Assembly: GCA_030148165.1 (NCBI GenBank)
Contig: JASBTZ010000003.1
Location: 1 to 64,000 of the forward strand
DNA length: 64,000 nucleotides
Origin: Bacteroidota bacterium
GTDB lineage: Bacteria; Bacteroidota; Bacteroidia; Flavobacteriales_D; Crocinitomicaceae
Direction of reading: 5' to 3'
The position numbers and the translations under genes are program-made. Below are positions 1 through 64,000 of the stretch, piece by piece. Position 1 is the stretch's first letter; each line of letters begins with the position of its first letter. The notes beneath the pieces are model-generated. The model ran no database searches. It saw nothing but the letters and a program-made list of their open reading frames with translations, and had not been told where the DNA came from.

Positions 1-748
1 GCCCTTTGCTCCATCTACCAAGTTCGTCTTTTTCCCGTTCTTCCAGCATGCCTGTCGTTGAACTACCATCTCCCGCAGCTACGAGCACGTTTACGAATTC
101 GTCTGCTTCCCCTCCAAGTGCACGAAAGATTTGATAGGCGCGCTCTTCTACGAAGGTATTAATCGCATAACTGATGGCTCGATGAGTAACGAGCCGGTCA
201 TTGAGATCCAGAAAACGCAAGGTACCCAGCATAGCATCACGATCATTGAAAGTCAGACTTGGATTCATGGCATTGTGGAGCTTCGGATCAGGTACGACAC
301 GGTCATCCACGGTTACTGTTGCATTTGGTGGGAGTTTCTCGAGAAGATATCCTTCAAATCGCGCATACTCATTCTTGTATTGCTTGAGATCATCTTTGTT
401 CTTGCGTTTTGCAAGCAACGTTTTATTGAGCTCCCAAAGAGCCATTTTATTAGCTGCTTCAGCGATAAGTCCTTTTGGAGATTTGGCAATTTCGGACTTA
501 CGAATGATCAATAATTCCGGATTGTTAATGATTAAAAGCTCAATGGAGTCGTAATTCACAGTTTGATTGGGGAAACGAATGTCCGGTCCCTGATAATCAA
601 AGTAGCGCCCGAAATTGTTGTTGAGTATCGGACTCTTTTTAACGATATGGAAAAGATAAGCGCGCTCTTCAGGATTCAAGCCTTCATTGACCTGTCCAAA
701 AGTGACAAATGAAGTTAAGATGAAAACAAGTACGTAGTATCCTCTCAT
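1..748 (-). CDS. Hypothetical secreted protein, partial (C-terminus outside window)
   Basis: The reading frame starts at an ATG at 748 on the minus strand and stays open to the window edge, so about 249 residues are visible and the C-terminus is missing. The N-terminus (MRGYYVLVFILTSFVTFGQ) is a typical Bacteroidota signal peptide ending at a Gln cleavage site. The rest is charged and probably helical in the middle (K/E-rich around residues 85-135). I see no catalytic motif. It is a likely periplasmic or surface protein of unknown function. The neighbouring T9SS gene is on the same strand upstream, separated by a terminator hairpin, so this gene probably has its own promoter. Confidence 0.7.
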   Translation of the reverse strand, partial: MRGYYVLVFILTSFVTFGQVNEGLNPEERAYLFHIVKKSPILNNNFGRYFDYQGPDIRFPNQTVNYDSIELLIINNPELLIIRKSEIAKSPKGLIAEAANKMALWELNKTLLAKRKNKDDLKQYKNEYARFEGYLLEKLPPNATVTVDDRVVPDPKLHNAMNPSLTFNDRDAMLGTLRFLDLNDRLVTHRAISYAINTFVEERAYQIFRALGGEADEFVNVLVAAGDGSSTTGMLEEREKDELGRWSKG

Positions 749-801
749 AAGCGAATCAATTTGCTAATATATATAATAAGCACGTAGAGGAAATGTAACA
801 C

Positions 802-832
802 AAAAAGAAAAGCCTCCAACAAGGGAGGCTTT
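802..832 (-). terminator. Rho-independent terminator of the T9SS gene
   Basis: A 9-bp perfect stem (AAAGCCTCC / GGAGGCTTT, 809-817 and 824-832) with a 6-base loop is followed on the minus strand by a T-rich run. It lies just beyond the stop codon of the minus-strand gene ending at 854. Confidence 0.85.
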
Positions 833-853
833 CGAGTTATTCAAGTTTGATTG

Positions 854-1882
854 TTATTGCTTAACAAATTGTTTGGTTGCCATTGAACCATCTTTTATGA
901 CTTGTATAAAGTAAACGCCTGGCTCCAAAGAGCTTACATCTACATTCGTCAATTCATTCAGTTCAATATTCATAATGCTTCTACCAGCCTGATCAAGTAT
1001 TTCTGCGGAAGCATTTTGACCATAGTTTCCACTAATCGACAATAATTCATTTGTTGGATTAGGGAATAGACCAAAGTTCAATTCATTGTTCTCTTCAACA
1101 CCCATCCAATACTGAGGCGTATATAAAGAAAGTACTAACGATACTTCTGCCAATGGTAATCCGCCTGATTCCATCGTGATTGTTACATGAATAAACAATG
1201 GAAGATTCGAAGATGAGGTTTCGTAATATTCGTATTGCTCACGGATAACTTCTACCTGACCGATAATTGGTAGGTTCGTGTATGATGTGTCAATTGCCTT
1301 ATAACGAATTACATTGCTAATGTTCACTCCGAGCGGGAACATCAATGTGCCTTCTCCATCGATCCATGCGTATGCGTTTCCATTCAATGCTGAATCTACT
1401 GGTATCGAATTAAAAATAAACTGAATTGATCCATCGTAAACATCAGAAAGGGAACTTCCGTATGCAAATGGATATTCAACCATATTCAGGGAATCGTTTT
1501 CGAATGTAGTATATACATCTCCCATAGATGGTTCATAGAATTTAAATCCCTGAGAATATCTGTGTGCCGCATCTGAGTTAAAGTAAGTAATTACGGAGTT
1601 TCCAATCTCAAATGCTTTAGCAGATCCTGGGAAATAAGAGTAATCTACAGTTGTAGTAGCATCCAGGATATTAATGTCCTTGCTCTGATTCCAGTAACCG
1701 GCGATATCAGAGTAATCCCAGGTTACACCCGAACCCGTAACACCACTATAATTTGTAGCAAATGAATCACATAGATACATGGACTGTGTTTCTCCGATGG
1801 CAGGCTCGTTACCTTGAGTAAGACTTTGCGAGTTAGCAAGCCCGGATATTAATAAAGTAGCAACTAGTAAAGATTTTTTCAT
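854..1882 (-). CDS. T9SS type A sorting domain-containing secreted protein
   Basis: This 342-residue protein has an N-terminal signal peptide (residues 1-18, cleaved near ANSQ). The last ~75 residues have the layout of the type IX secretion C-terminal sorting domain: an FPNPTNELL motif, then an SLEPGVYFIQV strand and a terminal KQFVKQ. That domain is known to direct export through the T9SS and usually attachment to the cell surface. The central ~240 residues are rich in Tyr/Ser/Asn and probably beta, and I recognise no enzyme family. A TAAATTTG (-7 type) element lies on the minus strand at 1899-1906, just before the start. Its substrate or role is unknown. Confidence 0.85.
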   Translation of the reverse strand: MKKSLLVATLLISGLANSQSLTQGNEPAIGETQSMYLCDSFATNYSGVTGSGVTWDYSDIAGYWNQSKDINILDATTTVDYSYFPGSAKAFEIGNSVITYFNSDAAHRYSQGFKFYEPSMGDVYTTFENDSLNMVEYPFAYGSSLSDVYDGSIQFIFNSIPVDSALNGNAYAWIDGEGTLMFPLGVNISNVIRYKAIDTSYTNLPIIGQVEVIREQYEYYETSSSNLPLFIHVTITMESGGLPLAEVSLVLSLYTPQYWMGVEENNELNFGLFPNPTNELLSISGNYGQNASAEILDQAGRSIMNIELNELTNVDVSSLEPGVYFIQVIKDGSMATKQFVKQ

Positions 1883-1957
1883 AATGTTAATATTTCTTCA
1901 AATTTAATAAAAAGAGATCAACTCGATAATCTAATTAATTCGTATTCAGCAAAGAGT

Positions 1958-1965
1958 TATCTTTG
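1958..1965 (+). promoter_or_regulatory. Bacteroidota -7 element (TAnnTTTG)
   Basis: TATCTTTG lies 20 bases before the GTG start of the RND exporter and matches the TAnnTTTG -7 element. No good -33 TTG is visible at the usual spacing, so this is a half-site call. Confidence 0.45.
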
Positions 1966-1985
1966 ACGTCTTTAACGCAATTGCT

Positions 1986-4271
1986 GTGAGAAAGGTTGGG
2001 GAAAAAACATTTAGAAAGTACATTTGGATAGCTAGTTCTATTGTTCTGGTGATCACCGTGTTGTTGGCATCCCAAATTAAAAATGTTCGCTTCGACTATA
2101 ACTTTGAAAGGTTTTTTCCAGAAGCGGATGAAGACACTCAGTTCTTTGAGGAATTCAGAGAAACATTCAGTTCTGACAATGACTTTATTACAATAGCCAT
2201 ACCGGCAAGGAATGGAATTTTTAATAAAAAGTTTCTAAAAAAGATTGATCGCTACACAAAAGAATTAGAGAAGCACGATCTCGTCAAATTTGCCATGTCC
2301 ATCACAAATCAGGAGGAACATTTCATTTTTGCGATGGGTAATACGGACTCTAAACCATACATCGATTTTAACGATTTTGATCCCGAAAGAGATTCAAGCC
2401 GAATTTATCAGAAGGAAGAACTGATTAACTCATTGGTATCAAAAGATGGGACTGCTGTCGGACTATTTGTTCGTCATCAGGATTATATTTCTAAAAAGAA
2501 TAGTGATCGCCTGATCGAAGACCTGTACGCATTAAATGAGAAATTCGGATTTAAGGATGTGAAAATGTCCGGACGGACGGTAGGACAGAAGTATTACATC
2601 GATACGATGGCATTTGAGATGGTCTTGTTTTTATCCATGAGCGTTGCTTTGGTCATTATATTTCTGATTATCGCCTTTCGATCGTTATGGGGATGGATGG
2701 TTCCACAGGTAGTTATTGCTTTAGGACTTATATGGTTGATAGGAGGTATGGGCTTGTTTGATAAACCTATCAATATTATACTGACAGTGCTTCCTTCCAT
2801 TATGTTTGTCGTGTCCATGTCGGATTCCATTCACCTGGTATCCAGGTATCTGGATGCGTTGCGTACTGAAGATTCTACCTTTAAAGCGATCAAGATGGCT
2901 ATTAGAGAGGTTGGTCTAGCAACCTTTTTAACATCCGTAACCACTGCCATCGGATTCTTCAGCTTGTATTTCGTAAAAGTACAGCCGATTAAAATCTTCG
3001 GTATGGTAATGGGAGTGGGCGTATTACTTGCATTTGTAATAACCTTCGCGATTCTACCTGTGTTATTTTACTTATTCCCGGGACCTAAATATGTGATCAA
3101 GAAGAAAGAAGATCACTTCTGGAAAAAACATCTTGACCGTTGGTTTTTAAAAGTGATCAGAAAACCAAAGCTGATTTTGTGGATTGGAGGTTTGATCATG
3201 CTGGTGTCTATTGTGGGAATGACGAAGATCGAGACTAACCGGTATCTGATGGACGACCTCAGCGAGAAGGAGCCTTTAAAACAAGACTTCAATTACATGG
3301 ACACGGTCTTTGGTGGTGTTCGTCCGTTTACGATGGTAGTGAGTCTGAAAGACACCTCTAAAACCATATGGGACCCAGAATTACTTGCCGAAATAGATAC
3401 AGCCGAGCAGGCTCTGCGTGATATATACGGTGTTCAGATCAGAAGCTCTCTGGTTACAGCACTCAAAATAATAAATCGTGGATCTCATGCCGGAAATTCA
3501 GAGTACTATAAACTGCCAACATCGAAAAGAAAACTTCGATCATTTCGCCAGAATTTGCGAATTGCGGAGCAGGGGAAGGTAATAAATACCATGCTGGATA
3601 CCACAGAGACCATTCTAGCCATCGGTGGAACAATGGGTGACCTTGGAAATATTATAGTAACAAAGAGGCGCAATAAGTACATGGGATTTTTAAAATCCAG
3701 AAAATTGGATGATGTACTTGACTTTAGGATTACGGGTTCAGCTTTTTTAATCGATAAGAACATGAGTTACTTATCACAAAGCATGATCAAAGGGCTTGGT
3801 GTGTCCATCTTAATTGTAGCATTGATCATGGGCTTGATTTATCAATCAGGCCGTGTTTTATTGATTAGCTTAATTCCTAATGTATTCCCTCTTTTCTTTA
3901 TTGCTGGAATTATGGGATACTTTAATGTGCCGTTATCCACTTCAACCGCAATTATTTTTACGATTTCCTTCGGTATCGCTGTAGATGATACGATTCACTT
4001 TCTTGGGAAATATAAGTACGAACTGCTTAAAGGCAGAGGTAAGTTATATGCATTGAAGCGCAGTTACATGACAACAGGTAAAGCAATGATTCTGACTTCT
4101 TTAATCTTGTGCTCCGGATTCTTGCTACTTATTATGTCGAGTTTCAACGGAACGTACTATATGGGCGTTTTGCTTTGTGTTACTTTGATGGTAGCATTGA
4201 TTGCAGATCTGACGATTTTGCCAATTCTCATGTTGCTGTTTTACAAAGAGAAAGCACCAAAGAAATCCTAG
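1986..4271 (+). CDS. RND/MMPL family transporter
   Basis: This 761-residue membrane protein has the duplicated plan of MMPL/Patched-like exporters: one N-terminal membrane helix (residues ~12-28), a soluble domain, a bundle of about five helices (~210-365), a second single helix (~395), a second soluble domain and a second bundle (~600-750). Sequences such as VSMSDSIHLVSRY and FGIAVDDTIHFLGKYKYE are the equivalent conserved segments of the two halves, containing the Asp residues expected for proton coupling. Such proteins are proton-driven exporters of lipids or hydrophobic molecules; the substrate here is unknown. The start is a GTG at 1986, with no in-frame ATG nearby. The nhaC gene follows after 26 bases and may be cotranscribed. 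Confidence 0.85.
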   Translation: MRKVGEKTFRKYIWIASSIVLVITVLLASQIKNVRFDYNFERFFPEADEDTQFFEEFRETFSSDNDFITIAIPARNGIFNKKFLKKIDRYTKELEKHDLVKFAMSITNQEEHFIFAMGNTDSKPYIDFNDFDPERDSSRIYQKEELINSLVSKDGTAVGLFVRHQDYISKKNSDRLIEDLYALNEKFGFKDVKMSGRTVGQKYYIDTMAFEMVLFLSMSVALVIIFLIIAFRSLWGWMVPQVVIALGLIWLIGGMGLFDKPINIILTVLPSIMFVVSMSDSIHLVSRYLDALRTEDSTFKAIKMAIREVGLATFLTSVTTAIGFFSLYFVKVQPIKIFGMVMGVGVLLAFVITFAILPVLFYLFPGPKYVIKKKEDHFWKKHLDRWFLKVIRKPKLILWIGGLIMLVSIVGMTKIETNRYLMDDLSEKEPLKQDFNYMDTVFGGVRPFTMVVSLKDTSKTIWDPELLAEIDTAEQALRDIYGVQIRSSLVTALKIINRGSHAGNSEYYKLPTSKRKLRSFRQNLRIAEQGKVINTMLDTTETILAIGGTMGDLGNIIVTKRRNKYMGFLKSRKLDDVLDFRITGSAFLIDKNMSYLSQSMIKGLGVSILIVALIMGLIYQSGRVLLISLIPNVFPLFFIAGIMGYFNVPLSTSTAIIFTISFGIAVDDTIHFLGKYKYELLKGRGKLYALKRSYMTTGKAMILTSLILCSGFLLLIMSSFNGTYYMGVLLCVTLMVALIADLTILPILMLLFYKEKAPKKS

Positions 4272-4297
4272 ATAATTAATTACTTTAGCGAACGAAA

Positions 4298-5779
4298 ATG
4301 ACGGAGCAAGGAGAAAAGAAAAAAATCAATATCTGGTTGGCATTGTTGCCAATTGTCGGCTTAGTAGCACTTCTTTTCTACAACGTGTATTTTCTGAATG
4401 ATGCAACTGGGGGGGCAAATCAAATTGCATTACTTTCTGCCGCGGGCATAGCTGCTGTAGTTGGATTTACAATGGGGCATACCTGGAAGGAATTACAAAA
4501 GGGTATTGTCAAGTCGATAAAATCGGCGCTTCCGGCGATTTTAATACTGTTATTGATCGGGGCCTTGGCAGGTACCTGGATGGTCTCGGGTATAGTACCT
4601 ACCATGATCTATTATGGATTAAAGATTCTGAATCCCACCTTCTTTTTAGTGGCGGCAGTCGTGGTTAGCGCTATTGTAGCAGTTGCGACAGGAAGTTCGT
4701 GGAGTACGATTGCTACCATTGGTGTAGCCTTATTAGGAATAGGCTCTGCACTTGGAATGCATGAAGGCATGGTTGCTGGTGCAATTATTTCCGGAGCTTA
4801 TTTCGGCGATAAAATGTCGCCATTGTCAGATACGACAAATCTCGCTCCTGCCATGGCTGGCACGGATTTGATCACCCACATACGCTACATGGCATTAACC
4901 ACGTTTCCTTCCATGTTGATTACACTTATACTCTTCATGATCATCGGTTTCTCTTTGGATGTGACACCACAAGGAAACGGAGTAGAAGACCTATTGGCCG
5001 GTATGAATGAAAAATTTTATATTTCTCCGGTTCTTTTTCTGGTGCCTGTTTTGGTCGTGCTTTTTATTGTAAAGAAGATGCCTGCAGTCCCTGCTTTAGG
5101 AATAGGAGTAGTGTTAGGGGCAGTTGCAGCGGTTATTTTTCAACCCGAAATATTAAAAGACATTGCACTACAGGTTGCTCATCCTGATCATGTTGAATAC
5201 ATCGCAGACAGTTATCTTACATCGAGTTATTTAGCAATAACACAGGCTATGTCATCAGATGTTGCTATTGAGACATCAAACGCTAGTGTTAACGACCTGC
5301 TTTCCACGGGTGGAATGGGAGGGATGATGAATACCATCTGGCTAATTCTTTGTGCAATGGCATTTGGAGGCGTAATGGAAGCAGTTGGTTTGTTGCACCG
5401 AATCACTGAAGTGGTAATTAGGTTTGCTAAATCAACGGGTTCTTTGATTGCGACTACAGCCGGAACATGTTTATTCTTCAACGTCACAGCTTCTGATCAG
5501 TATCTGGCAATTGTGGTTCCAGGTCAGATGTTTGCAGATACATTTGAGGAACGTGGACTTGCTCCTCAGAATTTAAGTAGGACTCTGGAAGATTCGGGAA
5601 CCGTTACATCCGTTTTGATTCCCTGGAACACATGTGGCGCAACGCAACAGGCTGTTCTCGGTGTCTATACCGGTGAATACTGGATGTATTGCTTCTTTAA
5701 TATCATTAGTCCGATTATGACGGTGGTTTTTGGTTTTTTCAATATTCGCATTGCTAAGCTGAAGAAGAAACAGTCGTAG
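4298..5779 (+). CDS. nhaC: NhaC family Na+/H+ antiporter
   Basis: This 493-residue polytopic membrane protein has about 12 hydrophobic segments and the family signature around residues 130-200: a TGSSWSTIATIGVALLGIG segment followed by GAIISGAYFGDKMSPLSDTT. A later conserved segment (DQYLAIVVPGQMF...LEDSGTVTSVLIPWNTCG) is also typical. NhaC antiporters exchange internal Na+ for external H+ for pH and sodium homeostasis, which fits a salt-exposed lifestyle. The length is normal for the family. It starts with ATG 26 bases after the RND gene, and the strong promoter of ffh follows it. Confidence 0.88.
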   Translation: MTEQGEKKKINIWLALLPIVGLVALLFYNVYFLNDATGGANQIALLSAAGIAAVVGFTMGHTWKELQKGIVKSIKSALPAILILLLIGALAGTWMVSGIVPTMIYYGLKILNPTFFLVAAVVVSAIVAVATGSSWSTIATIGVALLGIGSALGMHEGMVAGAIISGAYFGDKMSPLSDTTNLAPAMAGTDLITHIRYMALTTFPSMLITLILFMIIGFSLDVTPQGNGVEDLLAGMNEKFYISPVLFLVPVLVVLFIVKKMPAVPALGIGVVLGAVAAVIFQPEILKDIALQVAHPDHVEYIADSYLTSSYLAITQAMSSDVAIETSNASVNDLLSTGGMGGMMNTIWLILCAMAFGGVMEAVGLLHRITEVVIRFAKSTGSLIATTAGTCLFFNVTASDQYLAIVVPGQMFADTFEERGLAPQNLSRTLEDSGTVTSVLIPWNTCGATQQAVLGVYTGEYWMYCFFNIISPIMTVVFGFFNIRIAKLKKKQS

Positions 5780-5797
5780 AAGGAAACCCTAAATCCC

Positions 5798-5827
5798 TTG
5801 ACCTGTGCGGTCTTTTTCTTATTTTTG
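5798..5827 (+). promoter_or_regulatory. Promoter of ffh
   Basis: A TTG at 5798-5800 (-33) and TATTTTTG at 5820-5827 (-7) are separated by 19 bases. This matches the Bacteroidota consensus TTG-N17-23-TAnnTTTG and would place transcription start about 20 bases before the ATG at 5850. Confidence 0.7.
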
Positions 5828-5849
5828 TAGCCCGAAAACGGAGTAAAAT

Positions 5850-7199
5850 ATGTTTGAAAATTTAACAGATAAGTTTGAAAGAGCCTTTAAGGTATTAAAA
5901 GGCCAGGGTCAAATCACGGAGATTAACGTTGCTGAAACACTCAAGGAAGTCCGTCGTGCTTTACTAGATGCCGATGTAAACTTTAATACAGCTAAGGATT
6001 TCACGAATACTGTTAAAGAAAAGGCGCTCGGTAGAGACGTTTTAAATGCCGTTTCTCCAGGTCAGTTATTGATTAAGATCTGTCACGAAGAGCTCGTTGA
6101 GCTCATGGGCGGGAATGAAGTTGAAATTAACTATCAGGGGAATCCCGGGATTATTCTAATGTCAGGGCTTCAGGGATCTGGTAAAACGACCTTTTCAGGA
6201 AAACTATCAAATTACCTAAAGAATAAAAAAGGTAAGAACCCACTATTAGTGGCTTGTGACGTTTACCGTCCTGCCGCTATCGATCAGTTGCATGTATTGG
6301 GAGAACAGCTTGGGATTGAAGTATACTCGAATAAGGAGGAAAAAGATCCGGTAAAAATTGCGAAGGATGCGATCCAATTTGCAAGAAGTAATTCTTTTAA
6401 TGTAGTCATCATAGATACTGCTGGTCGCCTGGCGGTCGATGAACAGATGATGCAGGAGATTGAGGATGTTAAAAATGCTGTTCAACCGACAGAAACCTTG
6501 TTTGTGGTGGACGCCATGACGGGTCAGGATGCTGTGAACACAGCGAAGACATTTAATGAGCGCATTAATTTCGACGGCGTCGTATTGACAAAGCTAGATG
6601 GTGATACGCGCGGTGGTGCTGCATTATCAATCAAAGCGATTGTAAATAAGCCGATCAAGTTTGTCGGGACCGGTGAGAAAATGGATGCCTTAGACGTATT
6701 CTATCCAGCTCGAATGGCGGATAGGATTCTAGGTAAAGGTGATATCGTGTCCTTAGTTGAAAAGGCTCAGGAGCAGTTTGATGAGGAAGAAGCAAGAAAG
6801 CTTCAAAAGAAGATCAAGAAGAACACCTTTGATTTTAATGATTTCATGAGCCAGATCCAGCAGGTTAAGAAAATGGGTAATGTGAAAGACCTTATGGGGA
6901 TGTTACCCGGTATGGGCAAGGCTATGAAAGGAGTGGACATAGATGACGACGCATTTAAGCACATCGAAGCAATCATTTATTCCATGACGCCAAAGGAAAG
7001 AGAACATCCGGATATCATTAATGGTCCACGTAAAAATCGTATTGCTAAAGGTAGCGGTCGAAACATACAGGAAGTAAACAAATTGTTGAAGCAATTCAAC
7101 GATACCAAGAAAATGATGAAGATGATGTCCAATCCTAAACAGATGCGTCAAATGATGAAGCAGATGAAAGGAATGGGAGGCGGAATGCCAGGAGTGTAA
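5850..7199 (+). CDS. ffh: Signal recognition particle GTPase Ffh (SRP54)
   Basis: This 449-residue protein shows the full NG+M layout. The N domain comes first, then the G1 P-loop (GLQGSGKTTFSGK, about residue 108), DVYRPAAIDQL, DTAGRL (G3), TKLDGDTRGGAAL (G4 and following), a closing GTGEKMDALDVF, and a methionine-rich M domain from about residue 325. The tail is very Met/Lys-rich (MMKMMSNPKQMRQMMKQMKG). Ffh binds the signal sequence of nascent membrane proteins together with 4.5S RNA and delivers them to FtsY and SecYEG. The gene has its own promoter. Its stop codon abuts the stop of a convergent small gene at 7200. The length is typical. Confidence 0.97.
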   Translation: MFENLTDKFERAFKVLKGQGQITEINVAETLKEVRRALLDADVNFNTAKDFTNTVKEKALGRDVLNAVSPGQLLIKICHEELVELMGGNEVEINYQGNPGIILMSGLQGSGKTTFSGKLSNYLKNKKGKNPLLVACDVYRPAAIDQLHVLGEQLGIEVYSNKEEKDPVKIAKDAIQFARSNSFNVVIIDTAGRLAVDEQMMQEIEDVKNAVQPTETLFVVDAMTGQDAVNTAKTFNERINFDGVVLTKLDGDTRGGAALSIKAIVNKPIKFVGTGEKMDALDVFYPARMADRILGKGDIVSLVEKAQEQFDEEEARKLQKKIKKNTFDFNDFMSQIQQVKKMGNVKDLMGMLPGMGKAMKGVDIDDDAFKHIEAIIYSMTPKEREHPDIINGPRKNRIAKGSGRNIQEVNKLLKQFNDTKKMMKMMSNPKQMRQMMKQMKGMGGGMPGV

Positions 7200-7541
7200 T
7201 TATCCTTCGATTAACTTACTCAGTGCCCTTAACATATTTCCCTCCAGAAGATCATACTTACCATCCGAATTAAAGAGATTTTCGATGTCTTCTACGAGGT
7301 GATGTAACTCATCCTTTGAGTAATTGTATTTCTCTATGTTATGTAGAATCTTTTGGATGGACTGGTAGTCATTGTCATTGGCTAATTCGCGATGAACTTT
7401 TTTATAGACATCTGAAGACACCATTTCGAGGATTAATTCCTTTTCTTCTTCGGATTCGAAATAGTTCGCGTTTGCCGCATATGAAAGCAAATATGCTTTA
7501 AATTCTTGTCTTGTCCAGTCTGTTTCAAAATTCGTGCTCAT
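7200..7541 (-). CDS. Hypothetical small acidic protein
   Basis: This is a 113-residue protein from the ATG at 7541 (MSTNFETDWTRQ). A TTG four codons upstream could also serve, but ATG is preferred. It is acidic and predicted to be all-helical, with no signal peptide, membrane segment or cysteine. The spacing of acidic helices faintly resembles TerB-like helical domains, but I cannot support that assignment. It is convergent with ffh with no gap between the stops, and a terminator of the next minus-strand gene lies upstream, so it is probably monocistronic. Confidence 0.7.
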   Translation of the reverse strand: MSTNFETDWTRQEFKAYLLSYAANANYFESEEEKELILEMVSSDVYKKVHRELANDNDYQSIQKILHNIEKYNYSKDELHHLVEDIENLFNSDGKYDLLEGNMLRALSKLIEG

Positions 7542-7600
7542 AGGATATATCAATTGATATCGAAATTAAATGAATTTCGACTAATCAAAAATGATAATAA

Positions 7601-7638
7601 TCATAAAAATATGCAAGAGTTGGATTCCCTTGCATATT
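7601..7638 (-). terminator. Rho-independent terminator of the beta-barrel gene
   Basis: A 10-bp stem (AATATGCAAG at 7608-7617 and CTTGCATATT at 7629-7638) with an 11-base loop is followed on the minus strand by TTTTTATG. It lies directly after the stop codon of the gene ending at 7642. Confidence 0.8.
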
Positions 7639-7641
7639 CTT

Positions 7642-8220
7642 TTAGTCAAGATCTATCTGAAAAGCTTTGAAGCCTAATGTCACCACGAAGTAACTATTTG
7701 AAATTTTCTTGGTTTCACCGGAGGACACGCTTACAAGGTAGTTTCCTCCTACAACATGGTACATGCCGGAAATGCGAAAATTCCCAAATGTAATCCCTAA
7801 TTCAGGAGCAAATCCAAAGTTCCTCGCACCTGACGCTGAAGCGCCTGACGTCCCGCCACCACTATTAGCCGTCACGTAGTAACCGGTCATTAGTCCCAGG
7901 AATGGTTTAGTATTCCCTGATCCCAGGTAGTATTCGCCTTTAAGAAGGGTAGCCGCTCGAGATGACATCTGAACACTAACGTCAGAAGATTCGAAAGGAA
8001 TCTTTCCTCCGAATAAAACAGCTCCTTCGAATCTAAGTCCTAATGATACATTTTCATTGAAGAAAAATTTGGGCTCAACACCGGCAGAGATTCCATAAGA
8101 ACTTACAGTTCCGGTGGTGAATGCGCTTCCAATCGTTGCGTCGGAACGAATAAATCGATCTTGAGCGTTTGCATAGCTGATACTTAACAGTACAGTAAAT
8201 AGTAAGGTTATCTTTTTCAT
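7642..8220 (-). CDS. Outer-membrane beta-barrel family protein
   Basis: This 192-residue protein has a clear signal peptide (MKKITLLFTVLLSISYANAQ). It then has alternating hydrophobic/polar strands rich in Gly and aromatics (SLGLRFEGAVLF, FLGLMTGYYVTA, FRISGMYHVVGG), and a final strand, YFVVTLGFKAFQI, of the type that inserts barrels into the outer membrane. The architecture suggests an 8-stranded OmpW/OmpX-like barrel. No substrate can be inferred. It sits alone between two terminators or gaps, so it is probably monocistronic. Confidence 0.75.
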   Translation of the reverse strand: MKKITLLFTVLLSISYANAQDRFIRSDATIGSAFTTGTVSSYGISAGVEPKFFFNENVSLGLRFEGAVLFGGKIPFESSDVSVQMSSRAATLLKGEYYLGSGNTKPFLGLMTGYYVTANSGGGTSGASASGARNFGFAPELGITFGNFRISGMYHVVGGNYLVSVSSGETKKISNSYFVVTLGFKAFQIDLD

Positions 8221-8279
8221 ATTTAATTATTTGGTTTACAGCTTAGCAACTATTAGACCAAATTACTGAAGATGAGTGA

Positions 8280-9032
8280 TTAATCCCAGGTTTTTAGTGA
8301 AACAGATTCTGCAGAAACCTCCAGATAACTGCGATAATTGATCCACTCGCCGAGGTTGAAGTATTTGGAATTTTTAGGAAGATCAATTTCTAAAGGTAAA
8401 TGACGATGACCAAATACGAAATAGTCGTAGTGCTCTGTCTCCAGTTTTTGTTTGCAATACTGAATCAACCATTCACCTTCCTCTCCCAGAAACTTTTCAT
8501 CCGATTTACCAGTTTTAGCCCTGCTGGTTTTGGAGAATTTATTAGCTAACCAGATTCCGAAATTGGGATGCAGTCTGGCGAAACACCATTGGCAAAATCT
8601 ATTTGCAAATACCTTTTTAATGAATTTATAACCTCTGTCACCAGGTCCTAGGCCATCACCATGTCCTATGAAAAAACGCTTTCCGAAAAATTCACGTTCG
8701 ATAGGTTCGCGATACACTTTTACACCGAGTTCCTTCGGTAGGTAATCAAAGATCCACATATCATGATTACCGGTGAAGACGTGTACAGGGATTCCTTTAT
8801 CTGTGAGTTCTGCAATTTTACCCTGAAGCCTGACAAATCCCTTTGGTATAGCTTGTTTGTATTCGAACCAGAAATCAAAGATGTCACCAACCAAAAAAAC
8901 TTCCGCTGCATCATGCTGAATGGCATTAAGCCATTCTACGATCTTTTTCTCGCGCTGAATGCTTGAATCGTATGAAGGTGCACCTAAATGAAAGTCAGAT
9001 GCAAAATAGATTTTCTTATCCGTTGTAGTCAT
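8280..9032 (-). CDS. lpxH: UDP-2,3-diacylglucosamine diphosphatase (LpxH-like)
   Basis: This 250-residue calcineurin-like phosphoesterase carries the five metal-binding motifs in order: SDFHLG (residue ~11), GDIFDFW (~49), GNHDMW (~88), GHGDGLG (~123) and FGHRHLP (~207). This is the pattern of LpxH, which cleaves UDP-2,3-diacylglucosamine to lipid X in lipid A synthesis at the inner membrane. Its start overlaps the stop of the upstream thioredoxin-like gene by one base (TAATG), so it is translationally coupled at the end of the long minus-strand run. LpxK, acting two steps later in the same pathway, is in the same run. Another metallophosphatase specificity is possible but less likely. Confidence 0.88.
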   Translation of the reverse strand: MTTTDKKIYFASDFHLGAPSYDSSIQREKKIVEWLNAIQHDAAEVFLVGDIFDFWFEYKQAIPKGFVRLQGKIAELTDKGIPVHVFTGNHDMWIFDYLPKELGVKVYREPIEREFFGKRFFIGHGDGLGPGDRGYKFIKKVFANRFCQWCFARLHPNFGIWLANKFSKTSRAKTGKSDEKFLGEEGEWLIQYCKQKLETEHYDYFVFGHRHLPLEIDLPKNSKYFNLGEWINYRSYLEVSAESVSLKTWD

Positions 9033-10144
9033 TACTCGTGACCATATATACGGGCTAGTTGCGTATGAAGTTCCGGTCCGCGCAATTTTGTTGCGATAAT
9101 TTTACCTTCCTGATCTATAAGTACTGTAAAAGGGATACCTCTTACCCCATATAGCTTGGCTGCTTCACTACTCCAATACTTCAGGTCGCTGACATGATTA
9201 GGCCAGGTGAGATTGTCCTGTTCGATTGCAGCTAACCAACGACTTCTGTCTTTATCAAGCGAAACGCTCATAACGGTAAAGCCATCGTCCTTGTATTTGT
9301 TATATAGTGCTACTACATTTGGATTTTCTCTTCTACATGGTCCACACCAGGAAGCCCAGAAATCAAGTAAAACCACTTTTCCACGAAGGTCTGATAGCTT
9401 CATCGTTGTGCTGTCAGGTAACATTTCTTCGAAATCAGGAGCTACTTTCCCAGGAGCGAGCGGGTCGTTCGCGAATTTCTCTGCTTTTAGCTTGTTGTAT
9501 TGTGCAGCTACTTCCTTGATCGTAGGAGATTCTCCGAATCCTGTTATAAGTTGCTTTACAATTGATTCATAGCTATCAAAGTCATTCTGGATATCTATGG
9601 TAGATAGAATCGGGAAAAGTGCAGCAGAATTTACATTTTTGGATACAAATTGTCTTTGCTTAGATTGAAATTGTTGATATTCAGTAGACATTGCTCTATT
9701 CACGGAGTCTTTTTTAGATGGATCAGCTTGTATCAACTTTACGGCTTGATCTGATTTCTTTCTCCACAAATTGTCAGCTGTAAGGTATTCATTCATTGCG
9801 GAAGACTCATCTGAACCAACGATATTCACAAATTCATCCAGATTGGTTCCGTCACCATATACTTTTATATCTGCATTGTCGCGAATGATCAGGTTGATAT
9901 GAAATTCACCTATCTTGAGCAAGTAATAATCCGGAGCCGGCAATTTCCCTTCAATTGCAAACGTTCCGTCTTCGTTAAATTTTGATCCGATAAAATGTTC
10001 ATACCGATCACCATAATATTTGGATAAATAGATGGAGTCCTGACCGGAATTAAAAATATTACCGGAAACCTTCACATCGATCTGTCCAAAGGCAAGGGTT
10101 GTTATGAATAAAGTAAATAAAGAAGTTAAAGTGCGCATTTTCAT
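9032..10144 (-). CDS. DUF4369/TlpA-like thiol-disulfide oxidoreductase (periplasmic)
   Basis: This 370-residue protein has a signal peptide (residues 1-20, ending in LAFGQ). An N-terminal DUF4369-like beta domain (~22-110) and a helical linker (~115-225) precede a C-terminal thioredoxin/TlpA domain. The active site WASWCGPC has Cys267 and Cys270, and the cis-Pro segment GIPFTVLID follows. Such proteins reduce or resolve disulfides in the envelope, for example in cytochrome maturation. It is a close paralogue of the gene directly upstream, from which it differs by a soluble signal peptide and CGPC instead of CRPC. One-base stop/start overlaps on both sides indicate coupled translation. Confidence 0.88.
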   Translation of the reverse strand: MKMRTLTSLFTLFITTLAFGQIDVKVSGNIFNSGQDSIYLSKYYGDRYEHFIGSKFNEDGTFAIEGKLPAPDYYLLKIGEFHINLIIRDNADIKVYGDGTNLDEFVNIVGSDESSAMNEYLTADNLWRKKSDQAVKLIQADPSKKDSVNRAMSTEYQQFQSKQRQFVSKNVNSAALFPILSTIDIQNDFDSYESIVKQLITGFGESPTIKEVAAQYNKLKAEKFANDPLAPGKVAPDFEEMLPDSTTMKLSDLRGKVVLLDFWASWCGPCRRENPNVVALYNKYKDDGFTVMSVSLDKDRSRWLAAIEQDNLTWPNHVSDLKYWSSEAAKLYGVRGIPFTVLIDQEGKIIATKLRGPELHTQLARIYGHE

Positions 10145-11334
10145 TAATTTGAGAATATCTCTTTCAATTTTTGTTCCAAATCAGCTCCCCGAAGTTTAAC
10201 ACCGATTATTTTTCCTTCCGGATTCACTAACACTGTGTGTGGAATCCCATTAAACCCATACAATTGGGGAAGTGGTGACTCCCATCCTTTCAGATCGCTA
10301 ACATGATTTGGCCAGACAAGACCATCTTGCTCGATTGCTTGTTGCCATGCTGCCGCGTTGTCGTCTAAAGATACAGAATATATAGTAAAGCCTTTGTTTT
10401 TATACTTATTGTAGAGTTTAACAACGTTCGGATTTTCCATTCGGCAAGGCCTGCACCAGGAAGCCCAGAAATCTATCAGAACATAATTTCCTCGTAAATC
10501 TGAGAGTTTTATTTCCTGACCATCAGGTCCGGGTAAGGCGATTTCGGGAGCCGTTCTTGTTCCGTTAAAATTAGCCTGATGTTCCTGAAACTGGACTTCG
10601 ATATTGTAGACCATATTGGACATCGTGCTGCTTACAGGAGACCCTGGATAATCTACTTCGTATGCTGCTGCAACTGCTTTTAAAACATCCAAATGCTGTG
10701 GATTCCAGTCTTTGAACTCGAATGATTGATTGACGAATCTGGGTTTAATGAATTCAGATAGTACAATATTGAATGGATTCCCCGGGTCGTCCTTCAGCCT
10801 TCTAACGGCGAATGAATCAATCGGTTCCCGAAGCGCCATATACCGCTCATTTAATTCTGCCTCAGGAAGACTATCTCTCATCGTACTCAGTTCACCCTGA
10901 CCGATAACGAAATCTGAATACAGGTCCATGTATTTCGTCATCGTTGAAGCCCACCTTGTACCGCTTAATTGAGGATGCATCGAAAATTCTTCGACACTCG
11001 TATTTACTTTTAGTTCATCACCGGGAACCAATGTGACGATCATTATGTTTTGTTCACCTTCTCCTAATCGCAATTGATATAGTCCAAAACCTGGAATGTT
11101 ACCGACCATTTCAAAATCTCCTTCAGAATTCGTGCGTGCTTCGGCAACATTGATCTTCCCTTGTGGACTTAATGCCTCCAGGTAGACCGTCTGATTTTGG
11201 CCGTCTTCTATGTTACCGGAAATATTAAAGTTATCCTGAAGTTCTTCTGGTTCCTGCTCTTCAACTTCCTCGGGGACATCAGAGCAAGCAAAGAATAAAA
11301 GGAGTAGGGGTATAAAAATCGTAATTCTGTTCAT
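10144..11334 (-). CDS. DUF4369/TlpA-like thiol-disulfide oxidoreductase (lipoprotein)
   Basis: This 396-residue paralogue of the next gene starts with a lipoprotein signal peptide whose lipobox Cys is residue 17 (LLLFFAC), followed by a very acidic spacer (~19-33). A DUF4369-like domain (~36-115) and a helical linker lead into a C-terminal thioredoxin fold with active site WASWCRPC (Cys294 and Cys297) and GIPHTVLVN. The CRPC centre differs from the paralogue and may shift the redox potential. The two copies share the SDLRGxxVLxDFWASWC and KxKGFTxxSVSLD blocks, which indicates tandem duplication. It begins one base after gatB ends. Confidence 0.87.
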   Translation of the reverse strand: MNRITIFIPLLLLFFACSDVPEEVEEQEPEELQDNFNISGNIEDGQNQTVYLEALSPQGKINVAEARTNSEGDFEMVGNIPGFGLYQLRLGEGEQNIMIVTLVPGDELKVNTSVEEFSMHPQLSGTRWASTMTKYMDLYSDFVIGQGELSTMRDSLPEAELNERYMALREPIDSFAVRRLKDDPGNPFNIVLSEFIKPRFVNQSFEFKDWNPQHLDVLKAVAAAYEVDYPGSPVSSTMSNMVYNIEVQFQEHQANFNGTRTAPEIALPGPDGQEIKLSDLRGNYVLIDFWASWCRPCRMENPNVVKLYNKYKNKGFTIYSVSLDDNAAAWQQAIEQDGLVWPNHVSDLKGWESPLPQLYGFNGIPHTVLVNPEGKIIGVKLRGADLEQKLKEIFSN

Positions 11335-11335
11335 C

Positions 11336-12796
11336 TTATTTGTCCAGTGTTTCTCTTATTAATTGATTTGCGGCTTTTGGGTCCGCTTTTCCTTTCGATG
11401 CTTTCATCAGCTGGCCCATGAAAAATCCAATCAATTGTTTTTCACCACCTCTATAACGAGAAACTTCGTCCGGGTGTTGCTCGATGACCTCGTGAATAAA
11501 TGTTAATATGGAACCGGCATCACTTTCCTGAATCAAATTGAGCTCCTCTGCAATCTGTAGTGGGTCTTTGGAAGGATTTTCCAATAACACTGGAAAGATC
11601 TTTTGAGACGCAATGGTATTGTTGACTTTGCCATCCTCGATAATTCCGATCAATGCTGCCAATGTTTTCGCTGAAATCGGGAAGTCTGTAATCTCAAGTC
11701 CATTTTTATTCAGATAGGATTTTACATCTCCCATTACCCAGTTACTAGCCGATTTATAATTGCTCGTTTCTTTGATTAATTCTTCATAAAACAATGCGAT
11801 ATCCCTGTTTTCCGTAAGGTTTCCGGCATCGTATTCAGATAGATTCAATTCATTGGTGTACTTCAAAAAGAGGTCTCTGGGAAGCGAAGGCATTTTCTTC
11901 TTTACTTCATTTATCTGGTCTTCTTTTACCACTAATGGCAGTAGATCAGGTTCCGGAAAATACCGATAATCATTCGCTGCTTCTTTTGTCCGCATAGAAA
12001 TCGTAATTCCTTTAAGCGCATCAAAAGAACGTGTTTCCTGTGCTAATGATTCTCCATTCTCGATCGTAATAATCTGTCGTTCGATCTCAAATTCAATTGC
12101 CTTCTGAACATTTCGGATTGAGTTCATGTTCTTGACTTCGACCTTGGTCCCGAATTCTGAGGCATCTTTCAACATAACGGAAATGTTGGCATCGCATCTT
12201 AAAGAACCCTCTTCCATGTTTCCGTCACAAATATCCAGATAACGAACTAGTTTTCTGACTTCGCTGACGTAATTGTAGGCTTCCTGAGAGGTTCGAATGT
12301 CCGGTTCAGAAACGATTTCCAGAAGCGGTACTCCTGCCCGGTTGAGATCGACTAAGGTGTCATAGACATCCACATCGTGAATGCTTTTACCTGCATCTTC
12401 TTCCATGTGAATTCGAGTAATCCCTATCTTTTTCTCATTTCCCGAATCGTCTTTAATATAGATTTGTCCGCCGGTGCATATCGGAGTAGTATCCTGGGTT
12501 ATTTGGTATCCTTTCGGAAGATCGGGATAGAAATAGTTCTTGCGAGCGAAGTGCTGTTCTTCGTGTATATGCGATTCACAAGCAACACCAAGTTTGATCG
12601 CAAATTCAATTGTTTTCTTGTTCATGACAGGTAAAGTACCCGGGTGACCAAGTGTTATAGCGCTAACATTTGTGTTCGGAGCTGAACCATATTCATTCAC
12701 ATCGTCCGAATATGCTTTAGATGCAGTCAGCATTTGAGCGTGAACTTCAAGGCCGATTACGGCTTGATATTTATTTCTTATTTCTTCCGGAATCAT
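11336..12796 (-). CDS. gatB: Aspartyl/glutamyl-tRNA amidotransferase subunit B
   Basis: This 486-residue protein matches GatB throughout. The N-terminal IGLEVHAQMLT, the ARKNYFYPDLPKGYQITQ segment, GAPLLEIVSEPD-like (GVPLLEIVSEPDIR), the SLRCDANISV block with zinc-site Cys, and ANDYRYFPEPDLLPL are all present. The C-terminal helical tail is a YqeY-like domain (residues ~340-486). With GatA and GatC it converts misacylated Glu-tRNA(Gln) or Asp-tRNA(Asn) to Gln/Asn forms using glutamine. GatA and GatC are not in the window. It overlaps the punA stop by one base (TAATG). Confidence 0.96.
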   Translation of the reverse strand: MIPEEIRNKYQAVIGLEVHAQMLTASKAYSDDVNEYGSAPNTNVSAITLGHPGTLPVMNKKTIEFAIKLGVACESHIHEEQHFARKNYFYPDLPKGYQITQDTTPICTGGQIYIKDDSGNEKKIGITRIHMEEDAGKSIHDVDVYDTLVDLNRAGVPLLEIVSEPDIRTSQEAYNYVSEVRKLVRYLDICDGNMEEGSLRCDANISVMLKDASEFGTKVEVKNMNSIRNVQKAIEFEIERQIITIENGESLAQETRSFDALKGITISMRTKEAANDYRYFPEPDLLPLVVKEDQINEVKKKMPSLPRDLFLKYTNELNLSEYDAGNLTENRDIALFYEELIKETSNYKSASNWVMGDVKSYLNKNGLEITDFPISAKTLAALIGIIEDGKVNNTIASQKIFPVLLENPSKDPLQIAEELNLIQESDAGSILTFIHEVIEQHPDEVSRYRGGEKQLIGFFMGQLMKASKGKADPKAANQLIRETLDK

Positions 12797-13608
12797 TAAA
12801 TCTTCGAAATGAGTTCTCGCATTATTAAAGTCATCTTAGGCTCTTGCTTATTAGCAACGGCGATTACATCCTCAACGCTTACTTCCTGAATTTTTCCCGG
12901 AACACCCAAGTCCGTAATGATGGAAATTGCAAAACAAGGAATTTCCATGTGACGAGCAACAATAACCTCAGGCACTGTTGACATCCCAACAGTATCAGCT
13001 CCAATGATTCTTACATACTTGTATTCTGCAGGAGTTTCCAGGGTAGGCCCCGTTAAACCGGCGTATATACCTTCTGAAACTTTAATATTGTTTGCTTGTG
13101 CAATTTCTTTAGCCATGGCAATAATACCACGATCATAAGGTTCGCTCATATCCGGGAATCGAGGTCCAAGATCATCAAAGTTCTTACCAATAAGCGGATG
13201 TGCAGGGAAGAGGTCAATGTGATCATTGATGATCATGATCTCTCCAATTTCAAAGTCAGGGTTCACACCTCCAGAAGCATTTGAAACGAATAGATTCTCC
13301 ACACCAAGATATTTCATTACCCGAACCGGAAAAGTAACTTCCTGCATGGTATAGCCTTCATAAAAATGAAAGCGTCCTTGCATGGCAACAACCTGTTTAC
13401 CTCCGAGCTCACCAAAAATCAATTTTCCGGAATGACTTTGAACAGTCGACACCGGAAAGTGTGGTATATCGGCATATGATATTTCATCGATGATGGAAAT
13501 CTCATTGACAAGACCACCAAGGCCAGTTCCTAATATGATTCCGATGGTAGGTTTTACATCCGTCTGACTAATGATGTATTCGTAGCTTTCTTTAAATTTC
13601 GTTAACAT
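12796..13608 (-). CDS. Purine nucleoside phosphorylase (PNP class, trimeric type)
   Basis: This 270-residue protein contains GIILGTGLGGL (phosphate loop, ~residue 25), QGRFHFYEGY (~75), SNASGGVNPDFEIGEIMIINDHI (~110) and GLTGPTLETPAEYKYVRIIGADTVGMSTVPEVIVARH (~185-220). These are the hallmarks of the inosine/guanosine-type phosphorylases (DeoD-unrelated, PunA/XapA type). It phosphorolyses purine nucleosides to base and ribose-1-phosphate for salvage. The start overlaps the end of lpxK by 17 bases, and gatB follows by a one-base overlap. The exact nucleoside preference cannot be read from the sequence. Confidence 0.93.
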   Translation of the reverse strand: MLTKFKESYEYIISQTDVKPTIGIILGTGLGGLVNEISIIDEISYADIPHFPVSTVQSHSGKLIFGELGGKQVVAMQGRFHFYEGYTMQEVTFPVRVMKYLGVENLFVSNASGGVNPDFEIGEIMIINDHIDLFPAHPLIGKNFDDLGPRFPDMSEPYDRGIIAMAKEIAQANNIKVSEGIYAGLTGPTLETPAEYKYVRIIGADTVGMSTVPEVIVARHMEIPCFAISIITDLGVPGKIQEVSVEDVIAVANKQEPKMTLIMRELISKI

Positions 13609-14623
13609 AGCCTAAAATCTTGCTTTCAAACAGTTTCGAGTTGATTATTGTAATATTTATAGGTTGATACATCCACTGAAACTCGCTGTTTTTTACCTCC
13701 TTCAAAGTTCGCAATCTCATGTAATCTTTTTCGGTTGTAATTACGGTGTTGCATCGACCTGCAAAACTATTAATTTTTTTATGAATCTCTTGGATGTCAG
13801 ACGCCTTAAATTCGTAGTGATCCTTGTATTTCAAATGATGCACTTTGAATTGTTTTTCCAGGTGATCAATGAGCGGTTTGGGATTAGCTATACCCGTTAC
13901 AACTAATACCTCCTCTTTTATTTCCTGATCGGCGGTGTTGATAGCTTCCAGATTGGCGTATTCAATGGTAGAGAAGAAGACGTTTTCGGCTGCAAGTTTC
14001 ACTCGTTTCCTAATGTCATTCATTTCCTCGTCATGGATGTCCTCCGGACATTTGGAAACTACTAACAGGTCTGCTCTCTTAATACCGCTGCGAGACTCTC
14101 GAAGATTTCCGGCGGGTAACAAGAAGTCTGAATAATATGGTCGATTGTAATCACTGACAACTATCGACAACCCTGCCTTCACTTTACGATGCTGGAAGGC
14201 GTCGTCGAGAACAATTAACTGATTGTCCGGCTCATTCTTTTGGATAAACTCCACGCCCTTTTTCCGATCTTCAGATACGACTGTGGTGATGTCTTCTCCA
14301 TGACGAAGTTTGTATAGTAGAGGTTCGTCTCCGGCTTCTTCACTGGTCGAATTCGTTTCCACCGTTAATAGACCGGTGCTTGTTCTACCGTATCCACGAC
14401 TAAGTGAAGCGACTTTAATGTTATTCTTGATCGCCAGATTTAAGAGGTAATCCACTAATGGAGACTTTCCAGTTCCTCCAACGGATAGGTTTCCGACTGT
14501 AATAGATTTGCCGGGAATCTTATGGCTTTTTAACAGACCACTATCATACAGGAGATTACGAATACTTGTGACTGTCCAATAAATCAGACTAAAAGGCAAT
14601 AGAAGAAGCCTCAACGTATTCAT
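13592..14623 (-). CDS. lpxK: Tetraacyldisaccharide 4'-kinase
   Basis: This 343-residue protein begins with a membrane-associated N-terminal segment (residues 1-30). It then shows the LpxK P-loop (SVGGTGKSPLVDYLL, ~residue 47), the SRGYGR motif (~78), GDEPLLYKLRH (~97) and a DDAFQHRKV block (~140) that holds the catalytic Asp of the family. LpxK phosphorylates the 4' position of the lipid A precursor at the inner membrane. With lpxH it makes two lipid A genes in this run. It starts 19 bases after the DUF4956 gene and overlaps the PNP gene. Confidence 0.94.
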   Translation of the reverse strand: MNTLRLLLLPFSLIYWTVTSIRNLLYDSGLLKSHKIPGKSITVGNLSVGGTGKSPLVDYLLNLAIKNNIKVASLSRGYGRTSTGLLTVETNSTSEEAGDEPLLYKLRHGEDITTVVSEDRKKGVEFIQKNEPDNQLIVLDDAFQHRKVKAGLSIVVSDYNRPYYSDFLLPAGNLRESRSGIKRADLLVVSKCPEDIHDEEMNDIRKRVKLAAENVFFSTIEYANLEAINTADQEIKEEVLVVTGIANPKPLIDHLEKQFKVHHLKYKDHYEFKASDIQEIHKKINSFAGRCNTVITTEKDYMRLRTLKEVKNSEFQWMYQPINITIINSKLFESKILGYVNEI

Positions 14624-14642
14624 AGAGGATAAACCTACGAAA

Positions 14643-15305
14643 TTATTGCTCTACGTGATAATCTGATAATGCTTGCTCATCACCCCAATAGTAGATTCGA
14701 ACCAAAGCAGTATCATCAAGGAAGTTGATCTTACCAACATCGAACCTATTGATAGATAGTCCTGTACGTTTCTCAAGATCTGCCTTCATTTCTTCATAGT
14801 GCTCAGGTTTGATGAGATCGATTCGCTCGTAAATAATGGTTTTCCGTGTTTCGTGTTTTACCAGCCACAGATACTCAAGACCATATGTTATCGCAACAAC
14901 AGTAACGTTAATCAATCCCATTTCAGAGACGCTGATCTGATAAGAGGCTAATGAGTTGACGACGCTGATTCCAATGATGAGGAAAAGGTAGGTCATCTCC
15001 TTTATTTCGACTGTATCAGTACGGTATCGGATGATTCCGAATATGGCAAATAGACCAAGTCCCATACCGGTATCGATATCGAGTTTTTTCAATCCAAAAC
15101 AAAGGAAGAAGGTTACGAGGCCAATGATATAATAGGTGAATAGGTAATCTTTTCGTTTCGTTATCGGGTAGTACAGATAACGAATAATAATCGTCATGAA
15201 AAAGATGTTCACGGACAATCTGAATAATAATGTGTAGAAGTCCTCATCAATAATTTTCAGATTGAGAAAATTATCAGCTTTCGCTAAAATCAATTCATGC
15301 AGCAT
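14643..15305 (-). CDS. DUF4956 domain-containing membrane protein
   Basis: This 220-residue protein has four to five hydrophobic segments (roughly residues 25-50, 58-75, 80-95, 105-122 and 130-145). The conserved GLFAIFGIIRYRTDTVEIKEM block is recognisable as DUF4956, and a soluble C-terminal domain follows (~150-220). DUF4956 proteins commonly occur next to VTC-type polyphosphate polymerase proteins, and here the preceding gene is exactly that, overlapping by 11 bases. The pair probably forms one membrane complex, but its product and function are unproven. No catalytic motif is visible in this subunit. Confidence 0.85.
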   Translation of the reverse strand: MLHELILAKADNFLNLKIIDEDFYTLLFRLSVNIFFMTIIIRYLYYPITKRKDYLFTYYIIGLVTFFLCFGLKKLDIDTGMGLGLFAIFGIIRYRTDTVEIKEMTYLFLIIGISVVNSLASYQISVSEMGLINVTVVAITYGLEYLWLVKHETRKTIIYERIDLIKPEHYEEMKADLEKRTGLSINRFDVGKINFLDDTALVRIYYWGDEQALSDYHVEQ

Positions 15306-16062
15306 CTTCTGTCAGTTTTTTAATTTTAATCAATTTCTTTTTAAATCGATTGTATTTGATGTTATCCAGCCCCTTCATTTTAATCAAACCAATACAATAC
15401 TTACTGATTCTCAAAGGGCGAATTTGCTTTTTCTTCAATATCTTGTAGAACGGAGACAGTCGGGAGCTTTGCTCTTGTTTTAACTCTGCAATAACAAGAT
15501 CGTCTAAAGATACTTTTTTATTCGAATCCTTGTATGCAAGATTTATATCCAATGTTAATCTTTCTGCAATATTCTTTGCTACGAGTGTTATTCGTTCGAA
15601 GTAGTTTATTAGAGACGGTTCCAGCTCATCTGCATGTTCAACACCAGATTCCTTAACAAATTCCTCATGATCATCGGGAATGTGAAATAACAAATCGTCA
15701 ACCAGGATCCTTTTTTTATCAGTCCTTCCTTTGAACTTATGTTTTACTTCCAGAAAGGCCAGGTTTGAATCAAGATACTTTCGGTACCTAACTTTATAGC
15801 GATCAACTTTTTTTCTATGATGATCGATATACAAGTCGTAATCCTCCGTGTCAAAGTATATTGTTTCGTACTTACTTGTGCGACTTCCTTTTATGCTAAG
15901 CACTCGATAGTGTTCGTTCAGCAATGGTAAGATCTCTAAAAGATTTTCGAAGGAAAAAATAAATTTGGTATCCTGACGGTTCATTAGACGCACACTATCC
16001 ATCTCTTCCAGACTAATGGTGTCAAAAGATTCAAGTATGTTATCCAATTGTTTATCCGACAT
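15295..16062 (-). CDS. VTC domain (polyphosphate polymerase-like) protein
   Basis: This 255-residue protein carries the VTC/CYTH-like tunnel-fold signatures: MNRQDTKFIF (~residue 28), YETIYFDTEDYDLYIDHHRKK (~65), a run of basic residues RYKVRYRKY (~90), and FLEVKHKFKGRTDKKR (~103), which supplies the Lys/Arg/Glu ligands for phosphate and metal. The yeast Vtc4 homologue makes polyphosphate from ATP. Bacterial members are mostly uncharacterised. It overlaps the DUF4956 gene by 11 bases, so the two are translationally coupled. The sequence lacks a signal peptide, consistent with a cytoplasmic domain partnering the membrane subunit. Confidence 0.87.
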   Translation of the reverse strand: MSDKQLDNILESFDTISLEEMDSVRLMNRQDTKFIFSFENLLEILPLLNEHYRVLSIKGSRTSKYETIYFDTEDYDLYIDHHRKKVDRYKVRYRKYLDSNLAFLEVKHKFKGRTDKKRILVDDLLFHIPDDHEEFVKESGVEHADELEPSLINYFERITLVAKNIAERLTLDINLAYKDSNKKVSLDDLVIAELKQEQSSRLSPFYKILKKKQIRPLRISKYCIGLIKMKGLDNIKYNRFKKKLIKIKKLTEDAA

Positions 16063-16136
16063 GTTCTCAAAGTTAATAATCCCTTGGAATTAGCACTATT
16101 AATACGGATAAAGGAGATTTAAAGTTGCAGATCACT

Positions 16137-17222
16137 TTACAATAACCCCATGCTGATCTTCATTCGTACGATCCTTTTGACAGATGCATCAACCGAACGT
16201 TTAAACACGGGATCACTTTGGTACTTAGCCAATATCTGCGCATGAGCTTTAACCGGATCAACAGGCATCAGAAGAATGTCGCATCCGGCACCGATTGCCT
16301 TTACGTAACAATCTTCAACCTTTACGACCCCACCCATATTCATGGCATCCGTAACGATCAGACCTTTAAATTGTAAACTGTCTCTCAACAACTCGGTCAC
16401 TATTTTGTGCGAAGTAGTAGCAGGAAGACCATTCGTATTAAATTGCTTGTTGTTGGTTACGGCGATATGAGCGATCATTATTGAAAGAACACTGTCTGCA
16501 ATCAACGGTGGATAATTCCCCAACTCTTTAAGTTCTCCATTTATCACCTGAAGTGACTTATGTGTGTCTCCAGAGACCAGTCCATGCCCGGGAAAGTGTT
16601 TTGCTGTCGCAATAATGTTGTTGTCTTGTGTCTCTCTGATAAATGCTTTTGAAAATGGAATAATGTTTTCAGGTTCAGCTCCAAAGCCTCTGTAACCAAC
16701 AGTCTTATTCGAAGAGACATCTACTACGGGCGCGAAATTATAATTCACTCCCGTTTCATTCAGATCACTTGAAATCGTTTGTGCGACCGTAATTACTTCT
16801 TCTTCACTATGAATTTCAGTTGCTTTCTTTACAGTCTTAGATCCTTTCATCTTCCGATTGACTAATGTTGGTTCGGCGTCAGCTGAATAGAGGAAAGGAA
16901 GCGAATGATTTGCTTTATTGATCGAATCGTATTTAGTCGTCCATGCTTTGAACTGATTCTTTGTTCCATTTAAAAGAAGAATTCCGCCAATAAGATTATT
17001 TTCAACCAGTTTATCGATTTCATGTTCCTCCATTCCATATGCGCCGATAGCTGGCATGATCAATTGAGCAACTCGTTCAGAATCGTTTAGCTTCTTAAAA
17101 GTCTCGTCCGTTTTGTGCTGAATTACCGTGTCTTTGGAAAAATAATTAGCAGCGAGATTGCGCTGAGCAAATATGGAACCTGTACCCAGTAGAAACAAGC
17201 AGGTGAGAAAAAAGTTATTCAT
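16137..17222 (-). CDS. Glycoside hydrolase family 3 protein, NagZ-like, secreted
   Basis: I prefer the ATG at 17222, which gives 361 residues with a clean signal peptide (MNNFFLTCLFLLGTGSIFAQ). An upstream in-frame start at 17276 would put 18 residues ahead of it. The GH3 TIM barrel shows NLIGGILLLNG, NYNFAPVVDV, the KHFPGHG motif at residues 208-214, and the nucleophile Asp292 in GLIVTDAMNMGG. NagZ-type enzymes remove beta-linked N-acetylglucosamine from peptidoglycan fragments. Here the signal peptide suggests periplasmic action. The start overlaps the upstream membrane hydrolase gene by 8 bases (ATGAATAA). The exact substrate is inferred. Confidence 0.87.
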   Translation of the reverse strand: MNNFFLTCLFLLGTGSIFAQRNLAANYFSKDTVIQHKTDETFKKLNDSERVAQLIMPAIGAYGMEEHEIDKLVENNLIGGILLLNGTKNQFKAWTTKYDSINKANHSLPFLYSADAEPTLVNRKMKGSKTVKKATEIHSEEEVITVAQTISSDLNETGVNYNFAPVVDVSSNKTVGYRGFGAEPENIIPFSKAFIRETQDNNIIATAKHFPGHGLVSGDTHKSLQVINGELKELGNYPPLIADSVLSIMIAHIAVTNNKQFNTNGLPATTSHKIVTELLRDSLQFKGLIVTDAMNMGGVVKVEDCYVKAIGAGCDILLMPVDPVKAHAQILAKYQSDPVFKRSVDASVKRIVRMKISMGLL

Positions 17223-18234
17223 TCCAAAAGACTTCATTGAGGTAAGAATCAAAATTAAGATGATTCCAAAGACCATCCGGGCGTAGACTTACCGTTTTGT
17301 TCACAAAGCCATTGTCAATAACCATACCATAGCCTTTCATGGGGGTGCGGACAATTCCATTCGTAGCTTTTGTGCTTAAACCGAATCTCAAATCATAACA
17401 CAACAAGGTGTCTCCCTGTTCTTGCATGGTGTAATAACCGTTGCTGATGAACTTTAATTTATCCGCATAATTGTTGTCGCTCCATTTCGCAGAATCAAGA
17501 AGCGCATGATTTTTTGGAAGTTCTTCCACGTCATTTTTATCAAAAGGATAAAAAATGGATTTGTATCCTACATAGAAATTATCCTTATCCTCCGTGACCA
17601 TCATCCAGTAAAAAGAGGTGAATGGCATTGGTGTAACAAGATTATTACTGCCATCGATGCCGGCACTTTGAAAATAGGATTCTGACTGATTTAGAATTAT
17701 AACTTTAACAGTAGAGCACCATAAAAGATATGCACTTGACATAATAAGCCCAATCCTGTTAATAAGCCTTCTTCTCGGATTTGTTCGCTTGAGGAAGAGC
17801 GCTATGAGTAGGCATATACCGAATGGAACTGTATAAAGCGGATCAATCACGAACACACTATTGAAGGTGATTCTTAGATCAAATGGCCACAAAAGTTGAG
17901 TTCCATAATTGGTAAAAATATCGAGCAAAGGGTGTGTAAAAACCGCCAGGAAGAATAACCAAAATAGCAGTTTAAAGGAATAGCGGTCCCGATACAACTT
18001 TTGAACGATCCATGCCAGCACAGGACTAATCAGGATTGCAAAAACAATTGAGTGAGAGAAGCCCCGATGAAGTAGGGCCCCGTCGATTGAGTTGCTCATC
18101 GCTCTGAAAAATACATCCAGGTCAGGAATTGTTCCGGCGATAGCACCCCAGGCTGCAGCCTTGTTGCCCATTTCTTTTCCGGCAACTGCTTCACCAACTG
18201 CAGCGCCAAGTACGATCTGTGTAAGAGAATCCAT
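17215..18234 (-). CDS. YdjM-family membrane-bound metal-dependent hydrolase
   Basis: This 339-residue protein begins with the family's N-terminal signature: MDSLTQIVLGAAVGEAV, then GAIAGTIPDLDVF (~residue 30-45), HRGFSHSI (~58) and FTHPLLDIFTNYGTQLLWPF (~100-118). These His/Asp residues are the predicted metal ligands. Several membrane helices (~62-80, 90-107, 135-150, 160-180) are followed by a soluble C-terminal domain of about 150 residues. Members are called inner-membrane hydrolases, but their reaction is not established. It heads the minus-strand run and is divergent from radC across a 60-base intergenic region. Confidence 0.85.
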   Translation of the reverse strand: MDSLTQIVLGAAVGEAVAGKEMGNKAAAWGAIAGTIPDLDVFFRAMSNSIDGALLHRGFSHSIVFAILISPVLAWIVQKLYRDRYSFKLLFWLFFLAVFTHPLLDIFTNYGTQLLWPFDLRITFNSVFVIDPLYTVPFGICLLIALFLKRTNPRRRLINRIGLIMSSAYLLWCSTVKVIILNQSESYFQSAGIDGSNNLVTPMPFTSFYWMMVTEDKDNFYVGYKSIFYPFDKNDVEELPKNHALLDSAKWSDNNYADKLKFISNGYYTMQEQGDTLLCYDLRFGLSTKATNGIVRTPMKGYGMVIDNGFVNKTVSLRPDGLWNHLNFDSYLNEVFWNE

Positions 18235-18294
18235 TCTTCTGCAATGTTAAACAAACTTTTTTTGTAATTTAAATAGAAACCTAACCGAATTACA

Positions 18295-18975
18295 ATGAAA
18301 CCTATTACAGCATGGGCAGAGGATGATCGCCCACGAGAAAAACTGCTATTAAAAGGAAGGCATACCCTTTCTGATTCCGAATTATTAGCCATATTGATTG
18401 GATCCGGCTCACGTAGGAAGTCGGCTGTTGAATTAGCACGAGAAATTCTGGATCTTCACAATAACGACTATAATAAGCTCGGGAAGACTTCAGTTGCCGA
18501 ATTGATGAAAATAAAAGGAATAGGGAAGGCGAAGGCTGTGCAGATCAACGCCGCAATGGAAATTTCAAATAGAAGAAAGTCCAGTTCCCCTGAAATGGAA
18601 ATCATTCGTTCGTCTAGAGATTGCTTTAATTTTATCAAGAAGGTTTACGCCGATAAAGTGGCAGAAGAGTTTCATGTCGTCTTTTTGAATCGAGCGAACA
18701 AGATTTTAGGAAGTGAATGCATGTCGAAAGGCGGAATGTCAGGAACAATTGCTGACGGCAAACTCATCTTCCGTAAGGCACTCGAGTATCGCTGTTCAGC
18801 TATGATTTTATCTCATAATCATCCCAGTGGTCAATTGAAGCCGAGTGAAGCAGATAGAAAGCTAACGAGATCACTTATCGATTTTGGCAAGTTGATCGAT
18901 ATTCAGATTTTAGACCACATCATTGTAGCAGAGAATAATTACTTTAGTTTTGCAGACGAAGGAATTATGAATTAA
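18295..18975 (+). CDS. radC: DNA repair protein RadC (JAB-domain)
   Basis: This 226-residue protein has the RadC N-terminal helix-hairpin-helix region (SDSELLAILIGSGSR, and KIKGIGKAKAVQINAA around residue 75-90). The C-terminal JAMM/JAB metalloprotease-like domain carries ligands in SHNHPSGQLKPSEAD (~residue 175-190). Its biochemical role remains unclear despite the name. The length is standard. The wecB gene follows after 4 bases, which may indicate cotranscription. Confidence 0.94.
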   Translation: MKPITAWAEDDRPREKLLLKGRHTLSDSELLAILIGSGSRRKSAVELAREILDLHNNDYNKLGKTSVAELMKIKGIGKAKAVQINAAMEISNRRKSSSPEMEIIRSSRDCFNFIKKVYADKVAEEFHVVFLNRANKILGSECMSKGGMSGTIADGKLIFRKALEYRCSAMILSHNHPSGQLKPSEADRKLTRSLIDFGKLIDIQILDHIIVAENNYFSFADEGIMN

Positions 18976-18979
18976 GCCG

Positions 18980-20125
18980 ATGAAGATCATTACAATCGTA
19001 GGTGCGCGTCCACAGATCATTAAATCCTCTGCGATCAGCAGAGCTATTCAAAACCATTTTAGTTCAGAATTGGAGGAGGTTATCGTACACACCGGTCAAC
19101 ACTACGATGAAAATATGTCTAAAGTGTTTTTCGATGAGATGAAAATTCCAGAACCGAATTATAATTTAAATGTAGGATCCGGTTCTCACGGTGAACAGAC
19201 GGCAAAAATGCTCGAAGGAATTGAAGAGATCCTGTTAAAGGAAAAGCCTGATGGTGTTATCATATATGGAGACACCAATTCAACTGTTGCAGGCGCACTG
19301 GCAGCTATAAAAATTCACATTCCTTTGATTCATATTGAAGCTGGTTTGCGTAGCTTTAATAAGACAATGCCGGAAGAGGTTAATCGCATAGCAAGTGATC
19401 ACATGTCGACACTTCTGTTTACTCCTACAAAAACTGGAATTGAAAACCTGAAGAAAGAAGGTTTTGCGATGGGTAATACCGGCAAGGCTTCACCTGATAA
19501 TCCCTACGTTTACCACTGTGGAGATATCATGTACGATAACAGCCTGCATTTTTCAACAGTCTCTACAGAAAAATCAACAATCATTCATGAATTAGACCTG
19601 GATGGAGTGCCATTCATTCTAGGTACTGTTCACAGGGATTCAAATACGGATGTCCCTGAAAAAATGGAGGCTATTTTTTCGGCATTGCTAGAGATATCGG
19701 AAGATTCTGATTTCAAGGTAGTGCTCCCTTTACATCCAAGAACACGTAAAAAACTGGAGTCCGATCTTACAGAATCCATACGTAGAAAAATTATTGAAAG
19801 TGAGCATCTGATAATCATCCCACCAGCAGGTTTCTTAGATATAATCGCGCTGGAGAAAAATGCTTCGTTAATCATTACTGACAGCGGTGGTCTTCAAAAA
19901 GAAGCATTTTTCTTTAAGAAACCTTGCATCATTCTTCGCCCTCAAACAGAGTGGACAGAAATTGTTGAAAATGGCAATGCCATATTAGCTGACGCGGATT
20001 ACGATAAAATATTAGATGCCTTCAATCGTTTGATTGATCGGGATGATTATACATATCCTCCATTCTATGGTGACGGAAAAGCCGCAGAGTTTATTTGTCA
20101 GAAAATAATTGATCACTTGAAATAA
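18980..20125 (+). CDS. wecB: UDP-N-acetylglucosamine 2-epimerase (non-hydrolysing)
   Basis: This 381-residue protein has the non-hydrolysing epimerase motifs in order: GARPQIIKSSAISRAI (residue ~8), HTGQHYDENMSKVFF (~41), GDTNSTVAGALAA (~98), HIEAGLRSF (~117) with MPEEVNRI, GTVHRDSNTD (~215) and TDSGGLQKEAFFF (~300). It interconverts UDP-GlcNAc and UDP-ManNAc for surface polysaccharide synthesis. The adjoining gene, with no gap at 20126, is a polysaccharide deacetylase-like protein, so the pair probably acts in glycan synthesis. The length is typical. Confidence 0.95.
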   Translation: MKIITIVGARPQIIKSSAISRAIQNHFSSELEEVIVHTGQHYDENMSKVFFDEMKIPEPNYNLNVGSGSHGEQTAKMLEGIEEILLKEKPDGVIIYGDTNSTVAGALAAIKIHIPLIHIEAGLRSFNKTMPEEVNRIASDHMSTLLFTPTKTGIENLKKEGFAMGNTGKASPDNPYVYHCGDIMYDNSLHFSTVSTEKSTIIHELDLDGVPFILGTVHRDSNTDVPEKMEAIFSALLEISEDSDFKVVLPLHPRTRKKLESDLTESIRRKIIESEHLIIIPPAGFLDIIALEKNASLIITDSGGLQKEAFFFKKPCIILRPQTEWTEIVENGNAILADADYDKILDAFNRLIDRDDYTYPPFYGDGKAAEFICQKIIDHLK

Positions 20126-21421
20126 ATGATGATCCTCGTATTTACAGAAGAGCAAAATGAAAGATTGAAATACACCTTTGATTTTATCTTCAATCAACGG
20201 GGAATTAGCTATGAGCTTACTTCAGAAAAGGGACATTTTGAAGATTTCAATGGACCTAAATTCAATTATTCATCGCAGATTTTTGAGACATCTCCCCAGA
20301 TAGTTCCAGGCCAGTTACTATTTGAAACAGGGATTCAAAAACAGCATGTATCATTACAGGTATTTAATGAATGGGAATGTCTCGCATTCGATGGGGTAAC
20401 GGATATGGTAGCTTCAGTTTTTTACGTGCTGACCTGCTATGAGTCTTATGATTCTACCGAAAGTGATAATTACGGTCGATTTCAATATGAATCAAGTATC
20501 TTAAACCTGTTTGACTGGATTGATAAGGCAGTATGTGATCGCTGGGCGTTTAGTTTGATCAAACTAATCGATGAGAACATATATCATTCGCTCAACAAAG
20601 AACAAAGTCAATTAATACCCAGGTTAGTCCCAACATTCGATATTGATAACGCTTTTGCTTATAAATACAAGAAGGGTAAAAGAAAATGGTTGTCCATTAT
20701 TCGCGATATTATCAACAGGGATAGAAAGAGGTTGCGTGAGCGTCGTCTGGTGAATAGCGGTAAAATGACAGATCCTTACGATAGTTATGATAAAATAAAA
20801 GAGATCATAGAATCGCATCCGGACACCAAACTCTTTTGGTTAATGAAGTCAGATGGTCAATATGACCGGAACCTGAGTGCTCAGGTTGAAGAGCATCGTC
20901 AATTAATCAGCAATTTGGCCGCTATATGTGATCTTGGTCTTCATCCTTCATACGATTCATTCCTAAATGTTGAGCAGGTAAGAACTGAGAAGGGGATTTT
21001 AGAGGAAATAATTGCTAAACCCATTGATCAAAGCAGACAACATTATCTAAAGCTTAAATTACCGGAATCCTACAGGACATTGATTGAAATCGGGATCGAG
21101 GAAGACTATTCAATGGGATTTGCAGAGCATTATGGCTTTAGAGCTGGTACTGCACGCTCATTTTATTGGTATGACCTGGAAAACGATCTTATTACAGGTC
21201 TTCTCGTTAACCCATTCGTATATATGGACGGAACGATGCATGAGTATATGGATTTGGAAGTGGAGAAGAGTAAGCGGGTTATCGATAAATTGTTTAATGA
21301 AGTAAGTAGATTCGGCGGTGATTTTTGCTTTATCTGGCACAATGAAACAATTTCTGATTATGGTAAATGGAATGGTTGGTCAAATGTGTTGAACTATACA
21401 TTGAATCTAAAAGATGAATAA
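20126..21421 (+). CDS. DUF7033/polysaccharide deacetylase-like protein
   Basis: This is a 431-residue cytoplasmic-looking protein without a signal peptide. The N-terminal ~110 residues resemble the DUF7033 domain (FDGVTDMVASVFYVLTCYE). The rest resembles the NodB-like fold in outline: VPTFDIDNAFAYKY (~172, supplying the motif-1 Asp-Asp equivalents), LGLHPSYDSF (~278, a His-Pro-Ser metal-site motif) and GFRAGTARSFYWYDL (~350). Known NodB-fold enzymes deacetylate polysaccharides. A role in surface glycan synthesis with WecB is inferred from the abutting genes. It overlaps the DUF423 gene by 8 bases. The reading of metal ligands is tentative. Confidence 0.8.
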   Translation: MMILVFTEEQNERLKYTFDFIFNQRGISYELTSEKGHFEDFNGPKFNYSSQIFETSPQIVPGQLLFETGIQKQHVSLQVFNEWECLAFDGVTDMVASVFYVLTCYESYDSTESDNYGRFQYESSILNLFDWIDKAVCDRWAFSLIKLIDENIYHSLNKEQSQLIPRLVPTFDIDNAFAYKYKKGKRKWLSIIRDIINRDRKRLRERRLVNSGKMTDPYDSYDKIKEIIESHPDTKLFWLMKSDGQYDRNLSAQVEEHRQLISNLAAICDLGLHPSYDSFLNVEQVRTEKGILEEIIAKPIDQSRQHYLKLKLPESYRTLIEIGIEEDYSMGFAEHYGFRAGTARSFYWYDLENDLITGLLVNPFVYMDGTMHEYMDLEVEKSKRVIDKLFNEVSRFGGDFCFIWHNETISDYGKWNGWSNVLNYTLNLKDE

Positions 21422-21788
21422 GAAGATCGCAATAACCGGAGCTTTACTGATAATGACAGGTATCATTCTGGGAGCCTTTGGCGCTCACGCTTTAAAAGAA
21501 GCAATAACTGAAGTTAAATTAAGCTCTTATGAAACGGGTGTGAGGTATCAGATATACCATGGTTTTGCATTGCTTTTAATCGGTCTATCATCCGATCGTA
21601 TAAAATTCGATCTGAAGTGGATTTATGTCCTGATGCTGACCGGTACCTTGTTGTTCAGTATCTCTATCTATTTCCTTGCAATCAGTGAATTGATTGGTGA
21701 ATACAAATTTTTGGGTCCGATTACGCCAGTGGGAGGAATGGTACTCATTTTGTCATGGGCGCTATTTATAAAAAAACTGCTATCGTAA
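21414..21788 (+). CDS. DUF423 family membrane protein
   Basis: This 124-residue protein has four membrane segments (residues ~5-27, 45-58, 68-88, 100-120) and the DUF423 signature GIILGAFGAHALKE, followed by a YETGVRYQIYHGFALLLIG block. Function is unknown for the family. Its start lies inside the last codons of the preceding gene (8-base overlap), so it is the last gene of the radC-wecB run. A terminator hairpin of the convergent gene overlaps its last codons. Confidence 0.9.
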   Translation: MNKKIAITGALLIMTGIILGAFGAHALKEAITEVKLSSYETGVRYQIYHGFALLLIGLSSDRIKFDLKWIYVLMLTGTLLFSISIYFLAISELIGEYKFLGPITPVGGMVLILSWALFIKKLLS

Positions 21789-21805
21789 TTCAACGACAGC
21801 AGTTT
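21771..21805 (-). terminator. Rho-independent terminator of the T9SS gene (minus strand)
   Basis: An interrupted stem (AAACTGCT.TCG at 21774-21784 and CGA.AGCAGTTT at 21794-21805) is followed on the minus strand by a T-run (TTTTTTATAAAT). It lies after the stop of the minus-strand gene ending at 21825 and overlaps the end of the DUF423 gene. Confidence 0.7.
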
Positions 21806-21824
21806 AATGGTTGTGAACAATTAA

Positions 21825-23156
21825 TTACCTAATAATTAACTTGGAGCTTCTTACATCTCCGTTTTGCTCAACCGCTACAATGTAAATACCTGAGGTTAGC
21901 TGAGGTAAAGATATGCTCATCTTACCAGCAAAGCCATTTATTGTTTCGCTAACGACTGTTCTTCCAGTAGTGTTTACAATGCTAATCGTGCCTGTAGCTT
22001 CAAGTAAATTCCCAATAGTAATTAAATTTCCGGATACAGCAGGGTTAGGATAGATCATAATGTCTCCTGCTTCTGCTTTTCTTTCCAGAGCGATTACTTC
22101 CGAGTAATTTGCTCGTCCATCGAAATCTACCTGCTTAAGCTGATAGTACGTAATACCCATTTCAACGTCGTAATCTAGAGCACTGTATTCAGTTGATTCC
22201 GTTGTAGTACCCTGACCATCAATCATGCTTAATTCATTCCAGTTTTTACCGTCTGTTGACTTCAAGAGAATGAAGTAGTCATTGTTGTTTTCACTTAATG
22301 TGGTCCAGGTAATTTCTGCGTAGTCATCCAGGTATTTCGCTACGAAGTCTATCAACTCTACAGGAAGGGTTATCCCTCCACATGTTGTAATCGCACCTGG
22401 ACAATCCTCCGGTGAAGGCATTCCAAAGTCAGCTCCGGCAGAACACCAAAGTATGTTGATGTCCCAGGTTCCGTTGTTTTGCATGTTACCGACAGTTGTT
22501 GTTGCCGACCCTCCGCCCGAAACCGTTCCGGTAGCACCGTTTTTCCAGTTACCGTTCGCAGTCATACAACTACCAAGTTCAATGAACACATTTCCATTGT
22601 TGTTAATGTTTCCGGCTTCAATGTTTACGCGACTCGCATTTAAAGCGTTGAAATTAGCTGGTGCGGAAATATCAAAATTTCCAAGAGCCATATAGATCAA
22701 AGCACCATCAAGTGTAAAGTTACCATCTGCCATAACGAAACGATTGTTGAGCGACATGATTGTTCCAGGGTGCATAGTGACATTCGTGTTAAAATCCTGC
22801 GCCCATTTGCTTATTGTGATATCTCCAAAGAAATCTACAGAAGCGTTCCAAAGGTTGATCACAACGGGACCACTAAGTGATGCTCCCGGATTTACGAGCA
22901 CTGTGGTTCCGCCGTTCCAAATTAAATTAGAGGATAAGGTTAATGCGTGATTTACGACAATGTCGTTTCCTGCTGAAGGAGATCCCGGAGTACATCCACA
23001 TGGAGTAACACCTCCATCTAAAGACCATACACTTACAACATCATTCCAATCACCTGCATTCATGGTTGTGTAAGTTGCAGCTTTTACGGAGCCGATTATG
23101 AAAAGTCCGATTAAAAGACTGCCGAATTTCTTAAGGTTTATTTCAGTTGATTTCAT
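21825..23156 (-). CDS. T9SS type A sorting domain-containing surface protein
   Basis: This 443-residue protein starts with a signal peptide after a charged segment (residues ~1-26). A beta-helix-like region of short repeats follows (residues ~30-225), with phrases such as GNFTLDGALIYMALGNFDIS and NNNGNVFIELGS. A fibronectin-like domain comes next (~255-355, starting LPVELIDFVAKYLDDYAEITW, the usual partner of T9SS tails), then a C-terminal sorting domain with a YPNPAVSGN motif and SGIYIVAVEQNG. It is predicted to be exported by the T9SS and surface-attached. No enzymatic motif is seen, so an adhesive or structural role is a guess. Confidence 0.85.
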   Translation of the reverse strand: MKSTEINLKKFGSLLIGLFIIGSVKAATYTTMNAGDWNDVVSVWSLDGGVTPCGCTPGSPSAGNDIVVNHALTLSSNLIWNGGTTVLVNPGASLSGPVVINLWNASVDFFGDITISKWAQDFNTNVTMHPGTIMSLNNRFVMADGNFTLDGALIYMALGNFDISAPANFNALNASRVNIEAGNINNNGNVFIELGSCMTANGNWKNGATGTVSGGGSATTTVGNMQNNGTWDINILWCSAGADFGMPSPEDCPGAITTCGGITLPVELIDFVAKYLDDYAEITWTTLSENNNDYFILLKSTDGKNWNELSMIDGQGTTTESTEYSALDYDVEMGITYYQLKQVDFDGRANYSEVIALERKAEAGDIMIYPNPAVSGNLITIGNLLEATGTISIVNTTGRTVVSETINGFAGKMSISLPQLTSGIYIVAVEQNGDVRSSKLIIR

Positions 23157-23433
23157 AGCGGTTTATTTTAAGTGAGAAATCTGATTAGCGTCTATTGAAA
23201 AAACGATGCCAAAAATGAAATGGTTGGCTCTACTGAAATTTATTTACTCTTATAACCCTTGTAAAAAGGGGTAAAAAAATCATGCATGCACAATAAAACA
23301 AGGGTTTCCCCCTCTATTATTTTTTTTGAAAAAAAATTAAATTTCACCAATCAAAAGGATTCAAAATTTGATTTTTAGATAAATAATTAGAATAAAATGA
23401 TCCCTTATCTTGACAGGATTGTAATTTTGAATT
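23157..23433. other. AT-rich divergent intergenic region
   Basis: This 277-base region separates divergent genes. It holds a 9-bp inverted repeat (AACCCTTGT at 23254-23262 and ACAAGGGTT at 23298-23306), a T8-G-A8 palindromic tract near 23319-23336, and a TAATTTTG -7-like element at 23422-23429 only 4 bases before the ATG at 23434. No gene or RNA family is recognisable. Confidence 0.5.
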
Positions 23434-24213
23434 ATGTCTGCTGAAAAGATAAAGATTACAGTGCTGGGTTCCGGAACTTCACAGGGTGTTCCGGTTATCG
23501 CTTGTGAGTGTGATGTTTGTCGTTCAGAAGACCCAAGAGATAATCGATTGAGAACCTCAATTCTGGTAACGGTAAATGGGGAGAATTACGTTGTAGATAC
23601 CGGCCCTGATTTCCGTCAGCAAATGCTCAGACATGAGGTGAAGAGTCTAAAGGCCATTCTCTATACCCATGAGCATAAGGATCATCTCGCAGGCATGGAT
23701 GATGTGCGAGCCTTCAATTATGTTGAACGTCGAGACATGGAGATTTTCTGTAGCGAACGAGTAGAGGAGGCCCTGATTCGTGAATTCTATTATGTTTTTG
23801 AGTCTGTGAAGTATCCGGGAGTTCCTTCCGTAAAAATCAATCGAATTACAGACGAGCCATTTAAACTGCCTTGTGGGTTTGAAGTGATACCAATCGAGGT
23901 TAAACATTATAAAATGCCAGTGAACGCTTTCAGATTTGGTGATTTCACTTATATAACGGACGCGAAAACCATTTCAGAAGAAGAGAAAGAGAAGGTCAAA
24001 GGAAGTAAGGTTATTATTATTAATGCGCTAAGGATCAGTGAACACATCTCTCATTTCAATCTCGAGGAAGCTTTGGCAATGATAAGAGAATTGGATCCCG
24101 ACATAGCGTATCTGACACATATTTCGCATTTGTTTGCTAAACACACTGAGATCGAGAAAATGTTGCCTCCGAATGTCCAAGTTGCTTATGACGGGCTGAC
24201 ATTTGAATTATAA
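23434..24213 (+). CDS. MBL fold metallo-hydrolase (PhnP-like)
   Basis: This 259-residue protein starts with VLGSGTSQGVPVIACECDVCRS, the PhnP/RNase Z-like N-terminus with a Cys pair. Next come the metal-binding motif YTHEHKDHLAGMDDVR (~residue 72), then FTYITDAKTI (~169) and a final THISHLF His motif. Such enzymes are phosphodiesterases or lactonases acting in the cytoplasm. The Cys residues near the N-terminus are typical of the group that binds an extra zinc. The substrate is unknown. It lies 43 bases upstream of fabI, which has its own promoter. Confidence 0.85.
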   Translation: MSAEKIKITVLGSGTSQGVPVIACECDVCRSEDPRDNRLRTSILVTVNGENYVVDTGPDFRQQMLRHEVKSLKAILYTHEHKDHLAGMDDVRAFNYVERRDMEIFCSERVEEALIREFYYVFESVKYPGVPSVKINRITDEPFKLPCGFEVIPIEVKHYKMPVNAFRFGDFTYITDAKTISEEEKEKVKGSKVIIINALRISEHISHFNLEEALAMIRELDPDIAYLTHISHLFAKHTEIEKMLPPNVQVAYDGLTFEL

Positions 24214-24235
24214 CTGATAGATTATACTAAATTTG
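24202..24235 (+). promoter_or_regulatory. Promoter of fabI
   Basis: TTTG at 24202-24205 and TAAATTTG at 24228-24235 are separated by 22 bases, matching the Bacteroidota promoter consensus. It overlaps the end of the MBL gene and would start transcription about 18 bases before the fabI ATG. Confidence 0.65.
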
Positions 24236-24256
24236 CCGCATCAAATTTTATAGACT

Positions 24257-25066
24257 ATGTCGAACAATTTACTGAAAGGAAAAAGAGGAATTATTTTCGG
24301 AGCATTGAATGAACAATCAATTGCCTGGAAAGTAGCAGAAAAAGCTCATGAACAAGGGGCTACATTCGTACTGACAAATGCACCAATTGCTATGCGAATG
24401 GGAGAGATTAATGATCTTGCTGAGAAAACCGGATCTAAAGTTATTCCTGCAGATGCTACGAGTGTTGAAGACCTCGAAACACTAATTTCAGGAGCTATGG
24501 AAGAGCTGGGTGGACCATTAGATTTCATTTTACATTCAATAGGAATGTCAGTAAACGTTAGAAAAGGAAGACATTATACAGATGAGAATTACGACTTCAC
24601 GATGAAAGGTCTGGATGTATCAGCATTGTCTTTCCATAAAGTAATGCAAACTGCCATGAAGTTGGATGCGATGAATGAGTGGGGCTCAATCCTTGCGCTA
24701 AGTTATATTGCTGCACAACGTGTTTTTCCAGATTATAATGATATGGCCGACAATAAAGCTTATCTGGAATCGATTGCGAGAAGCTTTGGTTATCATTACG
24801 GTGAGAAGAAAAAGGTGAGAGTTAATACGATTTCTCAGTCACCTACAATGACCACAGCAGGAAGTGGTGTTAAAGGGTTTAATGAGTTTATCAGTTTTTC
24901 TGAAAAGATGTCGCCATTGGGTAACGCCGATGGAGATGCTTGTGCTGATTATTGTGTAGCCATGTTCTCAGATTTAACCAAGTACGTAACGATGCAAAAT
25001 CTTTATCACGACGGAGGCTTCTCGAATACCGGAGTCACTCAGGAGGTGATTGAAAAATTTAGTTAA
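24257..25066 (+). CDS. fabI: Enoyl-[acyl-carrier-protein] reductase (NADH), FabI type
   Basis: This 269-residue short-chain dehydrogenase has the FabI N-terminus (GKRGIIFGALNEQSIAWKVAEKAHEQG). An internal DFILHSIGMS segment binds NAD, and the Tyr-(Xaa)6-Lys catalytic pair is Tyr160 and Lys167 (DYNDMADNKAY). The RVNTISQSPTMTTAGSGVKGF loop is the substrate-binding region targeted by triclosan-type inhibitors. It reduces enoyl-ACP in the last step of fatty-acid elongation. It has its own promoter and is followed by a strong terminator, so it is monocistronic. Confidence 0.95.
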   Translation: MSNNLLKGKRGIIFGALNEQSIAWKVAEKAHEQGATFVLTNAPIAMRMGEINDLAEKTGSKVIPADATSVEDLETLISGAMEELGGPLDFILHSIGMSVNVRKGRHYTDENYDFTMKGLDVSALSFHKVMQTAMKLDAMNEWGSILALSYIAAQRVFPDYNDMADNKAYLESIARSFGYHYGEKKKVRVNTISQSPTMTTAGSGVKGFNEFISFSEKMSPLGNADGDACADYCVAMFSDLTKYVTMQNLYHDGGFSNTGVTQEVIEKFS

Positions 25067-25073
25067 TAGAAAG

Positions 25074-25100
25074 TGCGACTGCAAGTCGCATTTTTTGTTT
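25074..25100 (+). terminator. Rho-independent terminator of fabI
   Basis: A perfect 7-bp stem (TGCGACT at 25074-25080 and AGTCGCA at 25084-25090) with a 3-base loop is followed by TTTTTTGTTT. It lies 7 bases after the fabI stop codon. Confidence 0.9.
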
Positions 25101-25155
25101 GTATACGAAAATGTTGAAATACTTCGTTAAGTGATAATAACCAAAAGCAAATAGT

Positions 25156-25800
25156 ATGAAGAAGTTAAGTCTCTTAATACTACTCACTACTTATTCCTGT
25201 ATTACATACGCTCAGGAGTCTTCCAAAGATGAAGTATCCCTTTTGAATGTAAAAGGTGATTACGGAGGCATGTTTTCTCTCGGCGCTAGAACGACCTTCA
25301 GCGTGTTTAACGGTCATGACGACGAGGGAAATGGTTTGGGAATGGGCGGACAGTTTCGTTTACAATTCTCAGATCGCGTCAATTCAGATTGGTTCTTTGA
25401 TTACATTCGTTCGGATATCGGAGATTTCGCAAATCGTACGGATTACCATATTGGATGGAGTGTCCTTTTTTATCCTACTCCCGATCCACAGGCTTTTGTC
25501 CGCCCGTACATTCTGGCAGGCCATTGTTTTGATTACACAAGGATTGCTGCTAATGGATCCGCATTTAGTGTCGATGATCGATGGAGTTCAGCCGTTCAGG
25601 GGGGGCTTGGAGTTCATTTTAATCTGACTCCTCGTTTTGATCTATCATTGGTCGGACAGTATATGATGCATTTGGGTAATGAACTGAATGCTCATCTGGA
25701 AGATGGAATGGTTGTTTTTGAAGAAAGTGGTGGTGCCAGCTCAGAAGGTCACATGTTGTTCCACGTCGGATTGAACTATAAAATTGGTGATTTATGGTAA
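25156..25800 (+). CDS. Outer-membrane beta-barrel protein
   Basis: This 214-residue protein has a signal peptide (MKKLSLLILLTTYSCITYAQ) and amphipathic beta-strands (GMGGQFRLQFSDRV, YHIGWSVLFYPTP, FVRPYILAGHCFDYT). It ends in a barrel-like strand, HVGLNYKIGDLW. No catalytic or binding motif is visible. It overlaps the next, similar-sized barrel gene by 7 bases, so the two outer-membrane proteins are probably coexpressed. The role is unknown. Confidence 0.75.
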   Translation: MKKLSLLILLTTYSCITYAQESSKDEVSLLNVKGDYGGMFSLGARTTFSVFNGHDDEGNGLGMGGQFRLQFSDRVNSDWFFDYIRSDIGDFANRTDYHIGWSVLFYPTPDPQAFVRPYILAGHCFDYTRIAANGSAFSVDDRWSSAVQGGLGVHFNLTPRFDLSLVGQYMMHLGNELNAHLEDGMVVFEESGGASSEGHMLFHVGLNYKIGDLW

Positions 25801-26381
25801 GAGTAATTGTCATTTCAGTATGTCTTTCTTTGGCTTCACTAGTCTGCGGACAGACCGATCAATATCTTCATCCCGGAACATTAGAAGCTAGTGCAACTAT
25901 TAGTGGTTCCAGTATGCTGGCTCGAGGAGAGAGTAATATGTACATTTCGGGTTACGCGGAATATCATATGGATTACAAGGTAAGCTTTAGGGGCGATACT
26001 TATTTGTTTGCTGCCGGACAGTCAGAAAGTCCTTTTATTAATGAGGCTTTCCGTACCTATTTCGGGTTGTTTTATCATTTCAACAAACACAATTTCGATT
26101 ATAGCATTGGTTTCCAGCCAGGGATCACTTATATGAAGAAAAACATATTCAGTGATGATACAGAACCGGTGTTTGTGGGCACTGAACAAAAGCAGCTAAT
26201 GCCGTCATTTGCGATCACTACGGGTGCGTCCTACTACGTGTGGAAGTACTTTAATATTTTCGCAAATGTGACCTACGTAAGATCGAATTTGAGCGGTACG
26301 TCACAGGGGACTTTCAATACGGATGAATTGATGATCTCTGCCGGACTCGGATTTCAGATCAATACGAGAAAGTCTAAATAA
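25794..26381 (+). CDS. Outer-membrane beta-barrel protein
   Basis: This 195-residue protein starts with a signal peptide (VIVISVCLSLASLVCGQ) and contains strands typical of small outer-membrane barrels (AEYHMDYKVSFRGDTYLF, FNKHNFDYSIGFQPGITYM, AGLGFQINTRKSK). It overlaps the previous barrel gene by 7 bases and its convergent neighbour ftsK by 8 bases at their stop ends. No function can be assigned. The paired barrels could form parts of one envelope complex, but this is only inferred from position. Confidence 0.72.
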   Translation: MVRVIVISVCLSLASLVCGQTDQYLHPGTLEASATISGSSMLARGESNMYISGYAEYHMDYKVSFRGDTYLFAAGQSESPFINEAFRTYFGLFYHFNKHNFDYSIGFQPGITYMKKNIFSDDTEPVFVGTEQKQLMPSFAITTGASYYVWKYFNIFANVTYVRSNLSGTSQGTFNTDELMISAGLGFQINTRKSK

Positions 26382-28875
26382 TATCTTTGCTATTGAGTAG
26401 CTCGTCAAGAGCAACTTCATCTGCGATCAGTACATCTCTTGCTTTAGATCCTTTGAAGGGTCCGATGATCCCCATTCCTTCGAGCTGGTCTATCAATCGA
26501 CCGGCTCTGTTGTAACCAAGCTTGAGCTTTCGTTGAAGTAAACTGGCAGATCCTTGTTGATGTGTAACTACAATTCTAGCTGCATCAGCGAAAAGTGCAT
26601 CCAGCTCTTCGTCATCCATTGAACCACCGCCTTCAGAACTTTCACCAACGTATTCCGGCAAAAGAAAGGCATCTGAGTAACCACGCTGGTCACCAATGTA
26701 ATCACAAATAGCCTCTACTTCCGGAGTGTCTACGAAGCCACATTGAAGTCGGGTAAGGTGTTGACCGGTACTAATGAGCATATCCCCGCGTCCGATAAGC
26801 TGATCCGCACCTGGCGAATCTAAAATAGTTCTTGAGTCTACCGAAGATAGAACCCTGAATGCGATACGAGCAGGGAAGTTCGCTTTGATCATACCAGTGA
26901 TCACGTTGACCGATGGACGCTGTGTAGCAACGATTAAATGAATCCCAATGGCTCTGGCCAACTGTGCAATTCGAGCTATTGGTGTTTCGATCTCTTTCCC
27001 GGCAGTCATGATGAGGTCTGCAAACTCATCTATCAATACAACGATATAAGGTAAGTAACGATGTCCCTTTTCAGGATTTAACTTGCGTTTCACAAATTTC
27101 GCATTGTATTCCTTAATGTTTCTTACTTGAGCCGTTTTCAATAACTCGTACCTTGCGTCCATTTCGATACACAAGGAGTTCATGGTGTTCACAACCTTGC
27201 TTGTATCTGTTATAATTGCCTCTTCCTCGTCCGGAAGTTTAGCAAGGAAATGTCTTTCAATCTTATTGTAAAGTGTAAGTTCTACTTTTTTCGGATCTAC
27301 AAGTACAAACTTCACTTGCGATGGATGTTTCTTGTAGAGAATCGAAACCAAAATAGCATTAAGCCCTACCGACTTACCTTGTCCTGTAGCACCAGCAACG
27401 AGTAGATGAGGCATCTTGGTCAAGTCAAATGTATAGGTCTCATTCGTGATGGTTTTCCCAATGACAACCGGTAGATCAAAATCAGACTCCTGAAATTTCT
27501 TTGACGCGATCAGCGAACGCATGCTTACCATGTCGGGATTGTTGTTTGGCACCTCGATTCCAATGGTGCCCTTTCCCGGTATCGGCGCAATGATTCGAAT
27601 GCCCAACGCAGCAAGACTCAAGGCGATATCATCCTCCAGGTTTTTGATCTTTGAAATTCGAACACCTTTCTCCGGTATGATTTCGTAAAGCGTCACGGTC
27701 GGCCCTACAGTAGCCTTGATCTTATCAATTCCGATTTTATAGTGACCAAGAGTTTCAACAATTCGGTTTTTGTTTGATTCCAGTTCCTCCTTATTCACGG
27801 AAACACCTTTGCTGCCATAGTCTGTTAGAAGGTCAATGGAAGGTAGGGCGTATTTAGAAAGATCAAGCTTTGGATCATAATCTCCATACTCACCCTGATG
27901 CGATTTCACCTCATCTTCCGATAATTCCTTGTCATCTTCCGTCGCTTCAGCAACTTCTACCGAAAAATCACTATCGTCCGCTGTAATCTTTTCTTCCGAG
28001 CTATCTTCAACAACGGGTTCCTCAACTTCTTCAATGGCAGGTTCTTCTTCAGTCGACTCGTCATCATCCAGAACCAAAGTCTGCGAAACCTTATCATCTT
28101 CTTTCAGTTCCTCTTGTAAAACATTCGTGACATCCATGTCACCTTCACCGATAATCGCTTGATCGGATTCTTGTTCATCTTCAACCTCCTTTCGTTTACG
28201 AATGCGTAAAAAGCTTAGGAATTTATTGAAAGCTTCATGGAAAAGTATAATACTACAGATGTATCCTACCGATAGAATAACGATTAGTGAACCAAATCGT
28301 CCAAACGTTAAATCAAGCCATTCGTTAATCTGATACCCGAATGTCCCTCCCAGATAATTAATTTGATTAGCGAAGAATCCCAGAAAAAGACTTGTCCAGA
28401 TCGTGAACACAAAAGTTATGCTCACCGTTTTCTTTACGGGAAGCAAGGAGATGTTAAATAATGTTCTTACACCGAGGATAAGCAGAATCAATGAAAACCC
28501 GAATGAGGCCAATCCAAACCAACGGTAAATGAATAAATGAGAAATCCAGGCACCAAATTTACCCAACCAGTTTGCAACAGGTTCATTGTCATCTTCGAAT
28601 AGAAACTCGAAAAATCCTTTTCCTAAAATTCGATTTTGATCTTCCTCCCAGGTAAAAATGTAGGAAAAACTTGATAAGAATAAAAAGAAGGAAAATAGGA
28701 TCAGAATCGTCCCAATGCTGGACTTGATCTTCTTTTTGTCGAATCGCTCAAGAAAGGTATTCAACGAAACGTTCGCTTTCTTTGACTTCTTTTTGGAGCT
28801 CTTCTTTGACTTTTTTCCAGGCTTCTTTTTCTTCGAATCGTTACCTTGCTCTATGTATTCGTTCTCAACGCTCAT
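26374..28875 (-). CDS. ftsK: DNA translocase FtsK/SpoIIIE
   Basis: This 833-residue protein starts with a Lys-rich segment, then four or five membrane helices (residues ~55-75, 105-135, 145-168, 190-215). An acidic linker (~230-330) leads to the RecA-like motor: Walker A GATGQGKSVGLNA, VKFVLVDPKKVELTLY, Walker B LIDEFADLIM, and a RIAQLARAIGIHLIVATQRPSVNVITGMIKANFPARIAF block. The C-terminal winged-helix gamma domain (VTHQQGSASLLQRKLKLGYNRAGRLIDQLE) reads directional KOPS-like motifs. It pumps chromosome DNA at the division septum and activates XerCD. The length is typical of Bacteroidota FtsK. Confidence 0.96.
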   Translation of the reverse strand: MSVENEYIEQGNDSKKKKPGKKSKKSSKKKSKKANVSLNTFLERFDKKKIKSSIGTILILFSFFLFLSSFSYIFTWEEDQNRILGKGFFEFLFEDDNEPVANWLGKFGAWISHLFIYRWFGLASFGFSLILLILGVRTLFNISLLPVKKTVSITFVFTIWTSLFLGFFANQINYLGGTFGYQINEWLDLTFGRFGSLIVILSVGYICSIILFHEAFNKFLSFLRIRKRKEVEDEQESDQAIIGEGDMDVTNVLQEELKEDDKVSQTLVLDDDESTEEEPAIEEVEEPVVEDSSEEKITADDSDFSVEVAEATEDDKELSEDEVKSHQGEYGDYDPKLDLSKYALPSIDLLTDYGSKGVSVNKEELESNKNRIVETLGHYKIGIDKIKATVGPTVTLYEIIPEKGVRISKIKNLEDDIALSLAALGIRIIAPIPGKGTIGIEVPNNNPDMVSMRSLIASKKFQESDFDLPVVIGKTITNETYTFDLTKMPHLLVAGATGQGKSVGLNAILVSILYKKHPSQVKFVLVDPKKVELTLYNKIERHFLAKLPDEEEAIITDTSKVVNTMNSLCIEMDARYELLKTAQVRNIKEYNAKFVKRKLNPEKGHRYLPYIVVLIDEFADLIMTAGKEIETPIARIAQLARAIGIHLIVATQRPSVNVITGMIKANFPARIAFRVLSSVDSRTILDSPGADQLIGRGDMLISTGQHLTRLQCGFVDTPEVEAICDYIGDQRGYSDAFLLPEYVGESSEGGGSMDDEELDALFADAARIVVTHQQGSASLLQRKLKLGYNRAGRLIDQLEGMGIIGPFKGSKARDVLIADEVALDELLNSKDII

Positions 28876-28951
28876 TTTGTATATTCTACGAATATAACGA
28901 TGTTAAGAAGGGGCCAGCGAAAGCGCAGTAGAGAGTTTACACAACTCTTTG

Positions 28952-29623
28952 TTAGTTACCTTCTTCGGGATTTAGCTCCTGATTGGTCATGATTGCAACA
29001 AACTCATCAATTGTGACACGACGATAATTGTCGGGGATGCCAAAAAGATCTCTTTCCGGCAGGTACTCCTTAAACTCAATTAACTCGTAATCGAGCTGAC
29101 CGTCAGGGGATGCGATACTGTATTTCACCAGTAGTCCTGGGCTATCCTCGAAATTGTTTAAATAACTATTCGAATATGATTTCAGGTAAAGATACTGTTC
29201 TGATTCTTCGAGATCCGGGTGCTCAACGATAAGCTTCTTAGCCTTCATTTCAAGGATTTTCTCCTTGCCACATTTTTTATCCAGTGTATACGTTTTCTTC
29301 GCTATGCTATCTGTTTCATCAGGAGCCTTATTGTGATCAACCTTGATTGCAAAATCACCTTTAGGGGTGTTGATGAGTGTATATGATTTATTGAGTTCGA
29401 GATGTCGGATCACTACCTGCTTGCCAAGTTGTTCGGTGAAATTTTCGATTCTCGTAATGGTGTCGTTAGTATATACAATCATCCGATTTTCAGGGTAAAA
29501 CTGACGCATATTCGTGTCCCTAATCTCGATTTTATAAACTAATTTCCCCGTGAAGGGTTTATGTTTTTGTGCAATTAGATTTGTGGCTAACAGCACCGAG
29601 AATAATGATAGGATGAATTTCAT
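28952..29623 (-). CDS. GLPGLI-like/DUF4412-like secreted hypothetical protein
   Basis: I choose the ATG at 29623 (MKFILSLFSVLLATNLIAQ), giving 223 residues with a clean signal peptide. A longer frame from 29662 adds 13 residues before it. The mature part shows conserved-looking phrases GKLVYKIEIRDT, KSYTLINTPKGDFAIKV and the internal motif SPGLLVKYSIASPDGQLDYEL, resembling the GLPGLI/DUF4412 beta families of secreted Bacteroidota proteins. These families lack known biochemical function. It lies after ftsK in the same direction across a 76-base gap, and the plus-strand arginase gene diverges from it. Confidence 0.7.
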   Translation of the reverse strand: MKFILSLFSVLLATNLIAQKHKPFTGKLVYKIEIRDTNMRQFYPENRMIVYTNDTITRIENFTEQLGKQVVIRHLELNKSYTLINTPKGDFAIKVDHNKAPDETDSIAKKTYTLDKKCGKEKILEMKAKKLIVEHPDLEESEQYLYLKSYSNSYLNNFEDSPGLLVKYSIASPDGQLDYELIEFKEYLPERDLFGIPDNYRRVTIDEFVAIMTNQELNPEEGN

Positions 29624-29725
29624 GCGTTTCACTTGTTTTAACATAACGAATTGGTAAGCCAATGTTACTGATGCTAAAATAATGGAATTAATTAATCAGC
29701 TGTACTATGATGATTTCATTTATAC

Positions 29726-29733
29726 TATTTTTG
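29726..29733 (+). promoter_or_regulatory. -7 element before the arginase gene
   Basis: TATTTTTG (TAnnTTTG form) lies 17 bases before the ATG of the arginase gene. A -33 TTG at the normal distance is not visible, so confidence is moderate. Confidence 0.5.
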
Positions 29734-29750
29734 CGTGTCAATAAAATCAC

Positions 29751-30707
29751 ATGAGTGTTAGCATCGAAATAATAGTCAATAAATCGGAAATTACAGCTGG
29801 GACAAGGGGAGCATCATTGGGTCCTGAAGCTGTAATGACGGCGGCTCGTAAAAAAGGATCTTTGCTTTTCGGTCAGTATCCGATTTCGTATTCAAAAACG
29901 CGAAACGACTTGTTGGATCAGGAGATAAAATTTCCATATGCGAAGCGAATAGAAGGCCTCGTGGAAGTTTATGATGAAATGTCGTCTCGAGTAAAAACTT
30001 TATTGAATGACCATAAATTCCCACTTGTTTTAGCTGGGGATCATGGTTCTGCGGGAGGAACAATAGCAGGAGTAAAAGCGGCATATCCGAATTCGAGAAT
30101 AGGCGTTGTATGGATAGATGCACATGGTGACCTACACACACCATACACAACTCCATCGGGAAATATGCACGGTATGCCTTTGGCAACTGCATTAAATGAA
30201 GATAATTATCCCTGTGAGCGAAACGAGATATCTGATTACGAAAAACAATTGTGGGATCGACTCAAGAATACAGCTGTTGAAGGTCAAAAGGTACGACCGG
30301 AAGATCTCATTTTCATTGCGGTTCGAGATACGGAAGATGAGGAAAACAAATTGATAGAAAGACTGGGTATAAAGAATCACACGGTTTCTGATGTTAGAGC
30401 AAAGGGAGCTGATGTGATAATTGAGAAAATTGAAAACCAATTATCCGGTTGTGAGGTTATCTACGTTTCTTTCGATGTTGATTCGATGGATCCGACGTTT
30501 ACTTCGCATGGCACAGGAACGCCGGTACCGGAAGGACTTTCGCCCAAAGAAGCAGAGGAGATCCTATGTAAGTTGGCATCATTAGAAAAAGTGAAATGCC
30601 TCGAAGTCGTAGAGGTCAACCCATGTCTTGACGAAAACGTAAATAAAATGGCAGAGGTAACCTATTCTTTGGTTGAGTCTGTGGTGAACACTTTGGAACA
30701 GAGATAA
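29751..30707 (+). CDS. rocF: Arginase/ureohydrolase family protein
   Basis: This 318-residue protein carries the manganese-binding motifs of the ureohydrolase superfamily: LAGDHGSAGGT (~residue 97), VWIDAHGDLHTP (~122), MHGMPLA (~142) and SFDVDSMDPTFTSHGTGTPVPEGLS (~240). The last supplies the C-terminal Asp pair. The spacing is that of arginase rather than agmatinase, and the gene abuts argS, so arginine hydrolysis to ornithine and urea is the favoured function. The stop codon is at 30705-30707 and argS begins at 30708 with no spacer, which suggests coupled translation. Formimidoylglutamase remains a possible alternative. Confidence 0.83.
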   Translation: MSVSIEIIVNKSEITAGTRGASLGPEAVMTAARKKGSLLFGQYPISYSKTRNDLLDQEIKFPYAKRIEGLVEVYDEMSSRVKTLLNDHKFPLVLAGDHGSAGGTIAGVKAAYPNSRIGVVWIDAHGDLHTPYTTPSGNMHGMPLATALNEDNYPCERNEISDYEKQLWDRLKNTAVEGQKVRPEDLIFIAVRDTEDEENKLIERLGIKNHTVSDVRAKGADVIIEKIENQLSGCEVIYVSFDVDSMDPTFTSHGTGTPVPEGLSPKEAEEILCKLASLEKVKCLEVVEVNPCLDENVNKMAEVTYSLVESVVNTLEQR

Positions 30708-32603
30708 ATGGAAACTAGAATATCAAATATTTTAATTGAAAATGCGGCTGAACTCTTCGGTCAGGAGATCACAGAACGTTTAGTGCAGTTTCAGAAAACC
30801 AATAAGGAGTTTGAGGGCGACTTGACACTTGTTGTTTTTCCATTTGTAAAATTGTTAAAATGCTCTCCGGAAGCAGCAGGAGAAAGATTGGGTGCATTCC
30901 TTTCAGAGCGGGTGGATGGCATAAAGAGCTATAATGTTGTAAAAGGATTCCTTAATTTAGTGATTGACGATTCTTATTGGTTGAAGAATTTGATCGAGAT
31001 GGACAAGGACGAACGATTTGGTTTCAAAGAGCCGAATTCTTCATCAACGTTAATGGTTGAATACTCTTCTCCAAATACGAATAAACCGTTGCACCTAGGA
31101 CATCTCAGAAACATATTTTTGGGCTATTCGGTTTCTAATATTTTGAAAGCGCATGGTCACAAAGTGATCAAAACGCAGGTCATCAATGATCGTGGAATTC
31201 ATATCTGTAAAAGTATGTTAGCCTGGGAGCGATTTTCACCAACCAATGCGAAAGGTGAACGGGAGACTCCGAGCAATACAGGCATCAAAGGTGATAAGCT
31301 CGTAGGTAAGTATTACGTGGAATTTGATAAGCACCTTAAAGCTGAAACCGATGAATTATTAAGGTCATGGGAAGCAGAAGGTTATAAAGATTTAAATAAA
31401 GAGGTAGTCGAGGAGCTGGACAAACTCTTTCAAGCAAAAGAAGCGAAAGATGAAGAGGGCAGAAAAGCGATTGATTCTAAAATAAAAGAGATCGCTAAGA
31501 ATCAAACATCTTTAATGCGCGAAGCTAAAGAAATGCTCATTAAATGGGAGGCTAGAGACCCGCAGGTATACAGACTTTGGTCTACCATGAACGGATGGGT
31601 GTATAGTGGTTTTGATCAGACATATGAAACAATGGGAGTCGATTTTGACAAGTTGTATTATGAGTCTGACACATTTCTGTTGGGTAAAGATCTGGTAATA
31701 GATGGACTGAAGAGTGGGGTATTTTACAAAAAAGAGGATGGTTCTGTTTGGATCGACTTGTCAGATGAGGGACTTGATGAGAAGCTGGTACTTAGATCAG
31801 ATGGTACAGCAGTATATATGACTCAGGACATCGGAACTGCGGTCGATCGTTATAAGGACTTTCCGGATTTGGAGGGAATTATCTATACAGTTGGAAACGA
31901 ACAGGATTACCACTTCAAGGTATTATTCCTGATACTTGAGAAATTGGGGTATGCATGGGCTAAGAACTGTTATCACTTATCTTACGGTATGGTTGATTTG
32001 CCTACCGGGAAGATGAAATCGCGGGAAGGAACCGTTGTGGATGCGGATGAATTGATGGCGGAAGTGATAGATCAGGCGAAAGCAATGACAATGGAAAGGG
32101 GACATATTGAAGGCATGCCGGATGAGGAGCGAGAGGCATTGTATAAATTAATCGGATTAGGAGGACTGAAATACTACTTATTGAAGGTGGATCCAAGGAA
32201 ACGAATGATGTTTAATCCGGAAGAATCGATTGAATTGAATGGAAACACGGGTCCATTTATTCAGTATGCACACGCCAGAATTCAGTCATTGTTGAGTAAA
32301 GCAGAAGGAGTAGATTCTTTTACGGAAGCAACGCTTCAACCCGAGGAGAAGGAAATAATCAAACATTTAACGGACTTCCCCGCAGTTGTATCTGAAGCAG
32401 CCTCCACTTACTCTCCGGCTTTAATAGCCAATTACACTTATGAATTAGCGAAGTTGTATAATCACTTCTTTCAGTCGATTACCGTTCTTAAAGAAGAAAA
32501 CGATTCACTGAGAAATATGCGTTTAATTCTAAGTCGAAACGTGGCAAAAACAATCAGAAATTCTATGGGATTGCTGGGAGTAGATGTTCCGGAAAGAATG
32601 TAA
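30708..32603 (+). CDS. argS: Arginyl-tRNA synthetase
   Basis: This 631-residue class I synthetase has the N-terminal Add1 domain, then the HIGH-like motif NTNKPLHLGHLRN (~residue 127), the DRGIHICKSML segment and an extended K/E-rich insertion (~215-275). The synthetase core region follows (YMTQDIGTAVDRY, VGNEQDYHFKVLF), then the KMSK-like GKMKSREGTVVDADEL (~435) and a C-terminal anticodon-binding helical domain. It charges tRNA(Arg). The upstream arginase gene abuts it directly. Confidence 0.96.
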   Translation: METRISNILIENAAELFGQEITERLVQFQKTNKEFEGDLTLVVFPFVKLLKCSPEAAGERLGAFLSERVDGIKSYNVVKGFLNLVIDDSYWLKNLIEMDKDERFGFKEPNSSSTLMVEYSSPNTNKPLHLGHLRNIFLGYSVSNILKAHGHKVIKTQVINDRGIHICKSMLAWERFSPTNAKGERETPSNTGIKGDKLVGKYYVEFDKHLKAETDELLRSWEAEGYKDLNKEVVEELDKLFQAKEAKDEEGRKAIDSKIKEIAKNQTSLMREAKEMLIKWEARDPQVYRLWSTMNGWVYSGFDQTYETMGVDFDKLYYESDTFLLGKDLVIDGLKSGVFYKKEDGSVWIDLSDEGLDEKLVLRSDGTAVYMTQDIGTAVDRYKDFPDLEGIIYTVGNEQDYHFKVLFLILEKLGYAWAKNCYHLSYGMVDLPTGKMKSREGTVVDADELMAEVIDQAKAMTMERGHIEGMPDEEREALYKLIGLGGLKYYLLKVDPRKRMMFNPEESIELNGNTGPFIQYAHARIQSLLSKAEGVDSFTEATLQPEEKEIIKHLTDFPAVVSEAASTYSPALIANYTYELAKLYNHFFQSITVLKEENDSLRNMRLILSRNVAKTIRNSMGLLGVDVPERM

Positions 32604-32610
32604 TTTCCAG

Positions 32611-34071
32611 CTAATCCCCACTCTGAAGGATTGTCCTGATTTCCCGTATACTTATCATGCCAGAAAGTAGAGCGACCAGAATGCCCGTAGCGATCGCAAT
32701 AGAGAAGCTGTAATACCATGGCATCTTCAAATGAGTTGACCCCATTATAATGAGCACTATAACGATGAAATAGCCAATGATTCGAAGTAGACTGGTCAAA
32801 TCGATATGAAGTTTGATCAGGTTATGAGCGATTGAAATCTGAATAATTGCAGTTAATATTTGTGTGATCAAACTTGCGATTGCAGCTCCAAATGCACCGT
32901 AAATAGGAATCATGTACAGGTTTAGAGTAATATTCACTAATACTCCAATACCTGCTGATATGTTGAGAACCCGTAAGCTTCCATTAGCAGTAAGGATAGT
33001 GCCATAGATATACAGCGATGTAAAAAATACGAAGCAAATCATAAGTATGCCGAACGCTAAACTTGATTCAATAAGTTCATTTCCACTGATTTCAAAGCGC
33101 CAGCTCATGATCTCTTCACGGTAGAAAAATGCAGCAGTTGCAACGAGAAAAGCATAACTCAAAATTAATTTGAGTGAGAAAGTTGTGATCTGGCTTATGT
33201 CTTCCTTTTGTTTTAAAAGTTTGGCGAAAATAGGTAAGAGGAGACCGGCGAATAGATACCCTACCATGTTCAATGCCTCAAAAAAACGATATCCTCTCGC
33301 ATAAACAGCCGCATCCCTAGCTCCGTCAGCAGACATTCTTTCCAGCATGACACTATCTGATCGATAATAAATGGTCATAAGTAAAATGAGAAGCGCATAC
33401 GGAAGGCTTTTCTTGATGATCATCCAGGAAAATGCTGTACGTAACGATGCACGGAACTTACCAGCTCTTTTTAAAACAAGGTATCCAGCTACCAGGAAGG
33501 TGATAAAATATGATGCTGTCTGTGCGAGAACGAACCATTCAATTCGGATCGGCTCATTTGTAATTCCCCCCCAAAGCATAACAGAACAAATAACGATAAG
33601 TAATGAACGATCCAATATTGAAATGATACTGTCCTGCTTGAACAAAAGTAAACCGGCTAGATTAGAGCGGAAATACTGTATGAAGGCAATTATGATCTGA
33701 TTCAATATCAATAAGGAAAGTAAATTGAATTGCGAAGCGTCATAACCCAATATAAAGCCGGTTATTATAACTAGAATGATGTACCCGAATGAAAGCAAGA
33801 ACCTGATCGATAAAATTCCCGCGAAATATTTTCTGAATAAATGGCTGTAACGAGCTAGATTTCTAGTGTTGTAGTTATTGATCCCCAGATCGAGAAATAT
33901 ATTGAGGATAAAGGTCAAACTCATCAATGAAAAATATTCACCGTAATCTCCCGGGGAATGTGTTTCAACTTGCTTGAGGATTTCTGCATCAATTCCAAGA
34001 ATATAGAATGGCTTAACGAGTACATTGAGTACGAGTACTAAAACCAGATTCTTAAAGAATTTCTTTTGCAT
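32611..34071 (-). CDS. Oligosaccharide flippase family protein
   Basis: This 486-residue polytopic membrane protein has about 14 hydrophobic segments and the N-terminal polysaccharide-biosynthesis pattern (YGEYFSLMSLTFILNIFLDLGINNYNTRNLARY, residues ~40-75). Its organisation matches the Wzx/MurJ-like MOP flippases that move undecaprenyl-linked sugars across the inner membrane. It lies last in a minus-strand run after maf, with 61 bases between them. The stop is 7 bases from the convergent argS stop. The glycan it carries is unknown. Confidence 0.85.
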   Translation of the reverse strand: MQKKFFKNLVLVLVLNVLVKPFYILGIDAEILKQVETHSPGDYGEYFSLMSLTFILNIFLDLGINNYNTRNLARYSHLFRKYFAGILSIRFLLSFGYIILVIITGFILGYDASQFNLLSLLILNQIIIAFIQYFRSNLAGLLLFKQDSIISILDRSLLIVICSVMLWGGITNEPIRIEWFVLAQTASYFITFLVAGYLVLKRAGKFRASLRTAFSWMIIKKSLPYALLILLMTIYYRSDSVMLERMSADGARDAAVYARGYRFFEALNMVGYLFAGLLLPIFAKLLKQKEDISQITTFSLKLILSYAFLVATAAFFYREEIMSWRFEISGNELIESSLAFGILMICFVFFTSLYIYGTILTANGSLRVLNISAGIGVLVNITLNLYMIPIYGAFGAAIASLITQILTAIIQISIAHNLIKLHIDLTSLLRIIGYFIVIVLIIMGSTHLKMPWYYSFSIAIATGILVALLSGMISIREIRTILQSGD

Positions 34072-34132
34072 CTTTTGGTGTAACGGCCTTTTAAAATTGA
34101 AATTTTATTGAATGCCGCAAAATTACGAACAA

Positions 34133-34705
34133 TTAAAGAAAAGAAGTGTTTAGACGCTGATAGATATCGTGCACAGGTAATCCCATTACATTGTAATAAC
34201 ATCCGGAAATACCCTTAACACCGATATAACCGATCCATTCCTGGATTCCGTAACCACCGGCCTTGTCAAATGGTTTGAATTCGTCGACATAGAATTCTAT
34301 TTCAGTCTTCCGGAGTTTGTTAAAATGAACAATCGTTACAGTAGAAAATATCATTTCCTGATGGATATCGCCTAAGAAAACACCTGTTATTACTTCATGT
34401 GATCTATCGGAAAGCATGTTAAGCATTTCAATTGCTTCGTCACGACTGCCGGGTTTACCCAAAATTTCATCGTTCAATACAACAGTGGTATCAGAGGTTA
34501 AAAGAATTTCATCTTCATTCAACTCCGGAATTAACGCCTGTGCCTTTAATTTGGCCAGATAGGAGGCGACTTCTTTAGAAGGAATATCAGGAGGGTAAAT
34601 CTCATCGACTTCCCGAATTTTTATCTCCACCGGGAGTCCCAACTGATTTACAAGTTGTTGACGTCGAGGTGATTTAGAACCTAATATGATCTTCTTATCA
34701 GGCAT
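34133..34705 (-). CDS. maf: Maf family nucleotide pyrophosphatase
   Basis: I choose ATG at 34705 (MPDKKIILGSKSPRRQQLVNQL), giving 190 residues. The frame extends upstream to 34747, but that would overlap the UbiA gene by 50 bases instead of 8 (ATGCCTGA). The Maf signatures SKSPRRQQLVNQLG (residue ~9), ASYLAKLKAQAL, LLTSDTTVVLNDEILGKP (~70), and KAGGYGIQEW (~150) are all present. Maf hydrolyses non-canonical or canonical nucleoside triphosphates and is linked to housecleaning and septum inhibition. Confidence 0.93.
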   Translation of the reverse strand: MPDKKIILGSKSPRRQQLVNQLGLPVEIKIREVDEIYPPDIPSKEVASYLAKLKAQALIPELNEDEILLTSDTTVVLNDEILGKPGSRDEAIEMLNMLSDRSHEVITGVFLGDIHQEMIFSTVTIVHFNKLRKTEIEFYVDEFKPFDKAGGYGIQEWIGYIGVKGISGCYYNVMGLPVHDIYQRLNTSFL

Positions 34706-35651
34706 AAAGTAATAGCAGTTGCCAGTAGATAGGAGAGAGGGTTCCAAAGACCATCGCCGTTTTTATATAATGATTGATTCTGCGATATTGTCGTTTTTGT
34801 TGAGCTGCTAAGGTTAGTATGATGGCAACTACGACAAAGAACAAAGAAATAAACAGCGAAACGAGTGCTAAACCATCATATGGTGGCAGCTTCACGAATA
34901 CAAAACTGATTCCTGCAAGAGAGATCAATAAGACAAATGCTGCAATCCATTTAGCGCGGGTGTCACCTACAATCAGTGGTAATGTTTTTGCTCTCAACAC
35001 TTTATCGCCTTCAGTATCTTGAATGTCTTTAATTATTTCTCGAGCCAGATTCAACAAGAATGCAAATACTGCTAATCCTACTGATAAATAAGCTATGTAT
35101 TCGTGTGAATCAAACCAGTTAAAAGGAAAGATAACCGCGAATTCATTCCAGATAAAACCATCATGGTGATAGTAATAAAGTCCTACCAGCAATGGTACAA
35201 GTGCTGTTAAACCAGCGACTAAAATATTACCAATGAGGAGTTTGCGTTTGAAATAGGTAGAGTAAAACCACAAGACATTTATCGACAAGAGATGTATAAA
35301 TAGATACCAGAAGGTATTCAGCTTATAGCTCAGATATATGGCCATTCCAAAAGCGACAACATTGATAACCCAATGGGTTAGAATTGCTACTCTGCGTTTT
35401 ACAAATTTACCGATGATCATGCGTTCCGGCTTATTGATTCGGTCCGCACGCATATCGAAGTAATCGTTAATGATGTTCCCTGCTGCTGCAATGAGAGACG
35501 TTGAAAAAACCAGAATAAAGAACTCAAAGCTTTTTATTCCGCCGTCAAAAGATCCAATAAGGTTGTTCTCCAGGTACCATCCAAGACCGTACATTGTTAT
35601 TACCACTACAGCAATATTAATGGGTCTCGTCAGTCGTATGAAGTGAATCAT
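34698..35651 (-). CDS. UbiA prenyltransferase family protein
   Basis: This 317-residue protein has about nine membrane helices and the two Asp-rich motifs of UbiA enzymes: NDYFDMRADRINKPER (~residue 62) and DIQDTEGDKVLRAKTLP (~198). The overall layout resembles the geranylgeranylglycerol-phosphate geranylgeranyltransferase-like proteins annotated in Bacteroidota, but the acceptor cannot be read from sequence. It could act in menaquinone or lipid prenylation. Its start overlaps the stop of the PorE-like gene by one base, and the maf start overlaps its end by 8 bases. Confidence 0.85.
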   Translation of the reverse strand: MIHFIRLTRPINIAVVVITMYGLGWYLENNLIGSFDGGIKSFEFFILVFSTSLIAAAGNIINDYFDMRADRINKPERMIIGKFVKRRVAILTHWVINVVAFGMAIYLSYKLNTFWYLFIHLLSINVLWFYSTYFKRKLLIGNILVAGLTALVPLLVGLYYYHHDGFIWNEFAVIFPFNWFDSHEYIAYLSVGLAVFAFLLNLAREIIKDIQDTEGDKVLRAKTLPLIVGDTRAKWIAAFVLLISLAGISFVFVKLPPYDGLALVSLFISLFFVVVAIILTLAAQQKRQYRRINHYIKTAMVFGTLSPIYWQLLLLYA

Positions 35652-37663
35652 CAGCGAATTATTTTGTACTCTGTTCTTCGGTTAGCCTGATGCGCTTTTT
35701 CCTTCTCCGCATCACTTGCTAATTTAGAAATATATTCGTCAGTATAGACTGGTTTACTACTACCAAACCCTTTATGCGTCATGCGCGATGCTGATATTCC
35801 TTTACTTACGACATAATCAAAGACAGCTTTTGCTCTCCTTTCAGATAATTCCTGGTTGTTGTTACCCCTGCTATCCGTATGGCCACTCAATTCTATTTTA
35901 ATGTCCGGATTTTCTTCCAGGAATTCCACCAGTTTATTAAGTTCCACATAAGACTCTTCACGTAAGGTGGCCTTGTCCAGATCAAAGAATACATTCTCGA
36001 GTCTGACGGGTTTATTTGAGTTAATCGGAACCATCGGCACATCCATGTGAACAGCTTCCAGTCCTTCTTGAGCCATCATATTAAAGTTCTGAGAGAAGAA
36101 TGCATACCCGGGATACGTCACGTTGAGTGCATAATCTCGATTTAACGGAAGAGAAACCATGAATTCTCCGGTTAATTGATCTGCTTCAGAATAGACTACT
36201 TCTTTACCTGTTTTTAAGTCGATCAACTGAAATTTACCCGGTAACGGTTTGCGCGTGTCGACATCGTAAACAACTCCTTCAAAATAAAGTGTTTTAGTAG
36301 GACGAAGGTGTTCAGGCATTACAAAATAATAGATGTCCAGATCACCAAATCCTCCTTCGCGATTGGATGCGAAAAAAGCGATTTCGCCATCCGGAGAAAC
36401 CATTAGTGAATTCTCGTCAAACTTTGTATTGATAGGATATCCAAGGTTTTTAGGTATAGACCAGTTTCCGTCTTCGTCCATTCGAGTCATATAAAGATCA
36501 GACCCGCCCATTCCTACATGGCCCCTCGATGCGAAATAGAGTGTTCTTCCATCGGGGTGTATGAGTACGGATTCTTCCTGAAACTTAGTGTTAATGTGTG
36601 CAGGAAGTCTTTCTGCAGCCGACCAGGTTCCGTCCTCTTGAAGATGTGTAACGAAAATATCTGAATCCTCAGGTTCGCCTCTACGGCTTACACGTCGGAC
36701 AAAATACATGGTCTTTCCATCAGACGAAAGTGAGGGCTGTGATTCCCATGTATAAGTGTTCACAGCTCCTGGCAAGTTCTCAGGATTAGTCCATCTGGAT
36801 CCAAGTTTCTTGGTGATGAAAAGATCACAGCTACCTTTTCCGGTTCTTCCAGCCCCATAAGACTGACCAGATACATTATCCGGACATCCTACAAAGATCA
36901 ATGTCCGACCATCGGCGGCAATAGTTGGTGCGCCTTCATTGTTAACAGTGTTCACATTGTCGGGCATGGCTTCTGCTTTTCCCCAGATGTTATTTTCGCC
37001 AAGTTGAGACACATAAAAGTCTTCTTGTTCCTTGTAGGGGCCCTCTACACGTCCGTCAGCGATTCTTCTTGTGAATAGAATCGTTTTACCGTCGACAGTG
37101 ATAGTTGGAAAATACTCCGGATCAGCTGTATTGATTCCCGGACCAATATTGATCGGATTGAAATCTAAAGGATTCTTGAGTGCTTTAATAGCGAATTCAC
37201 AATTCTGCCTGATCTTATTAGCCTGATTCAATAATTCCGGACTAGCTCTTCGATTGCGCTCAAAAATGTTTAGGTTCTGAATCGATGATTCGTAATCGCC
37301 AACTGCCAATTGCAGTGCAGCTAAATAATAATAGGTGCTTCCTGTCGGACTGTGGTTCGGATCAATTCGAATAGCGGACTCGTAATGACCGATTGCAGCT
37401 TCATAATTCCCTAAGATTTCGTTGAACTCACCCGCAAACATATGTGCTTCCCAAAAATTGGGATCCTTTTCGAGGGCTTTGTTCATCAAATCGATACCTG
37501 TTTTGAAATCGGGTAAACCCGTTTTTGGATCAATTGCTTCGGAAGGAGCATTTCTACCTTCTTCAAACAATTTGATGGCTTTTTTATTACTTGTAGAGTA
37601 CTGCTGTGCAATCGAAAAATTGCAAGTCAGTGTTAATGTAAAAAGGATAATCAGGTATTTCAT
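35651..37663 (-). CDS. porE: PorE-like OmpA family protein with TPR, PD40 and CRD domains (T9SS)
   Basis: This 670-residue protein has a signal peptide (residues 1-19). TPR-like helices come first (~25-160: AIGHYESAIRIDPNH), then a WD40-like PD40 beta-propeller (~170-450, with several DGKTILFTRR / DGRTLYFASRG blades). A carboxypeptidase-regulatory-like domain follows (~455-545: FEGVVYDVDTRKPLPG), then a C-terminal OmpA peptidoglycan-binding domain (LSGHTDSRGNNNQELSERRA, ~595-620). This order is the one described for PorE of the type IX secretion system, which links the translocon to peptidoglycan. The other T9SS cargo genes in the window fit. It follows queE after 2 bases and overlaps the UbiA gene by one base. 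Confidence 0.85.
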   Translation of the reverse strand: MKYLIILFTLTLTCNFSIAQQYSTSNKKAIKLFEEGRNAPSEAIDPKTGLPDFKTGIDLMNKALEKDPNFWEAHMFAGEFNEILGNYEAAIGHYESAIRIDPNHSPTGSTYYYLAALQLAVGDYESSIQNLNIFERNRRASPELLNQANKIRQNCEFAIKALKNPLDFNPINIGPGINTADPEYFPTITVDGKTILFTRRIADGRVEGPYKEQEDFYVSQLGENNIWGKAEAMPDNVNTVNNEGAPTIAADGRTLIFVGCPDNVSGQSYGAGRTGKGSCDLFITKKLGSRWTNPENLPGAVNTYTWESQPSLSSDGKTMYFVRRVSRRGEPEDSDIFVTHLQEDGTWSAAERLPAHINTKFQEESVLIHPDGRTLYFASRGHVGMGGSDLYMTRMDEDGNWSIPKNLGYPINTKFDENSLMVSPDGEIAFFASNREGGFGDLDIYYFVMPEHLRPTKTLYFEGVVYDVDTRKPLPGKFQLIDLKTGKEVVYSEADQLTGEFMVSLPLNRDYALNVTYPGYAFFSQNFNMMAQEGLEAVHMDVPMVPINSNKPVRLENVFFDLDKATLREESYVELNKLVEFLEENPDIKIELSGHTDSRGNNNQELSERRAKAVFDYVVSKGISASRMTHKGFGSSKPVYTDEYISKLASDAEKEKAHQANRRTEYKIIR

Positions 37664-37665
37664 TT

Positions 37666-38289
37666 TTAAGGTATGTTCATGAATTTATGGGTCTGCAACG
37701 AAATTCTCCAATTAGGATGTTTCTTTACATACTCGATAATCATTGGCAAATATCGTTCCTGTTTTGACCATTCAGGTTGTAAGTATAATTGACAATTTTC
37801 TTTTTTGAGTTTACTTGCATGTGATTCAGCCCATTCGAAATCAGATGGATGATTAATGATCACTTTTAGTTCGTCCGCCCTTTCATAAGCTTCATCCAAT
37901 GGCGCTTTGAATTTTTTAGGAGAGAAACAATACCAGTCAATGTCCCCTTTGAGCGGATAACATCCGGATGTTTCCAGTCCTGTTTCAATACCATTCTTAT
38001 GTAGTTGATCCGTAAGTGATCTAAGGTCCTGCATGCATGGTTCCCCCCCTGTTATAACACAGTATTCCGCACCTGATGACTTAGCTTTCTTCACCAAATC
38101 ATTAACGGCCATGAGCTCATCGGTTACAATGTCCCAGCTTTCCTTGACATCGCACCATATACAACCTACGTCACACCCCTGTATTCGAATGAAATACGAG
38201 GTTCTACCGGAATGATAACCTTCACCCTGAATGGTGAAAAAATCTTCCATTACGGGAAGAAAATTAGGGATATTCGTGTCGTTTTGCAC
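37666..38289 (-). CDS. queE: 7-carboxy-7-deazaguanine synthase (radical SAM)
   Basis: This 207-residue radical SAM protein has the QueE N-terminus EDFFTIQGEGYHSGRTSYFIRIQGC. The [4Fe-4S] cluster motif is C-D-V-G-C-I-W-C (CX3CX2C spacing) near residue 40. Next is an EYCVITGGEPCMQ glycine-rich region binding S-adenosylmethionine, then LYLQPEWSKQERY and WRISLQTHKF at the C-terminus. It forms 7-carboxy-7-deazaguanine in the queuosine (and 7-deazaguanine) pathway. The short length is normal for QueE. It starts a probable operon with the PorE-like gene 2 bases downstream. Confidence 0.94.
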   Translation of the reverse strand: MQNDTNIPNFLPVMEDFFTIQGEGYHSGRTSYFIRIQGCDVGCIWCDVKESWDIVTDELMAVNDLVKKAKSSGAEYCVITGGEPCMQDLRSLTDQLHKNGIETGLETSGCYPLKGDIDWYCFSPKKFKAPLDEAYERADELKVIINHPSDFEWAESHASKLKKENCQLYLQPEWSKQERYLPMIIEYVKKHPNWRISLQTHKFMNIP

Positions 38290-38331
38290 GAATCAAAAAT
38301 AAGCAATTATTGAGATGAAAAGAGAAAGATC

Positions 38332-38706
38332 TTAGTTGGCTTCAATGTGATACCAACACTTTTTTAATCGATAATGTTCAAGAAGGAACTTTCTGAGTTT
38401 TTGTGAGCCACGGTTACTCCGTCTTTCTCTTGGCTCGACAAGCTGTTCAAATGAATCCTTGATGAGATCTAATACATCTGAGTTCAATAAGACTCTTGAC
38501 GTTTTGGTGTCGAACTCATAGTTTTCGTAAACACTGATGATCTTACTTCGATCCAGGAGCTCCTTGTATGTCGGATTTTTCTTTCGATTTATCTCATCCA
38601 GGAAAGGCAGTAATTTTGCGCTTAAGTCGATGAAATGTCGAAGAACCAACAGGGCTTCATTGATATGTCCTATTTCTTTGGATCTCATATGTTTACAATT
38701 TCTCAT
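38332..38706 (-). CDS. Small hypothetical protein
   Basis: This is a 124-residue frame in the same direction as queE, 42 bases upstream of it. It is basic and probably helical (LLVLRHFIDLSAKLLPFLDEI, SRVLLNSDVLDLIKDSFEQL), with no signal peptide or membrane segment. A second in-frame Met at residue 7 may be the true start. I do not recognise a family. It could be cotranscribed with queE-porE-ubiA-maf. The coding call relies on open-frame length, orientation and lack of a competing frame. Confidence 0.55.
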   Translation of the reverse strand: MRNCKHMRSKEIGHINEALLVLRHFIDLSAKLLPFLDEINRKKNPTYKELLDRSKIISVYENYEFDTKTSRVLLNSDVLDLIKDSFEQLVEPRERRSNRGSQKLRKFLLEHYRLKKCWYHIEAN

Positions 38707-38795
38707 CTACTTATAAAACGTTCTTAGTTGTCTGATAGTTGATTAGAACGGGTTTGAATTATCATATCGGGACTCTCAATTATCATTTTCAACTA

Positions 38796-38824
38796 TTGAA
38801 TGAATTCGGATATTCATATATTTG
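38796..38824 (+). promoter_or_regulatory. Promoter of the T9SS gene at 38848
   Basis: TTG at 38796-38798 and TATATTTG at 38817-38824 are separated by 18 bases. It lies 24 bases before the ATG at 38848. Because it lies downstream of the alternative ATG at 38800, it supports the shorter gene. Confidence 0.65.
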
Positions 38825-38847
38825 TTTCACTCACAAAAAGAAACATT

Positions 38848-39786
38848 ATGAAAAAACTTCTACTAATTACGGTATTAACCTTTAGCTCTGTTGCTGTTTT
38901 TGGACAGGGGCAGATTGGAAATGGCGATATGGAGGCCTGGGCAAACAATGATGAGCCCGATAACTGGAACAGCTTCTTAACCGGTTCAGGTCAATGGTCA
39001 GGATTCGCAAGTGATCAATGTGATGCATCAACCGATGTCAGACCCGGATCAGCTGGAACATCCAGTTGCAGAATCTGGTCAGAAAGTACATTTGGAATAG
39101 TTGCAAATGGTAATGTGACACTTGGAAGAATCAACATGGGTAGTACTACACCTAGCAGTCCGGATAACTACAATTATTCCGTAACTGCAGATCCTGAATT
39201 TTCTGAGGCACTTACGGATACACCGGATTCCATTGTATTCTGGGCTAAATTCACTCCGAACGGAGGAAATGGTAACGCGCGTATGAAAGCAACACTTCAC
39301 ACGAATTACGACTATCGTGATCCTGAAGATGCTGCTTCTTCGAACGAGGTAGTAGCTCAGGCAGTTCTTAACTATCCTTCTACCGGAGGTAACTGGATGA
39401 GATTTTCAGTACCATTTAACTATTCTGGTCCAGCAACTGTGAATGAATTTATATTGGTAACATTCACAACGAATGAAACTCCTGGAGGAGGAGATGCAAA
39501 TGACGAAGTTCTAATTGATGATGTTGAATTAATCTATAACTCAGGAAGCGTTAGTAGCGTAGATTTGAACGATCTTCAGGTTTACGTTTCAAATGAGGCG
39601 AACACGTTGAATTTCAGTTCATCTCAACCGATATTTGGATCATATGAAGTTTACGATATCTCTGGAGCACTTATTATGGAAGGGACGATTAACGGAAATG
39701 TTTCTTTCGATGTTCCAACAGGGATTTACTTTGTAAAAACCGTTCGCGAAGGAGTAATGTCTGAGCACAAGGTGTTTAAGAAATAA
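38848..39786 (+). CDS. T9SS type A sorting domain-containing secreted protein
   Basis: The start is set at the ATG at 38848, because the signal peptide (MKKLLLITVLTFSSVAVFGQ) begins there and a promoter lies at 38796-38824. The 312-residue protein has a domain beginning QIGNGDMEAW and resembling carbohydrate-binding-like modules: a W-rich N-terminus, then RINMGSTTPSSPDNYNYS and IVFWAKFTPNGG. A T9SS C-terminal sorting region follows (residues ~240-312: GSYEVYDISGALIMEG, FDVPTGIYFVKTVREG). It is exported and probably surface-exposed. A terminator and a TonB receptor gene follow. Confidence 0.82.
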   Translation: MKKLLLITVLTFSSVAVFGQGQIGNGDMEAWANNDEPDNWNSFLTGSGQWSGFASDQCDASTDVRPGSAGTSSCRIWSESTFGIVANGNVTLGRINMGSTTPSSPDNYNYSVTADPEFSEALTDTPDSIVFWAKFTPNGGNGNARMKATLHTNYDYRDPEDAASSNEVVAQAVLNYPSTGGNWMRFSVPFNYSGPATVNEFILVTFTTNETPGGGDANDEVLIDDVELIYNSGSVSSVDLNDLQVYVSNEANTLNFSSSQPIFGSYEVYDISGALIMEGTINGNVSFDVPTGIYFVKTVREGVMSEHKVFKK

Positions 39787-39796
39787 ACAATTCATC

Positions 39797-39804
39797 TATA
39801 TTTG
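39797..39804 (+). promoter_or_regulatory. -7-like element before the TonB receptor
   Basis: TATATTTG at 39797-39804 matches TAnnTTTG and sits immediately before a terminator-like hairpin that precedes the ATG at 39848. No TTG is visible at the expected -33 distance. Confidence 0.4.
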
Positions 39805-39805
39805 G

Positions 39806-39840
39806 AGCTGTCTTTCTGATTGGGAAGACAGCTTTTTTGT
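39806..39840 (+). terminator. Intrinsic terminator (possible leader hairpin of the next gene)
   Basis: A perfect 9-bp stem (AGCTGTCTT at 39806-39814 and AAGACAGCT at 39825-39833) is followed by TTTTTGT. It ends the T9SS gene but lies only 7 bases before the ATG of the TonB receptor gene. Confidence 0.85.
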
Positions 39841-39847
39841 TTTTAGT

Positions 39848-42274
39848 ATGAAAGGACTTTTAGCGACATCAATTCTCTTCTTACAATTTATTGTTGTTGG
39901 TCAAACAGGGACACTCACGGGTAAAGTAACCGATCCTGATGGTGCACCTATTATGGGAGCCTCAATTATATTTAGAGGTGATTTTACTGTCGGGGACCTA
40001 AGTGATGAGAACGGAATATACACCATGGATCTACCCGCCGGCACACGTAGGATAGTATGTCGTTACACCTCAATGGTTACAGATACATTTATTGTTGAGA
40101 TCATCGCTAATGAAACAGTAACCCTAGACATTCAACTGAATCCAATTCTACAGGAAATAGAAGACGTTGTTGTCAAAGTTGGAAAATTCGACAAGCCCAT
40201 GGAGGATCAAACGGTTTCTTTAGAAGTTTTAAAGCCGGAAATGATCGAAAATAAGAATACGCGAAGTATTGAAACTGCCCTCGACCAGACTCCCGGCCTC
40301 AACATTCTGGATGGAGAACCACAGATAAGAGGAGGCAGTGGTTTTACCTTTGGAGTGGGATCTAAAGTTGCGGTTATCGTCGATGACATGCCAATGTTGT
40401 CAGGTGATGCAGGCCGACCCGAATGGGGGTTTATTCCTGTTGAAAACATTCATCAGGTAGAAATTATAAAAGGCGCGGCATCGGTTTTATCCGGGAGTTC
40501 TGCATTGTCTGGATCAGTTCATATCAGAACTGCATATCCGGGACTAAAGCCAAAGACAAAAGTGAATGTTTATTCAGGGTTTTATTCAGAACCATCCATT
40601 AGGGGAGCTACGTGGTGGGATGACTACCCTATGATAAGTGGTGCAAACTTTTTACATACGCGAAGAATAAAAAACCTGGATTTAGTTGTTGGCGGAAACG
40701 TTAATTATGATCACGGATATATAGGCCCCCCTATACAGGATTCGACGATAGCAAATGCGCAAGGAGGAAAATTTGCGGACACAGTTTCGAATTTTACAAA
40801 TGCTCAAATGGCAAGTAAAAGAGCCAGGTTGAATTTTAATATTCGTTATCGATCGAAGAAATTCCGTGGGTTAAACTACGGAATTAATGGTAACGGCATG
40901 TTTGCCCAATCGAATATGTCTTTCGCATGGTTAGGAGATTCTGCTCAACTTTACCAGGCTTACCCGGGAGCGTCTTTCCTGCAGGATCAATTTATTTTTA
41001 ATCTTGATCCCTTTTTGAATATTATCACCGATGCAAGTGGAGAACATCATTTTAGAACCAGAATACTCCATGCAGACAATCAAATGACTGCCAATCAATC
41101 TAATCGAGCTACAACCTACTACGGAGATTATATGTTTAAAAAACGCTATAAGGATCTTTATAAGTTTGATTTTATTGGTGGCCTGACGGGAACATTTACT
41201 GATTCCTATGCTAACATGTATGTAGGGTCCGGTAGTCCAAATAATACATTATTGAATGTTTCGGCCTACACGCAAATAGAAAAGAAGTTGAAAGAGTTGC
41301 TCAATCTATCTATCGGTGGAAGATTAGAATATTTTAGCTTGAATGATTCCGTTACGGCTCTAAAACCGATTTTCAGAGCGGGGGCTAGTTTAAAACTATA
41401 TCAGGAGACTTATCTGCGTGCTTCTTACGGTCAGGGATATCGATTCCCTACGATCACGGAACGTTTTATCAGAACCGGTGTCGGAAACTTCGGTGTATTC
41501 CCGAATCCAGACCTAGAACCTGAGAGTAGTTGGAATGCCGAAGTTGGTATTAAACAAGGAATCAAAGTAAAGGGAGTCTATGGTTATCTGGATATAGCTG
41601 GATTTTGGCAGGAATATCAAAATACGATCGAATACATGTTCGGTTTCTGGGGTGACGGAACTGACCCGTCCAATTTTGCCGGATTCCGCTTTATGAACAC
41701 GGGAGAGTCTCGCGTACTTGGTATAGATGTCTCATTTTCAGGGATGGCAAAAATAGGTAAGGAGTCGAAAATTACATTTATGACCGGCTACAATTATATC
41801 TTACCAAAAACGCTAACGCCTGACCGTGTATACGCAGTAGACACAGTTTGGTATGATAAGATCTATACGTATAATTCGACGTCTTTAAGTCCGGAAGAAG
41901 GCATTCTCAAATATCGCTTTCTGCATAATGTGAAAGCAGATATCGAATTTACCTTCAAGAAGAAATTTAGTATTGGAATGAGTGCGAAGTATTTCAGTAA
42001 GATTGAGAACATGGATATCGTAATTAAAGACTTTGAAGAGCTTACTGTTGATCTTCCATATGTTCAAAATATTGAATACATGGATTATTATGAATCTCAT
42101 AGATTTGGCAACTGGATCTTTGATGCACGCATTTCGTATAATTTTTCTGAAATGCACAAGTTGGCTCTGATCAGTGCGAATATCCTGAATCGTTCTTATT
42201 CATTAAGACCCCTAAAGATTGAGGCGCCGCGAACGGTTATGCTACAGTATAGCTTTAAACTTGATAAAAACTAA
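39848..42274 (+). CDS. TonB-dependent receptor with carboxypeptidase-like regulatory domain
   Basis: This 808-residue outer-membrane protein has a signal peptide (residues 1-18), a carboxypeptidase-regulatory-like domain (~20-105: GTLTGKVTDPDGAPIMGASI) and a TonB plug (~130-235: ETALDQTPGLNILDG, IRGGSGFTFGVGSKVAVIVDDMPML, EIIKGAASVLSGSSALSG). A 22-strand barrel ends in VMLQYSFKLDKN. Such receptors import siderophores, cobalamin or glycans in a TonB-dependent manner. It lies between a T9SS gene and the cobalamin riboswitch. It is upstream of, and not under, that riboswitch, so its substrate is uncertain. No SusD partner is adjacent. Confidence 0.9.
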   Translation: MKGLLATSILFLQFIVVGQTGTLTGKVTDPDGAPIMGASIIFRGDFTVGDLSDENGIYTMDLPAGTRRIVCRYTSMVTDTFIVEIIANETVTLDIQLNPILQEIEDVVVKVGKFDKPMEDQTVSLEVLKPEMIENKNTRSIETALDQTPGLNILDGEPQIRGGSGFTFGVGSKVAVIVDDMPMLSGDAGRPEWGFIPVENIHQVEIIKGAASVLSGSSALSGSVHIRTAYPGLKPKTKVNVYSGFYSEPSIRGATWWDDYPMISGANFLHTRRIKNLDLVVGGNVNYDHGYIGPPIQDSTIANAQGGKFADTVSNFTNAQMASKRARLNFNIRYRSKKFRGLNYGINGNGMFAQSNMSFAWLGDSAQLYQAYPGASFLQDQFIFNLDPFLNIITDASGEHHFRTRILHADNQMTANQSNRATTYYGDYMFKKRYKDLYKFDFIGGLTGTFTDSYANMYVGSGSPNNTLLNVSAYTQIEKKLKELLNLSIGGRLEYFSLNDSVTALKPIFRAGASLKLYQETYLRASYGQGYRFPTITERFIRTGVGNFGVFPNPDLEPESSWNAEVGIKQGIKVKGVYGYLDIAGFWQEYQNTIEYMFGFWGDGTDPSNFAGFRFMNTGESRVLGIDVSFSGMAKIGKESKITFMTGYNYILPKTLTPDRVYAVDTVWYDKIYTYNSTSLSPEEGILKYRFLHNVKADIEFTFKKKFSIGMSAKYFSKIENMDIVIKDFEELTVDLPYVQNIEYMDYYESHRFGNWIFDARISYNFSEMHKLALISANILNRSYSLRPLKIEAPRTVMLQYSFKLDKN

Positions 42275-42295
42275 CTCTCTTTCCAAAGTAAATCT

Positions 42296-42303
42296 TACTT
42301 TTG
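42296..42303 (+). promoter_or_regulatory. -7 element of the B12 riboswitch transcript
   Basis: TACTTTTG matches TAnnTTTG. It would start transcription near 42308-42312, just at the start of the riboswitch. A TTG is not present at the ideal -33 spacing. Confidence 0.5.
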
Positions 42304-42310
42304 TATACGC

Positions 42311-42456
42311 TTTAGGCTCCTGTCAGGATTAATAAGGAATCCGGTGGAAATCCGGAACTGTATCTGCAGCTGTGAGTACTAAAAGTCTTTTTTGATAGAC
42401 CACTGCCTATTTGGTGGGAAGGTGAAAAAGATACGGTACAAGTCAGAATACTTACC
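42311..42456 (+). ncRNA. Cobalamin (B12) riboswitch
   Basis: The leader contains the cobalamin riboswitch core in order: GGCTCCTGTCAGGATTAATA (42315-42334), GGAATCCGGTGGAAATCCGG (42336-42355), which holds the conserved GGTGGAAATCCGG core, AACTGTATCTGCAGCTGTGAG, a variable arm with TTGGTGGGAAGGTGAAAA, and the downstream B12-box segment AAGTCAGAATACTTACC (42440-42456). It binds adenosylcobalamin or related cobalamins and represses the downstream genes. The gene-poor leader (42275-42564) and the BtuB-like gene downstream fit. Boundaries are approximate. Confidence 0.93.
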
Positions 42457-42474
42457 TCAAGCATATTTAAAGAA

Positions 42475-42514
42475 GACTTCAGATTAAAGTCGGACTTTAA
42501 ATGCTTTAGCATTT
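42475..42514 (+). promoter_or_regulatory. Putative riboswitch expression platform
   Basis: Two mutually exclusive small helices are visible: GACTT (42475-42479) with AAGTC (42487-42491), and TTAAAGT (42484-42490) with ACTTTAA (42494-42500). A further hairpin AAATGC-TTTA-GCATTT (42499-42514) follows, then a pyrimidine-rich stretch. This fits ligand-controlled switching; whether at transcription or translation cannot be decided. Confidence 0.45.
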
Positions 42515-42564
42515 CATTTCCTTTAACTGATTTCTTCAACGTTTAACTTTAATAATTAACAACG

Positions 42565-43527
42565 ATGAAGAAAATTATTTCATTCGTGGGTGCAGTATTA
42601 CTCGCATCTACCTCCATTGGTCAAGCTGTGACCTTTGACACCCTCAATCTTAACCCTGAAAGCTATGACAACGGATCATTAGGCAATGGTGATTTCGTCT
42701 TTGACGAATTGACTTTCACGAACTATTATGACACGGCATGGATGTCGTGGAATGGATTCGCGATTTCCAATGTAACAGATACGGTTACAGCTGGCTGGGG
42801 TAATCAGTATGCAGCTTATACAGGCTCAGGTTATGCTGGGTCAGAAAACTTTGCTGTTCACTACCCGCAGGGTACTATTGGTGTAAGTGGCGGTGGAACC
42901 ATTACCGGATTCTGGATCACCAATACAAGCTACGCTGCAATCGCAATGAGGGATGGCGATGCGTTTTCCAAGCAGTTTGGCTCACCACTTAATGCAAGTG
43001 GAGTTCCCGACGGGACAAATGGAGAAGACTACTTTAGAGTATGGATCATAGGAGAAGACCTTACTGGAACGAATAAAGACTCCGTTGAGTTTTATCTGGC
43101 TGACTACCGCTTTGCAAACAACGCACAGGATTACATTGTTGATACCTGGGAGCATATCGATCTTAGCACATTTACATTCGATGTAAGCATCGTTTCTTTT
43201 CGTTTTGAATCAAGTGATGTCGGTCAATGGGGAATAAACACACCAACTTATTTCGCACTGGATAATATCGAATACTCGATGCCTTTAGGCGTGAGTGAAC
43301 AATCTATTGAATCAATAAGATTATACCCGAATCCAGCTTCCGACGAGCTGTTTGTTCAAGGTGGTTCCGGTGTGCTTACTGTAAAAGCACTGAATGGACA
43401 GACGGTCATTGAGTTGAATCATTCAGAATACACGGCCCTTGACGTTAGCTTCTTAAACGCCGGAATGTATTTCGTGCAGCTTGATAACGGCTCACAATCG
43501 TGGTCGCGAAAGCTTATCGTTAAATAG
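42565..43527 (+). CDS. DUF4465 (BtuH-like) protein with T9SS sorting domain
   Basis: This 320-residue protein has a signal peptide (MKKIISFVGAVLLASTSIGQ). The DUF4465-like domain (~20-240) shows WMSWNGFAISNVTDT, AGWGNQYAAYTGSGYAGSENFAV and FALDNIEY. A C-terminal T9SS domain follows (RLYPNPASDELFVQGG, ...VSFLNAGMYFVQLDNGSQSWSRKLIVK). DUF4465-type proteins occur in Bacteroidota B12-uptake loci, where BtuH is a known cobalamin-binding surface protein. Here a T9SS tail replaces a lipoprotein anchor. It is the first gene after the cobalamin riboswitch and overlaps the BtuB-like gene by one base. Confidence 0.85.
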   Translation: MKKIISFVGAVLLASTSIGQAVTFDTLNLNPESYDNGSLGNGDFVFDELTFTNYYDTAWMSWNGFAISNVTDTVTAGWGNQYAAYTGSGYAGSENFAVHYPQGTIGVSGGGTITGFWITNTSYAAIAMRDGDAFSKQFGSPLNASGVPDGTNGEDYFRVWIIGEDLTGTNKDSVEFYLADYRFANNAQDYIVDTWEHIDLSTFTFDVSIVSFRFESSDVGQWGINTPTYFALDNIEYSMPLGVSEQSIESIRLYPNPASDELFVQGGSGVLTVKALNGQTVIELNHSEYTALDVSFLNAGMYFVQLDNGSQSWSRKLIVK

Positions 43528-45494
43528 TGTTCTCAGCGAGGGGATATATTGCTTTTTGCTTGATGCTATCATTGAATGGTTTCGGCCAAAGTGATAGCAT
43601 TCAAGCAATTAAAGAAGTAAAGGTATCTTTTCGCCCGGCTAATTTGCGTCTGCCTGTCTCTAAGCAATACTGTGTTGACAGGATCGATATACTGGAGCTG
43701 GCTCCGAATGATATTGGGGAACTGTTGCAGCGTTTTTCCGGCGTCTATTTGAAGTCTTACGGAGGACTAGGAGGGATGAAGACTTTTTCTTATCGTTCTC
43801 TCGGAAGTCAGCATGCGAGCATAATCCTGGATGGCTTTTCATTAGAGAATACACAGGCCGGTCAGGTCAATCTGGCTCAATTACATACCGATAACGTGGA
43901 AAGTATTGTCAAAACTGACGAGCAGGATTTAGCGGGGGTCTTACCAATTGCGGGTCAACTGTCAGGGGTGAGTTATGCGATTAGTAGTTTTGATAATTCA
44001 TTTCTGAAGAATGGACTTTTTATTAGGGCCTCATTGGGCTATGGGTCTTTTGATACCCAAAACAGCTATCTGAATACGAAATGGCAGCATAATGGATATT
44101 TCATTAATGCTTCCGGAAAATTTCGCCGTAGTGACGGAGACTACCCTTTTAGGTTCGAAAATGGAAACACGATAGATCGCCAGATAAGAACCAATAATGC
44201 CTATCAGGATTATTCTTTTGGGAACGCTTTCGGATATAAGAAAAAGAATCACCAGTTACGGTTGAATTATAGATATAATGAAAGCGAGCAAGGACTGCCG
44301 GGTGCGGTGATATTCTATAACCAAAGTGCTGATGAACAATTGTACACGAAGTTATTCAACGCAGCAGGAGACTATTCTTTCTCAGGTAAGAAATTGAGTA
44401 TGAGGTGGTATAATACCTACACTCGTTCTTATCTAAGATACCTGGATACATCCTATTTGAATAGTGCCGGATTTCTGGATTCTGAGTATTTAAATGAACG
44501 GGTTAATTCGGGTATAGCTGTTAATTACAAGTTCAAGAATCCAAGATTTAATTTGTTCGGAGGAACTGAGCTCGATCGAAGCTCATTGATCTCGTCTGAT
44601 TCAACTTTTGGTGAACCACTTAGAGTGTATAATCGCCAGTTGATCGGAATGGGAGCTAAGTGGGTGAACCTGAATGCAAAGTTACAAATGGGAGGTCACT
44701 ATGTCATGGATAATCACGAATTGAGTAATGAACGTACAAGGTATAAATTGACTCCTATGTTCACCTTGGGTACGAACTATTTGAGACCAAGGAGATTCAA
44801 TCATCGAATCAGCTATCGTAACTCACTTCGTCTGCCTTCATTTAATGAGCTGTACTATAATGGAGTTGGAAATATTGCGCTAAAGCCGGAGGTAGCACAT
44901 CAGTCGAGTTACGAATTGACTTATGAGCCCCACAAAAAGAAATTCCTGAATAGTCTTGTCGCTAATGGGTATTTCAACCGTGTGGAAGATCTGATTCTGG
45001 CTATTCCTACAAAAAACCTATTTGTTTGGTCGATGCAGAATGTGGGGATTGTACACGTATTTGGCTTTGATATCTCTTCGAAATACTTGCTTGAAAGAGA
45101 CAAAATATCCTACAAGATTAATCTTAGCTATAGCTTTCAACGCTCAATGGACATGACAGACAGCGAGTCTCCTACGTATAGGGATCAGATTGCATACATT
45201 CCTTATCACACCGGACTGATGGAGTTTGGAATTAACCTGAAGCAATCCGGGCTACGAATTACAAATTCGTTCGTCGGTTCAAGATATTCACTGAATGAAA
45301 ATATCGAGATGAATCGATTGGATCCTTTCGTGATAACCGACCTATCTGTACACCATGTATTTAAGAGAAAGAACAATAACCTGACACTTCAGTTCAATAT
45401 TAAAAATCTATTTGATCGATCCTATGCATATGTGCGTTCCTACATCATGCCCGGGGTCAATTACCTAATAACATTAAGATATGCGTTACATTAG
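43527..45494 (+). CDS. btuB: TonB-dependent receptor, BtuB-like
   Basis: This 655-residue receptor starts at a GTG (43527) that overlaps the previous stop (TAGTG). Its N-terminal signal peptide ends near FGQS (~residue 21). The plug shows GELLQRFSGVYLKSYGGLGGMKTFSYRSLGSQHASIILDGFSLEN (~residues 53-98). The barrel ends in NIKNLFDRSYAYVRSYIMPGVNYLITLRYALH. It has no carboxypeptidase-like extension. Its place under a cobalamin riboswitch and beside BtuG/BtuH-like genes indicates cobalamin import. The lipoprotein gene overlaps its end by 14 bases. Confidence 0.9.
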   Translation: MFSARGYIAFCLMLSLNGFGQSDSIQAIKEVKVSFRPANLRLPVSKQYCVDRIDILELAPNDIGELLQRFSGVYLKSYGGLGGMKTFSYRSLGSQHASIILDGFSLENTQAGQVNLAQLHTDNVESIVKTDEQDLAGVLPIAGQLSGVSYAISSFDNSFLKNGLFIRASLGYGSFDTQNSYLNTKWQHNGYFINASGKFRRSDGDYPFRFENGNTIDRQIRTNNAYQDYSFGNAFGYKKKNHQLRLNYRYNESEQGLPGAVIFYNQSADEQLYTKLFNAAGDYSFSGKKLSMRWYNTYTRSYLRYLDTSYLNSAGFLDSEYLNERVNSGIAVNYKFKNPRFNLFGGTELDRSSLISSDSTFGEPLRVYNRQLIGMGAKWVNLNAKLQMGGHYVMDNHELSNERTRYKLTPMFTLGTNYLRPRRFNHRISYRNSLRLPSFNELYYNGVGNIALKPEVAHQSSYELTYEPHKKKFLNSLVANGYFNRVEDLILAIPTKNLFVWSMQNVGIVHVFGFDISSKYLLERDKISYKINLSYSFQRSMDMTDSESPTYRDQIAYIPYHTGLMEFGINLKQSGLRITNSFVGSRYSLNENIEMNRLDPFVITDLSVHHVFKRKNNNLTLQFNIKNLFDRSYAYVRSYIMPGVNYLITLRYALH

Positions 45495-46539
45495 TTTATT
45501 ACTGTTAATACCAATGATACTTTCCTGTAAAAAGGACAAAGTGGATCCGACATCGGAAGAACCCCTTACCCTGACAAATGGAATGCTCGTATTGAATGAA
45601 GGATTGTTTCAACAAAACAATTCATCGATCTCGTGGGCGTCGTTTGCTACCAATAATGTTCAGAACCAATACTTTCAATCCCGGACCAATCGCAGTCTGG
45701 GAGACACCGGAAATGACATCCAGCGTTATGGAGGAAAAGTTTATGTTGTAGTTAATGTGAGTAGCACAGTTGAAGTGCTTGATGCAAAGACTTTTGAATC
45801 GATAAAGCAGATCGAAATGAAGGTTGGGACAGCACCAAAGCAGCCGCGATACATTACGTTTGCAGGTTCTAAAGCCTATGTTTCTTGTTATGACGGTTAT
45901 GTTGACGTAATTGACACGACCAGTTTAGAGGTTGAGCTACGTATTCTTGTTGGAGCCAATCCGGAAGCAATGACCATCGCAAATGGAAAACTGTATGTAG
46001 CGAATTCGGGAGGTTTAAATTTTCCACAAATGGATTCAACCGTTTCTGTAATTGACCTGGCAAGCAATATGGAGCTTGAAAAACTAACGGTTGGAATAAA
46101 TCCCGGATCCGTCATAAGAGACCAGGCCGGCGATGTATATGTTATATCGAGAGGAGATTATGGAGCTATTCCTTCCAGGCTTTATCGCATTGATACACAA
46201 CAGGATTCCGTTGTAGCTAACTTTAATTTTGATGTTACTTCCATCTGTAGTTTTGAGGATAATTTCTTGATAGCGAATCAGGATATGTCAAGTGGTTCAA
46301 GTTCGATCGGACTATTCGATCCTGCATCTGAGAGTATGGTCAACCCTAATTATATTAATACGACTTCGGTATCAACGCTTTACGCAATTCAATACAACCC
46401 GAATGATCAGCGTATTTATGTTTGTGATGCACTCAATTACACGAATACAGGCTATGTTAAATCCTTTTCAAACACAGGGACCTATCTAACAGAGTACCAC
46501 GTTGGTTTGATTCCTACTAAAATGATCTTCTATGAATAG
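45481..46539 (+). CDS. btuG: YncE/DUF5074-type beta-propeller lipoprotein (BtuG-like)
   Basis: This 352-residue protein has a lipoprotein signal with lipobox Cys16 (LIPMILSCKKDK). It is followed by repeated beta-propeller blades of the YncE/DUF5074 type: KVYVVVNVSSTVEVLDAKTF, KAYVSCYDGYVDVIDTTSL, KLYVANSGG..VSVIDLASN and YVISRGDYGAIPSRLYRID, i.e. about seven blades. BtuG of gut Bacteroides is a surface propeller lipoprotein that binds cobalamin and caps BtuB. Here the gene lies directly after btuB (14-base overlap), so I infer a BtuG-like role. Specific ligand residues are not verified. Confidence 0.82.
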   Translation: MRYISLLLLIPMILSCKKDKVDPTSEEPLTLTNGMLVLNEGLFQQNNSSISWASFATNNVQNQYFQSRTNRSLGDTGNDIQRYGGKVYVVVNVSSTVEVLDAKTFESIKQIEMKVGTAPKQPRYITFAGSKAYVSCYDGYVDVIDTTSLEVELRILVGANPEAMTIANGKLYVANSGGLNFPQMDSTVSVIDLASNMELEKLTVGINPGSVIRDQAGDVYVISRGDYGAIPSRLYRIDTQQDSVVANFNFDVTSICSFEDNFLIANQDMSSGSSSIGLFDPASESMVNPNYINTTSVSTLYAIQYNPNDQRIYVCDALNYTNTGYVKSFSNTGTYLTEYHVGLIPTKMIFYE

Positions 46540-47494
46540 ATCATTGTTCATCATACTGTTTCTTTCAAACCTGGCATTTGGGCAATCATTTGCACCCGAA
46601 CCGGGACAGGCTGGATCGACTGCTATTCATAAAGATTCGAGTGTTATCATAGACTGGGCTAGCAACGTTAGTGTTCAACGAGGGTATTTAAACATTCAAA
46701 ATCAATCTTTGGGTTTAGCGACATACGGCACTGAGATGGATGCCGTAGGTCCTGCGGATGGAATTAGTGTTATTTCACTGGGGGATAGCGGAGTAGCAGA
46801 GATTACCTTTAATACGCCAATCGTAAATGGTTTCGGACCGGACTTCGCAGTCTTTGAAAATGGATTTATAGATCACTACATGGAGCTTGCTTTTGTTGAA
46901 GTTAGTTCGAACGGAGTCGATTACATTCGTTTTGATGCGACTTCCGAAATTCCAACAGCTGTTCAGTTAAGCAATTTTGATACAGCACACTGCGCTTATG
47001 TCAATAATCTGGCAGGTAAGTATCGGGCCGAATATGGAACTCCATTTGATCTGGAGGAGTTGGTAGGTCAGCCAAACCTTGATGTTAATAATATTCAGCA
47101 CGTTCGCCTTGTCGACGTCATTGGCTCAATTGATAGTTTGGTGGGTAGTATGGATTATTTGGGTAATATGATTAATGACCCTTATCCAACTGAATGGGAA
47201 TCCGGAGGATTTGATCTTGACGCAGTAGGCGTTATCCATAATGCAAATTCAGGAGTAAATGACCTAAAAGATGCCCTAGTTGTGTACCCGAACCCTACTG
47301 ATGGAATCTTACATCTTAGAGGCGATAATATTGCTGTAGTTGAGTTATTTAGTGCAGAGGGTAAACTACTTGTGTATGGGGAGGGTGTTAATAGTGTTCT
47401 TGATTTGAGTAAGCTTCCGGAGGGAATTTATTATTTAAAAATTTATCTTCGGAATGATAGAGTGATATGTCATAAACAAATCATAGCTAGATGA
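46532..47494 (+). CDS. T9SS-exported surface protein in the B12 operon
   Basis: This 320-residue protein has a signal peptide (residues 1-17). Its ~215-residue domain contains ATYGTEMDAVGPADGISVISLG, FGPDFAVFENGFIDHYMELAFVEVSSNG and SGGFDLDAVGVIHN, followed by a T9SS tail (VYPNPTDGILHLRG, SKLPEGIYYLKIYL). I do not assign a biochemical function. The DFAVFENG phrase suggests a conserved family of secreted proteins. The gene overlaps both neighbours (8 bases upstream, 4 downstream) inside the riboswitch-controlled operon, so a cobalamin-related role is inferred. Confidence 0.75.
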   Translation: MNRSLFIILFLSNLAFGQSFAPEPGQAGSTAIHKDSSVIIDWASNVSVQRGYLNIQNQSLGLATYGTEMDAVGPADGISVISLGDSGVAEITFNTPIVNGFGPDFAVFENGFIDHYMELAFVEVSSNGVDYIRFDATSEIPTAVQLSNFDTAHCAYVNNLAGKYRAEYGTPFDLEELVGQPNLDVNNIQHVRLVDVIGSIDSLVGSMDYLGNMINDPYPTEWESGGFDLDAVGVIHNANSGVNDLKDALVVYPNPTDGILHLRGDNIAVVELFSAEGKLLVYGEGVNSVLDLSKLPEGIYYLKIYLRNDRVICHKQIIAR

Positions 47495-48069
47495 ACTTAG
47501 ATCAACCGGAATATTGGAGCATCCGTTACAATGAAAATCAGACCGGGTGGGATATTGGTTATCCATCACCGCCAATAATAGAGTACTTTAATCAGCTTGA
47601 GGATAAAGAAGTTCGAATTTTAATACCGGGCTGCGGGAATGCTTATGAAGCGGAATATCTGCATAGACAAGGGTTTGCCAATGTGCATGTAATCGACCTG
47701 ACAGACGAACCATTGAAAAATCTGAAGTCCAGAGTTCCAGATTTCCCGGATCAGCATATACATCAGGGAGATTTCTTTCGGCATGAAGGTGTATATGATT
47801 ACATTGTGGAACAGACTATGTTTTGTGCAGTAGATCCTGTGATGAGACGAGCTTATGCAGAAAAAGCGCATGAGTTATTGGAAGAAGGAGGAAAATTGGT
47901 AGGTGTATTATTTAACCGTGAATTTGAAGGAGGACCACCTTTTGGAGGAAATATCACAGAATATCTCAGCTATTTTGATCCCTTGTTCTCAGAAGTGATG
48001 ATCGAACCTTGCTATAATTCGATCGAACCTCGATCAGGAACTGAAGTCTTCATTAAAATGGTGAAATAG
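47491..48069 (+). CDS. TPMT-like SAM-dependent methyltransferase
   Basis: This 192-residue protein fits the thiopurine/halide methyltransferase (TPMT) family: NENQTGWDIGYPSPPIIEYF (residues ~13-32), the SAM loop RILIPGCGNAYEAEYL (~43), DLTDEPL, GDFFR, IVEQTMFCAVDP and a final SGTEVFIKMVK. No signal peptide is present, so it is cytoplasmic. It begins in an ATGA overlap with the previous gene, so it is the last gene of the B12 operon, an unusual partner for a B12 uptake locus. Its substrate is unknown; thiols, selenium or halides are family possibilities. Confidence 0.85.
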   Translation: MNLDQPEYWSIRYNENQTGWDIGYPSPPIIEYFNQLEDKEVRILIPGCGNAYEAEYLHRQGFANVHVIDLTDEPLKNLKSRVPDFPDQHIHQGDFFRHEGVYDYIVEQTMFCAVDPVMRRAYAEKAHELLEEGGKLVGVLFNREFEGGPPFGGNITEYLSYFDPLFSEVMIEPCYNSIEPRSGTEVFIKMVK

Positions 48070-48073
48070 GGGA

Positions 48074-48760
48074 TTAATGTCCGCCTTTCTTCTTGTAGCG
48101 AATCTGCTTTTTGGTCCACTTATGCTGCTTTTTGTTATTCGAGTTTTTATGACCTTTTTCCCATGCAGTTCGGTATACTATACCAACAGTATGTTGAAGG
48201 TAGTTCTCGTGTGTTTCCCAAATAGTAGGGTATACAGCGAATTTAGCCTGTGAAGACAAGCGGATACCAAGAGAATTGATTATCCAGAAATTTATTCCTC
48301 CTCCTAGATTAACAGTTGGTACATGTGGCTCTACGATCGCATCCCGATACGTGTAACCAACACCAAATGTCAAATACGGATCGATCCATCTAGCACGGGG
48401 AGCATAGGCATTGTAAAAGCTGTACTTACCGTTAATATCGAAGGAGAAATTAATACTATTGATGCCGGTCGTGTCGTTGATTCGTTTTGAGTCAAGGTAT
48501 TCCGTATAGCGAGCTCCGAATTCCATGCTCCATCCGTAAATGAAATAGCGATCAACGGTAATATTAGTCGGGTAGGGGGCTACATTCCATGAATTGCCAG
48601 TGTCGAAAATATTTTCAAACTTGGAGCCGTCATCTTCCACAACCGCCCAGTGAATACCAAACATCCATTTATAGGGGCGGTAAACCTTGATTGTTTTATA
48701 AGGTTGAGCATACGCATAATGCGCAGCAATAACTGAAAGTATGATCAGTAAATTTTTCAT
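48074..48760 (-). CDS. Outer-membrane beta-barrel protein with Lys-rich tail
   Basis: This 228-residue protein has a signal peptide (MKNLLIILSVIAAHYAYAQ) and barrel-like strands (IYGWSMEFGARYTEYL, SINFSFDINGKYSFY, PYLTFGVGYTYRDA, HTVGIVYRTAW). It then ends in a highly basic tail of about 28 residues (KGHKNSNNKKQHKWTKKQ). That tail is unusual for a barrel end and may extend to the periplasm and contact peptidoglycan or nucleic acid; this is speculative. A TACATTTG -7 element lies on the minus strand at 48822-48829. It converges with the methyltransferase gene with a 4-base gap. Confidence 0.7.
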   Translation of the reverse strand: MKNLLIILSVIAAHYAYAQPYKTIKVYRPYKWMFGIHWAVVEDDGSKFENIFDTGNSWNVAPYPTNITVDRYFIYGWSMEFGARYTEYLDSKRINDTTGINSINFSFDINGKYSFYNAYAPRARWIDPYLTFGVGYTYRDAIVEPHVPTVNLGGGINFWIINSLGIRLSSQAKFAVYPTIWETHENYLQHTVGIVYRTAWEKGHKNSNNKKQHKWTKKQIRYKKKGGH

Positions 48761-48821
48761 TTATGCGAATCCCTTAGTTTTTAACGCTAAAACGTAAAAA
48801 AAGTTTCAGCGACATGGCATA

Positions 48822-48829
48822 CAAATGTA
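48822..48829 (-). promoter_or_regulatory. -7 element of the barrel gene
   Basis: CAAATGTA on the plus strand is TACATTTG on the minus strand, matching TAnnTTTG. It lies about 60 bases before the start codon at 48760. A clear -33 element is not visible. Confidence 0.45.
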
Positions 48830-48854
48830 ATACCATAATGGGAAATAGATTCTA

Positions 48855-49751
48855 TTAAAAGGTCGAATTTAATGCAGATTTCAAATTTTTGTGTTTAAAG
48901 TTAAAACCAGCCGTTTTTAATTTATCATTTGATATCCGCGATCCAAAAAGTAGTACAATCGATAATTCTCCAAATCTTAGTTTTAAAAGAAAAGCTGGAA
49001 TAGCCGGTAAAATGATCTTTCTGTTCAGACTCGCAGCAAGTGCTTTAGAGAAGGTTCGATTCTTAACATGTTCGTCTGCTACGAGATTGTATGTGCCTTG
49101 TAACTCGTTTTGAATCGAGTAGATAATCGCGTTGACTAGGTCATCCAGATGTACCCATGGCATGTATTGCTCACCGCTACCAATCGGAGAACCTAATCCC
49201 ATTCTGAATATGGGAGTTAGTCTACTTAGAGCGCCACCTTTCTCCGATAGAACAATTCCAAATCGAAAGATTGTAACTTGATCTGCTACTTCTTCGAATC
49301 GATGAGCGACATTTTCCCAGGCGATGCATATCTCACTTAGAAAATCATTTGCGGGATCATCATCTTCACTAAATATTTTATCTGTTGTAACTGCACCATA
49401 GTAACCCGTGGCAGATGCAGAGATGAAAGCTCGGATAGTTGAATTATTTTTTTTAAGTGTTTTAAGAAGAAGTTCTCCCGATCGTACTCGACTATCCATC
49501 AATTCTTTCTTACGAGATTCTGTCCACCTCTTGTCTGTTATTCCAGCACCTGCAAGATGAATGATGTGAGTAACGGAATCCAGCGCTTTTTCATCAATCT
49601 CATCCTTATCGACGTTCCAGTGAAAACAAGGGAATCCCTGATACTGTTTTTTGGATTGACTAAGGAACCTGACGCTAAAACCTTGTTGTTTTAAATTCTT
49701 GGCTAATTCCCCACCTATAAGGCCTGTACCCGTAATCAAAATGTTTGACAT
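48855..49751 (-). CDS. TIGR01777-family NAD(P)-dependent epimerase/oxidoreductase
   Basis: This 298-residue extended SDR protein begins with ILITGTGLIGGELAKNLKQQG, the Rossmann glycine motif, followed by HIIHLAGAGITDKRW (~residue 65) and FISASATGYYG (~109). Other family blocks, WENVAHRF, RFGIVLSEKGGALSRL and MPWVHLDDLVNAI, are all present, and the C-terminal end carries the DUF1731-like region. Members (for example YfcH) act on unknown nucleotide-linked substrates. It is monocistronic on its strand, with a 213-base divergent region before the next gene. Confidence 0.9.
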   Translation of the reverse strand: MSNILITGTGLIGGELAKNLKQQGFSVRFLSQSKKQYQGFPCFHWNVDKDEIDEKALDSVTHIIHLAGAGITDKRWTESRKKELMDSRVRSGELLLKTLKKNNSTIRAFISASATGYYGAVTTDKIFSEDDDPANDFLSEICIAWENVAHRFEEVADQVTIFRFGIVLSEKGGALSRLTPIFRMGLGSPIGSGEQYMPWVHLDDLVNAIIYSIQNELQGTYNLVADEHVKNRTFSKALAASLNRKIILPAIPAFLLKLRFGELSIVLLFGSRISNDKLKTAGFNFKHKNLKSALNSTF

Positions 49752-49963
49752 AAAATAAAAATAGGACTATCTACGTACTTAATCCAAATACAAAGAAGAT
49801 TTAACAATAATTTAATCCACATACTTAAATGCGTTTTAATACTGTTTTTCAAGGCGTTAAGAACACAAGATTGTTAGCTTTTTTTAAGCAATATAATTGC
49901 AAGTAATTTAAATAAGTCGCAAATTTGTGTAACCGACGTGCTATTACTGAAATATATTAATGT

Positions 49964-50332
49964 ATGATCGCTACCAATTTTTACACAACCGTAACGGAAG
50001 ACAAAGCAGGTCTTTCAGAAAAATTAATCAACGAACGTCAGATTAAAAACAAGCTAATCCTTGTCCGTTCTTTCATAGATGAGAGAAAATCGGAGCTTAA
50101 GGGAGAAGCGTCAACTCACAAAGTCAAAGTTGAAGCCATTCTTAAGGATAGCTCGGTCAACGTCATGGAGAAAGCACGAGCTTTAAGATTGATTGATATG
50201 GCATGGGCTGAATGGAATGAGTTGACTAATGAAAAGCTCAACGATCCGACAACAGATCTAGAATTATTCAAGTGTCGTGTGCACGAAGAGATGAATGACT
50301 TTCTTGATCAGCTTGAGCATTTCGAGGCTTAA
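49964..50332 (+). CDS. Small hypothetical protein
   Basis: This is a 122-residue frame beginning MIATNFYTTVTEDKAG. It is acidic, almost entirely helical in appearance (a long K/E-rich coiled-coil-like stretch, residues ~18-105) and has no signal peptide or membrane segment. I do not recognise a family. It starts after a 213-base divergent region and is followed 3 bases later by the next gene, so it may form a small operon with the secreted protein at 50336. Confidence 0.6.
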   Translation: MIATNFYTTVTEDKAGLSEKLINERQIKNKLILVRSFIDERKSELKGEASTHKVKVEAILKDSSVNVMEKARALRLIDMAWAEWNELTNEKLNDPTTDLELFKCRVHEEMNDFLDQLEHFEA

Positions 50333-50335
50333 CTA

Positions 50336-50800
50336 ATGAAGCTGACATATTTGATTATTTTCCTTTCTGTTTCGAGCCAGATTTATGGCCAGACGGATTC
50401 CCTTAGCTATGAAGCAGTAAAATCGACTGTAAATAATCTTTTTGTTGCGATGAAAGAGTCGGATAGTTCTTTATTGCGATCTATTCTTGATCCTGAGTTG
50501 CGACTTCAAACAGTCTATACATCTCGTAAAACGGGTGATCCCGCAATGCATTTCGGTGATCCGGAAGAGTTTATCGAAGCAGTTGCTAAACCTAAAGAGC
50601 CAGGCAAGGAATGGAATGAAGTGATCAAAAACCTACAGGTTGAAATTGATGAAAATTTAGCACAGGTTTGGATGGAGTATTCGTTCTATTTAGGTCTTGA
50701 ATATTCGCATTGTGGCGTAAATGCAATGCAGCTCTTCTGGAATGGTGAATCATGGAAGATTTTTCAGATCACTGATACACGACACGAATCTTGCCAATAA
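50336..50800 (+). CDS. Secreted NTF2/SnoaL-like protein
   Basis: This 154-residue protein has a signal peptide (MKLTYLIIFLSVSSQIYGQ) and an NTF2-like fold outline: AVKSTVNNLFVAMKESDSSLLRSILDP (helix), then LQTVYTSR, WNEVIKNLQVEIDENLAQVWMEYSFYL and CGVNAMQLFWNGESWKIFQITDTRH (beta-strands). SnoaL/NTF2-like domains bind small molecules or act as enzymes. No catalytic residue is identified. It follows the previous gene by 3 bases. Function is unknown. Confidence 0.7.
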   Translation: MKLTYLIIFLSVSSQIYGQTDSLSYEAVKSTVNNLFVAMKESDSSLLRSILDPELRLQTVYTSRKTGDPAMHFGDPEEFIEAVAKPKEPGKEWNEVIKNLQVEIDENLAQVWMEYSFYLGLEYSHCGVNAMQLFWNGESWKIFQITDTRHESCQ

Positions 50801-50876
50801 GACCAATTAATTTTTTTTATAAAATAGCAACTCTTCGTATATTTAAGCGTTAATTAAAACGTATAAGCTACTACTA

Positions 50877-51245
50877 ATGAGATTAACCATATTACTATTA
50901 TTGATCAGCCTTCCGCTGATTACCTTTTCGCAACAAGAAGAAAATAACGCAGCATTAGCGAATAAAGAGATTTATGTAAGTCTTGCTGCAAGCAACACTT
51001 TATCGAGTGACGTTGCTGTTCATACACTGAAGCTTAACAAGCAGGCAGCCGGACAAGCAGACGTTGATATGGTTCCATCAGGCACCAATTCTTCCGAAGT
51101 TCAAAACATTATTTCAATTGTGTCAAATTATGAAGGTGTTAAGGATTGTTCTTTCGATAGAGCAACACAAACCTTCACGGTAGTAACCAAACCTACTGTA
51201 GAAATTGACCCCATTATTACATTGATCAACGAAAACCACCAATAA
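50877..51245 (+). CDS. Small secreted hypothetical protein upstream of the repeat surface protein
   Basis: This 122-residue protein has a signal peptide (MRLTILLLLISLPLITFSQ). The remaining ~100 residues have a beta-alpha-beta feel (SSEVQNIISIVSNYEGVKDCSFDRATQTFTVVTKP) that faintly resembles heavy-metal-associated-type domains, but no CxxC motif is present. It ends one base before the start of the 1062-residue T9SS protein, so the two are probably translated together. This suggests an envelope role related to that protein, without direct evidence. Confidence 0.65.
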   Translation: MRLTILLLLISLPLITFSQQEENNAALANKEIYVSLAASNTLSSDVAVHTLKLNKQAAGQADVDMVPSGTNSSEVQNIISIVSNYEGVKDCSFDRATQTFTVVTKPTVEIDPIITLINENHQ

Positions 51246-51246
51246 C

Positions 51247-54200
51247 ATGATTTTTTTCAAGTCTAAAGCAAAATTAATTCTCGTCTTTTTTGCGACTTTA
51301 CTATTGAGTATTCAAGTTAATGCTCAGTGTGGTCCACTTGCAACTCCTAGTTTCACGAACAACGGCCAGAGTGGAATTATGTTTGACATCGTTGCACTGC
51401 AATCGGTCAATATCACACAGTTAGCGATGGATTACGATGGTGGAACCTATAATATTGAGATTTACTATAAGCCCGGCACGCATGTTGGTTTTCAAACAAA
51501 TCCAGGTGCATGGACTCAGCTCGGTAGCATAAATAACTGGAATGCGACTGGGTTGGGAACGAATACATTAATTCCGATAACATTTAGTGAGCTTTTATGT
51601 CCCGGTGAGGTAGGTGCGTTTTACGTTACTTCTTCGCCAGCGGGAGTTTTCGGGTGTAACTATTCAAATGGAACTGGAGTGGGAAATGTTGCTGCAGCAG
51701 ATGCTAATATCCAGATTCTACAGGGAACAGGTAAGGCTTATCCATTTGGCACGAGCTTTCAGCCAAGGGTTCCGAATGTGACGGTATACTATACTTGCAT
51801 GATGAGCTGTTGTTTACCTCCGACAATGACATTTACACAAGAGACGTGCGCAGGGGCTTGTGATGGAACAGCCACAGCAACAGTCGGAGCTGGAGGTATT
51901 CCACCTTACACATATCAGTGGGACGCAGCTGCAGGAAATCAAACAACTCAAACAGCAACCGGTTTATGCGCTGGAACATATACCGTTACCGTTACAGATG
52001 CCACCGGTTGTCAGGCTCAGGGAACAGTTACAGTTACAAGTGGAGCAGTTGGAGCGAATGCAACGATCGATCCGGCTGGACCCTTCTGTGCTTTGGATCC
52101 TCCGACCAATTTAACTGCAGTAGATCCGGGTGGAACCTGGAGTGGGACGGGTATTACGGATCCAAATAATGGAACTTTTGATCCATCAGTAGCTGGTCCA
52201 GGTAGTCACACGATAACCTATACGATTGCGGGACCATGTGGAGCGACGGATACCGAGGTGATAACGGTATATCCAAACGCAAATGCTACGATTACACCGG
52301 CAGGGCCATTCTGTACGGGTGATCCAGCCTTAAATTTAACAGCAGTTGACCCGGGGGGAACCTGGAGTGGAACGGGAATTACAGATCCAAATAACGGAAC
52401 TTTTGACCCTGCTGTTGCAGGAGCAGGAACGCATACTATCACATATACAATAGGGGGGCAGTGTGGTGATGTCCAGACAACCAGTATTGTCGTGAATGCT
52501 AACTATAACTCTACTATTACCCCAGCAGGGCCATATTGTGAATCTGATCCGGCCGTTAATATGAGTGCGGTAGATCCAGGCGGAACGTGGAGCGGAACGG
52601 GAATTACGAATGCGAGCACTGGTACCTTTGACCCTGTTGTTGCCGGAGTTGGAAGCCATGTGATAACTTATACCATTACAGGTTCTTGTGGATCAACTTC
52701 AACAGAAACTATTGTTGTAAATCCTGACCTTGACGCGACGATCACGCCTGTAGGACCATATTGTGAGACTGATCCTGCTATTAACATGACTGCTGTTGAT
52801 CCGGGTGGAACCTGGAGTGGAACGGGAATTACCGATCCTAATAACGGAACTTTTGACCCTGCGGTAGCAGGTATTGGTACACATACCATCACGTACACAA
52901 TAGCTGGTCCATGTGGGGATGTGCAAACCACGACAATTGTCATCAACTCTCAGTTTGATGCAACTATAACACCGGCGGGACCTTACTGTGTTGATGAACC
53001 ATCGACAACATTGACGGCTGTTGATCCGGGTGGAACGTGGAGCGGAACAGGAATTACGGATCCTAACGCAGGTATCTTTGATCCGGCAACCGCAGGACCG
53101 GGTGTACATACAATTACTTATTCAATTGCAGGTACTTGCGGGGACATTCAAACAACAGATATTACTGTCAATGCATTGGATGATGCGACAATTACACCGG
53201 TTGGGCCATATTGTCTTGGCACACCAATCCAAGTGCTAAATGCGGTAACAGGTGGTGGTACATGGACTGGTGTAGGAATTGTAAATTCTGCGACAGGAGA
53301 GTTTGACCCGACAGTTGCAGGACCTGGAATTCATACGATTACTTATTCTACAAACGGACCTTGTCCAGATGTTAATACAACGGATATAGAAGTTCTTGGT
53401 CCATTAACTGTTCAGGCGTTTAGTGATACAGCAGTTTGTGACGGTGCTTCAGTAACGCTAACAGCGCAAGGAGCTGGAGGGGATGGAAATATTTCATTTG
53501 AATGGACAGATCAGACTGGAGCAGTCGTTGGTAGTGGTACAAGCATTACCGTAACGCCTTCGATCACGACAACGTATACGGTAACCTTATCTGACGGATG
53601 TGCGACGCCTGTTGCGACGGATGCGGTTACGGTTACAGTATACCCGATTCCGACCATAAATATTGCTGCTAGCAATACGATGGGATGTCTTCCATTAGAA
53701 GTAACATTCACTAACACATCATTGCCTGTAGGAAGTAACTGTCAGTGGGACTTTGGAAATGGTTCAACAAGCAGTAGCTGTGGATCAGCAATTACGACTT
53801 ACACGAGCGGAGGATGTTTTGATGTTACATTAACTGTTACAGAAAATGGATGTTCAAACTCACAAACTTTTGACGACTTTATATGTACCGATGATGAGCC
53901 GGAAGCTGATTTTATTGCAAATCCATTTATTACTTCTGAATTAAATCCGGAAATTTCTTTCGAGAATCTTTCGACGAATGCACCATACTATGCATGGGAT
54001 TTTGGTGATGAGACGAGCTCTTCTCAGGAAAACCCGACGCATCTTTACCCTTCTGAACCAGGAAACTATATGGTTTGTTTAGTTGCTTTCAATGCATTGG
54101 GATGTATGGACACTGTTTGTAAGCCGGTGGTTATTGAAGAAGAACTGATCTACTACGTTCCGAATACGTTCACTCCGGATGGAGATGAATTTAATCAGCA

Positions 54201-54435
54201 CTGGCAACCAATCTTTACTTCAGGGATTGATATTTACGATTTCAATTTGCTGATCTTCAATCGTTGGGGTGAGGTTATCTGGGAATCGAATGATCCAAAT
54301 ATTGGCTGGGACGGAACATATAAGTTCACTGGTAAACTTGTTCAAGCGGGTATTTACACCTGGAGAATTGAATTCAAAACGATGATGAGTGACGAAAGAA
54401 AGACGACGACAGGACACCTCAACGTATTGAGGTAA
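51247..54435 (+). CDS. T9SS type B surface protein with six tandem 75-residue repeats, SprB-like and PKD domains
   Basis: This 1062-residue protein has a signal peptide (residues 1-26) and an N-terminal beta domain with paired Cys (~27-190). A SprB-like repeat (~195-268: TCAGACDGTATATVGAGGIPPYTYQW) precedes six tandem repeats of exactly 75 residues (272-721), each with two Cys at repeat positions 10 and 60. Then come an Ig-like domain (~722-805) and two PKD-like domains (~806-985: CQWDFGNGS, YAWDFGDE). The C-terminal type-B sorting domain (~985-1062: VPNTFTPDGDEFNQHW, ILVFNRWGEVIWE-like) is the gliding-motility-associated tail. It is probably a surface adhesin exported by the T9SS. Confidence 0.9.
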   Translation: MIFFKSKAKLILVFFATLLLSIQVNAQCGPLATPSFTNNGQSGIMFDIVALQSVNITQLAMDYDGGTYNIEIYYKPGTHVGFQTNPGAWTQLGSINNWNATGLGTNTLIPITFSELLCPGEVGAFYVTSSPAGVFGCNYSNGTGVGNVAAADANIQILQGTGKAYPFGTSFQPRVPNVTVYYTCMMSCCLPPTMTFTQETCAGACDGTATATVGAGGIPPYTYQWDAAAGNQTTQTATGLCAGTYTVTVTDATGCQAQGTVTVTSGAVGANATIDPAGPFCALDPPTNLTAVDPGGTWSGTGITDPNNGTFDPSVAGPGSHTITYTIAGPCGATDTEVITVYPNANATITPAGPFCTGDPALNLTAVDPGGTWSGTGITDPNNGTFDPAVAGAGTHTITYTIGGQCGDVQTTSIVVNANYNSTITPAGPYCESDPAVNMSAVDPGGTWSGTGITNASTGTFDPVVAGVGSHVITYTITGSCGSTSTETIVVNPDLDATITPVGPYCETDPAINMTAVDPGGTWSGTGITDPNNGTFDPAVAGIGTHTITYTIAGPCGDVQTTTIVINSQFDATITPAGPYCVDEPSTTLTAVDPGGTWSGTGITDPNAGIFDPATAGPGVHTITYSIAGTCGDIQTTDITVNALDDATITPVGPYCLGTPIQVLNAVTGGGTWTGVGIVNSATGEFDPTVAGPGIHTITYSTNGPCPDVNTTDIEVLGPLTVQAFSDTAVCDGASVTLTAQGAGGDGNISFEWTDQTGAVVGSGTSITVTPSITTTYTVTLSDGCATPVATDAVTVTVYPIPTINIAASNTMGCLPLEVTFTNTSLPVGSNCQWDFGNGSTSSSCGSAITTYTSGGCFDVTLTVTENGCSNSQTFDDFICTDDEPEADFIANPFITSELNPEISFENLSTNAPYYAWDFGDETSSSQENPTHLYPSEPGNYMVCLVAFNALGCMDTVCKPVVIEEELIYYVPNTFTPDGDEFNQHWQPIFTSGIDIYDFNLLIFNRWGEVIWESNDPNIGWDGTYKFTGKLVQAGIYTWRIEFKTMMSDERKTTTGHLNVLR
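52060..53409 (+). repeat. Six tandem 225-bp coding repeats
   Basis: Six in-frame copies of 225 bases start at 52060, 52285, 52510, 52735, 52960 and 53185. The first five share a near-identical core coding VDPGGTWSGTGITDPNNGTF with minor changes; the sixth is more divergent. Such near-identical tandem DNA is prone to unequal recombination and copy-number change. Confidence 0.9.
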
Positions 54436-55107
54436 CTAGTGCTGGTAGTTACGTTCTCCGAAAATTTTACTACCAACGCGAATCATGTTGCTGCCTTCTT
54501 CGATGGCGATTGAATAATCACCGCTCATTCCCATGGATAGAACATTGAAGTAATCATCTTCTTTGAAGTGGTTTTCCTTTACCAATTCAAAATACCCTTT
54601 TAGGGCTTTAAATTCTTTACGAATTTGATCCTGATTATCGGTAAATGTAGCCATGCCCATTAAGCCTACAACTCGAACATTTTCCATGTGTAGAAATTCT
54701 TCTGAAATAAGCAATGCATGAGCCTCTTTCAATTCAAGTCCGAATTTCGTGTCTTCTTCTGCGATATGAAACTGTAACAGACAATCGATCACACGTTCGT
54801 TTTTTGCTGCCTGCTTATTTATTTCTTTCAAAAGCTTTAAGCTGTCAACTGCGTGGATGAGGGACACAAATGGGGCAATGTATTTAACCTTGTTTCGTTG
54901 CAAGTGACCAATCAGGTGCCATTCGATATCTTTTGGAAGCTCTTCGAATTTTCCGGTTAATTCCTGCACTTTATTCTCACCAAAAACACGATGCCCCTGG
55001 TCATAAGCCTCCATAATATCTGAAGTAGGTTTTGTCTTTGAAACAGCGACCAGTGTAACTGACGCGGGTATTTCTTTCAGTATGTGATTGAGGTTTTCTT
55101 TGATCAT
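54436..55107 (-). CDS. yggS: YggS family PLP homeostasis protein
   Basis: This 223-residue protein matches the YggS/PROSC/ALR-like family: AVSKTKPTSDIMEAYDQGHRVFGENKVQE (~residue 20-48) with PLP Lys in SKTKP, WHLIGHLQRNKVKYIAPFV (~65), MGMATFTDNQDQI (~145) and LSMGMSGDYSIAIEEGSNMIRVGSKIFGERN (~190). It binds pyridoxal 5'-phosphate and regulates its supply. Its stop abuts the stop of the convergent T9SS gene. It overlaps the DUF1015 gene by 4 bases (ATGA) and so is the last gene of the serC-serA run. Confidence 0.95.
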   Translation of the reverse strand: MIKENLNHILKEIPASVTLVAVSKTKPTSDIMEAYDQGHRVFGENKVQELTGKFEELPKDIEWHLIGHLQRNKVKYIAPFVSLIHAVDSLKLLKEINKQAAKNERVIDCLLQFHIAEEDTKFGLELKEAHALLISEEFLHMENVRVVGLMGMATFTDNQDQIRKEFKALKGYFELVKENHFKEDDYFNVLSMGMSGDYSIAIEEGSNMIRVGSKIFGERNYQH

Positions 55108-56342
55108 TCGTTAATGTTGTATATCGTTAATCCGCTACGAAGCTTTGGCTCGATCCATGTTGACTTTGGTGGCATCGTCATGTGCTTATCTGCAACAAGT
55201 TTAATGTCCTCTATCGCAACCGGATACAAACAAATAGCTGCTTCGTACTTTCCTTTTCGTATTTTATTCTCAATCTTCTTTAAGCTCTGATCTCCATCAA
55301 TAAAATCAATGTTTTCGTCGGTCTTCAAATCTCCAATATTTAATATCGGCCTGAGAACTGTCTTAGTCAAGATTTTTGAATCGAGTTTTTGTACAGGGTG
55401 ATTGTCATTCAGAATACTTTCTTTACATTTCATGGAATACCAGTGACCATGAATGCATAAAGTCATTTCATGGGTTTCAGTGGGTTTTCTTCCTTTTGGT
55501 AATGGCTCAATCTCATAACTGTCCGAAAGCTTATTGACAAAGTCCTCTTCACTGATACCTTTAAGTGAGCGAATAAGCCGGTTGTATTCAACAATATGTA
55601 GTCTGTTTTCATCCATAAGGAATGCAAGAAAGGATTCTTCATTTTTAAAGCCAGATTCATTTCTCGATTTTCTAAGATCTCTTAAGCCTTTTGAAGAAGC
55701 ACAACGATGATGTCCGTCGCAAATATAGACCTCAGGAATTTGTTCGAATGAATCGATGATCATCAGCGACTCCTCACTATTCATTAACCACAGCTCATGC
55801 TTAATTCGATCCGTTGTCATGTATTCGTATTCAGGACGTTCCTTAATCTTTTCCTGAATTAACTGTTCGATTCTTCCTGAATCGTCTGAGTAGGAGAGAA
55901 GAACGGGTTCGGCATTTTTACCGACGATGTCAAGGTAATTTGTAAAAATCTTTTCTCTGCTCGTTAGCGTATCTTCGTGTTTTTTGATTTTACCTTCTTC
56001 GTATTCATCTATACTGGCTCCACAAACCACGCCCAGATATTCTCTGTTCTTCTTTGTTTGACGGTAGACATACAAGTGTTCGGCGATGTCCTGAATAAGA
56101 ATGCCATCATCAATAAAGCGCTCATACGCTTCACTTACCAATTCGAAGCGCTCACTTGAATTAGGTTCGGTTTGTTTAACCTGACCAAATTCCGGATTGA
56201 TGATATGTAAAAAGGTAAACGGGTTATCCTCCAGTTTGGCTTTAAGGACATTTTTCTTGTAAGTATAGTAAGGACGAGTTGCAACCAGATGTACTTTATC
56301 TCTGGTAGGACGAATAGCCCTAAATGCCCTGATCTTAGTCAT
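55104..56342 (-). CDS. DUF1015 family protein
   Basis: This 412-residue protein has the DUF1015 hallmarks: an N-terminal RAFRAIRPTRDK, a NPFTFLHIINPEF segment, and HHRCASSKG (~residue 205), which resembles a metal-binding or catalytic His motif. The family is widespread but lacks an established function. The gene lies between serA and yggS with an 11-base gap and a 4-base overlap, a Bacteroidota-type arrangement that links it to serine/PLP metabolism. A role in these pathways is inferred only from this context. Confidence 0.88.
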   Translation of the reverse strand: MTKIRAFRAIRPTRDKVHLVATRPYYTYKKNVLKAKLEDNPFTFLHIINPEFGQVKQTEPNSSERFELVSEAYERFIDDGILIQDIAEHLYVYRQTKKNREYLGVVCGASIDEYEEGKIKKHEDTLTSREKIFTNYLDIVGKNAEPVLLSYSDDSGRIEQLIQEKIKERPEYEYMTTDRIKHELWLMNSEESLMIIDSFEQIPEVYICDGHHRCASSKGLRDLRKSRNESGFKNEESFLAFLMDENRLHIVEYNRLIRSLKGISEEDFVNKLSDSYEIEPLPKGRKPTETHEMTLCIHGHWYSMKCKESILNDNHPVQKLDSKILTKTVLRPILNIGDLKTDENIDFIDGDQSLKKIENKIRKGKYEAAICLYPVAIEDIKLVADKHMTMPPKSTWIEPKLRSGLTIYNINE

Positions 56343-56353
56343 TTAAAAATGTA

Positions 56354-57310
56354 CTAATGTTCTCCGAAAGTATCAATAATGATATCAGCCAGTTCTGTTC
56401 CTATTCTATCCTGTGCTTCAGTCGTAGCAGCGCCAATATGTGGAGTGCACGCAATTAAAGGATGTGAAAGTAAGTCCTTGCGAGGATTAGGTTCATTTTC
56501 ATAAACATCTAACGCAACCGCTGCCACCTTACCGCTTTCGAGTGCTTGCATTAAAGCATCTTCGTCTATAACACCACCACGGGCTGCATTCACTATCCGA
56601 ACTCCGTCTTTCATTATTGCAAACTCAGCGTTACCTATAACAGCTGAACCATCCGCCTGTTTTGGAATATGTAAGGAAATATAATCTGCTTCAGAAATAA
56701 CTCGTTTCATATCACTTGTAGGAGTAATAGATGTGGAAGCACTGATTCCATTACCCAGTCCTAAATCCACATTGACAGGATCTGTATAGGTATCAACTGC
56801 AATAACATCCATACCACATCCAAGAGCGTATTTTGCCAGGCTTTGTCCAATTCGTCCAAATCCTACAATAGCTAACTTTTTACCACGTAGTTCACACCCT
56901 TTGCCGTACTGCTTTTTAAGAGTCTTGAAATCTCCATTTTCCATATTTTTATATGAATCATGTAGAGATCGTGAGATGGCCAGCATATGTCCTAAAACAA
57001 GTTCAGCTACAGATTGACTTGATGCGGCAGGTGTATTTCGAACATGACGACCATTATCTCTTGCATATTGAACATCAATATTATCCATTCCTACACCACC
57101 TCTTCCAATAAGTTTGAGCCCGGGACAAGCATCAATTAAATCTTTACGTGCAGTCGTCGCGCTTCGTACGAGAAGCACTTCTACGTTTTCGTTATTGATA
57201 TAATCGATCAGTTTATCTTGCTCTACTTTATCGGTTATAACCGTATACCCGGCAGCACTTAATTTATCGATTCCGGCTTGCGATATTCCGTCGTTCGCTA
57301 ATACTTTCAT
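56354..57310 (-). CDS. serA: D-3-phosphoglycerate dehydrogenase-like protein
   Basis: This 318-residue D-2-hydroxyacid dehydrogenase has GRGGVGMDNIDVQYARDNG (~residue 73), the NAD-binding motif LAIVGFGRIGQSLAKYALGCGMDVIAVD (~144), NAARGGVIDEDALMQALESG (~235) and the catalytic THIGAATTEAQDRIG segment (TPHIGAATTEAQ, ~285). It has no C-terminal ACT domain, so the allosteric serine-inhibition module is absent. It lies directly downstream of serC, and so probably makes 3-phosphohydroxypyruvate in serine synthesis. The length is that of the short, unregulated type. Confidence 0.9.
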   Translation of the reverse strand: MKVLANDGISQAGIDKLSAAGYTVITDKVEQDKLIDYINNENVEVLLVRSATTARKDLIDACPGLKLIGRGGVGMDNIDVQYARDNGRHVRNTPAASSQSVAELVLGHMLAISRSLHDSYKNMENGDFKTLKKQYGKGCELRGKKLAIVGFGRIGQSLAKYALGCGMDVIAVDTYTDPVNVDLGLGNGISASTSITPTSDMKRVISEADYISLHIPKQADGSAVIGNAEFAIMKDGVRIVNAARGGVIDEDALMQALESGKVAAVALDVYENEPNPRKDLLSHPLIACTPHIGAATTEAQDRIGTELADIIIDTFGEH

Positions 57311-57326
57311 TTTCTGATTTGTTATT

Positions 57327-58394
57327 CTATCCTTTTACTCTTGAGAATTCTTTCATGACATCCAGTAGTACATTCACACTGGATAATGGTAATGCATTGT
57401 ACATAGATGCTCGATAACCACCAACTGAACGATGACCTTTAAGTCCAACGATCTCTGCTTCGTTCCACATACGATCGAATTCTTCTTTAATACTTTCATC
57501 CGTCAATAAAAATGTCACGTTCATTAGAGATCTATCTTCTTTGCTTGCAGAACCTTTAAATAATGGGTTCGTGTCAATTTCATGATATAAGGCATTAGCC
57601 TTAGCAGCGTTTCGTTCAGCCGCTCCCTGAACCCCACCATTCTCCATGAGGTATCTCAAGTTAAGCATCGATGTATAAACTGAAAATACAGGAGGTGTGT
57701 TCATCATCGAATCTTTTTCTGCATGTTTCTGAAGATTTAAATATTTAGGTAAGAAGGATGAAGTTGATTTTCCTAATACCTCGTCCTTAACTATAAATAG
57801 CGTTGCTCCTGCAGGGCCCAGATTCTTCTGAGCTCCAGCGTAAATCATATCGTACTTGGAAACGTCGACCGGTTTAGAAAAAATATCCGATGACATATCG
57901 CAAACTAACGGAAGCGACGTTTCTGGTATATCATGAAATTGCGTTCCGAAAATTGTGTTATTAGATGTATAATGTATGAAATCAGCATCAGATGGAATTT
58001 GATATCCTTTAGGAATATAATTGAAGTTCTGATCTTCTGATGATGCAAAAACATTGACATTAATTCCTACTGCCTTCGCTTCAGAGATGGCATTTTTCGC
58101 CCAGGTACCGGTATTAATGTATCCTGCTTTCTTGGAGTCACGCATCATATTTAAAGCTGCAATGGTAAAGCCAAGCGTTGCCCCACCTTGAAGAAAAAGA
58201 ACCGTATAACCGTCAGGAACACCCAAAGCTTTTTTAACAAGCGATCGAGCCTCTTCCATCACCGAAACAAAATCTGCACTTCGATGGGATATTTCCAGAA
58301 TAGATAATCCGTTAAAATCAATTACGGCATCTGCTGATTGTTTGAACACTTCCTGCGGTAAGATGCATGGTCCTGCTCCAAAATTGTGTTTCAT
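57327..58394 (-). CDS. serC: 3-phosphoserine/phosphohydroxythreonine transaminase
   Basis: This 355-residue class V aminotransferase begins MKHNFGAGPCILPQEVF. It shows SILEISHRSADFVSVMEEA (~residue 31), FLQGGATLGFTIAALNM (~68), CDMSSDIFSKPVDVSKYDMIYAGAQKNLGPAG (~170-200, with PLP Lys in GAQKN), and KGHRSVGGYRASMYNALPL at the C-terminus. It transaminates phosphohydroxypyruvate with glutamate to phosphoserine. It is followed at 16 bases by serA. The serC-serA-DUF1015-yggS set forms one transcription unit in the minus direction. Confidence 0.95.
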   Translation of the reverse strand: MKHNFGAGPCILPQEVFKQSADAVIDFNGLSILEISHRSADFVSVMEEARSLVKKALGVPDGYTVLFLQGGATLGFTIAALNMMRDSKKAGYINTGTWAKNAISEAKAVGINVNVFASSEDQNFNYIPKGYQIPSDADFIHYTSNNTIFGTQFHDIPETSLPLVCDMSSDIFSKPVDVSKYDMIYAGAQKNLGPAGATLFIVKDEVLGKSTSSFLPKYLNLQKHAEKDSMMNTPPVFSVYTSMLNLRYLMENGGVQGAAERNAAKANALYHEIDTNPLFKGSASKEDRSLMNVTFLLTDESIKEEFDRMWNEAEIVGLKGHRSVGGYRASMYNALPLSSVNVLLDVMKEFSRVKG

Positions 58395-58412
58395 TGTCTA
58401 TTGTGTTTTCGT

Positions 58413-58439
58413 CAAAAAAAAGCTGCCATTGGGCAGCTT
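58413..58439 (-). terminator. Rho-independent terminator of the THX-like gene
   Basis: A perfect 8-bp stem (AAGCTGCC at 58420-58427 and GGCAGCTT at 58432-58439) with a 4-base loop is followed on the minus strand by eight Ts (58413-58420). It separates the gene ending at 58448 from serC. Confidence 0.9.
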
Positions 58440-58447
58440 ATATTTAG

Positions 58448-58741
58448 TTACTTTTTAGTTGTAGTCTTTTTTTCGGCTGCCTTTTTAGTTGTAGTCTTCT
58501 TGGCTGTCGTTTTTTTAGCTGCTGGCTTTTTTGCCGTTGTTTTCTTCGTAGCAGTTTTCTTTTCAGTTGTCTTTTTTGCAGCAGTTTTTTTAGGTGCTTC
58601 TTCTTTTTCCGTTGAAGCAGCTTTCTTCTTAGTAGTCTTCTTCTTAACTATAACCGGGCTGTTTTTCTTGCGAGGTCTTGTTATACCGTATGATCCTGCA
58701 AATCTCTTTCCTTTCTTAGTCTTTTTGTCTCCTTTTCCCAT
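58448..58741 (-). CDS. Ribosomal protein THX-like with histone-H1-like Lys/Ala/Thr tail
   Basis: This 97-residue protein begins MGKGDKKTKKGKRFAGSYG, the sequence pattern of the small 30S subunit protein THX (Thx). The remaining ~70 residues are a low-complexity tail rich in Lys, Thr and Ala with repeated AAKKTT units (~residues 34-97), like the H1-like DNA-binding tails. The combination is unusual, because THX alone is tiny. The protein probably binds the ribosome and/or nucleic acid through its basic tail. A -7 element (TATATTTG, minus strand 58779-58786) precedes it, and a terminator follows. Confidence 0.8.
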   Translation of the reverse strand: MGKGDKKTKKGKRFAGSYGITRPRKKNSPVIVKKKTTKKKAASTEKEEAPKKTAAKKTTEKKTATKKTTAKKPAAKKTTAKKTTTKKAAEKKTTTKK

Positions 58742-58778
58742 AGTTCTATAGTTTAATTTTCTACCTGTAAATCAAGAA

Positions 58779-58786
58779 CAAATATA
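58779..58786 (-). promoter_or_regulatory. -7 element of the THX-like gene
   Basis: CAAATATA on the plus strand reads TATATTTG on the minus strand, matching TAnnTTTG, about 38 bases before the start at 58741. A -33 TTG is not evident. Confidence 0.45.
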
Positions 58787-59467
58787 TCATTCTTTTTCTA
58801 AAATTCTTTTACGAATCTCCGCTTCTACCTCGTGTCCATTCTTCACAATTTTACTCGACCAATCAATTTTAAGTTTTACCTGTTCTTCATGATTTAATTT
58901 CCAGTTAAGATCAGACATGCTGAGTTTATGTCGAAGAATATTGAGGCAGAGAGCTGCGGAGACAGATATATTAAAACTTTCTGTAAATCCGAACATAGGA
59001 ATCCTTACAAGCTGGTCAGAATGTTGAGTGGCGCTTGACGAAAGGCCATCTCTTTCCGTTCCGAATACTAATGCAATCGGCTGGTTGATGTCTAACTCGT
59101 GAATTGATTGTTCCGCATGCGGAGATGTTCCAACAATTTTATAACCCTTTGCTTTAAGTGATCTCAAACACTCTTCGGTTGGGTCATCACCGGTGGAGTG
59201 AGGGAAGATGTCTACCCAGCTTCCCGCACCTCTCGCTATTTCGCGTTGAATAACATAGTTGTTGTTCTTTTCAATTGCGTGAAGGTCTTGAATTCCAAAA
59301 CAGTCGCAAGTTCGTAAAACCGCTGACGCGTTGTGTTCTTTTTGTACGGTCTCGAGAACCACTGTTAAGTATCTGGTTCGTTCTGAAGCGATCCAATCAA
59401 ACATATCCTGCTTGCTTTCAGAAATGATGTTGTAGAACGCCGCTAGAACTTGCTCGTCAATTGTCAT
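58787..59467 (-). CDS. TrmH-like tRNA/rRNA methyltransferase (SPOUT)
   Basis: This 226-residue protein has the SpoU/TrmH motifs: TVVLETVQKEHNASAVLRTCDCFGIQDLHAIE (~residues 34-65), IALVFGTERDGLSSSA (~residue 130) and VRIPMFGFTESFNISVSAALCLNIL (~150-175), forming the knotted SAM-binding site. It is close to TrmH, which methylates Gm18 of tRNAs, but substrate choice cannot be fixed from sequence. It ends at 58787, right before the promoter of the THX-like gene. It begins near the HU terminator at 59473-59507. Confidence 0.9.
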   Translation of the reverse strand: MTIDEQVLAAFYNIISESKQDMFDWIASERTRYLTVVLETVQKEHNASAVLRTCDCFGIQDLHAIEKNNNYVIQREIARGAGSWVDIFPHSTGDDPTEECLRSLKAKGYKIVGTSPHAEQSIHELDINQPIALVFGTERDGLSSSATQHSDQLVRIPMFGFTESFNISVSAALCLNILRHKLSMSDLNWKLNHEEQVKLKIDWSSKIVKNGHEVEAEIRKRILEKE

Positions 59468-59472
59468 GTTGT

Positions 59473-59507
59473 AAAAATAAAAAAAGGGAATCTTTCGATT
59501 CCCTTTT
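59473..59507 (-). terminator. Rho-independent terminator of the HU gene
   Basis: A perfect 11-bp stem (AAAAGGGAATC at 59482-59492 and GATTCCCTTTT at 59497-59507) with a 4-base loop is followed on the minus strand by a T-rich run (59473-59481). It lies 19 bases after the HU stop codon. Confidence 0.9.
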
Positions 59508-59526
59508 AATAACTCTACAGAGTGGA

Positions 59527-59799
59527 TTAGTTAACCTTGCTAGAAAGGTCAGATCCTGCTTTAAAACGTACAACGTTTTTAGCAGCGATTTTGATTTCTT
59601 TCCCAGTTTGTGGGTTACGTCCAGTTCTAGCAGCTCTTCTAGATACAGAAAAAGATCCGAATCCAACAAGTGAAATTCTGTCTCCTTTTTTCAATGCACC
59701 AGTAGTTGCGTCAACGAATCCGTCCAATGCTCTTTTTGCATCAGCTTTTGAAAGTCCAGCATTTGCTGCGATAGCATCAATCAATTCTGCTTTGTTCAT
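59527..59799 (-). CDS. hup: HU family DNA-binding protein
   Basis: This 90-residue protein is a full [73 protein letters not shown]. The conserved [14 protein letters not shown] and FKAG motifs form the beta-arms that bend DNA. It is a small nucleoid-associated histone-like protein in the cytoplasm. It has its own promoter (minus strand 59840-59869) and a strong terminator, so it is monocistronic, and two DnaA boxes lie upstream. Confidence 0.97.
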
Positions 59800-59839
59800 A
59801 GTTTTGGTTTTTAGTTTGTTTATAAAATTGTTACCGGAA

Positions 59840-59869
59840 CAAATATATTGTAATATCCTTGCTATACAA
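59840..59869 (-). promoter_or_regulatory. Promoter of the HU gene
   Basis: On the minus strand, TTG (plus-strand CAA at 59867-59869) and TATATTTG (CAAATATA at 59840-59847) are separated by 19 bases, the Bacteroidota promoter consensus. Transcription would start about 37 bases before the ATG at 59799. Confidence 0.75.
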
Positions 59870-59893
59870 GCAATAGAGCGAAAAAAAGCGCCT

Positions 59894-59928
59894 TTTTGTG
59901 GATAAATAGGCCATTTTGTGAATAAATA
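59894..59928 (-). promoter_or_regulatory. Pair of DnaA boxes upstream of the HU gene
   Basis: A 15-base direct repeat with one mismatch (59894-59908 and 59914-59928) contains TGTGGATAA (59897-59905) and TGTGAATAA (59917-59925). The reverse complements are TTATCCACA (the E. coli DnaA box consensus) and TTATTCACA (TTATNCACA). Both lie on the minus strand, 20 bases apart, 27 and 47 bases upstream of the HU -33 element. Confidence 0.55.
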
Positions 59929-59998
59929 CCCCTGAATTATGCATATTTAGTGGCTTTTTCGACAAACAACTTAATTTCTTCGCTGAATAAATTGGTCT

Positions 59999-60961
59999 TT
60001 AATTTTCCTTGATAGACAGGTCACTGATGTCATTTCCGGCTAAAAAAGCACTAAAATCCATTCGACGTTTTCCTTCCGGTTGCAATTCCCGCACTTCTAA
60101 ATAATGATTCTGACAAGGGAATAACAAGCCATTTTCTCCCTTCCTAATATATAAAGTATTATCTGTAGCGATATCTGTAACGCGCGTGATGAAAATCTTG
60201 AATGATTTAGATTCTCCGGTATTTTTATTTTCCAGCACGCACCAGGCAGCAGGATATGGGGATAGGCCGCGACAAAAATTATGAACTTGCTGAACAGGCT
60301 TATTAAAGTCAATACGGCAGTCTGACTTGAATATCTTTGGTGCTTGTGTGACGGTTATGTTTGTTTCCGACTGATCAATCGGTTTAATGTTACCTTCTTT
60401 TATCTTTTCAACGGTCGATACCATTAATTCTGCACCTAGGTTCATAAGTCTTTCATAGAGCTCGCCAACGGTTTCATTTTCACTAATGGCAACCTCTTGT
60501 TGATCAATTATTTTACCAGTATCAATTTCCTTCTCAATGAAGAATGTCGTTACACCTGTCTTCCGCTCCCCATTTATTATAGCCCAATTAATAGGAGCTG
60601 CACCCCGGTACTGTGGAAGTAGAGATGCGTGAAGATTGATCGTGCCTTTTGGAGGAAGTGACCAAACAGATTCTGGCAGCATTCTGAATGCGACCACAAC
60701 AAATAAATCAGCTCTGTAAGATTTGAGTTCTCCAATGAAAGATTCATCTTTCAGGCTAGTTGGCTGCAAAACATCAAGATTGTGTTTAAGCGCGCATTGT
60801 TTTACAGCGCTCATGTGAATCTTCTGTCCACGACCCGCAGGTTTGTCCGGAGCAGTCACGACAGCTTTTACCTCTACATTATTTTCAATTAGCTTATCGA
60901 GGATAGCTACCGCAAATTCCGGGGTGCCCATGAAAACAATACTGAAGTTATTATCTGTCAT
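59999..60961 (-). CDS. fmt: Methionyl-tRNA formyltransferase
   Basis: I choose the ATG at 60961, giving 320 residues and an ATGA overlap with the upstream MATE gene. A start at 60979 adds six residues. The protein shows SIVFMGTPEFAVAILDKL (~residue 6), TAPDKPAGRGQKI (~37), FRMLPESVWSLPPKGTINLHASLLPQYRGAAPINWAIINGE (~95-135, with catalytic His in NLHASLLPQYRGAAP) and a C-terminal OB-like domain (~205-320). It formylates initiator Met-tRNA. Confidence 0.95.
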   Translation of the reverse strand: MTDNNFSIVFMGTPEFAVAILDKLIENNVEVKAVVTAPDKPAGRGQKIHMSAVKQCALKHNLDVLQPTSLKDESFIGELKSYRADLFVVVAFRMLPESVWSLPPKGTINLHASLLPQYRGAAPINWAIINGERKTGVTTFFIEKEIDTGKIIDQQEVAISENETVGELYERLMNLGAELMVSTVEKIKEGNIKPIDQSETNITVTQAPKIFKSDCRIDFNKPVQQVHNFCRGLSPYPAAWCVLENKNTGESKSFKIFITRVTDIATDNTLYIRKGENGLLFPCQNHYLEVRELQPEGKRRMDFSAFLAGNDISDLSIKEN

Positions 60962-62286
60962 AATTTCTTTGATGTCCAATTAGCGTTACGCAAATATAAG
61001 ATGGATAACAATCCCAGCATTCCAAAATAAGCGTATTCCACGGTCCATATCCAGAAAATCGACGTCTCATACACTTTAATTAGGAGGTAAGAAAGTGTTA
61101 TATAAACTATTACCGAAGCCAGCTCAATATAAAAAGTAATTTGCGTATTTCCACTTCCGTTAATCGTTTGGAAGTAGACACTCACGAAGCTATATAATAA
61201 TATAGATCCAAAGATCATTCTCAGTATTGCCCCACTTTCAGCGACATATTCAATTTCGGGGTTGATCAGTTTAACAAAGGTTTCAGGGTAGAGTAGAGCA
61301 CCATGAACAAAGACAAGAAGAAATACTACTGTGAGTAACTGAATTTTCCTTTGAATGACACGGAGCTGACTAAATTCCTTATGACCGATGTACTGACTGA
61401 TGTAGGTTTTGGTTGTAGCACCAAATCCCCAGATGGGCACAAACGTAAGGAAATAGATGGATCGGATGTTTTGAGAAACGGTTAATTCATAAACCCCCAT
61501 TTGTTCTATCCATGTGAAGAAAATCGTCCAGACGGATAAAGCGATCATTCCCTGAAACATAATGGGAGTACCAATTTTAATAACCTCCTTTAGTGGTTGA
61601 AGCTCCACGTTGATATGTTTTAGAATCTGATGTGTTCTTTGGATAGGGCTATAATTAAGTATAACGATCAAGAAGATCATACCTATTCCTTCTGCAAGCG
61701 TTGAGGCTAATGCTGCACCTTGTAATCCCATTTCGTTCATGCCGAAATGACCGAAGATCAGGGAGTAATCCAGGAAAATGTTTGATAAAGCGGTTATTAA
61801 AGCTCCCAGTAGAACAACAGTGGTTTTACCTGTTGCCATAAAATAGGCATTGATGGCAAGGGTAATAGTAGCGAAGAACATTGCATAACCACGTGTTGTT
61901 ATAAAGATACTTTGCTTTTCAGCCAATACTTCACTTGCTGAATAGGAGTGAAGAGCCGCCGGGACAATCCATTGAATTATGAGAAATAACAGGCATGCGA
62001 ATATCATGTTTGACATGAGTGTCGAGCCAAAAATCTTTGCCAGACGATCTGTTCTTTGCTCACCTATTCTTCTCGCCATGAGAATCTGTGATCCATCGTT
62101 GAGGCCTATCATTACTATATATAAAGTAATATACAAGATACCGGCGTTTCCGGAAGCATCGAAGTCAAGCGTGCTATAACGACTTAGAAAGGCAGAATCA
62201 GTGATAAGGACAACCGCCTGAATGAAGCTCGATGCCATTAGTGGAAGAGCCACTTTAAGTATAGATCTATATGAGACTTCGAGCAT
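60958..62286 (-). CDS. MATE family efflux transporter
   Basis: This 442-residue membrane protein has 12 hydrophobic segments and MATE-like features: LPLMASSFIQAVVLITDSAFLSRY near the N-terminus (with the conserved polar Asp), NDGSQILMARRIGEQ (~residue 58) and the equivalent NIRSIYFLTFVPIWGFGATTKTYISQYIGHKE in the second half (~residue 270). Such proteins export cationic drugs or metabolites with H+ or Na+. Its stop overlaps the fmt start. The substrate is unknown. Confidence 0.9.
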   Translation of the reverse strand: MLEVSYRSILKVALPLMASSFIQAVVLITDSAFLSRYSTLDFDASGNAGILYITLYIVMIGLNDGSQILMARRIGEQRTDRLAKIFGSTLMSNMIFACLLFLIIQWIVPAALHSYSASEVLAEKQSIFITTRGYAMFFATITLAINAYFMATGKTTVVLLGALITALSNIFLDYSLIFGHFGMNEMGLQGAALASTLAEGIGMIFLIVILNYSPIQRTHQILKHINVELQPLKEVIKIGTPIMFQGMIALSVWTIFFTWIEQMGVYELTVSQNIRSIYFLTFVPIWGFGATTKTYISQYIGHKEFSQLRVIQRKIQLLTVVFLLVFVHGALLYPETFVKLINPEIEYVAESGAILRMIFGSILLYSFVSVYFQTINGSGNTQITFYIELASVIVYITLSYLLIKVYETSIFWIWTVEYAYFGMLGLLSILYLRNANWTSKKL

Positions 62287-62354
62287 TGTTGATTAATTCG
62301 ATCGTAAAAATAACAAGCCATTTGTCATGATGATTATTTATACGATAAAGTTGA

Positions 62355-62362
62355 TACTTTTG
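62355..62362 (+). promoter_or_regulatory. -7 element before the small acidic gene
   Basis: TACTTTTG (TAnnTTTG form) lies 17 bases before the ATG at 62380. No TTG occurs at the expected -33 distance. Confidence 0.45.
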
Positions 62363-62379
62363 CTTATAAACCGATATAC

Positions 62380-62808
62380 ATGAGATGTACGATTCACTTT
62401 TATTTGTTGAACGCTGAGTTCTCACAAGAACTGGCCGATGAGAAACACAATGGCCAGGAGTCAGAGGATAACATGAGGTATGAATGGGAGGACGAACTCG
62501 AAATAACGGATCCTGTTGATGGAATTGATATTCATGAGGATGCTACAATGCCACTTCAGGGAGAAATGCCCGATGGATCTGCATTTATTGAGGAGATTGA
62601 CGGCATGAGATTATTCGAATGTTTGTCAGGATCTGATCAGGTTGCGGTTGTCGGCTGTTCGGAATCGGTTTTAGATTCTTATAACATCGAAGAGCTTGAT
62701 GGCCAAATAATCTTAAGTGTGTATTTAAAGGATAAGGAGCCAATGGCGAATCCAATTCCCGGACTTTATATTGCTTCTCAGGAGTTTCCAAAAAACCTGA
62801 TTATTTAA
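62380..62808 (+). CDS. Small acidic hypothetical protein upstream of the ABC ATPase
   Basis: This 142-residue frame is strongly acidic (rich in Glu and Asp, ~residues 18-70) with no signal peptide or membrane segment. It contains two Cys in FECLSGSDQVAVVGCSES. I recognise no family. Its last base is the first base of the ABC ATPase ATG (TAATG), so the two are translationally coupled. It could be a regulatory or accessory subunit of that system, but that is inferred only from the overlap. Confidence 0.65.
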   Translation: MRCTIHFYLLNAEFSQELADEKHNGQESEDNMRYEWEDELEITDPVDGIDIHEDATMPLQGEMPDGSAFIEEIDGMRLFECLSGSDQVAVVGCSESVLDSYNIEELDGQIILSVYLKDKEPMANPIPGLYIASQEFPKNLII

Positions 62809-63728
62809 TGCTTCACCTGGATCAAATTTCGGTTGAACTTGACGGCGCAAAATTGCTCGAAGATATCAGTTTGGACATTCGGGAAGGAGATCTGATTGGG
62901 ATAATAGGAAGAAGCGGTGTTGGAAAGACCACGCTTCTAAAAACCATGGCTGGATTGATCGCGCCAATTAACGGAGAAGTTCGATTTAACGATAGCGTAC
63001 TTATCGGCCCCACTCAAAAATTAGTTCCGGGATATGAGGACATTCAGTTGGTTAATCAGGATTTTGATCTCGATCTATATCACACTGTAGAGGAGAATAT
63101 CAAGTCTAAAATGATTCATTTGGACCGAGAGCTTCGAACAGATTTCTACGAAGAATTGGTCGGGCTGATTGAATTGAAAGAAGCAGAAAACCGACAAGCG
63201 CAGCTGCTGTCGGGAGGTGAGCAACAGAGGCTAAGTATAGCTCGAGCTCTGGCAAGTGAACCAAAGATTTTATTACTGGATGAACCCTTTGTTCATTTGG
63301 ATCAACGTCTGCGATTAAAAATAACGGATTACATATTAGGTCAGCACAAAGATCACAAAACAACAATCGTTATAGCTTCGCACGATGGTTCTGAACTACT
63401 TGGTCTGGTGGAGTCTATCGTGCATTTAAAAGATGGACGAGTAGAGCGAATTGATGCTACACAGGAGGTATACTATCATCCTTCTGACAAACAGCAGGCT
63501 GAATTGATGGGACCTATCAATGAAATCGAAATTGAAAGCAAGAGCATCTTGTTCAGACCAAATGAATATACCGTGTCAGAACGCGGAATTGAGCTAAGAA
63601 AAATCAGGTCGATTGATTTCGGGGGTTATGTTTTTAATTACTTTAATAATAGCGCAGGTGATGCTTTTATTCTAAGTTCATTAGAACCGATGGCTGACAA
63701 GATTCAAATAGATATTGTAAAAAGGTGA
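62808..63728 (+). CDS. ABC transporter ATP-binding protein with C-terminal extension
   Basis: This 306-residue ATPase has Walker A GRSGVGKTT (~residue 36), Q-loop LVNQDFDLDL, signature LSGGEQQRLSIARAL (~residue 136) and Walker B ILLLDEPF (~157) followed by the D-loop HLDQ and an H-switch ASHDGSE. A C-terminal extension of about 80 residues (~225-306) resembles the TOBE-type domains of sugar/metal importers. No membrane-domain partner is adjacent, since the next gene is a YihY/BrkB-type protein. It overlaps the next gene by one base. The substrate is unknown. Confidence 0.9.
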   Translation: MLHLDQISVELDGAKLLEDISLDIREGDLIGIIGRSGVGKTTLLKTMAGLIAPINGEVRFNDSVLIGPTQKLVPGYEDIQLVNQDFDLDLYHTVEENIKSKMIHLDRELRTDFYEELVGLIELKEAENRQAQLLSGGEQQRLSIARALASEPKILLLDEPFVHLDQRLRLKITDYILGQHKDHKTTIVIASHDGSELLGLVESIVHLKDGRVERIDATQEVYYHPSDKQQAELMGPINEIEIESKSILFRPNEYTVSERGIELRKIRSIDFGGYVFNYFNNSAGDAFILSSLEPMADKIQIDIVKR

Positions 63729-64000
63729 TGAGAAAAGCTAAGGATCATTTAATTCTTATTCGCGAGACATTCGTTGAGTTTTTATCTGACTTGCCTTTTA
63801 TTCATAGTGCAGCTCTTTCATACTATGTGTTACTATCGTTAGTCCCTTTAATTTATCTTGCCATTAATATTTTTGGGTATTTCCTGGGAGCAGATAGAAT
63901 GCTGGAGATCATTAACGCTATGTTTAAGGAGCAGGTGGGAATATCAGACGCATCGGGAATTGTCAGTTTTTTGGAATACATCAAATTTGGCAGTGGCAGC
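63728..64000 (+). CDS. YihY/virulence factor BrkB family protein, partial
   Basis: The frame begins at the ATG at 63728 (one-base overlap with the ABC gene stop, TGATG) and runs off the window end, so only 91 residues are seen. It starts MRKAKDHLILIRETFVEFL and has a hydrophobic segment SYYVLLSLVPLIYLAINIFGYFLG, the N-terminal membrane helix region of the YihY/BrkB family. That family contains multi-pass membrane proteins of unclear function. The C-terminus lies outside the window. Confidence 0.75.
   Translation, partial: MRKAKDHLILIRETFVEFLSDLPFIHSAALSYYVLLSLVPLIYLAINIFGYFLGADRMLEIINAMFKEQVGISDASGIVSFLEYIKFGSGS

Follow-up and report, generated by a model that had tools for sequence, protein, structure and literature searches.

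The papers cited here on surface capture of vitamin B12 concern mainly the lipoproteins of gut Bacteroides. In B. thetaiotaomicron, locus 1 (BtuB1, BtuG1/BtuGH, BtuH1 and BtuJ1) has a cobalamin riboswitch and encodes BtuJ and BtuH domains, and BT_1490 carries the BtuG and BtuH domains in one chain. According to its 2022 description, the B12-binding domain of BtuH had no structural homologs known at the time; relatives of BtuH were counted in gut genomes (PMC8941943). Proteins of the DUF4465 (BtuJ) family are reported as lipoproteins or otherwise as having periplasmic targeting signals, in a paper whose main text contains neither "T9SS" nor "type IX" (PMC13398666). The locus described here, in a 64,000-nucleotide window from a member of the Crocinitomicaceae, encodes the same kinds of catchers, apparently delivered by the T9SS, in environmental Flavobacteriales. 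Like locus 1, it has a cobalamin riboswitch and BtuJ and BtuH domains, and BtuB1 and BtuG1 are the best PDB matches of its BtuB-like and BtuG-like proteins. Unlike locus 1, it has T9SS tails on BtuJ and BtuH, neither of which has a lipobox, and it encodes BtuG and BtuH separately, in contrast to BT_1490.

Table 1. Features of the B12 locus, in positions of the window.
Feature	Position	Strand	Evidence
Cobalamin riboswitch aptamer, RF00174	42297..42473	+	98 bits, E 3.2e-23
Remaining leader, presumed expression platform	42474..42564	+	placement
btuJ-like gene (DUF4465), T9SS-tailed; signal peptide recognised by eye	42565..43527	+	PF14717 163.5 bits
DUF4465 domain	42736..43269	+	Pfam match; Tyr123 and Tyr229 aligned to BtuJ1 Tyr146 and Tyr245
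T9SS type A sorting domain, BtuJ-like protein	43321..43524	+	PF18962 43.2 bits; TIGR04183
btuB-like TonB-dependent transporter, GTG start	43527..45494	+	phmmer E 2.2e-71 to BtuB1 (8blw_A)
btuG-like lipoprotein, beta-propeller	45481..46539	+	DUF5074 61.1 bits; lipobox ILSC by eye
btuH-like gene, T9SS-tailed	46532..47494	+	fold comparison, family profile, N-x-F
BtuH-like domain, residues 40-236	46649..47239	+	VIA-align to 7biz
T9SS type A sorting domain, BtuH-like protein	47282..47485	+	PF18962 37.3 bits
TPMT-like methyltransferase, ends overlap chain	47491..48069	+	PF05724 73.4 bits

The five open reading frames overlap in a chain, by 1, 14, 8 and 4 bases, and the operon order, as read from sequence and models, appears to be riboswitch-btuJ-btuB-btuG-btuH-methyltransferase. 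All named Pfam matches (DUF4465, PF18962, TonB Plug, DUF5074 and TPMT) lie above the Pfam cut-offs. In the covariance search the leader scored well above the RF00174 gathering score of 31.5 bits over the full model (1-189), and this is the sole cobalamin riboswitch in the assembly. The stretch 42446-42570 has a folding energy of -19.2 kcal/mol (z -2.30), with 2 of 200 shuffles folding equally well or better. A promoter/terminator scan was of no help (9 promoter-like sites against 17.1 expected, 6 terminator-like against 3.7). The original prediction had placed a cobalamin riboswitch ahead of five end-overlapping genes, two with T9SS sorting domains, and had read them as a B12 capture operon that includes genes like btuB and btuG and uses the T9SS for proteins which in Bacteroides are lipoproteins. 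These parts held up; its labels for the DUF4465 gene and the fourth gene did not, as set out below.

The BtuB-like protein aligned over residues 10-650 to BtuB1 of B. thetaiotaomicron and contains a TonB Plug domain (38.3 bits). It scored below the cut-off of the NCBIfam equivalog TIGR01779 (BtuB; 88.9 vs 599.7 bits), and the gene was not placed there. The BtuG-like protein matched BtuG1 (8blw_B) over residues 47-373 with a phmmer E of 6.5e-67, and its DUF5074 match compares with a cut-off of 27.2 bits. Both predicted identities were borne out.

The first gene had been called BtuH-like on account of its DUF4465 domain. The profile search did recover that domain (PF14717, cut-off 25 bits), but DUF4465 is the BtuJ family in the descriptions given in PMC12751083 and PMC13398666. 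We rejected the BtuH label because the domain and the matches to solved, B12-bound members (phmmer E 1.6e-14 to 9qpm, 2.4e-14 to 9hmu and 5.5e-14 to 9fct) point to BtuJ. The two BtuJ1 ring tyrosines listed in Table 1 are retained in the window protein and are Tyr in 119/135 (Tyr146) and 123/135 (Tyr245) BtuJ proteins. The domain, the NTP-x-Y motif of the HI loop and the B12-locus context are likewise common to the window protein and the family as described in PMC13398666. The first gene therefore appears to encode a BtuJ-family member with predicted B12 binding. BtuJ of Fluviicola taffensis is reported to bind B12 (PMC13398666); that protein is most likely tailed and part of the same operon type.

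For the fourth gene, the tail domain PF18962 was the only Pfam match above cut-off, and the core had none. Searches of PDB sequences with phmmer and with family profile A2 returned tail matches and chance-level ones, and A2 alone gave no BtuH-domain match at E 1; the link to BtuH came from VIA-align and from the addition of divergent relatives to the profile. By VIA-align, the whole model ranked BtuH2 (7biz_A, residues 318-592) first of 994 chains (Z 12.4, rmsd 3.4, 159 aligned residues), and the core alone ranked 7biz_B first of 989 (Z 12.4, rmsd 3.1, 156 aligned). The other BtuH domain, in BtuG1 (8blw_B), reached Z 11.1 with the whole model and 10.8 with the core. At 12-18 percent, sequence identity with the BtuH domains is low. 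Foldseek placed beta-glucuronidases on top for the whole model (TM below 0.25); for the core it ranked an F5/8 type C domain first and BtuH2 and BtuG1 second and third (3.4e-3), with nothing at E 0.001. Against PDB sequences, the enlarged profile A6 had the BtuH domain of BtuG1 (8blw_B 428-497) as its sole significant match (E 1.3e-4); with profile A7 the match was weaker (E 0.011). The BtuH2 pocket residues Asn399 and Phe401 align with a conserved N-x-F (Asn110, Phe112), in a comparison that covered these two residues of a pocket which also includes Gln333, His476, Tyr510, Trp511, Trp577 and Leu578. The equivalent of Asn399 is Asn in 100/100, 73/73 and 27/27 rows of three overlapping alignments, and Phe112 is conserved in 93/100.

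The predicted "unknown" surface protein was thus an incomplete description, and the fit to BtuH2 and the enlarged profile also led us to reject an orphan family. Judged by model and sequence, the fourth gene appears to encode a divergent BtuH-domain protein that would bind B12. It has in common with BtuH2, as described in PMC8941943, the fold of the B12-binding domain and the Asn399-x-Phe401 positions; unlike BtuH2 it has no PKD domains and no lipid anchor, is T9SS-tailed and is 12 percent identical over the aligned residues. This would extend BtuH to a widespread family that has no Pfam model match here.

The sorting domains predicted on both proteins were confirmed, by PF18962 (cut-off 27 bits) and by TIGR04183 (41.3 bits on BtuJ and 33.3 on BtuH, cut-off 23). 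As cargo, the pair resembles NucA in its Por_Secre_tail score and in the C-terminal domain fold, the BtuH-like tail model (248-320) matching the T9SS-bound NucA tail 8glk_D with a VIA-align Z of 11.8. The difference from NucA lies in the cargo itself, which is a predicted vitamin binder encoded within an import operon under vitamin control. The search for T9SS genes covered SprA, PorU and PorV, all found above cut-off in the genome (2430.5, 1246.6 and 390.2 bits). Order-wide, the tail is present on 125/135 BtuJ and 99/100 BtuH-like proteins. Among 137 BtuJ ORFs intact at contig ends, 11 lack it, and nine of these, all from one genus, have a lipobox; the lipobox pattern also matched six tailed BtuJ, within the signal peptide, at a position that we judged to come too soon to be a real lipobox. 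One natural protein fuses BtuJ, BtuH and the tail, and tail and lipid anchor appear, from sequence, to have been exchanged between genera. With our own tail model, the best 80 of at least 532 loci had tails on 81/81 BtuH-like and 35/35 BtuJ ORFs with an intact 3' end, a rate biased by the ranking of these loci on similarity to a tailed query; with the same model, 10 of 13 divergent relatives had a tail.

In the kind of survey that the original prediction suggested, the gene order recurs behind cobalamin riboswitches across the Flavobacteriales. Our covariance model matched a riboswitch in 136/140 BtuJ loci, although 16 of its 17 sequences came from loci searched afterwards and those 16 matches are circular. 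It replaced a home-made regular expression that found just 34 of the 140. Where the sequence ran on for 5.5 kb or more downstream of BtuJ (104 loci), a BtuB-like gene was present in 100, a BtuG-like gene in 95 and a BtuH-like gene in 88 (not found in 16); these are raw neighbour counts, uncorrected for the frequency of BtuB/BtuG pairs next to unrelated genes. Because gene order and tails both recur across the order, the arrangement is not due to chance. T9SS tails on the likely catchers of a B12 operon are usual among the related genomes examined and general in the order. Of the 80 named BtuH-like loci (the best 80 mentioned above), 16 had no riboswitch match at E 0.01. A phylum search matched 109 of 148 genomes, yet most matches listed cover the tail only; core matches were those listed that start before position 190, which excluded G464 (194-320). 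In the phylum sample, L272 and L273, two of the three near relatives, had none of the B12 genes by our own profiles within about 8 kb. The loci without a riboswitch match, a BtuH-like gene or the other B12 genes weigh against the reading that follows.

We consider it probable that the locus is a B12-repressible operon for cobamide capture and import, whose T9SS-exported BtuJ and BtuH stay on the surface and feed BtuBG. Under scarce B12 the riboswitch would permit expression. In the outer membrane, BtuB and the lipoprotein BtuG would together make up the import complex. Signal peptides would take BtuJ and BtuH across the inner membrane, and the T9SS (SprA/PorV) would take them across the outer one; PorU would remove the tails, and the retained proteins would capture cobamides and hand them over to BtuBG. 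The tail would then replace the role that lipidation has for BtuJ and BtuH in Bacteroides. The alternatives overlap, and their odds need not sum to one. The original prediction spoke of anchoring, which is more than a type A tail shows: such a tail points to export, after which a protein may be attached or released, and it is compatible with release. Released BtuJ and BtuH would be diffusible, hemophore-like binders returning cargo to BtuBG, an outcome we regard as possible but rather unlikely. The lipobox-like motif fits it, being kept by the receptor partner BtuG (104/113) and lacking in most BtuJ and nearly all BtuH-like proteins (present in 4/103), while the full-length PorU sortase in the genome favors attachment. 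B. thetaiotaomicron BtuJ, which is described as acting on shed vesicles (PMC12751083), also speaks for release.

It is improbable, in our estimate, that the fourth gene is instead a CBM32-like accessory that binds glycans or a partner without contacting B12, comparable to BtuL. CBM32-like folds do reach Z 9.8 against its model (VIA-align), and BtuL and BtuK2, also from B12 operons, are reported to have shown no B12 binding (PMC12751083). However, the core finds its top fold matches in the two BtuH domains, which align over 156 and 166 residues, more than the 121-144 of lower rows, and the profile match and the retained pocket positions likewise argue for BtuH. That the tails are non-functional and both proteins remain periplasmic is very hard to credit, given the retention of tails across the order, the presence of SprA, PorU and PorV and the lipobox on nine of the tail-less BtuJ.

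A wider and doubtful extension is that T9SS Bacteroidota secrete BtuJ and BtuH as truly extracellular B12-binding scavengers. On this view the BtuH domain has long partnered BtuBG throughout the phylum, and its modes of delivery (tail, lipid, or fusion with either BtuG or BtuJ) are freely interchangeable. If true, secreted BtuJ and BtuH would be the vitamin counterpart of hemophores. The loci provide predicted vitamin-binding cargos of the T9SS that can be put to the test, and the T9SS tail is added to the targeting signals listed for DUF4465 in PMC13398666.

In favor of the capture and import reading, three genes for B12-binding domains were found, and no cobM/cbiF match was. As for the methyltransferase, it seems to have been added locally, and its tie to B12 is weak: it occurs in 33/141 BtuJ loci, in 26 of these 33 at most 70 bases from the operon.

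The cobalamin riboswitch predicted to precede the operon was borne out, and it is the sole one in the 3.5 Mb assembly. Also as predicted, five genes with overlapping ends follow on the same strand (overlaps of 1, 14, 8 and 4 bases). Among BtuJ loci of the order, the 14-base BtuB-BtuG overlap was the same in 66 of 106 adjacent pairs and the 8-base BtuG-BtuH overlap in 58 of 77; this recurrence suggests that both gene pairs are translationally coupled. The leader 3' of the aptamer has a better predicted fold than most shuffled sequences, and an inverted repeat within it was spotted by eye.

Features of the B12 operon and of nearby genes in the window
Feature	Position	Match or score
T9SS-tailed protein, no Pfam match	38800-39786	tail, 26.4 bits
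TonB-dependent receptor	39848-42274	
Cobalamin riboswitch	42297-42473	98 bits
Leader 3' of aptamer	42446-42570	z -2.30
Inverted repeat in leader	42484-42500	
Gene 1, btuJ-like	42565-43527	DUF4465, 163.5 bits
Gene 2, btuB-like	43527-45494	BtuB1, E 2.2e-71
Gene 3, btuG-like	45481-46539	BtuG1 propeller, E 6.5e-67
Gene 4, btuH-like	46532-47494	
Gene 5, TPMT-like methyltransferase	47491-48069	
PKD-domain protein, 1062 residues	51247-54435	CHU_C type IX signal

Gene 1 matched DUF4465 in the profile check, with similarity to solved members spanning the domain. The original prediction had called this protein BtuH-like, which was not borne out, as DUF4465 corresponds to BtuJ, not BtuH, in PMC12751083 and PMC13398666. 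The nearest PDB chain to gene 2 is BtuB1 of Bacteroides thetaiotaomicron, confirming a BtuB-like receptor, and its score against the NCBIfam BtuB equivalog was far below cut-off. Gene 3 proved to be BtuG-like, with a lipobox recognized by eye, and gene 5 is a methyltransferase, as proposed.

Gene 4 is BtuH-like. It had been described as an unknown protein with a T9SS tail; the tail stood, but "unknown" did not, since both predicted structure and profile match BtuH domains. Apart from the tail (T9SS type A sorting domain, PF18962), no Pfam family matched gene 4 above cut-off, and no other family matched more than three of 100 gene-4 relatives. When a structure model built from 73 sequences (mean pLDDT 91.6) was re-aligned with VIA-align against 994 chains, the core matched best to BtuH2 (7biz_A, chain 318-592; Z 12.4, rmsd 3.4, 159 residues), then to BtuG1 (8blw_B, chain 393-660; Z 11.1), followed by a CBM32 at Z 9.8. 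The core folded alone (pLDDT 95.7) gave the same ranking (Z 12.4, 10.8, then 9.8). Residues 318-592 of BtuH2 are its C-terminal B12-binding domain, according to PMC8941943. When 27 cores, 14 of them near and 13 divergent, were combined into a profile, it matched residues 428-497 of 8blw_B (E 1.3e-4); just one further row came up to E 10, at E 1.1. Through 8blw_B, N110 and F112 of gene 4 align with Asn399 and Phe401 of BtuH2, given a numbering offset of 100 that we deduced from construct length and the agreement of both residue types. These BtuH2 residues contact the phosphate and lower ligand (PMC8941943), and the corresponding positions are N in 100/100 and F in 93/100 rows of the BtuH-like alignment. 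We also observed weak matches of NF033170 (LIC_13355 family lipoprotein) to 44 of the 100 aligned BtuH-like proteins (best E 1.3e-5), under cut-off and falling in the core region in two cases inspected, hinting that BtuH-like domains may also occur as lipoproteins outside Bacteroidota.

The original prediction set T9SS tails on genes 1 and 4 against the lipoproteins of Bacteroides, and the tails are widely kept: PF18962 was found in 125 of 135 aligned BtuJ proteins (the window's and 134 others, after setting aside a gene broken into two pieces and five sequences cut by contig ends). Among BtuH-like proteins, 99 of the 100 that remained once three incomplete ones had been dropped carry it. SprA, PorU and PorV genes are all present in the window's genome. 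At least 150 T9SS tails occur there, so the evidence lies in conservation of the tail in the btuJ and btuH genes. A lipobox-like motif was present in 104/113 BtuG but only 4/103 BtuH-like proteins. With a second model, made solely from BtuH-like tails and run on 137 BtuJ ORFs, 11 lacked a tail; nine of these, all from one genus (g14), carry a lipobox, the others being a 500-residue variant (also g14) and one piece of a broken gene. Those nine indicate that predicted tail and lipobox substitute for each other in BtuJ in this sample. At g14 loci (e.g. L129, L144, L145, L154), where BtuJ has a lipobox and no tail, the tail is kept on the BtuH-like protein encoded alongside it, as read by eye.

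BtuJ/BtuH-type capture is a known system, of which the predicted T9SS delivery is a new variant. PMC13398666 lists Fluviicola taffensis F2I9N3 among DUF4465 proteins reported to bind B12. The probable F. taffensis locus has the order btuJ-btuB-btuG-btuH and its BtuJ bears a YPNP-type tail; because the genome has just one DUF4465 match, we infer that this BtuJ is F2I9N3. More than 70 percent of the family are described in PMC13398666 as predicted lipoproteins, the rest having periplasmic targeting signals, and T9SS or type IX is absent from its main text. In the open-licence literature no paper joining T9SS and B12-binding was found, an absence that is no proof; judged from their listings, papers that mention cobalamin and BtuB along with type IX secretion, or BtuG along with Flavobacteri-, concerned other topics.

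Among 399 genomes sampled from the order, DUF4465 was present in 142 and a cobalamin riboswitch, under stricter filters, in 299. BtuJ loci were taken from 140 of the 142 and from the window's own genome (141 in all; G114 was excluded, its match lying at a contig edge). The proposed survey of gene order showed recurrence: btuJ-btuB-btuG-btuH was commonest (47/141), followed by the window type (13/141) and btuJ-btuH-btuB-btuG (10/141), many loci being cut by contig ends. The riboswitch model matched 136 of 140 BtuJ loci at E 0.01. Of the four without a match, btuJ runs past the contig edge in L142 and L157, begins 174 bases from it in L152, and is a 500-residue variant in L132.

Over named genomes the BtuH-like profile gave at least 532 confirmed stretches. 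The best 80 of these loci contained, by our profiles, a BtuG-like gene in 59, BtuB-like in 53 and BtuJ in 35, with a riboswitch match in 64. One (L227:5946-7607) encodes a natural 554-residue fusion of BtuJ (DUF4465) and BtuH-like domains with a T9SS tail, flanked by btuB- and btuG-like genes downstream of a cobalamin riboswitch. Another locus encodes the BtuH-like domain twice, each time with a riboswitch match ahead: once at residues 1655-1876 of a 2122-residue open frame that bears a T9SS-like tail (L237:519-6884), and once as a stand-alone copy (L237:9001-9981). From 148 genomes of the phylum, 16 loci with a core match were picked, the window's excluded. A BtuG-like gene adjoins in 13/13 divergent loci (L261 being a partial match) and a BtuB-like gene in 12/13; B12 neighbours occurred in one of the three close loci. 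Riboswitch matches at E 0.1 were found in 8/13 divergent and 1/3 close loci. Two close BtuH-like genes (L272:8020-9039, L273:7950-8939) had no B12 genes, by the same profiles, or riboswitch within about 8 kb.

The window's genome has three B12-binding-domain genes and one FecCD permease gene, away from the operon, and no match to cobM/cbiF, the single family searched; these observations fit an organism that would use B12 without building the corrin ring. Upstream of the riboswitch, a T9SS-tailed protein is paired with a TonB-dependent receptor whose top NCBIfam matches are heme-type receptors, far below cut-off; a receptor in this position was also found in related loci. Downstream of the operon lies the PKD-domain protein with a CHU_C type IX signal.
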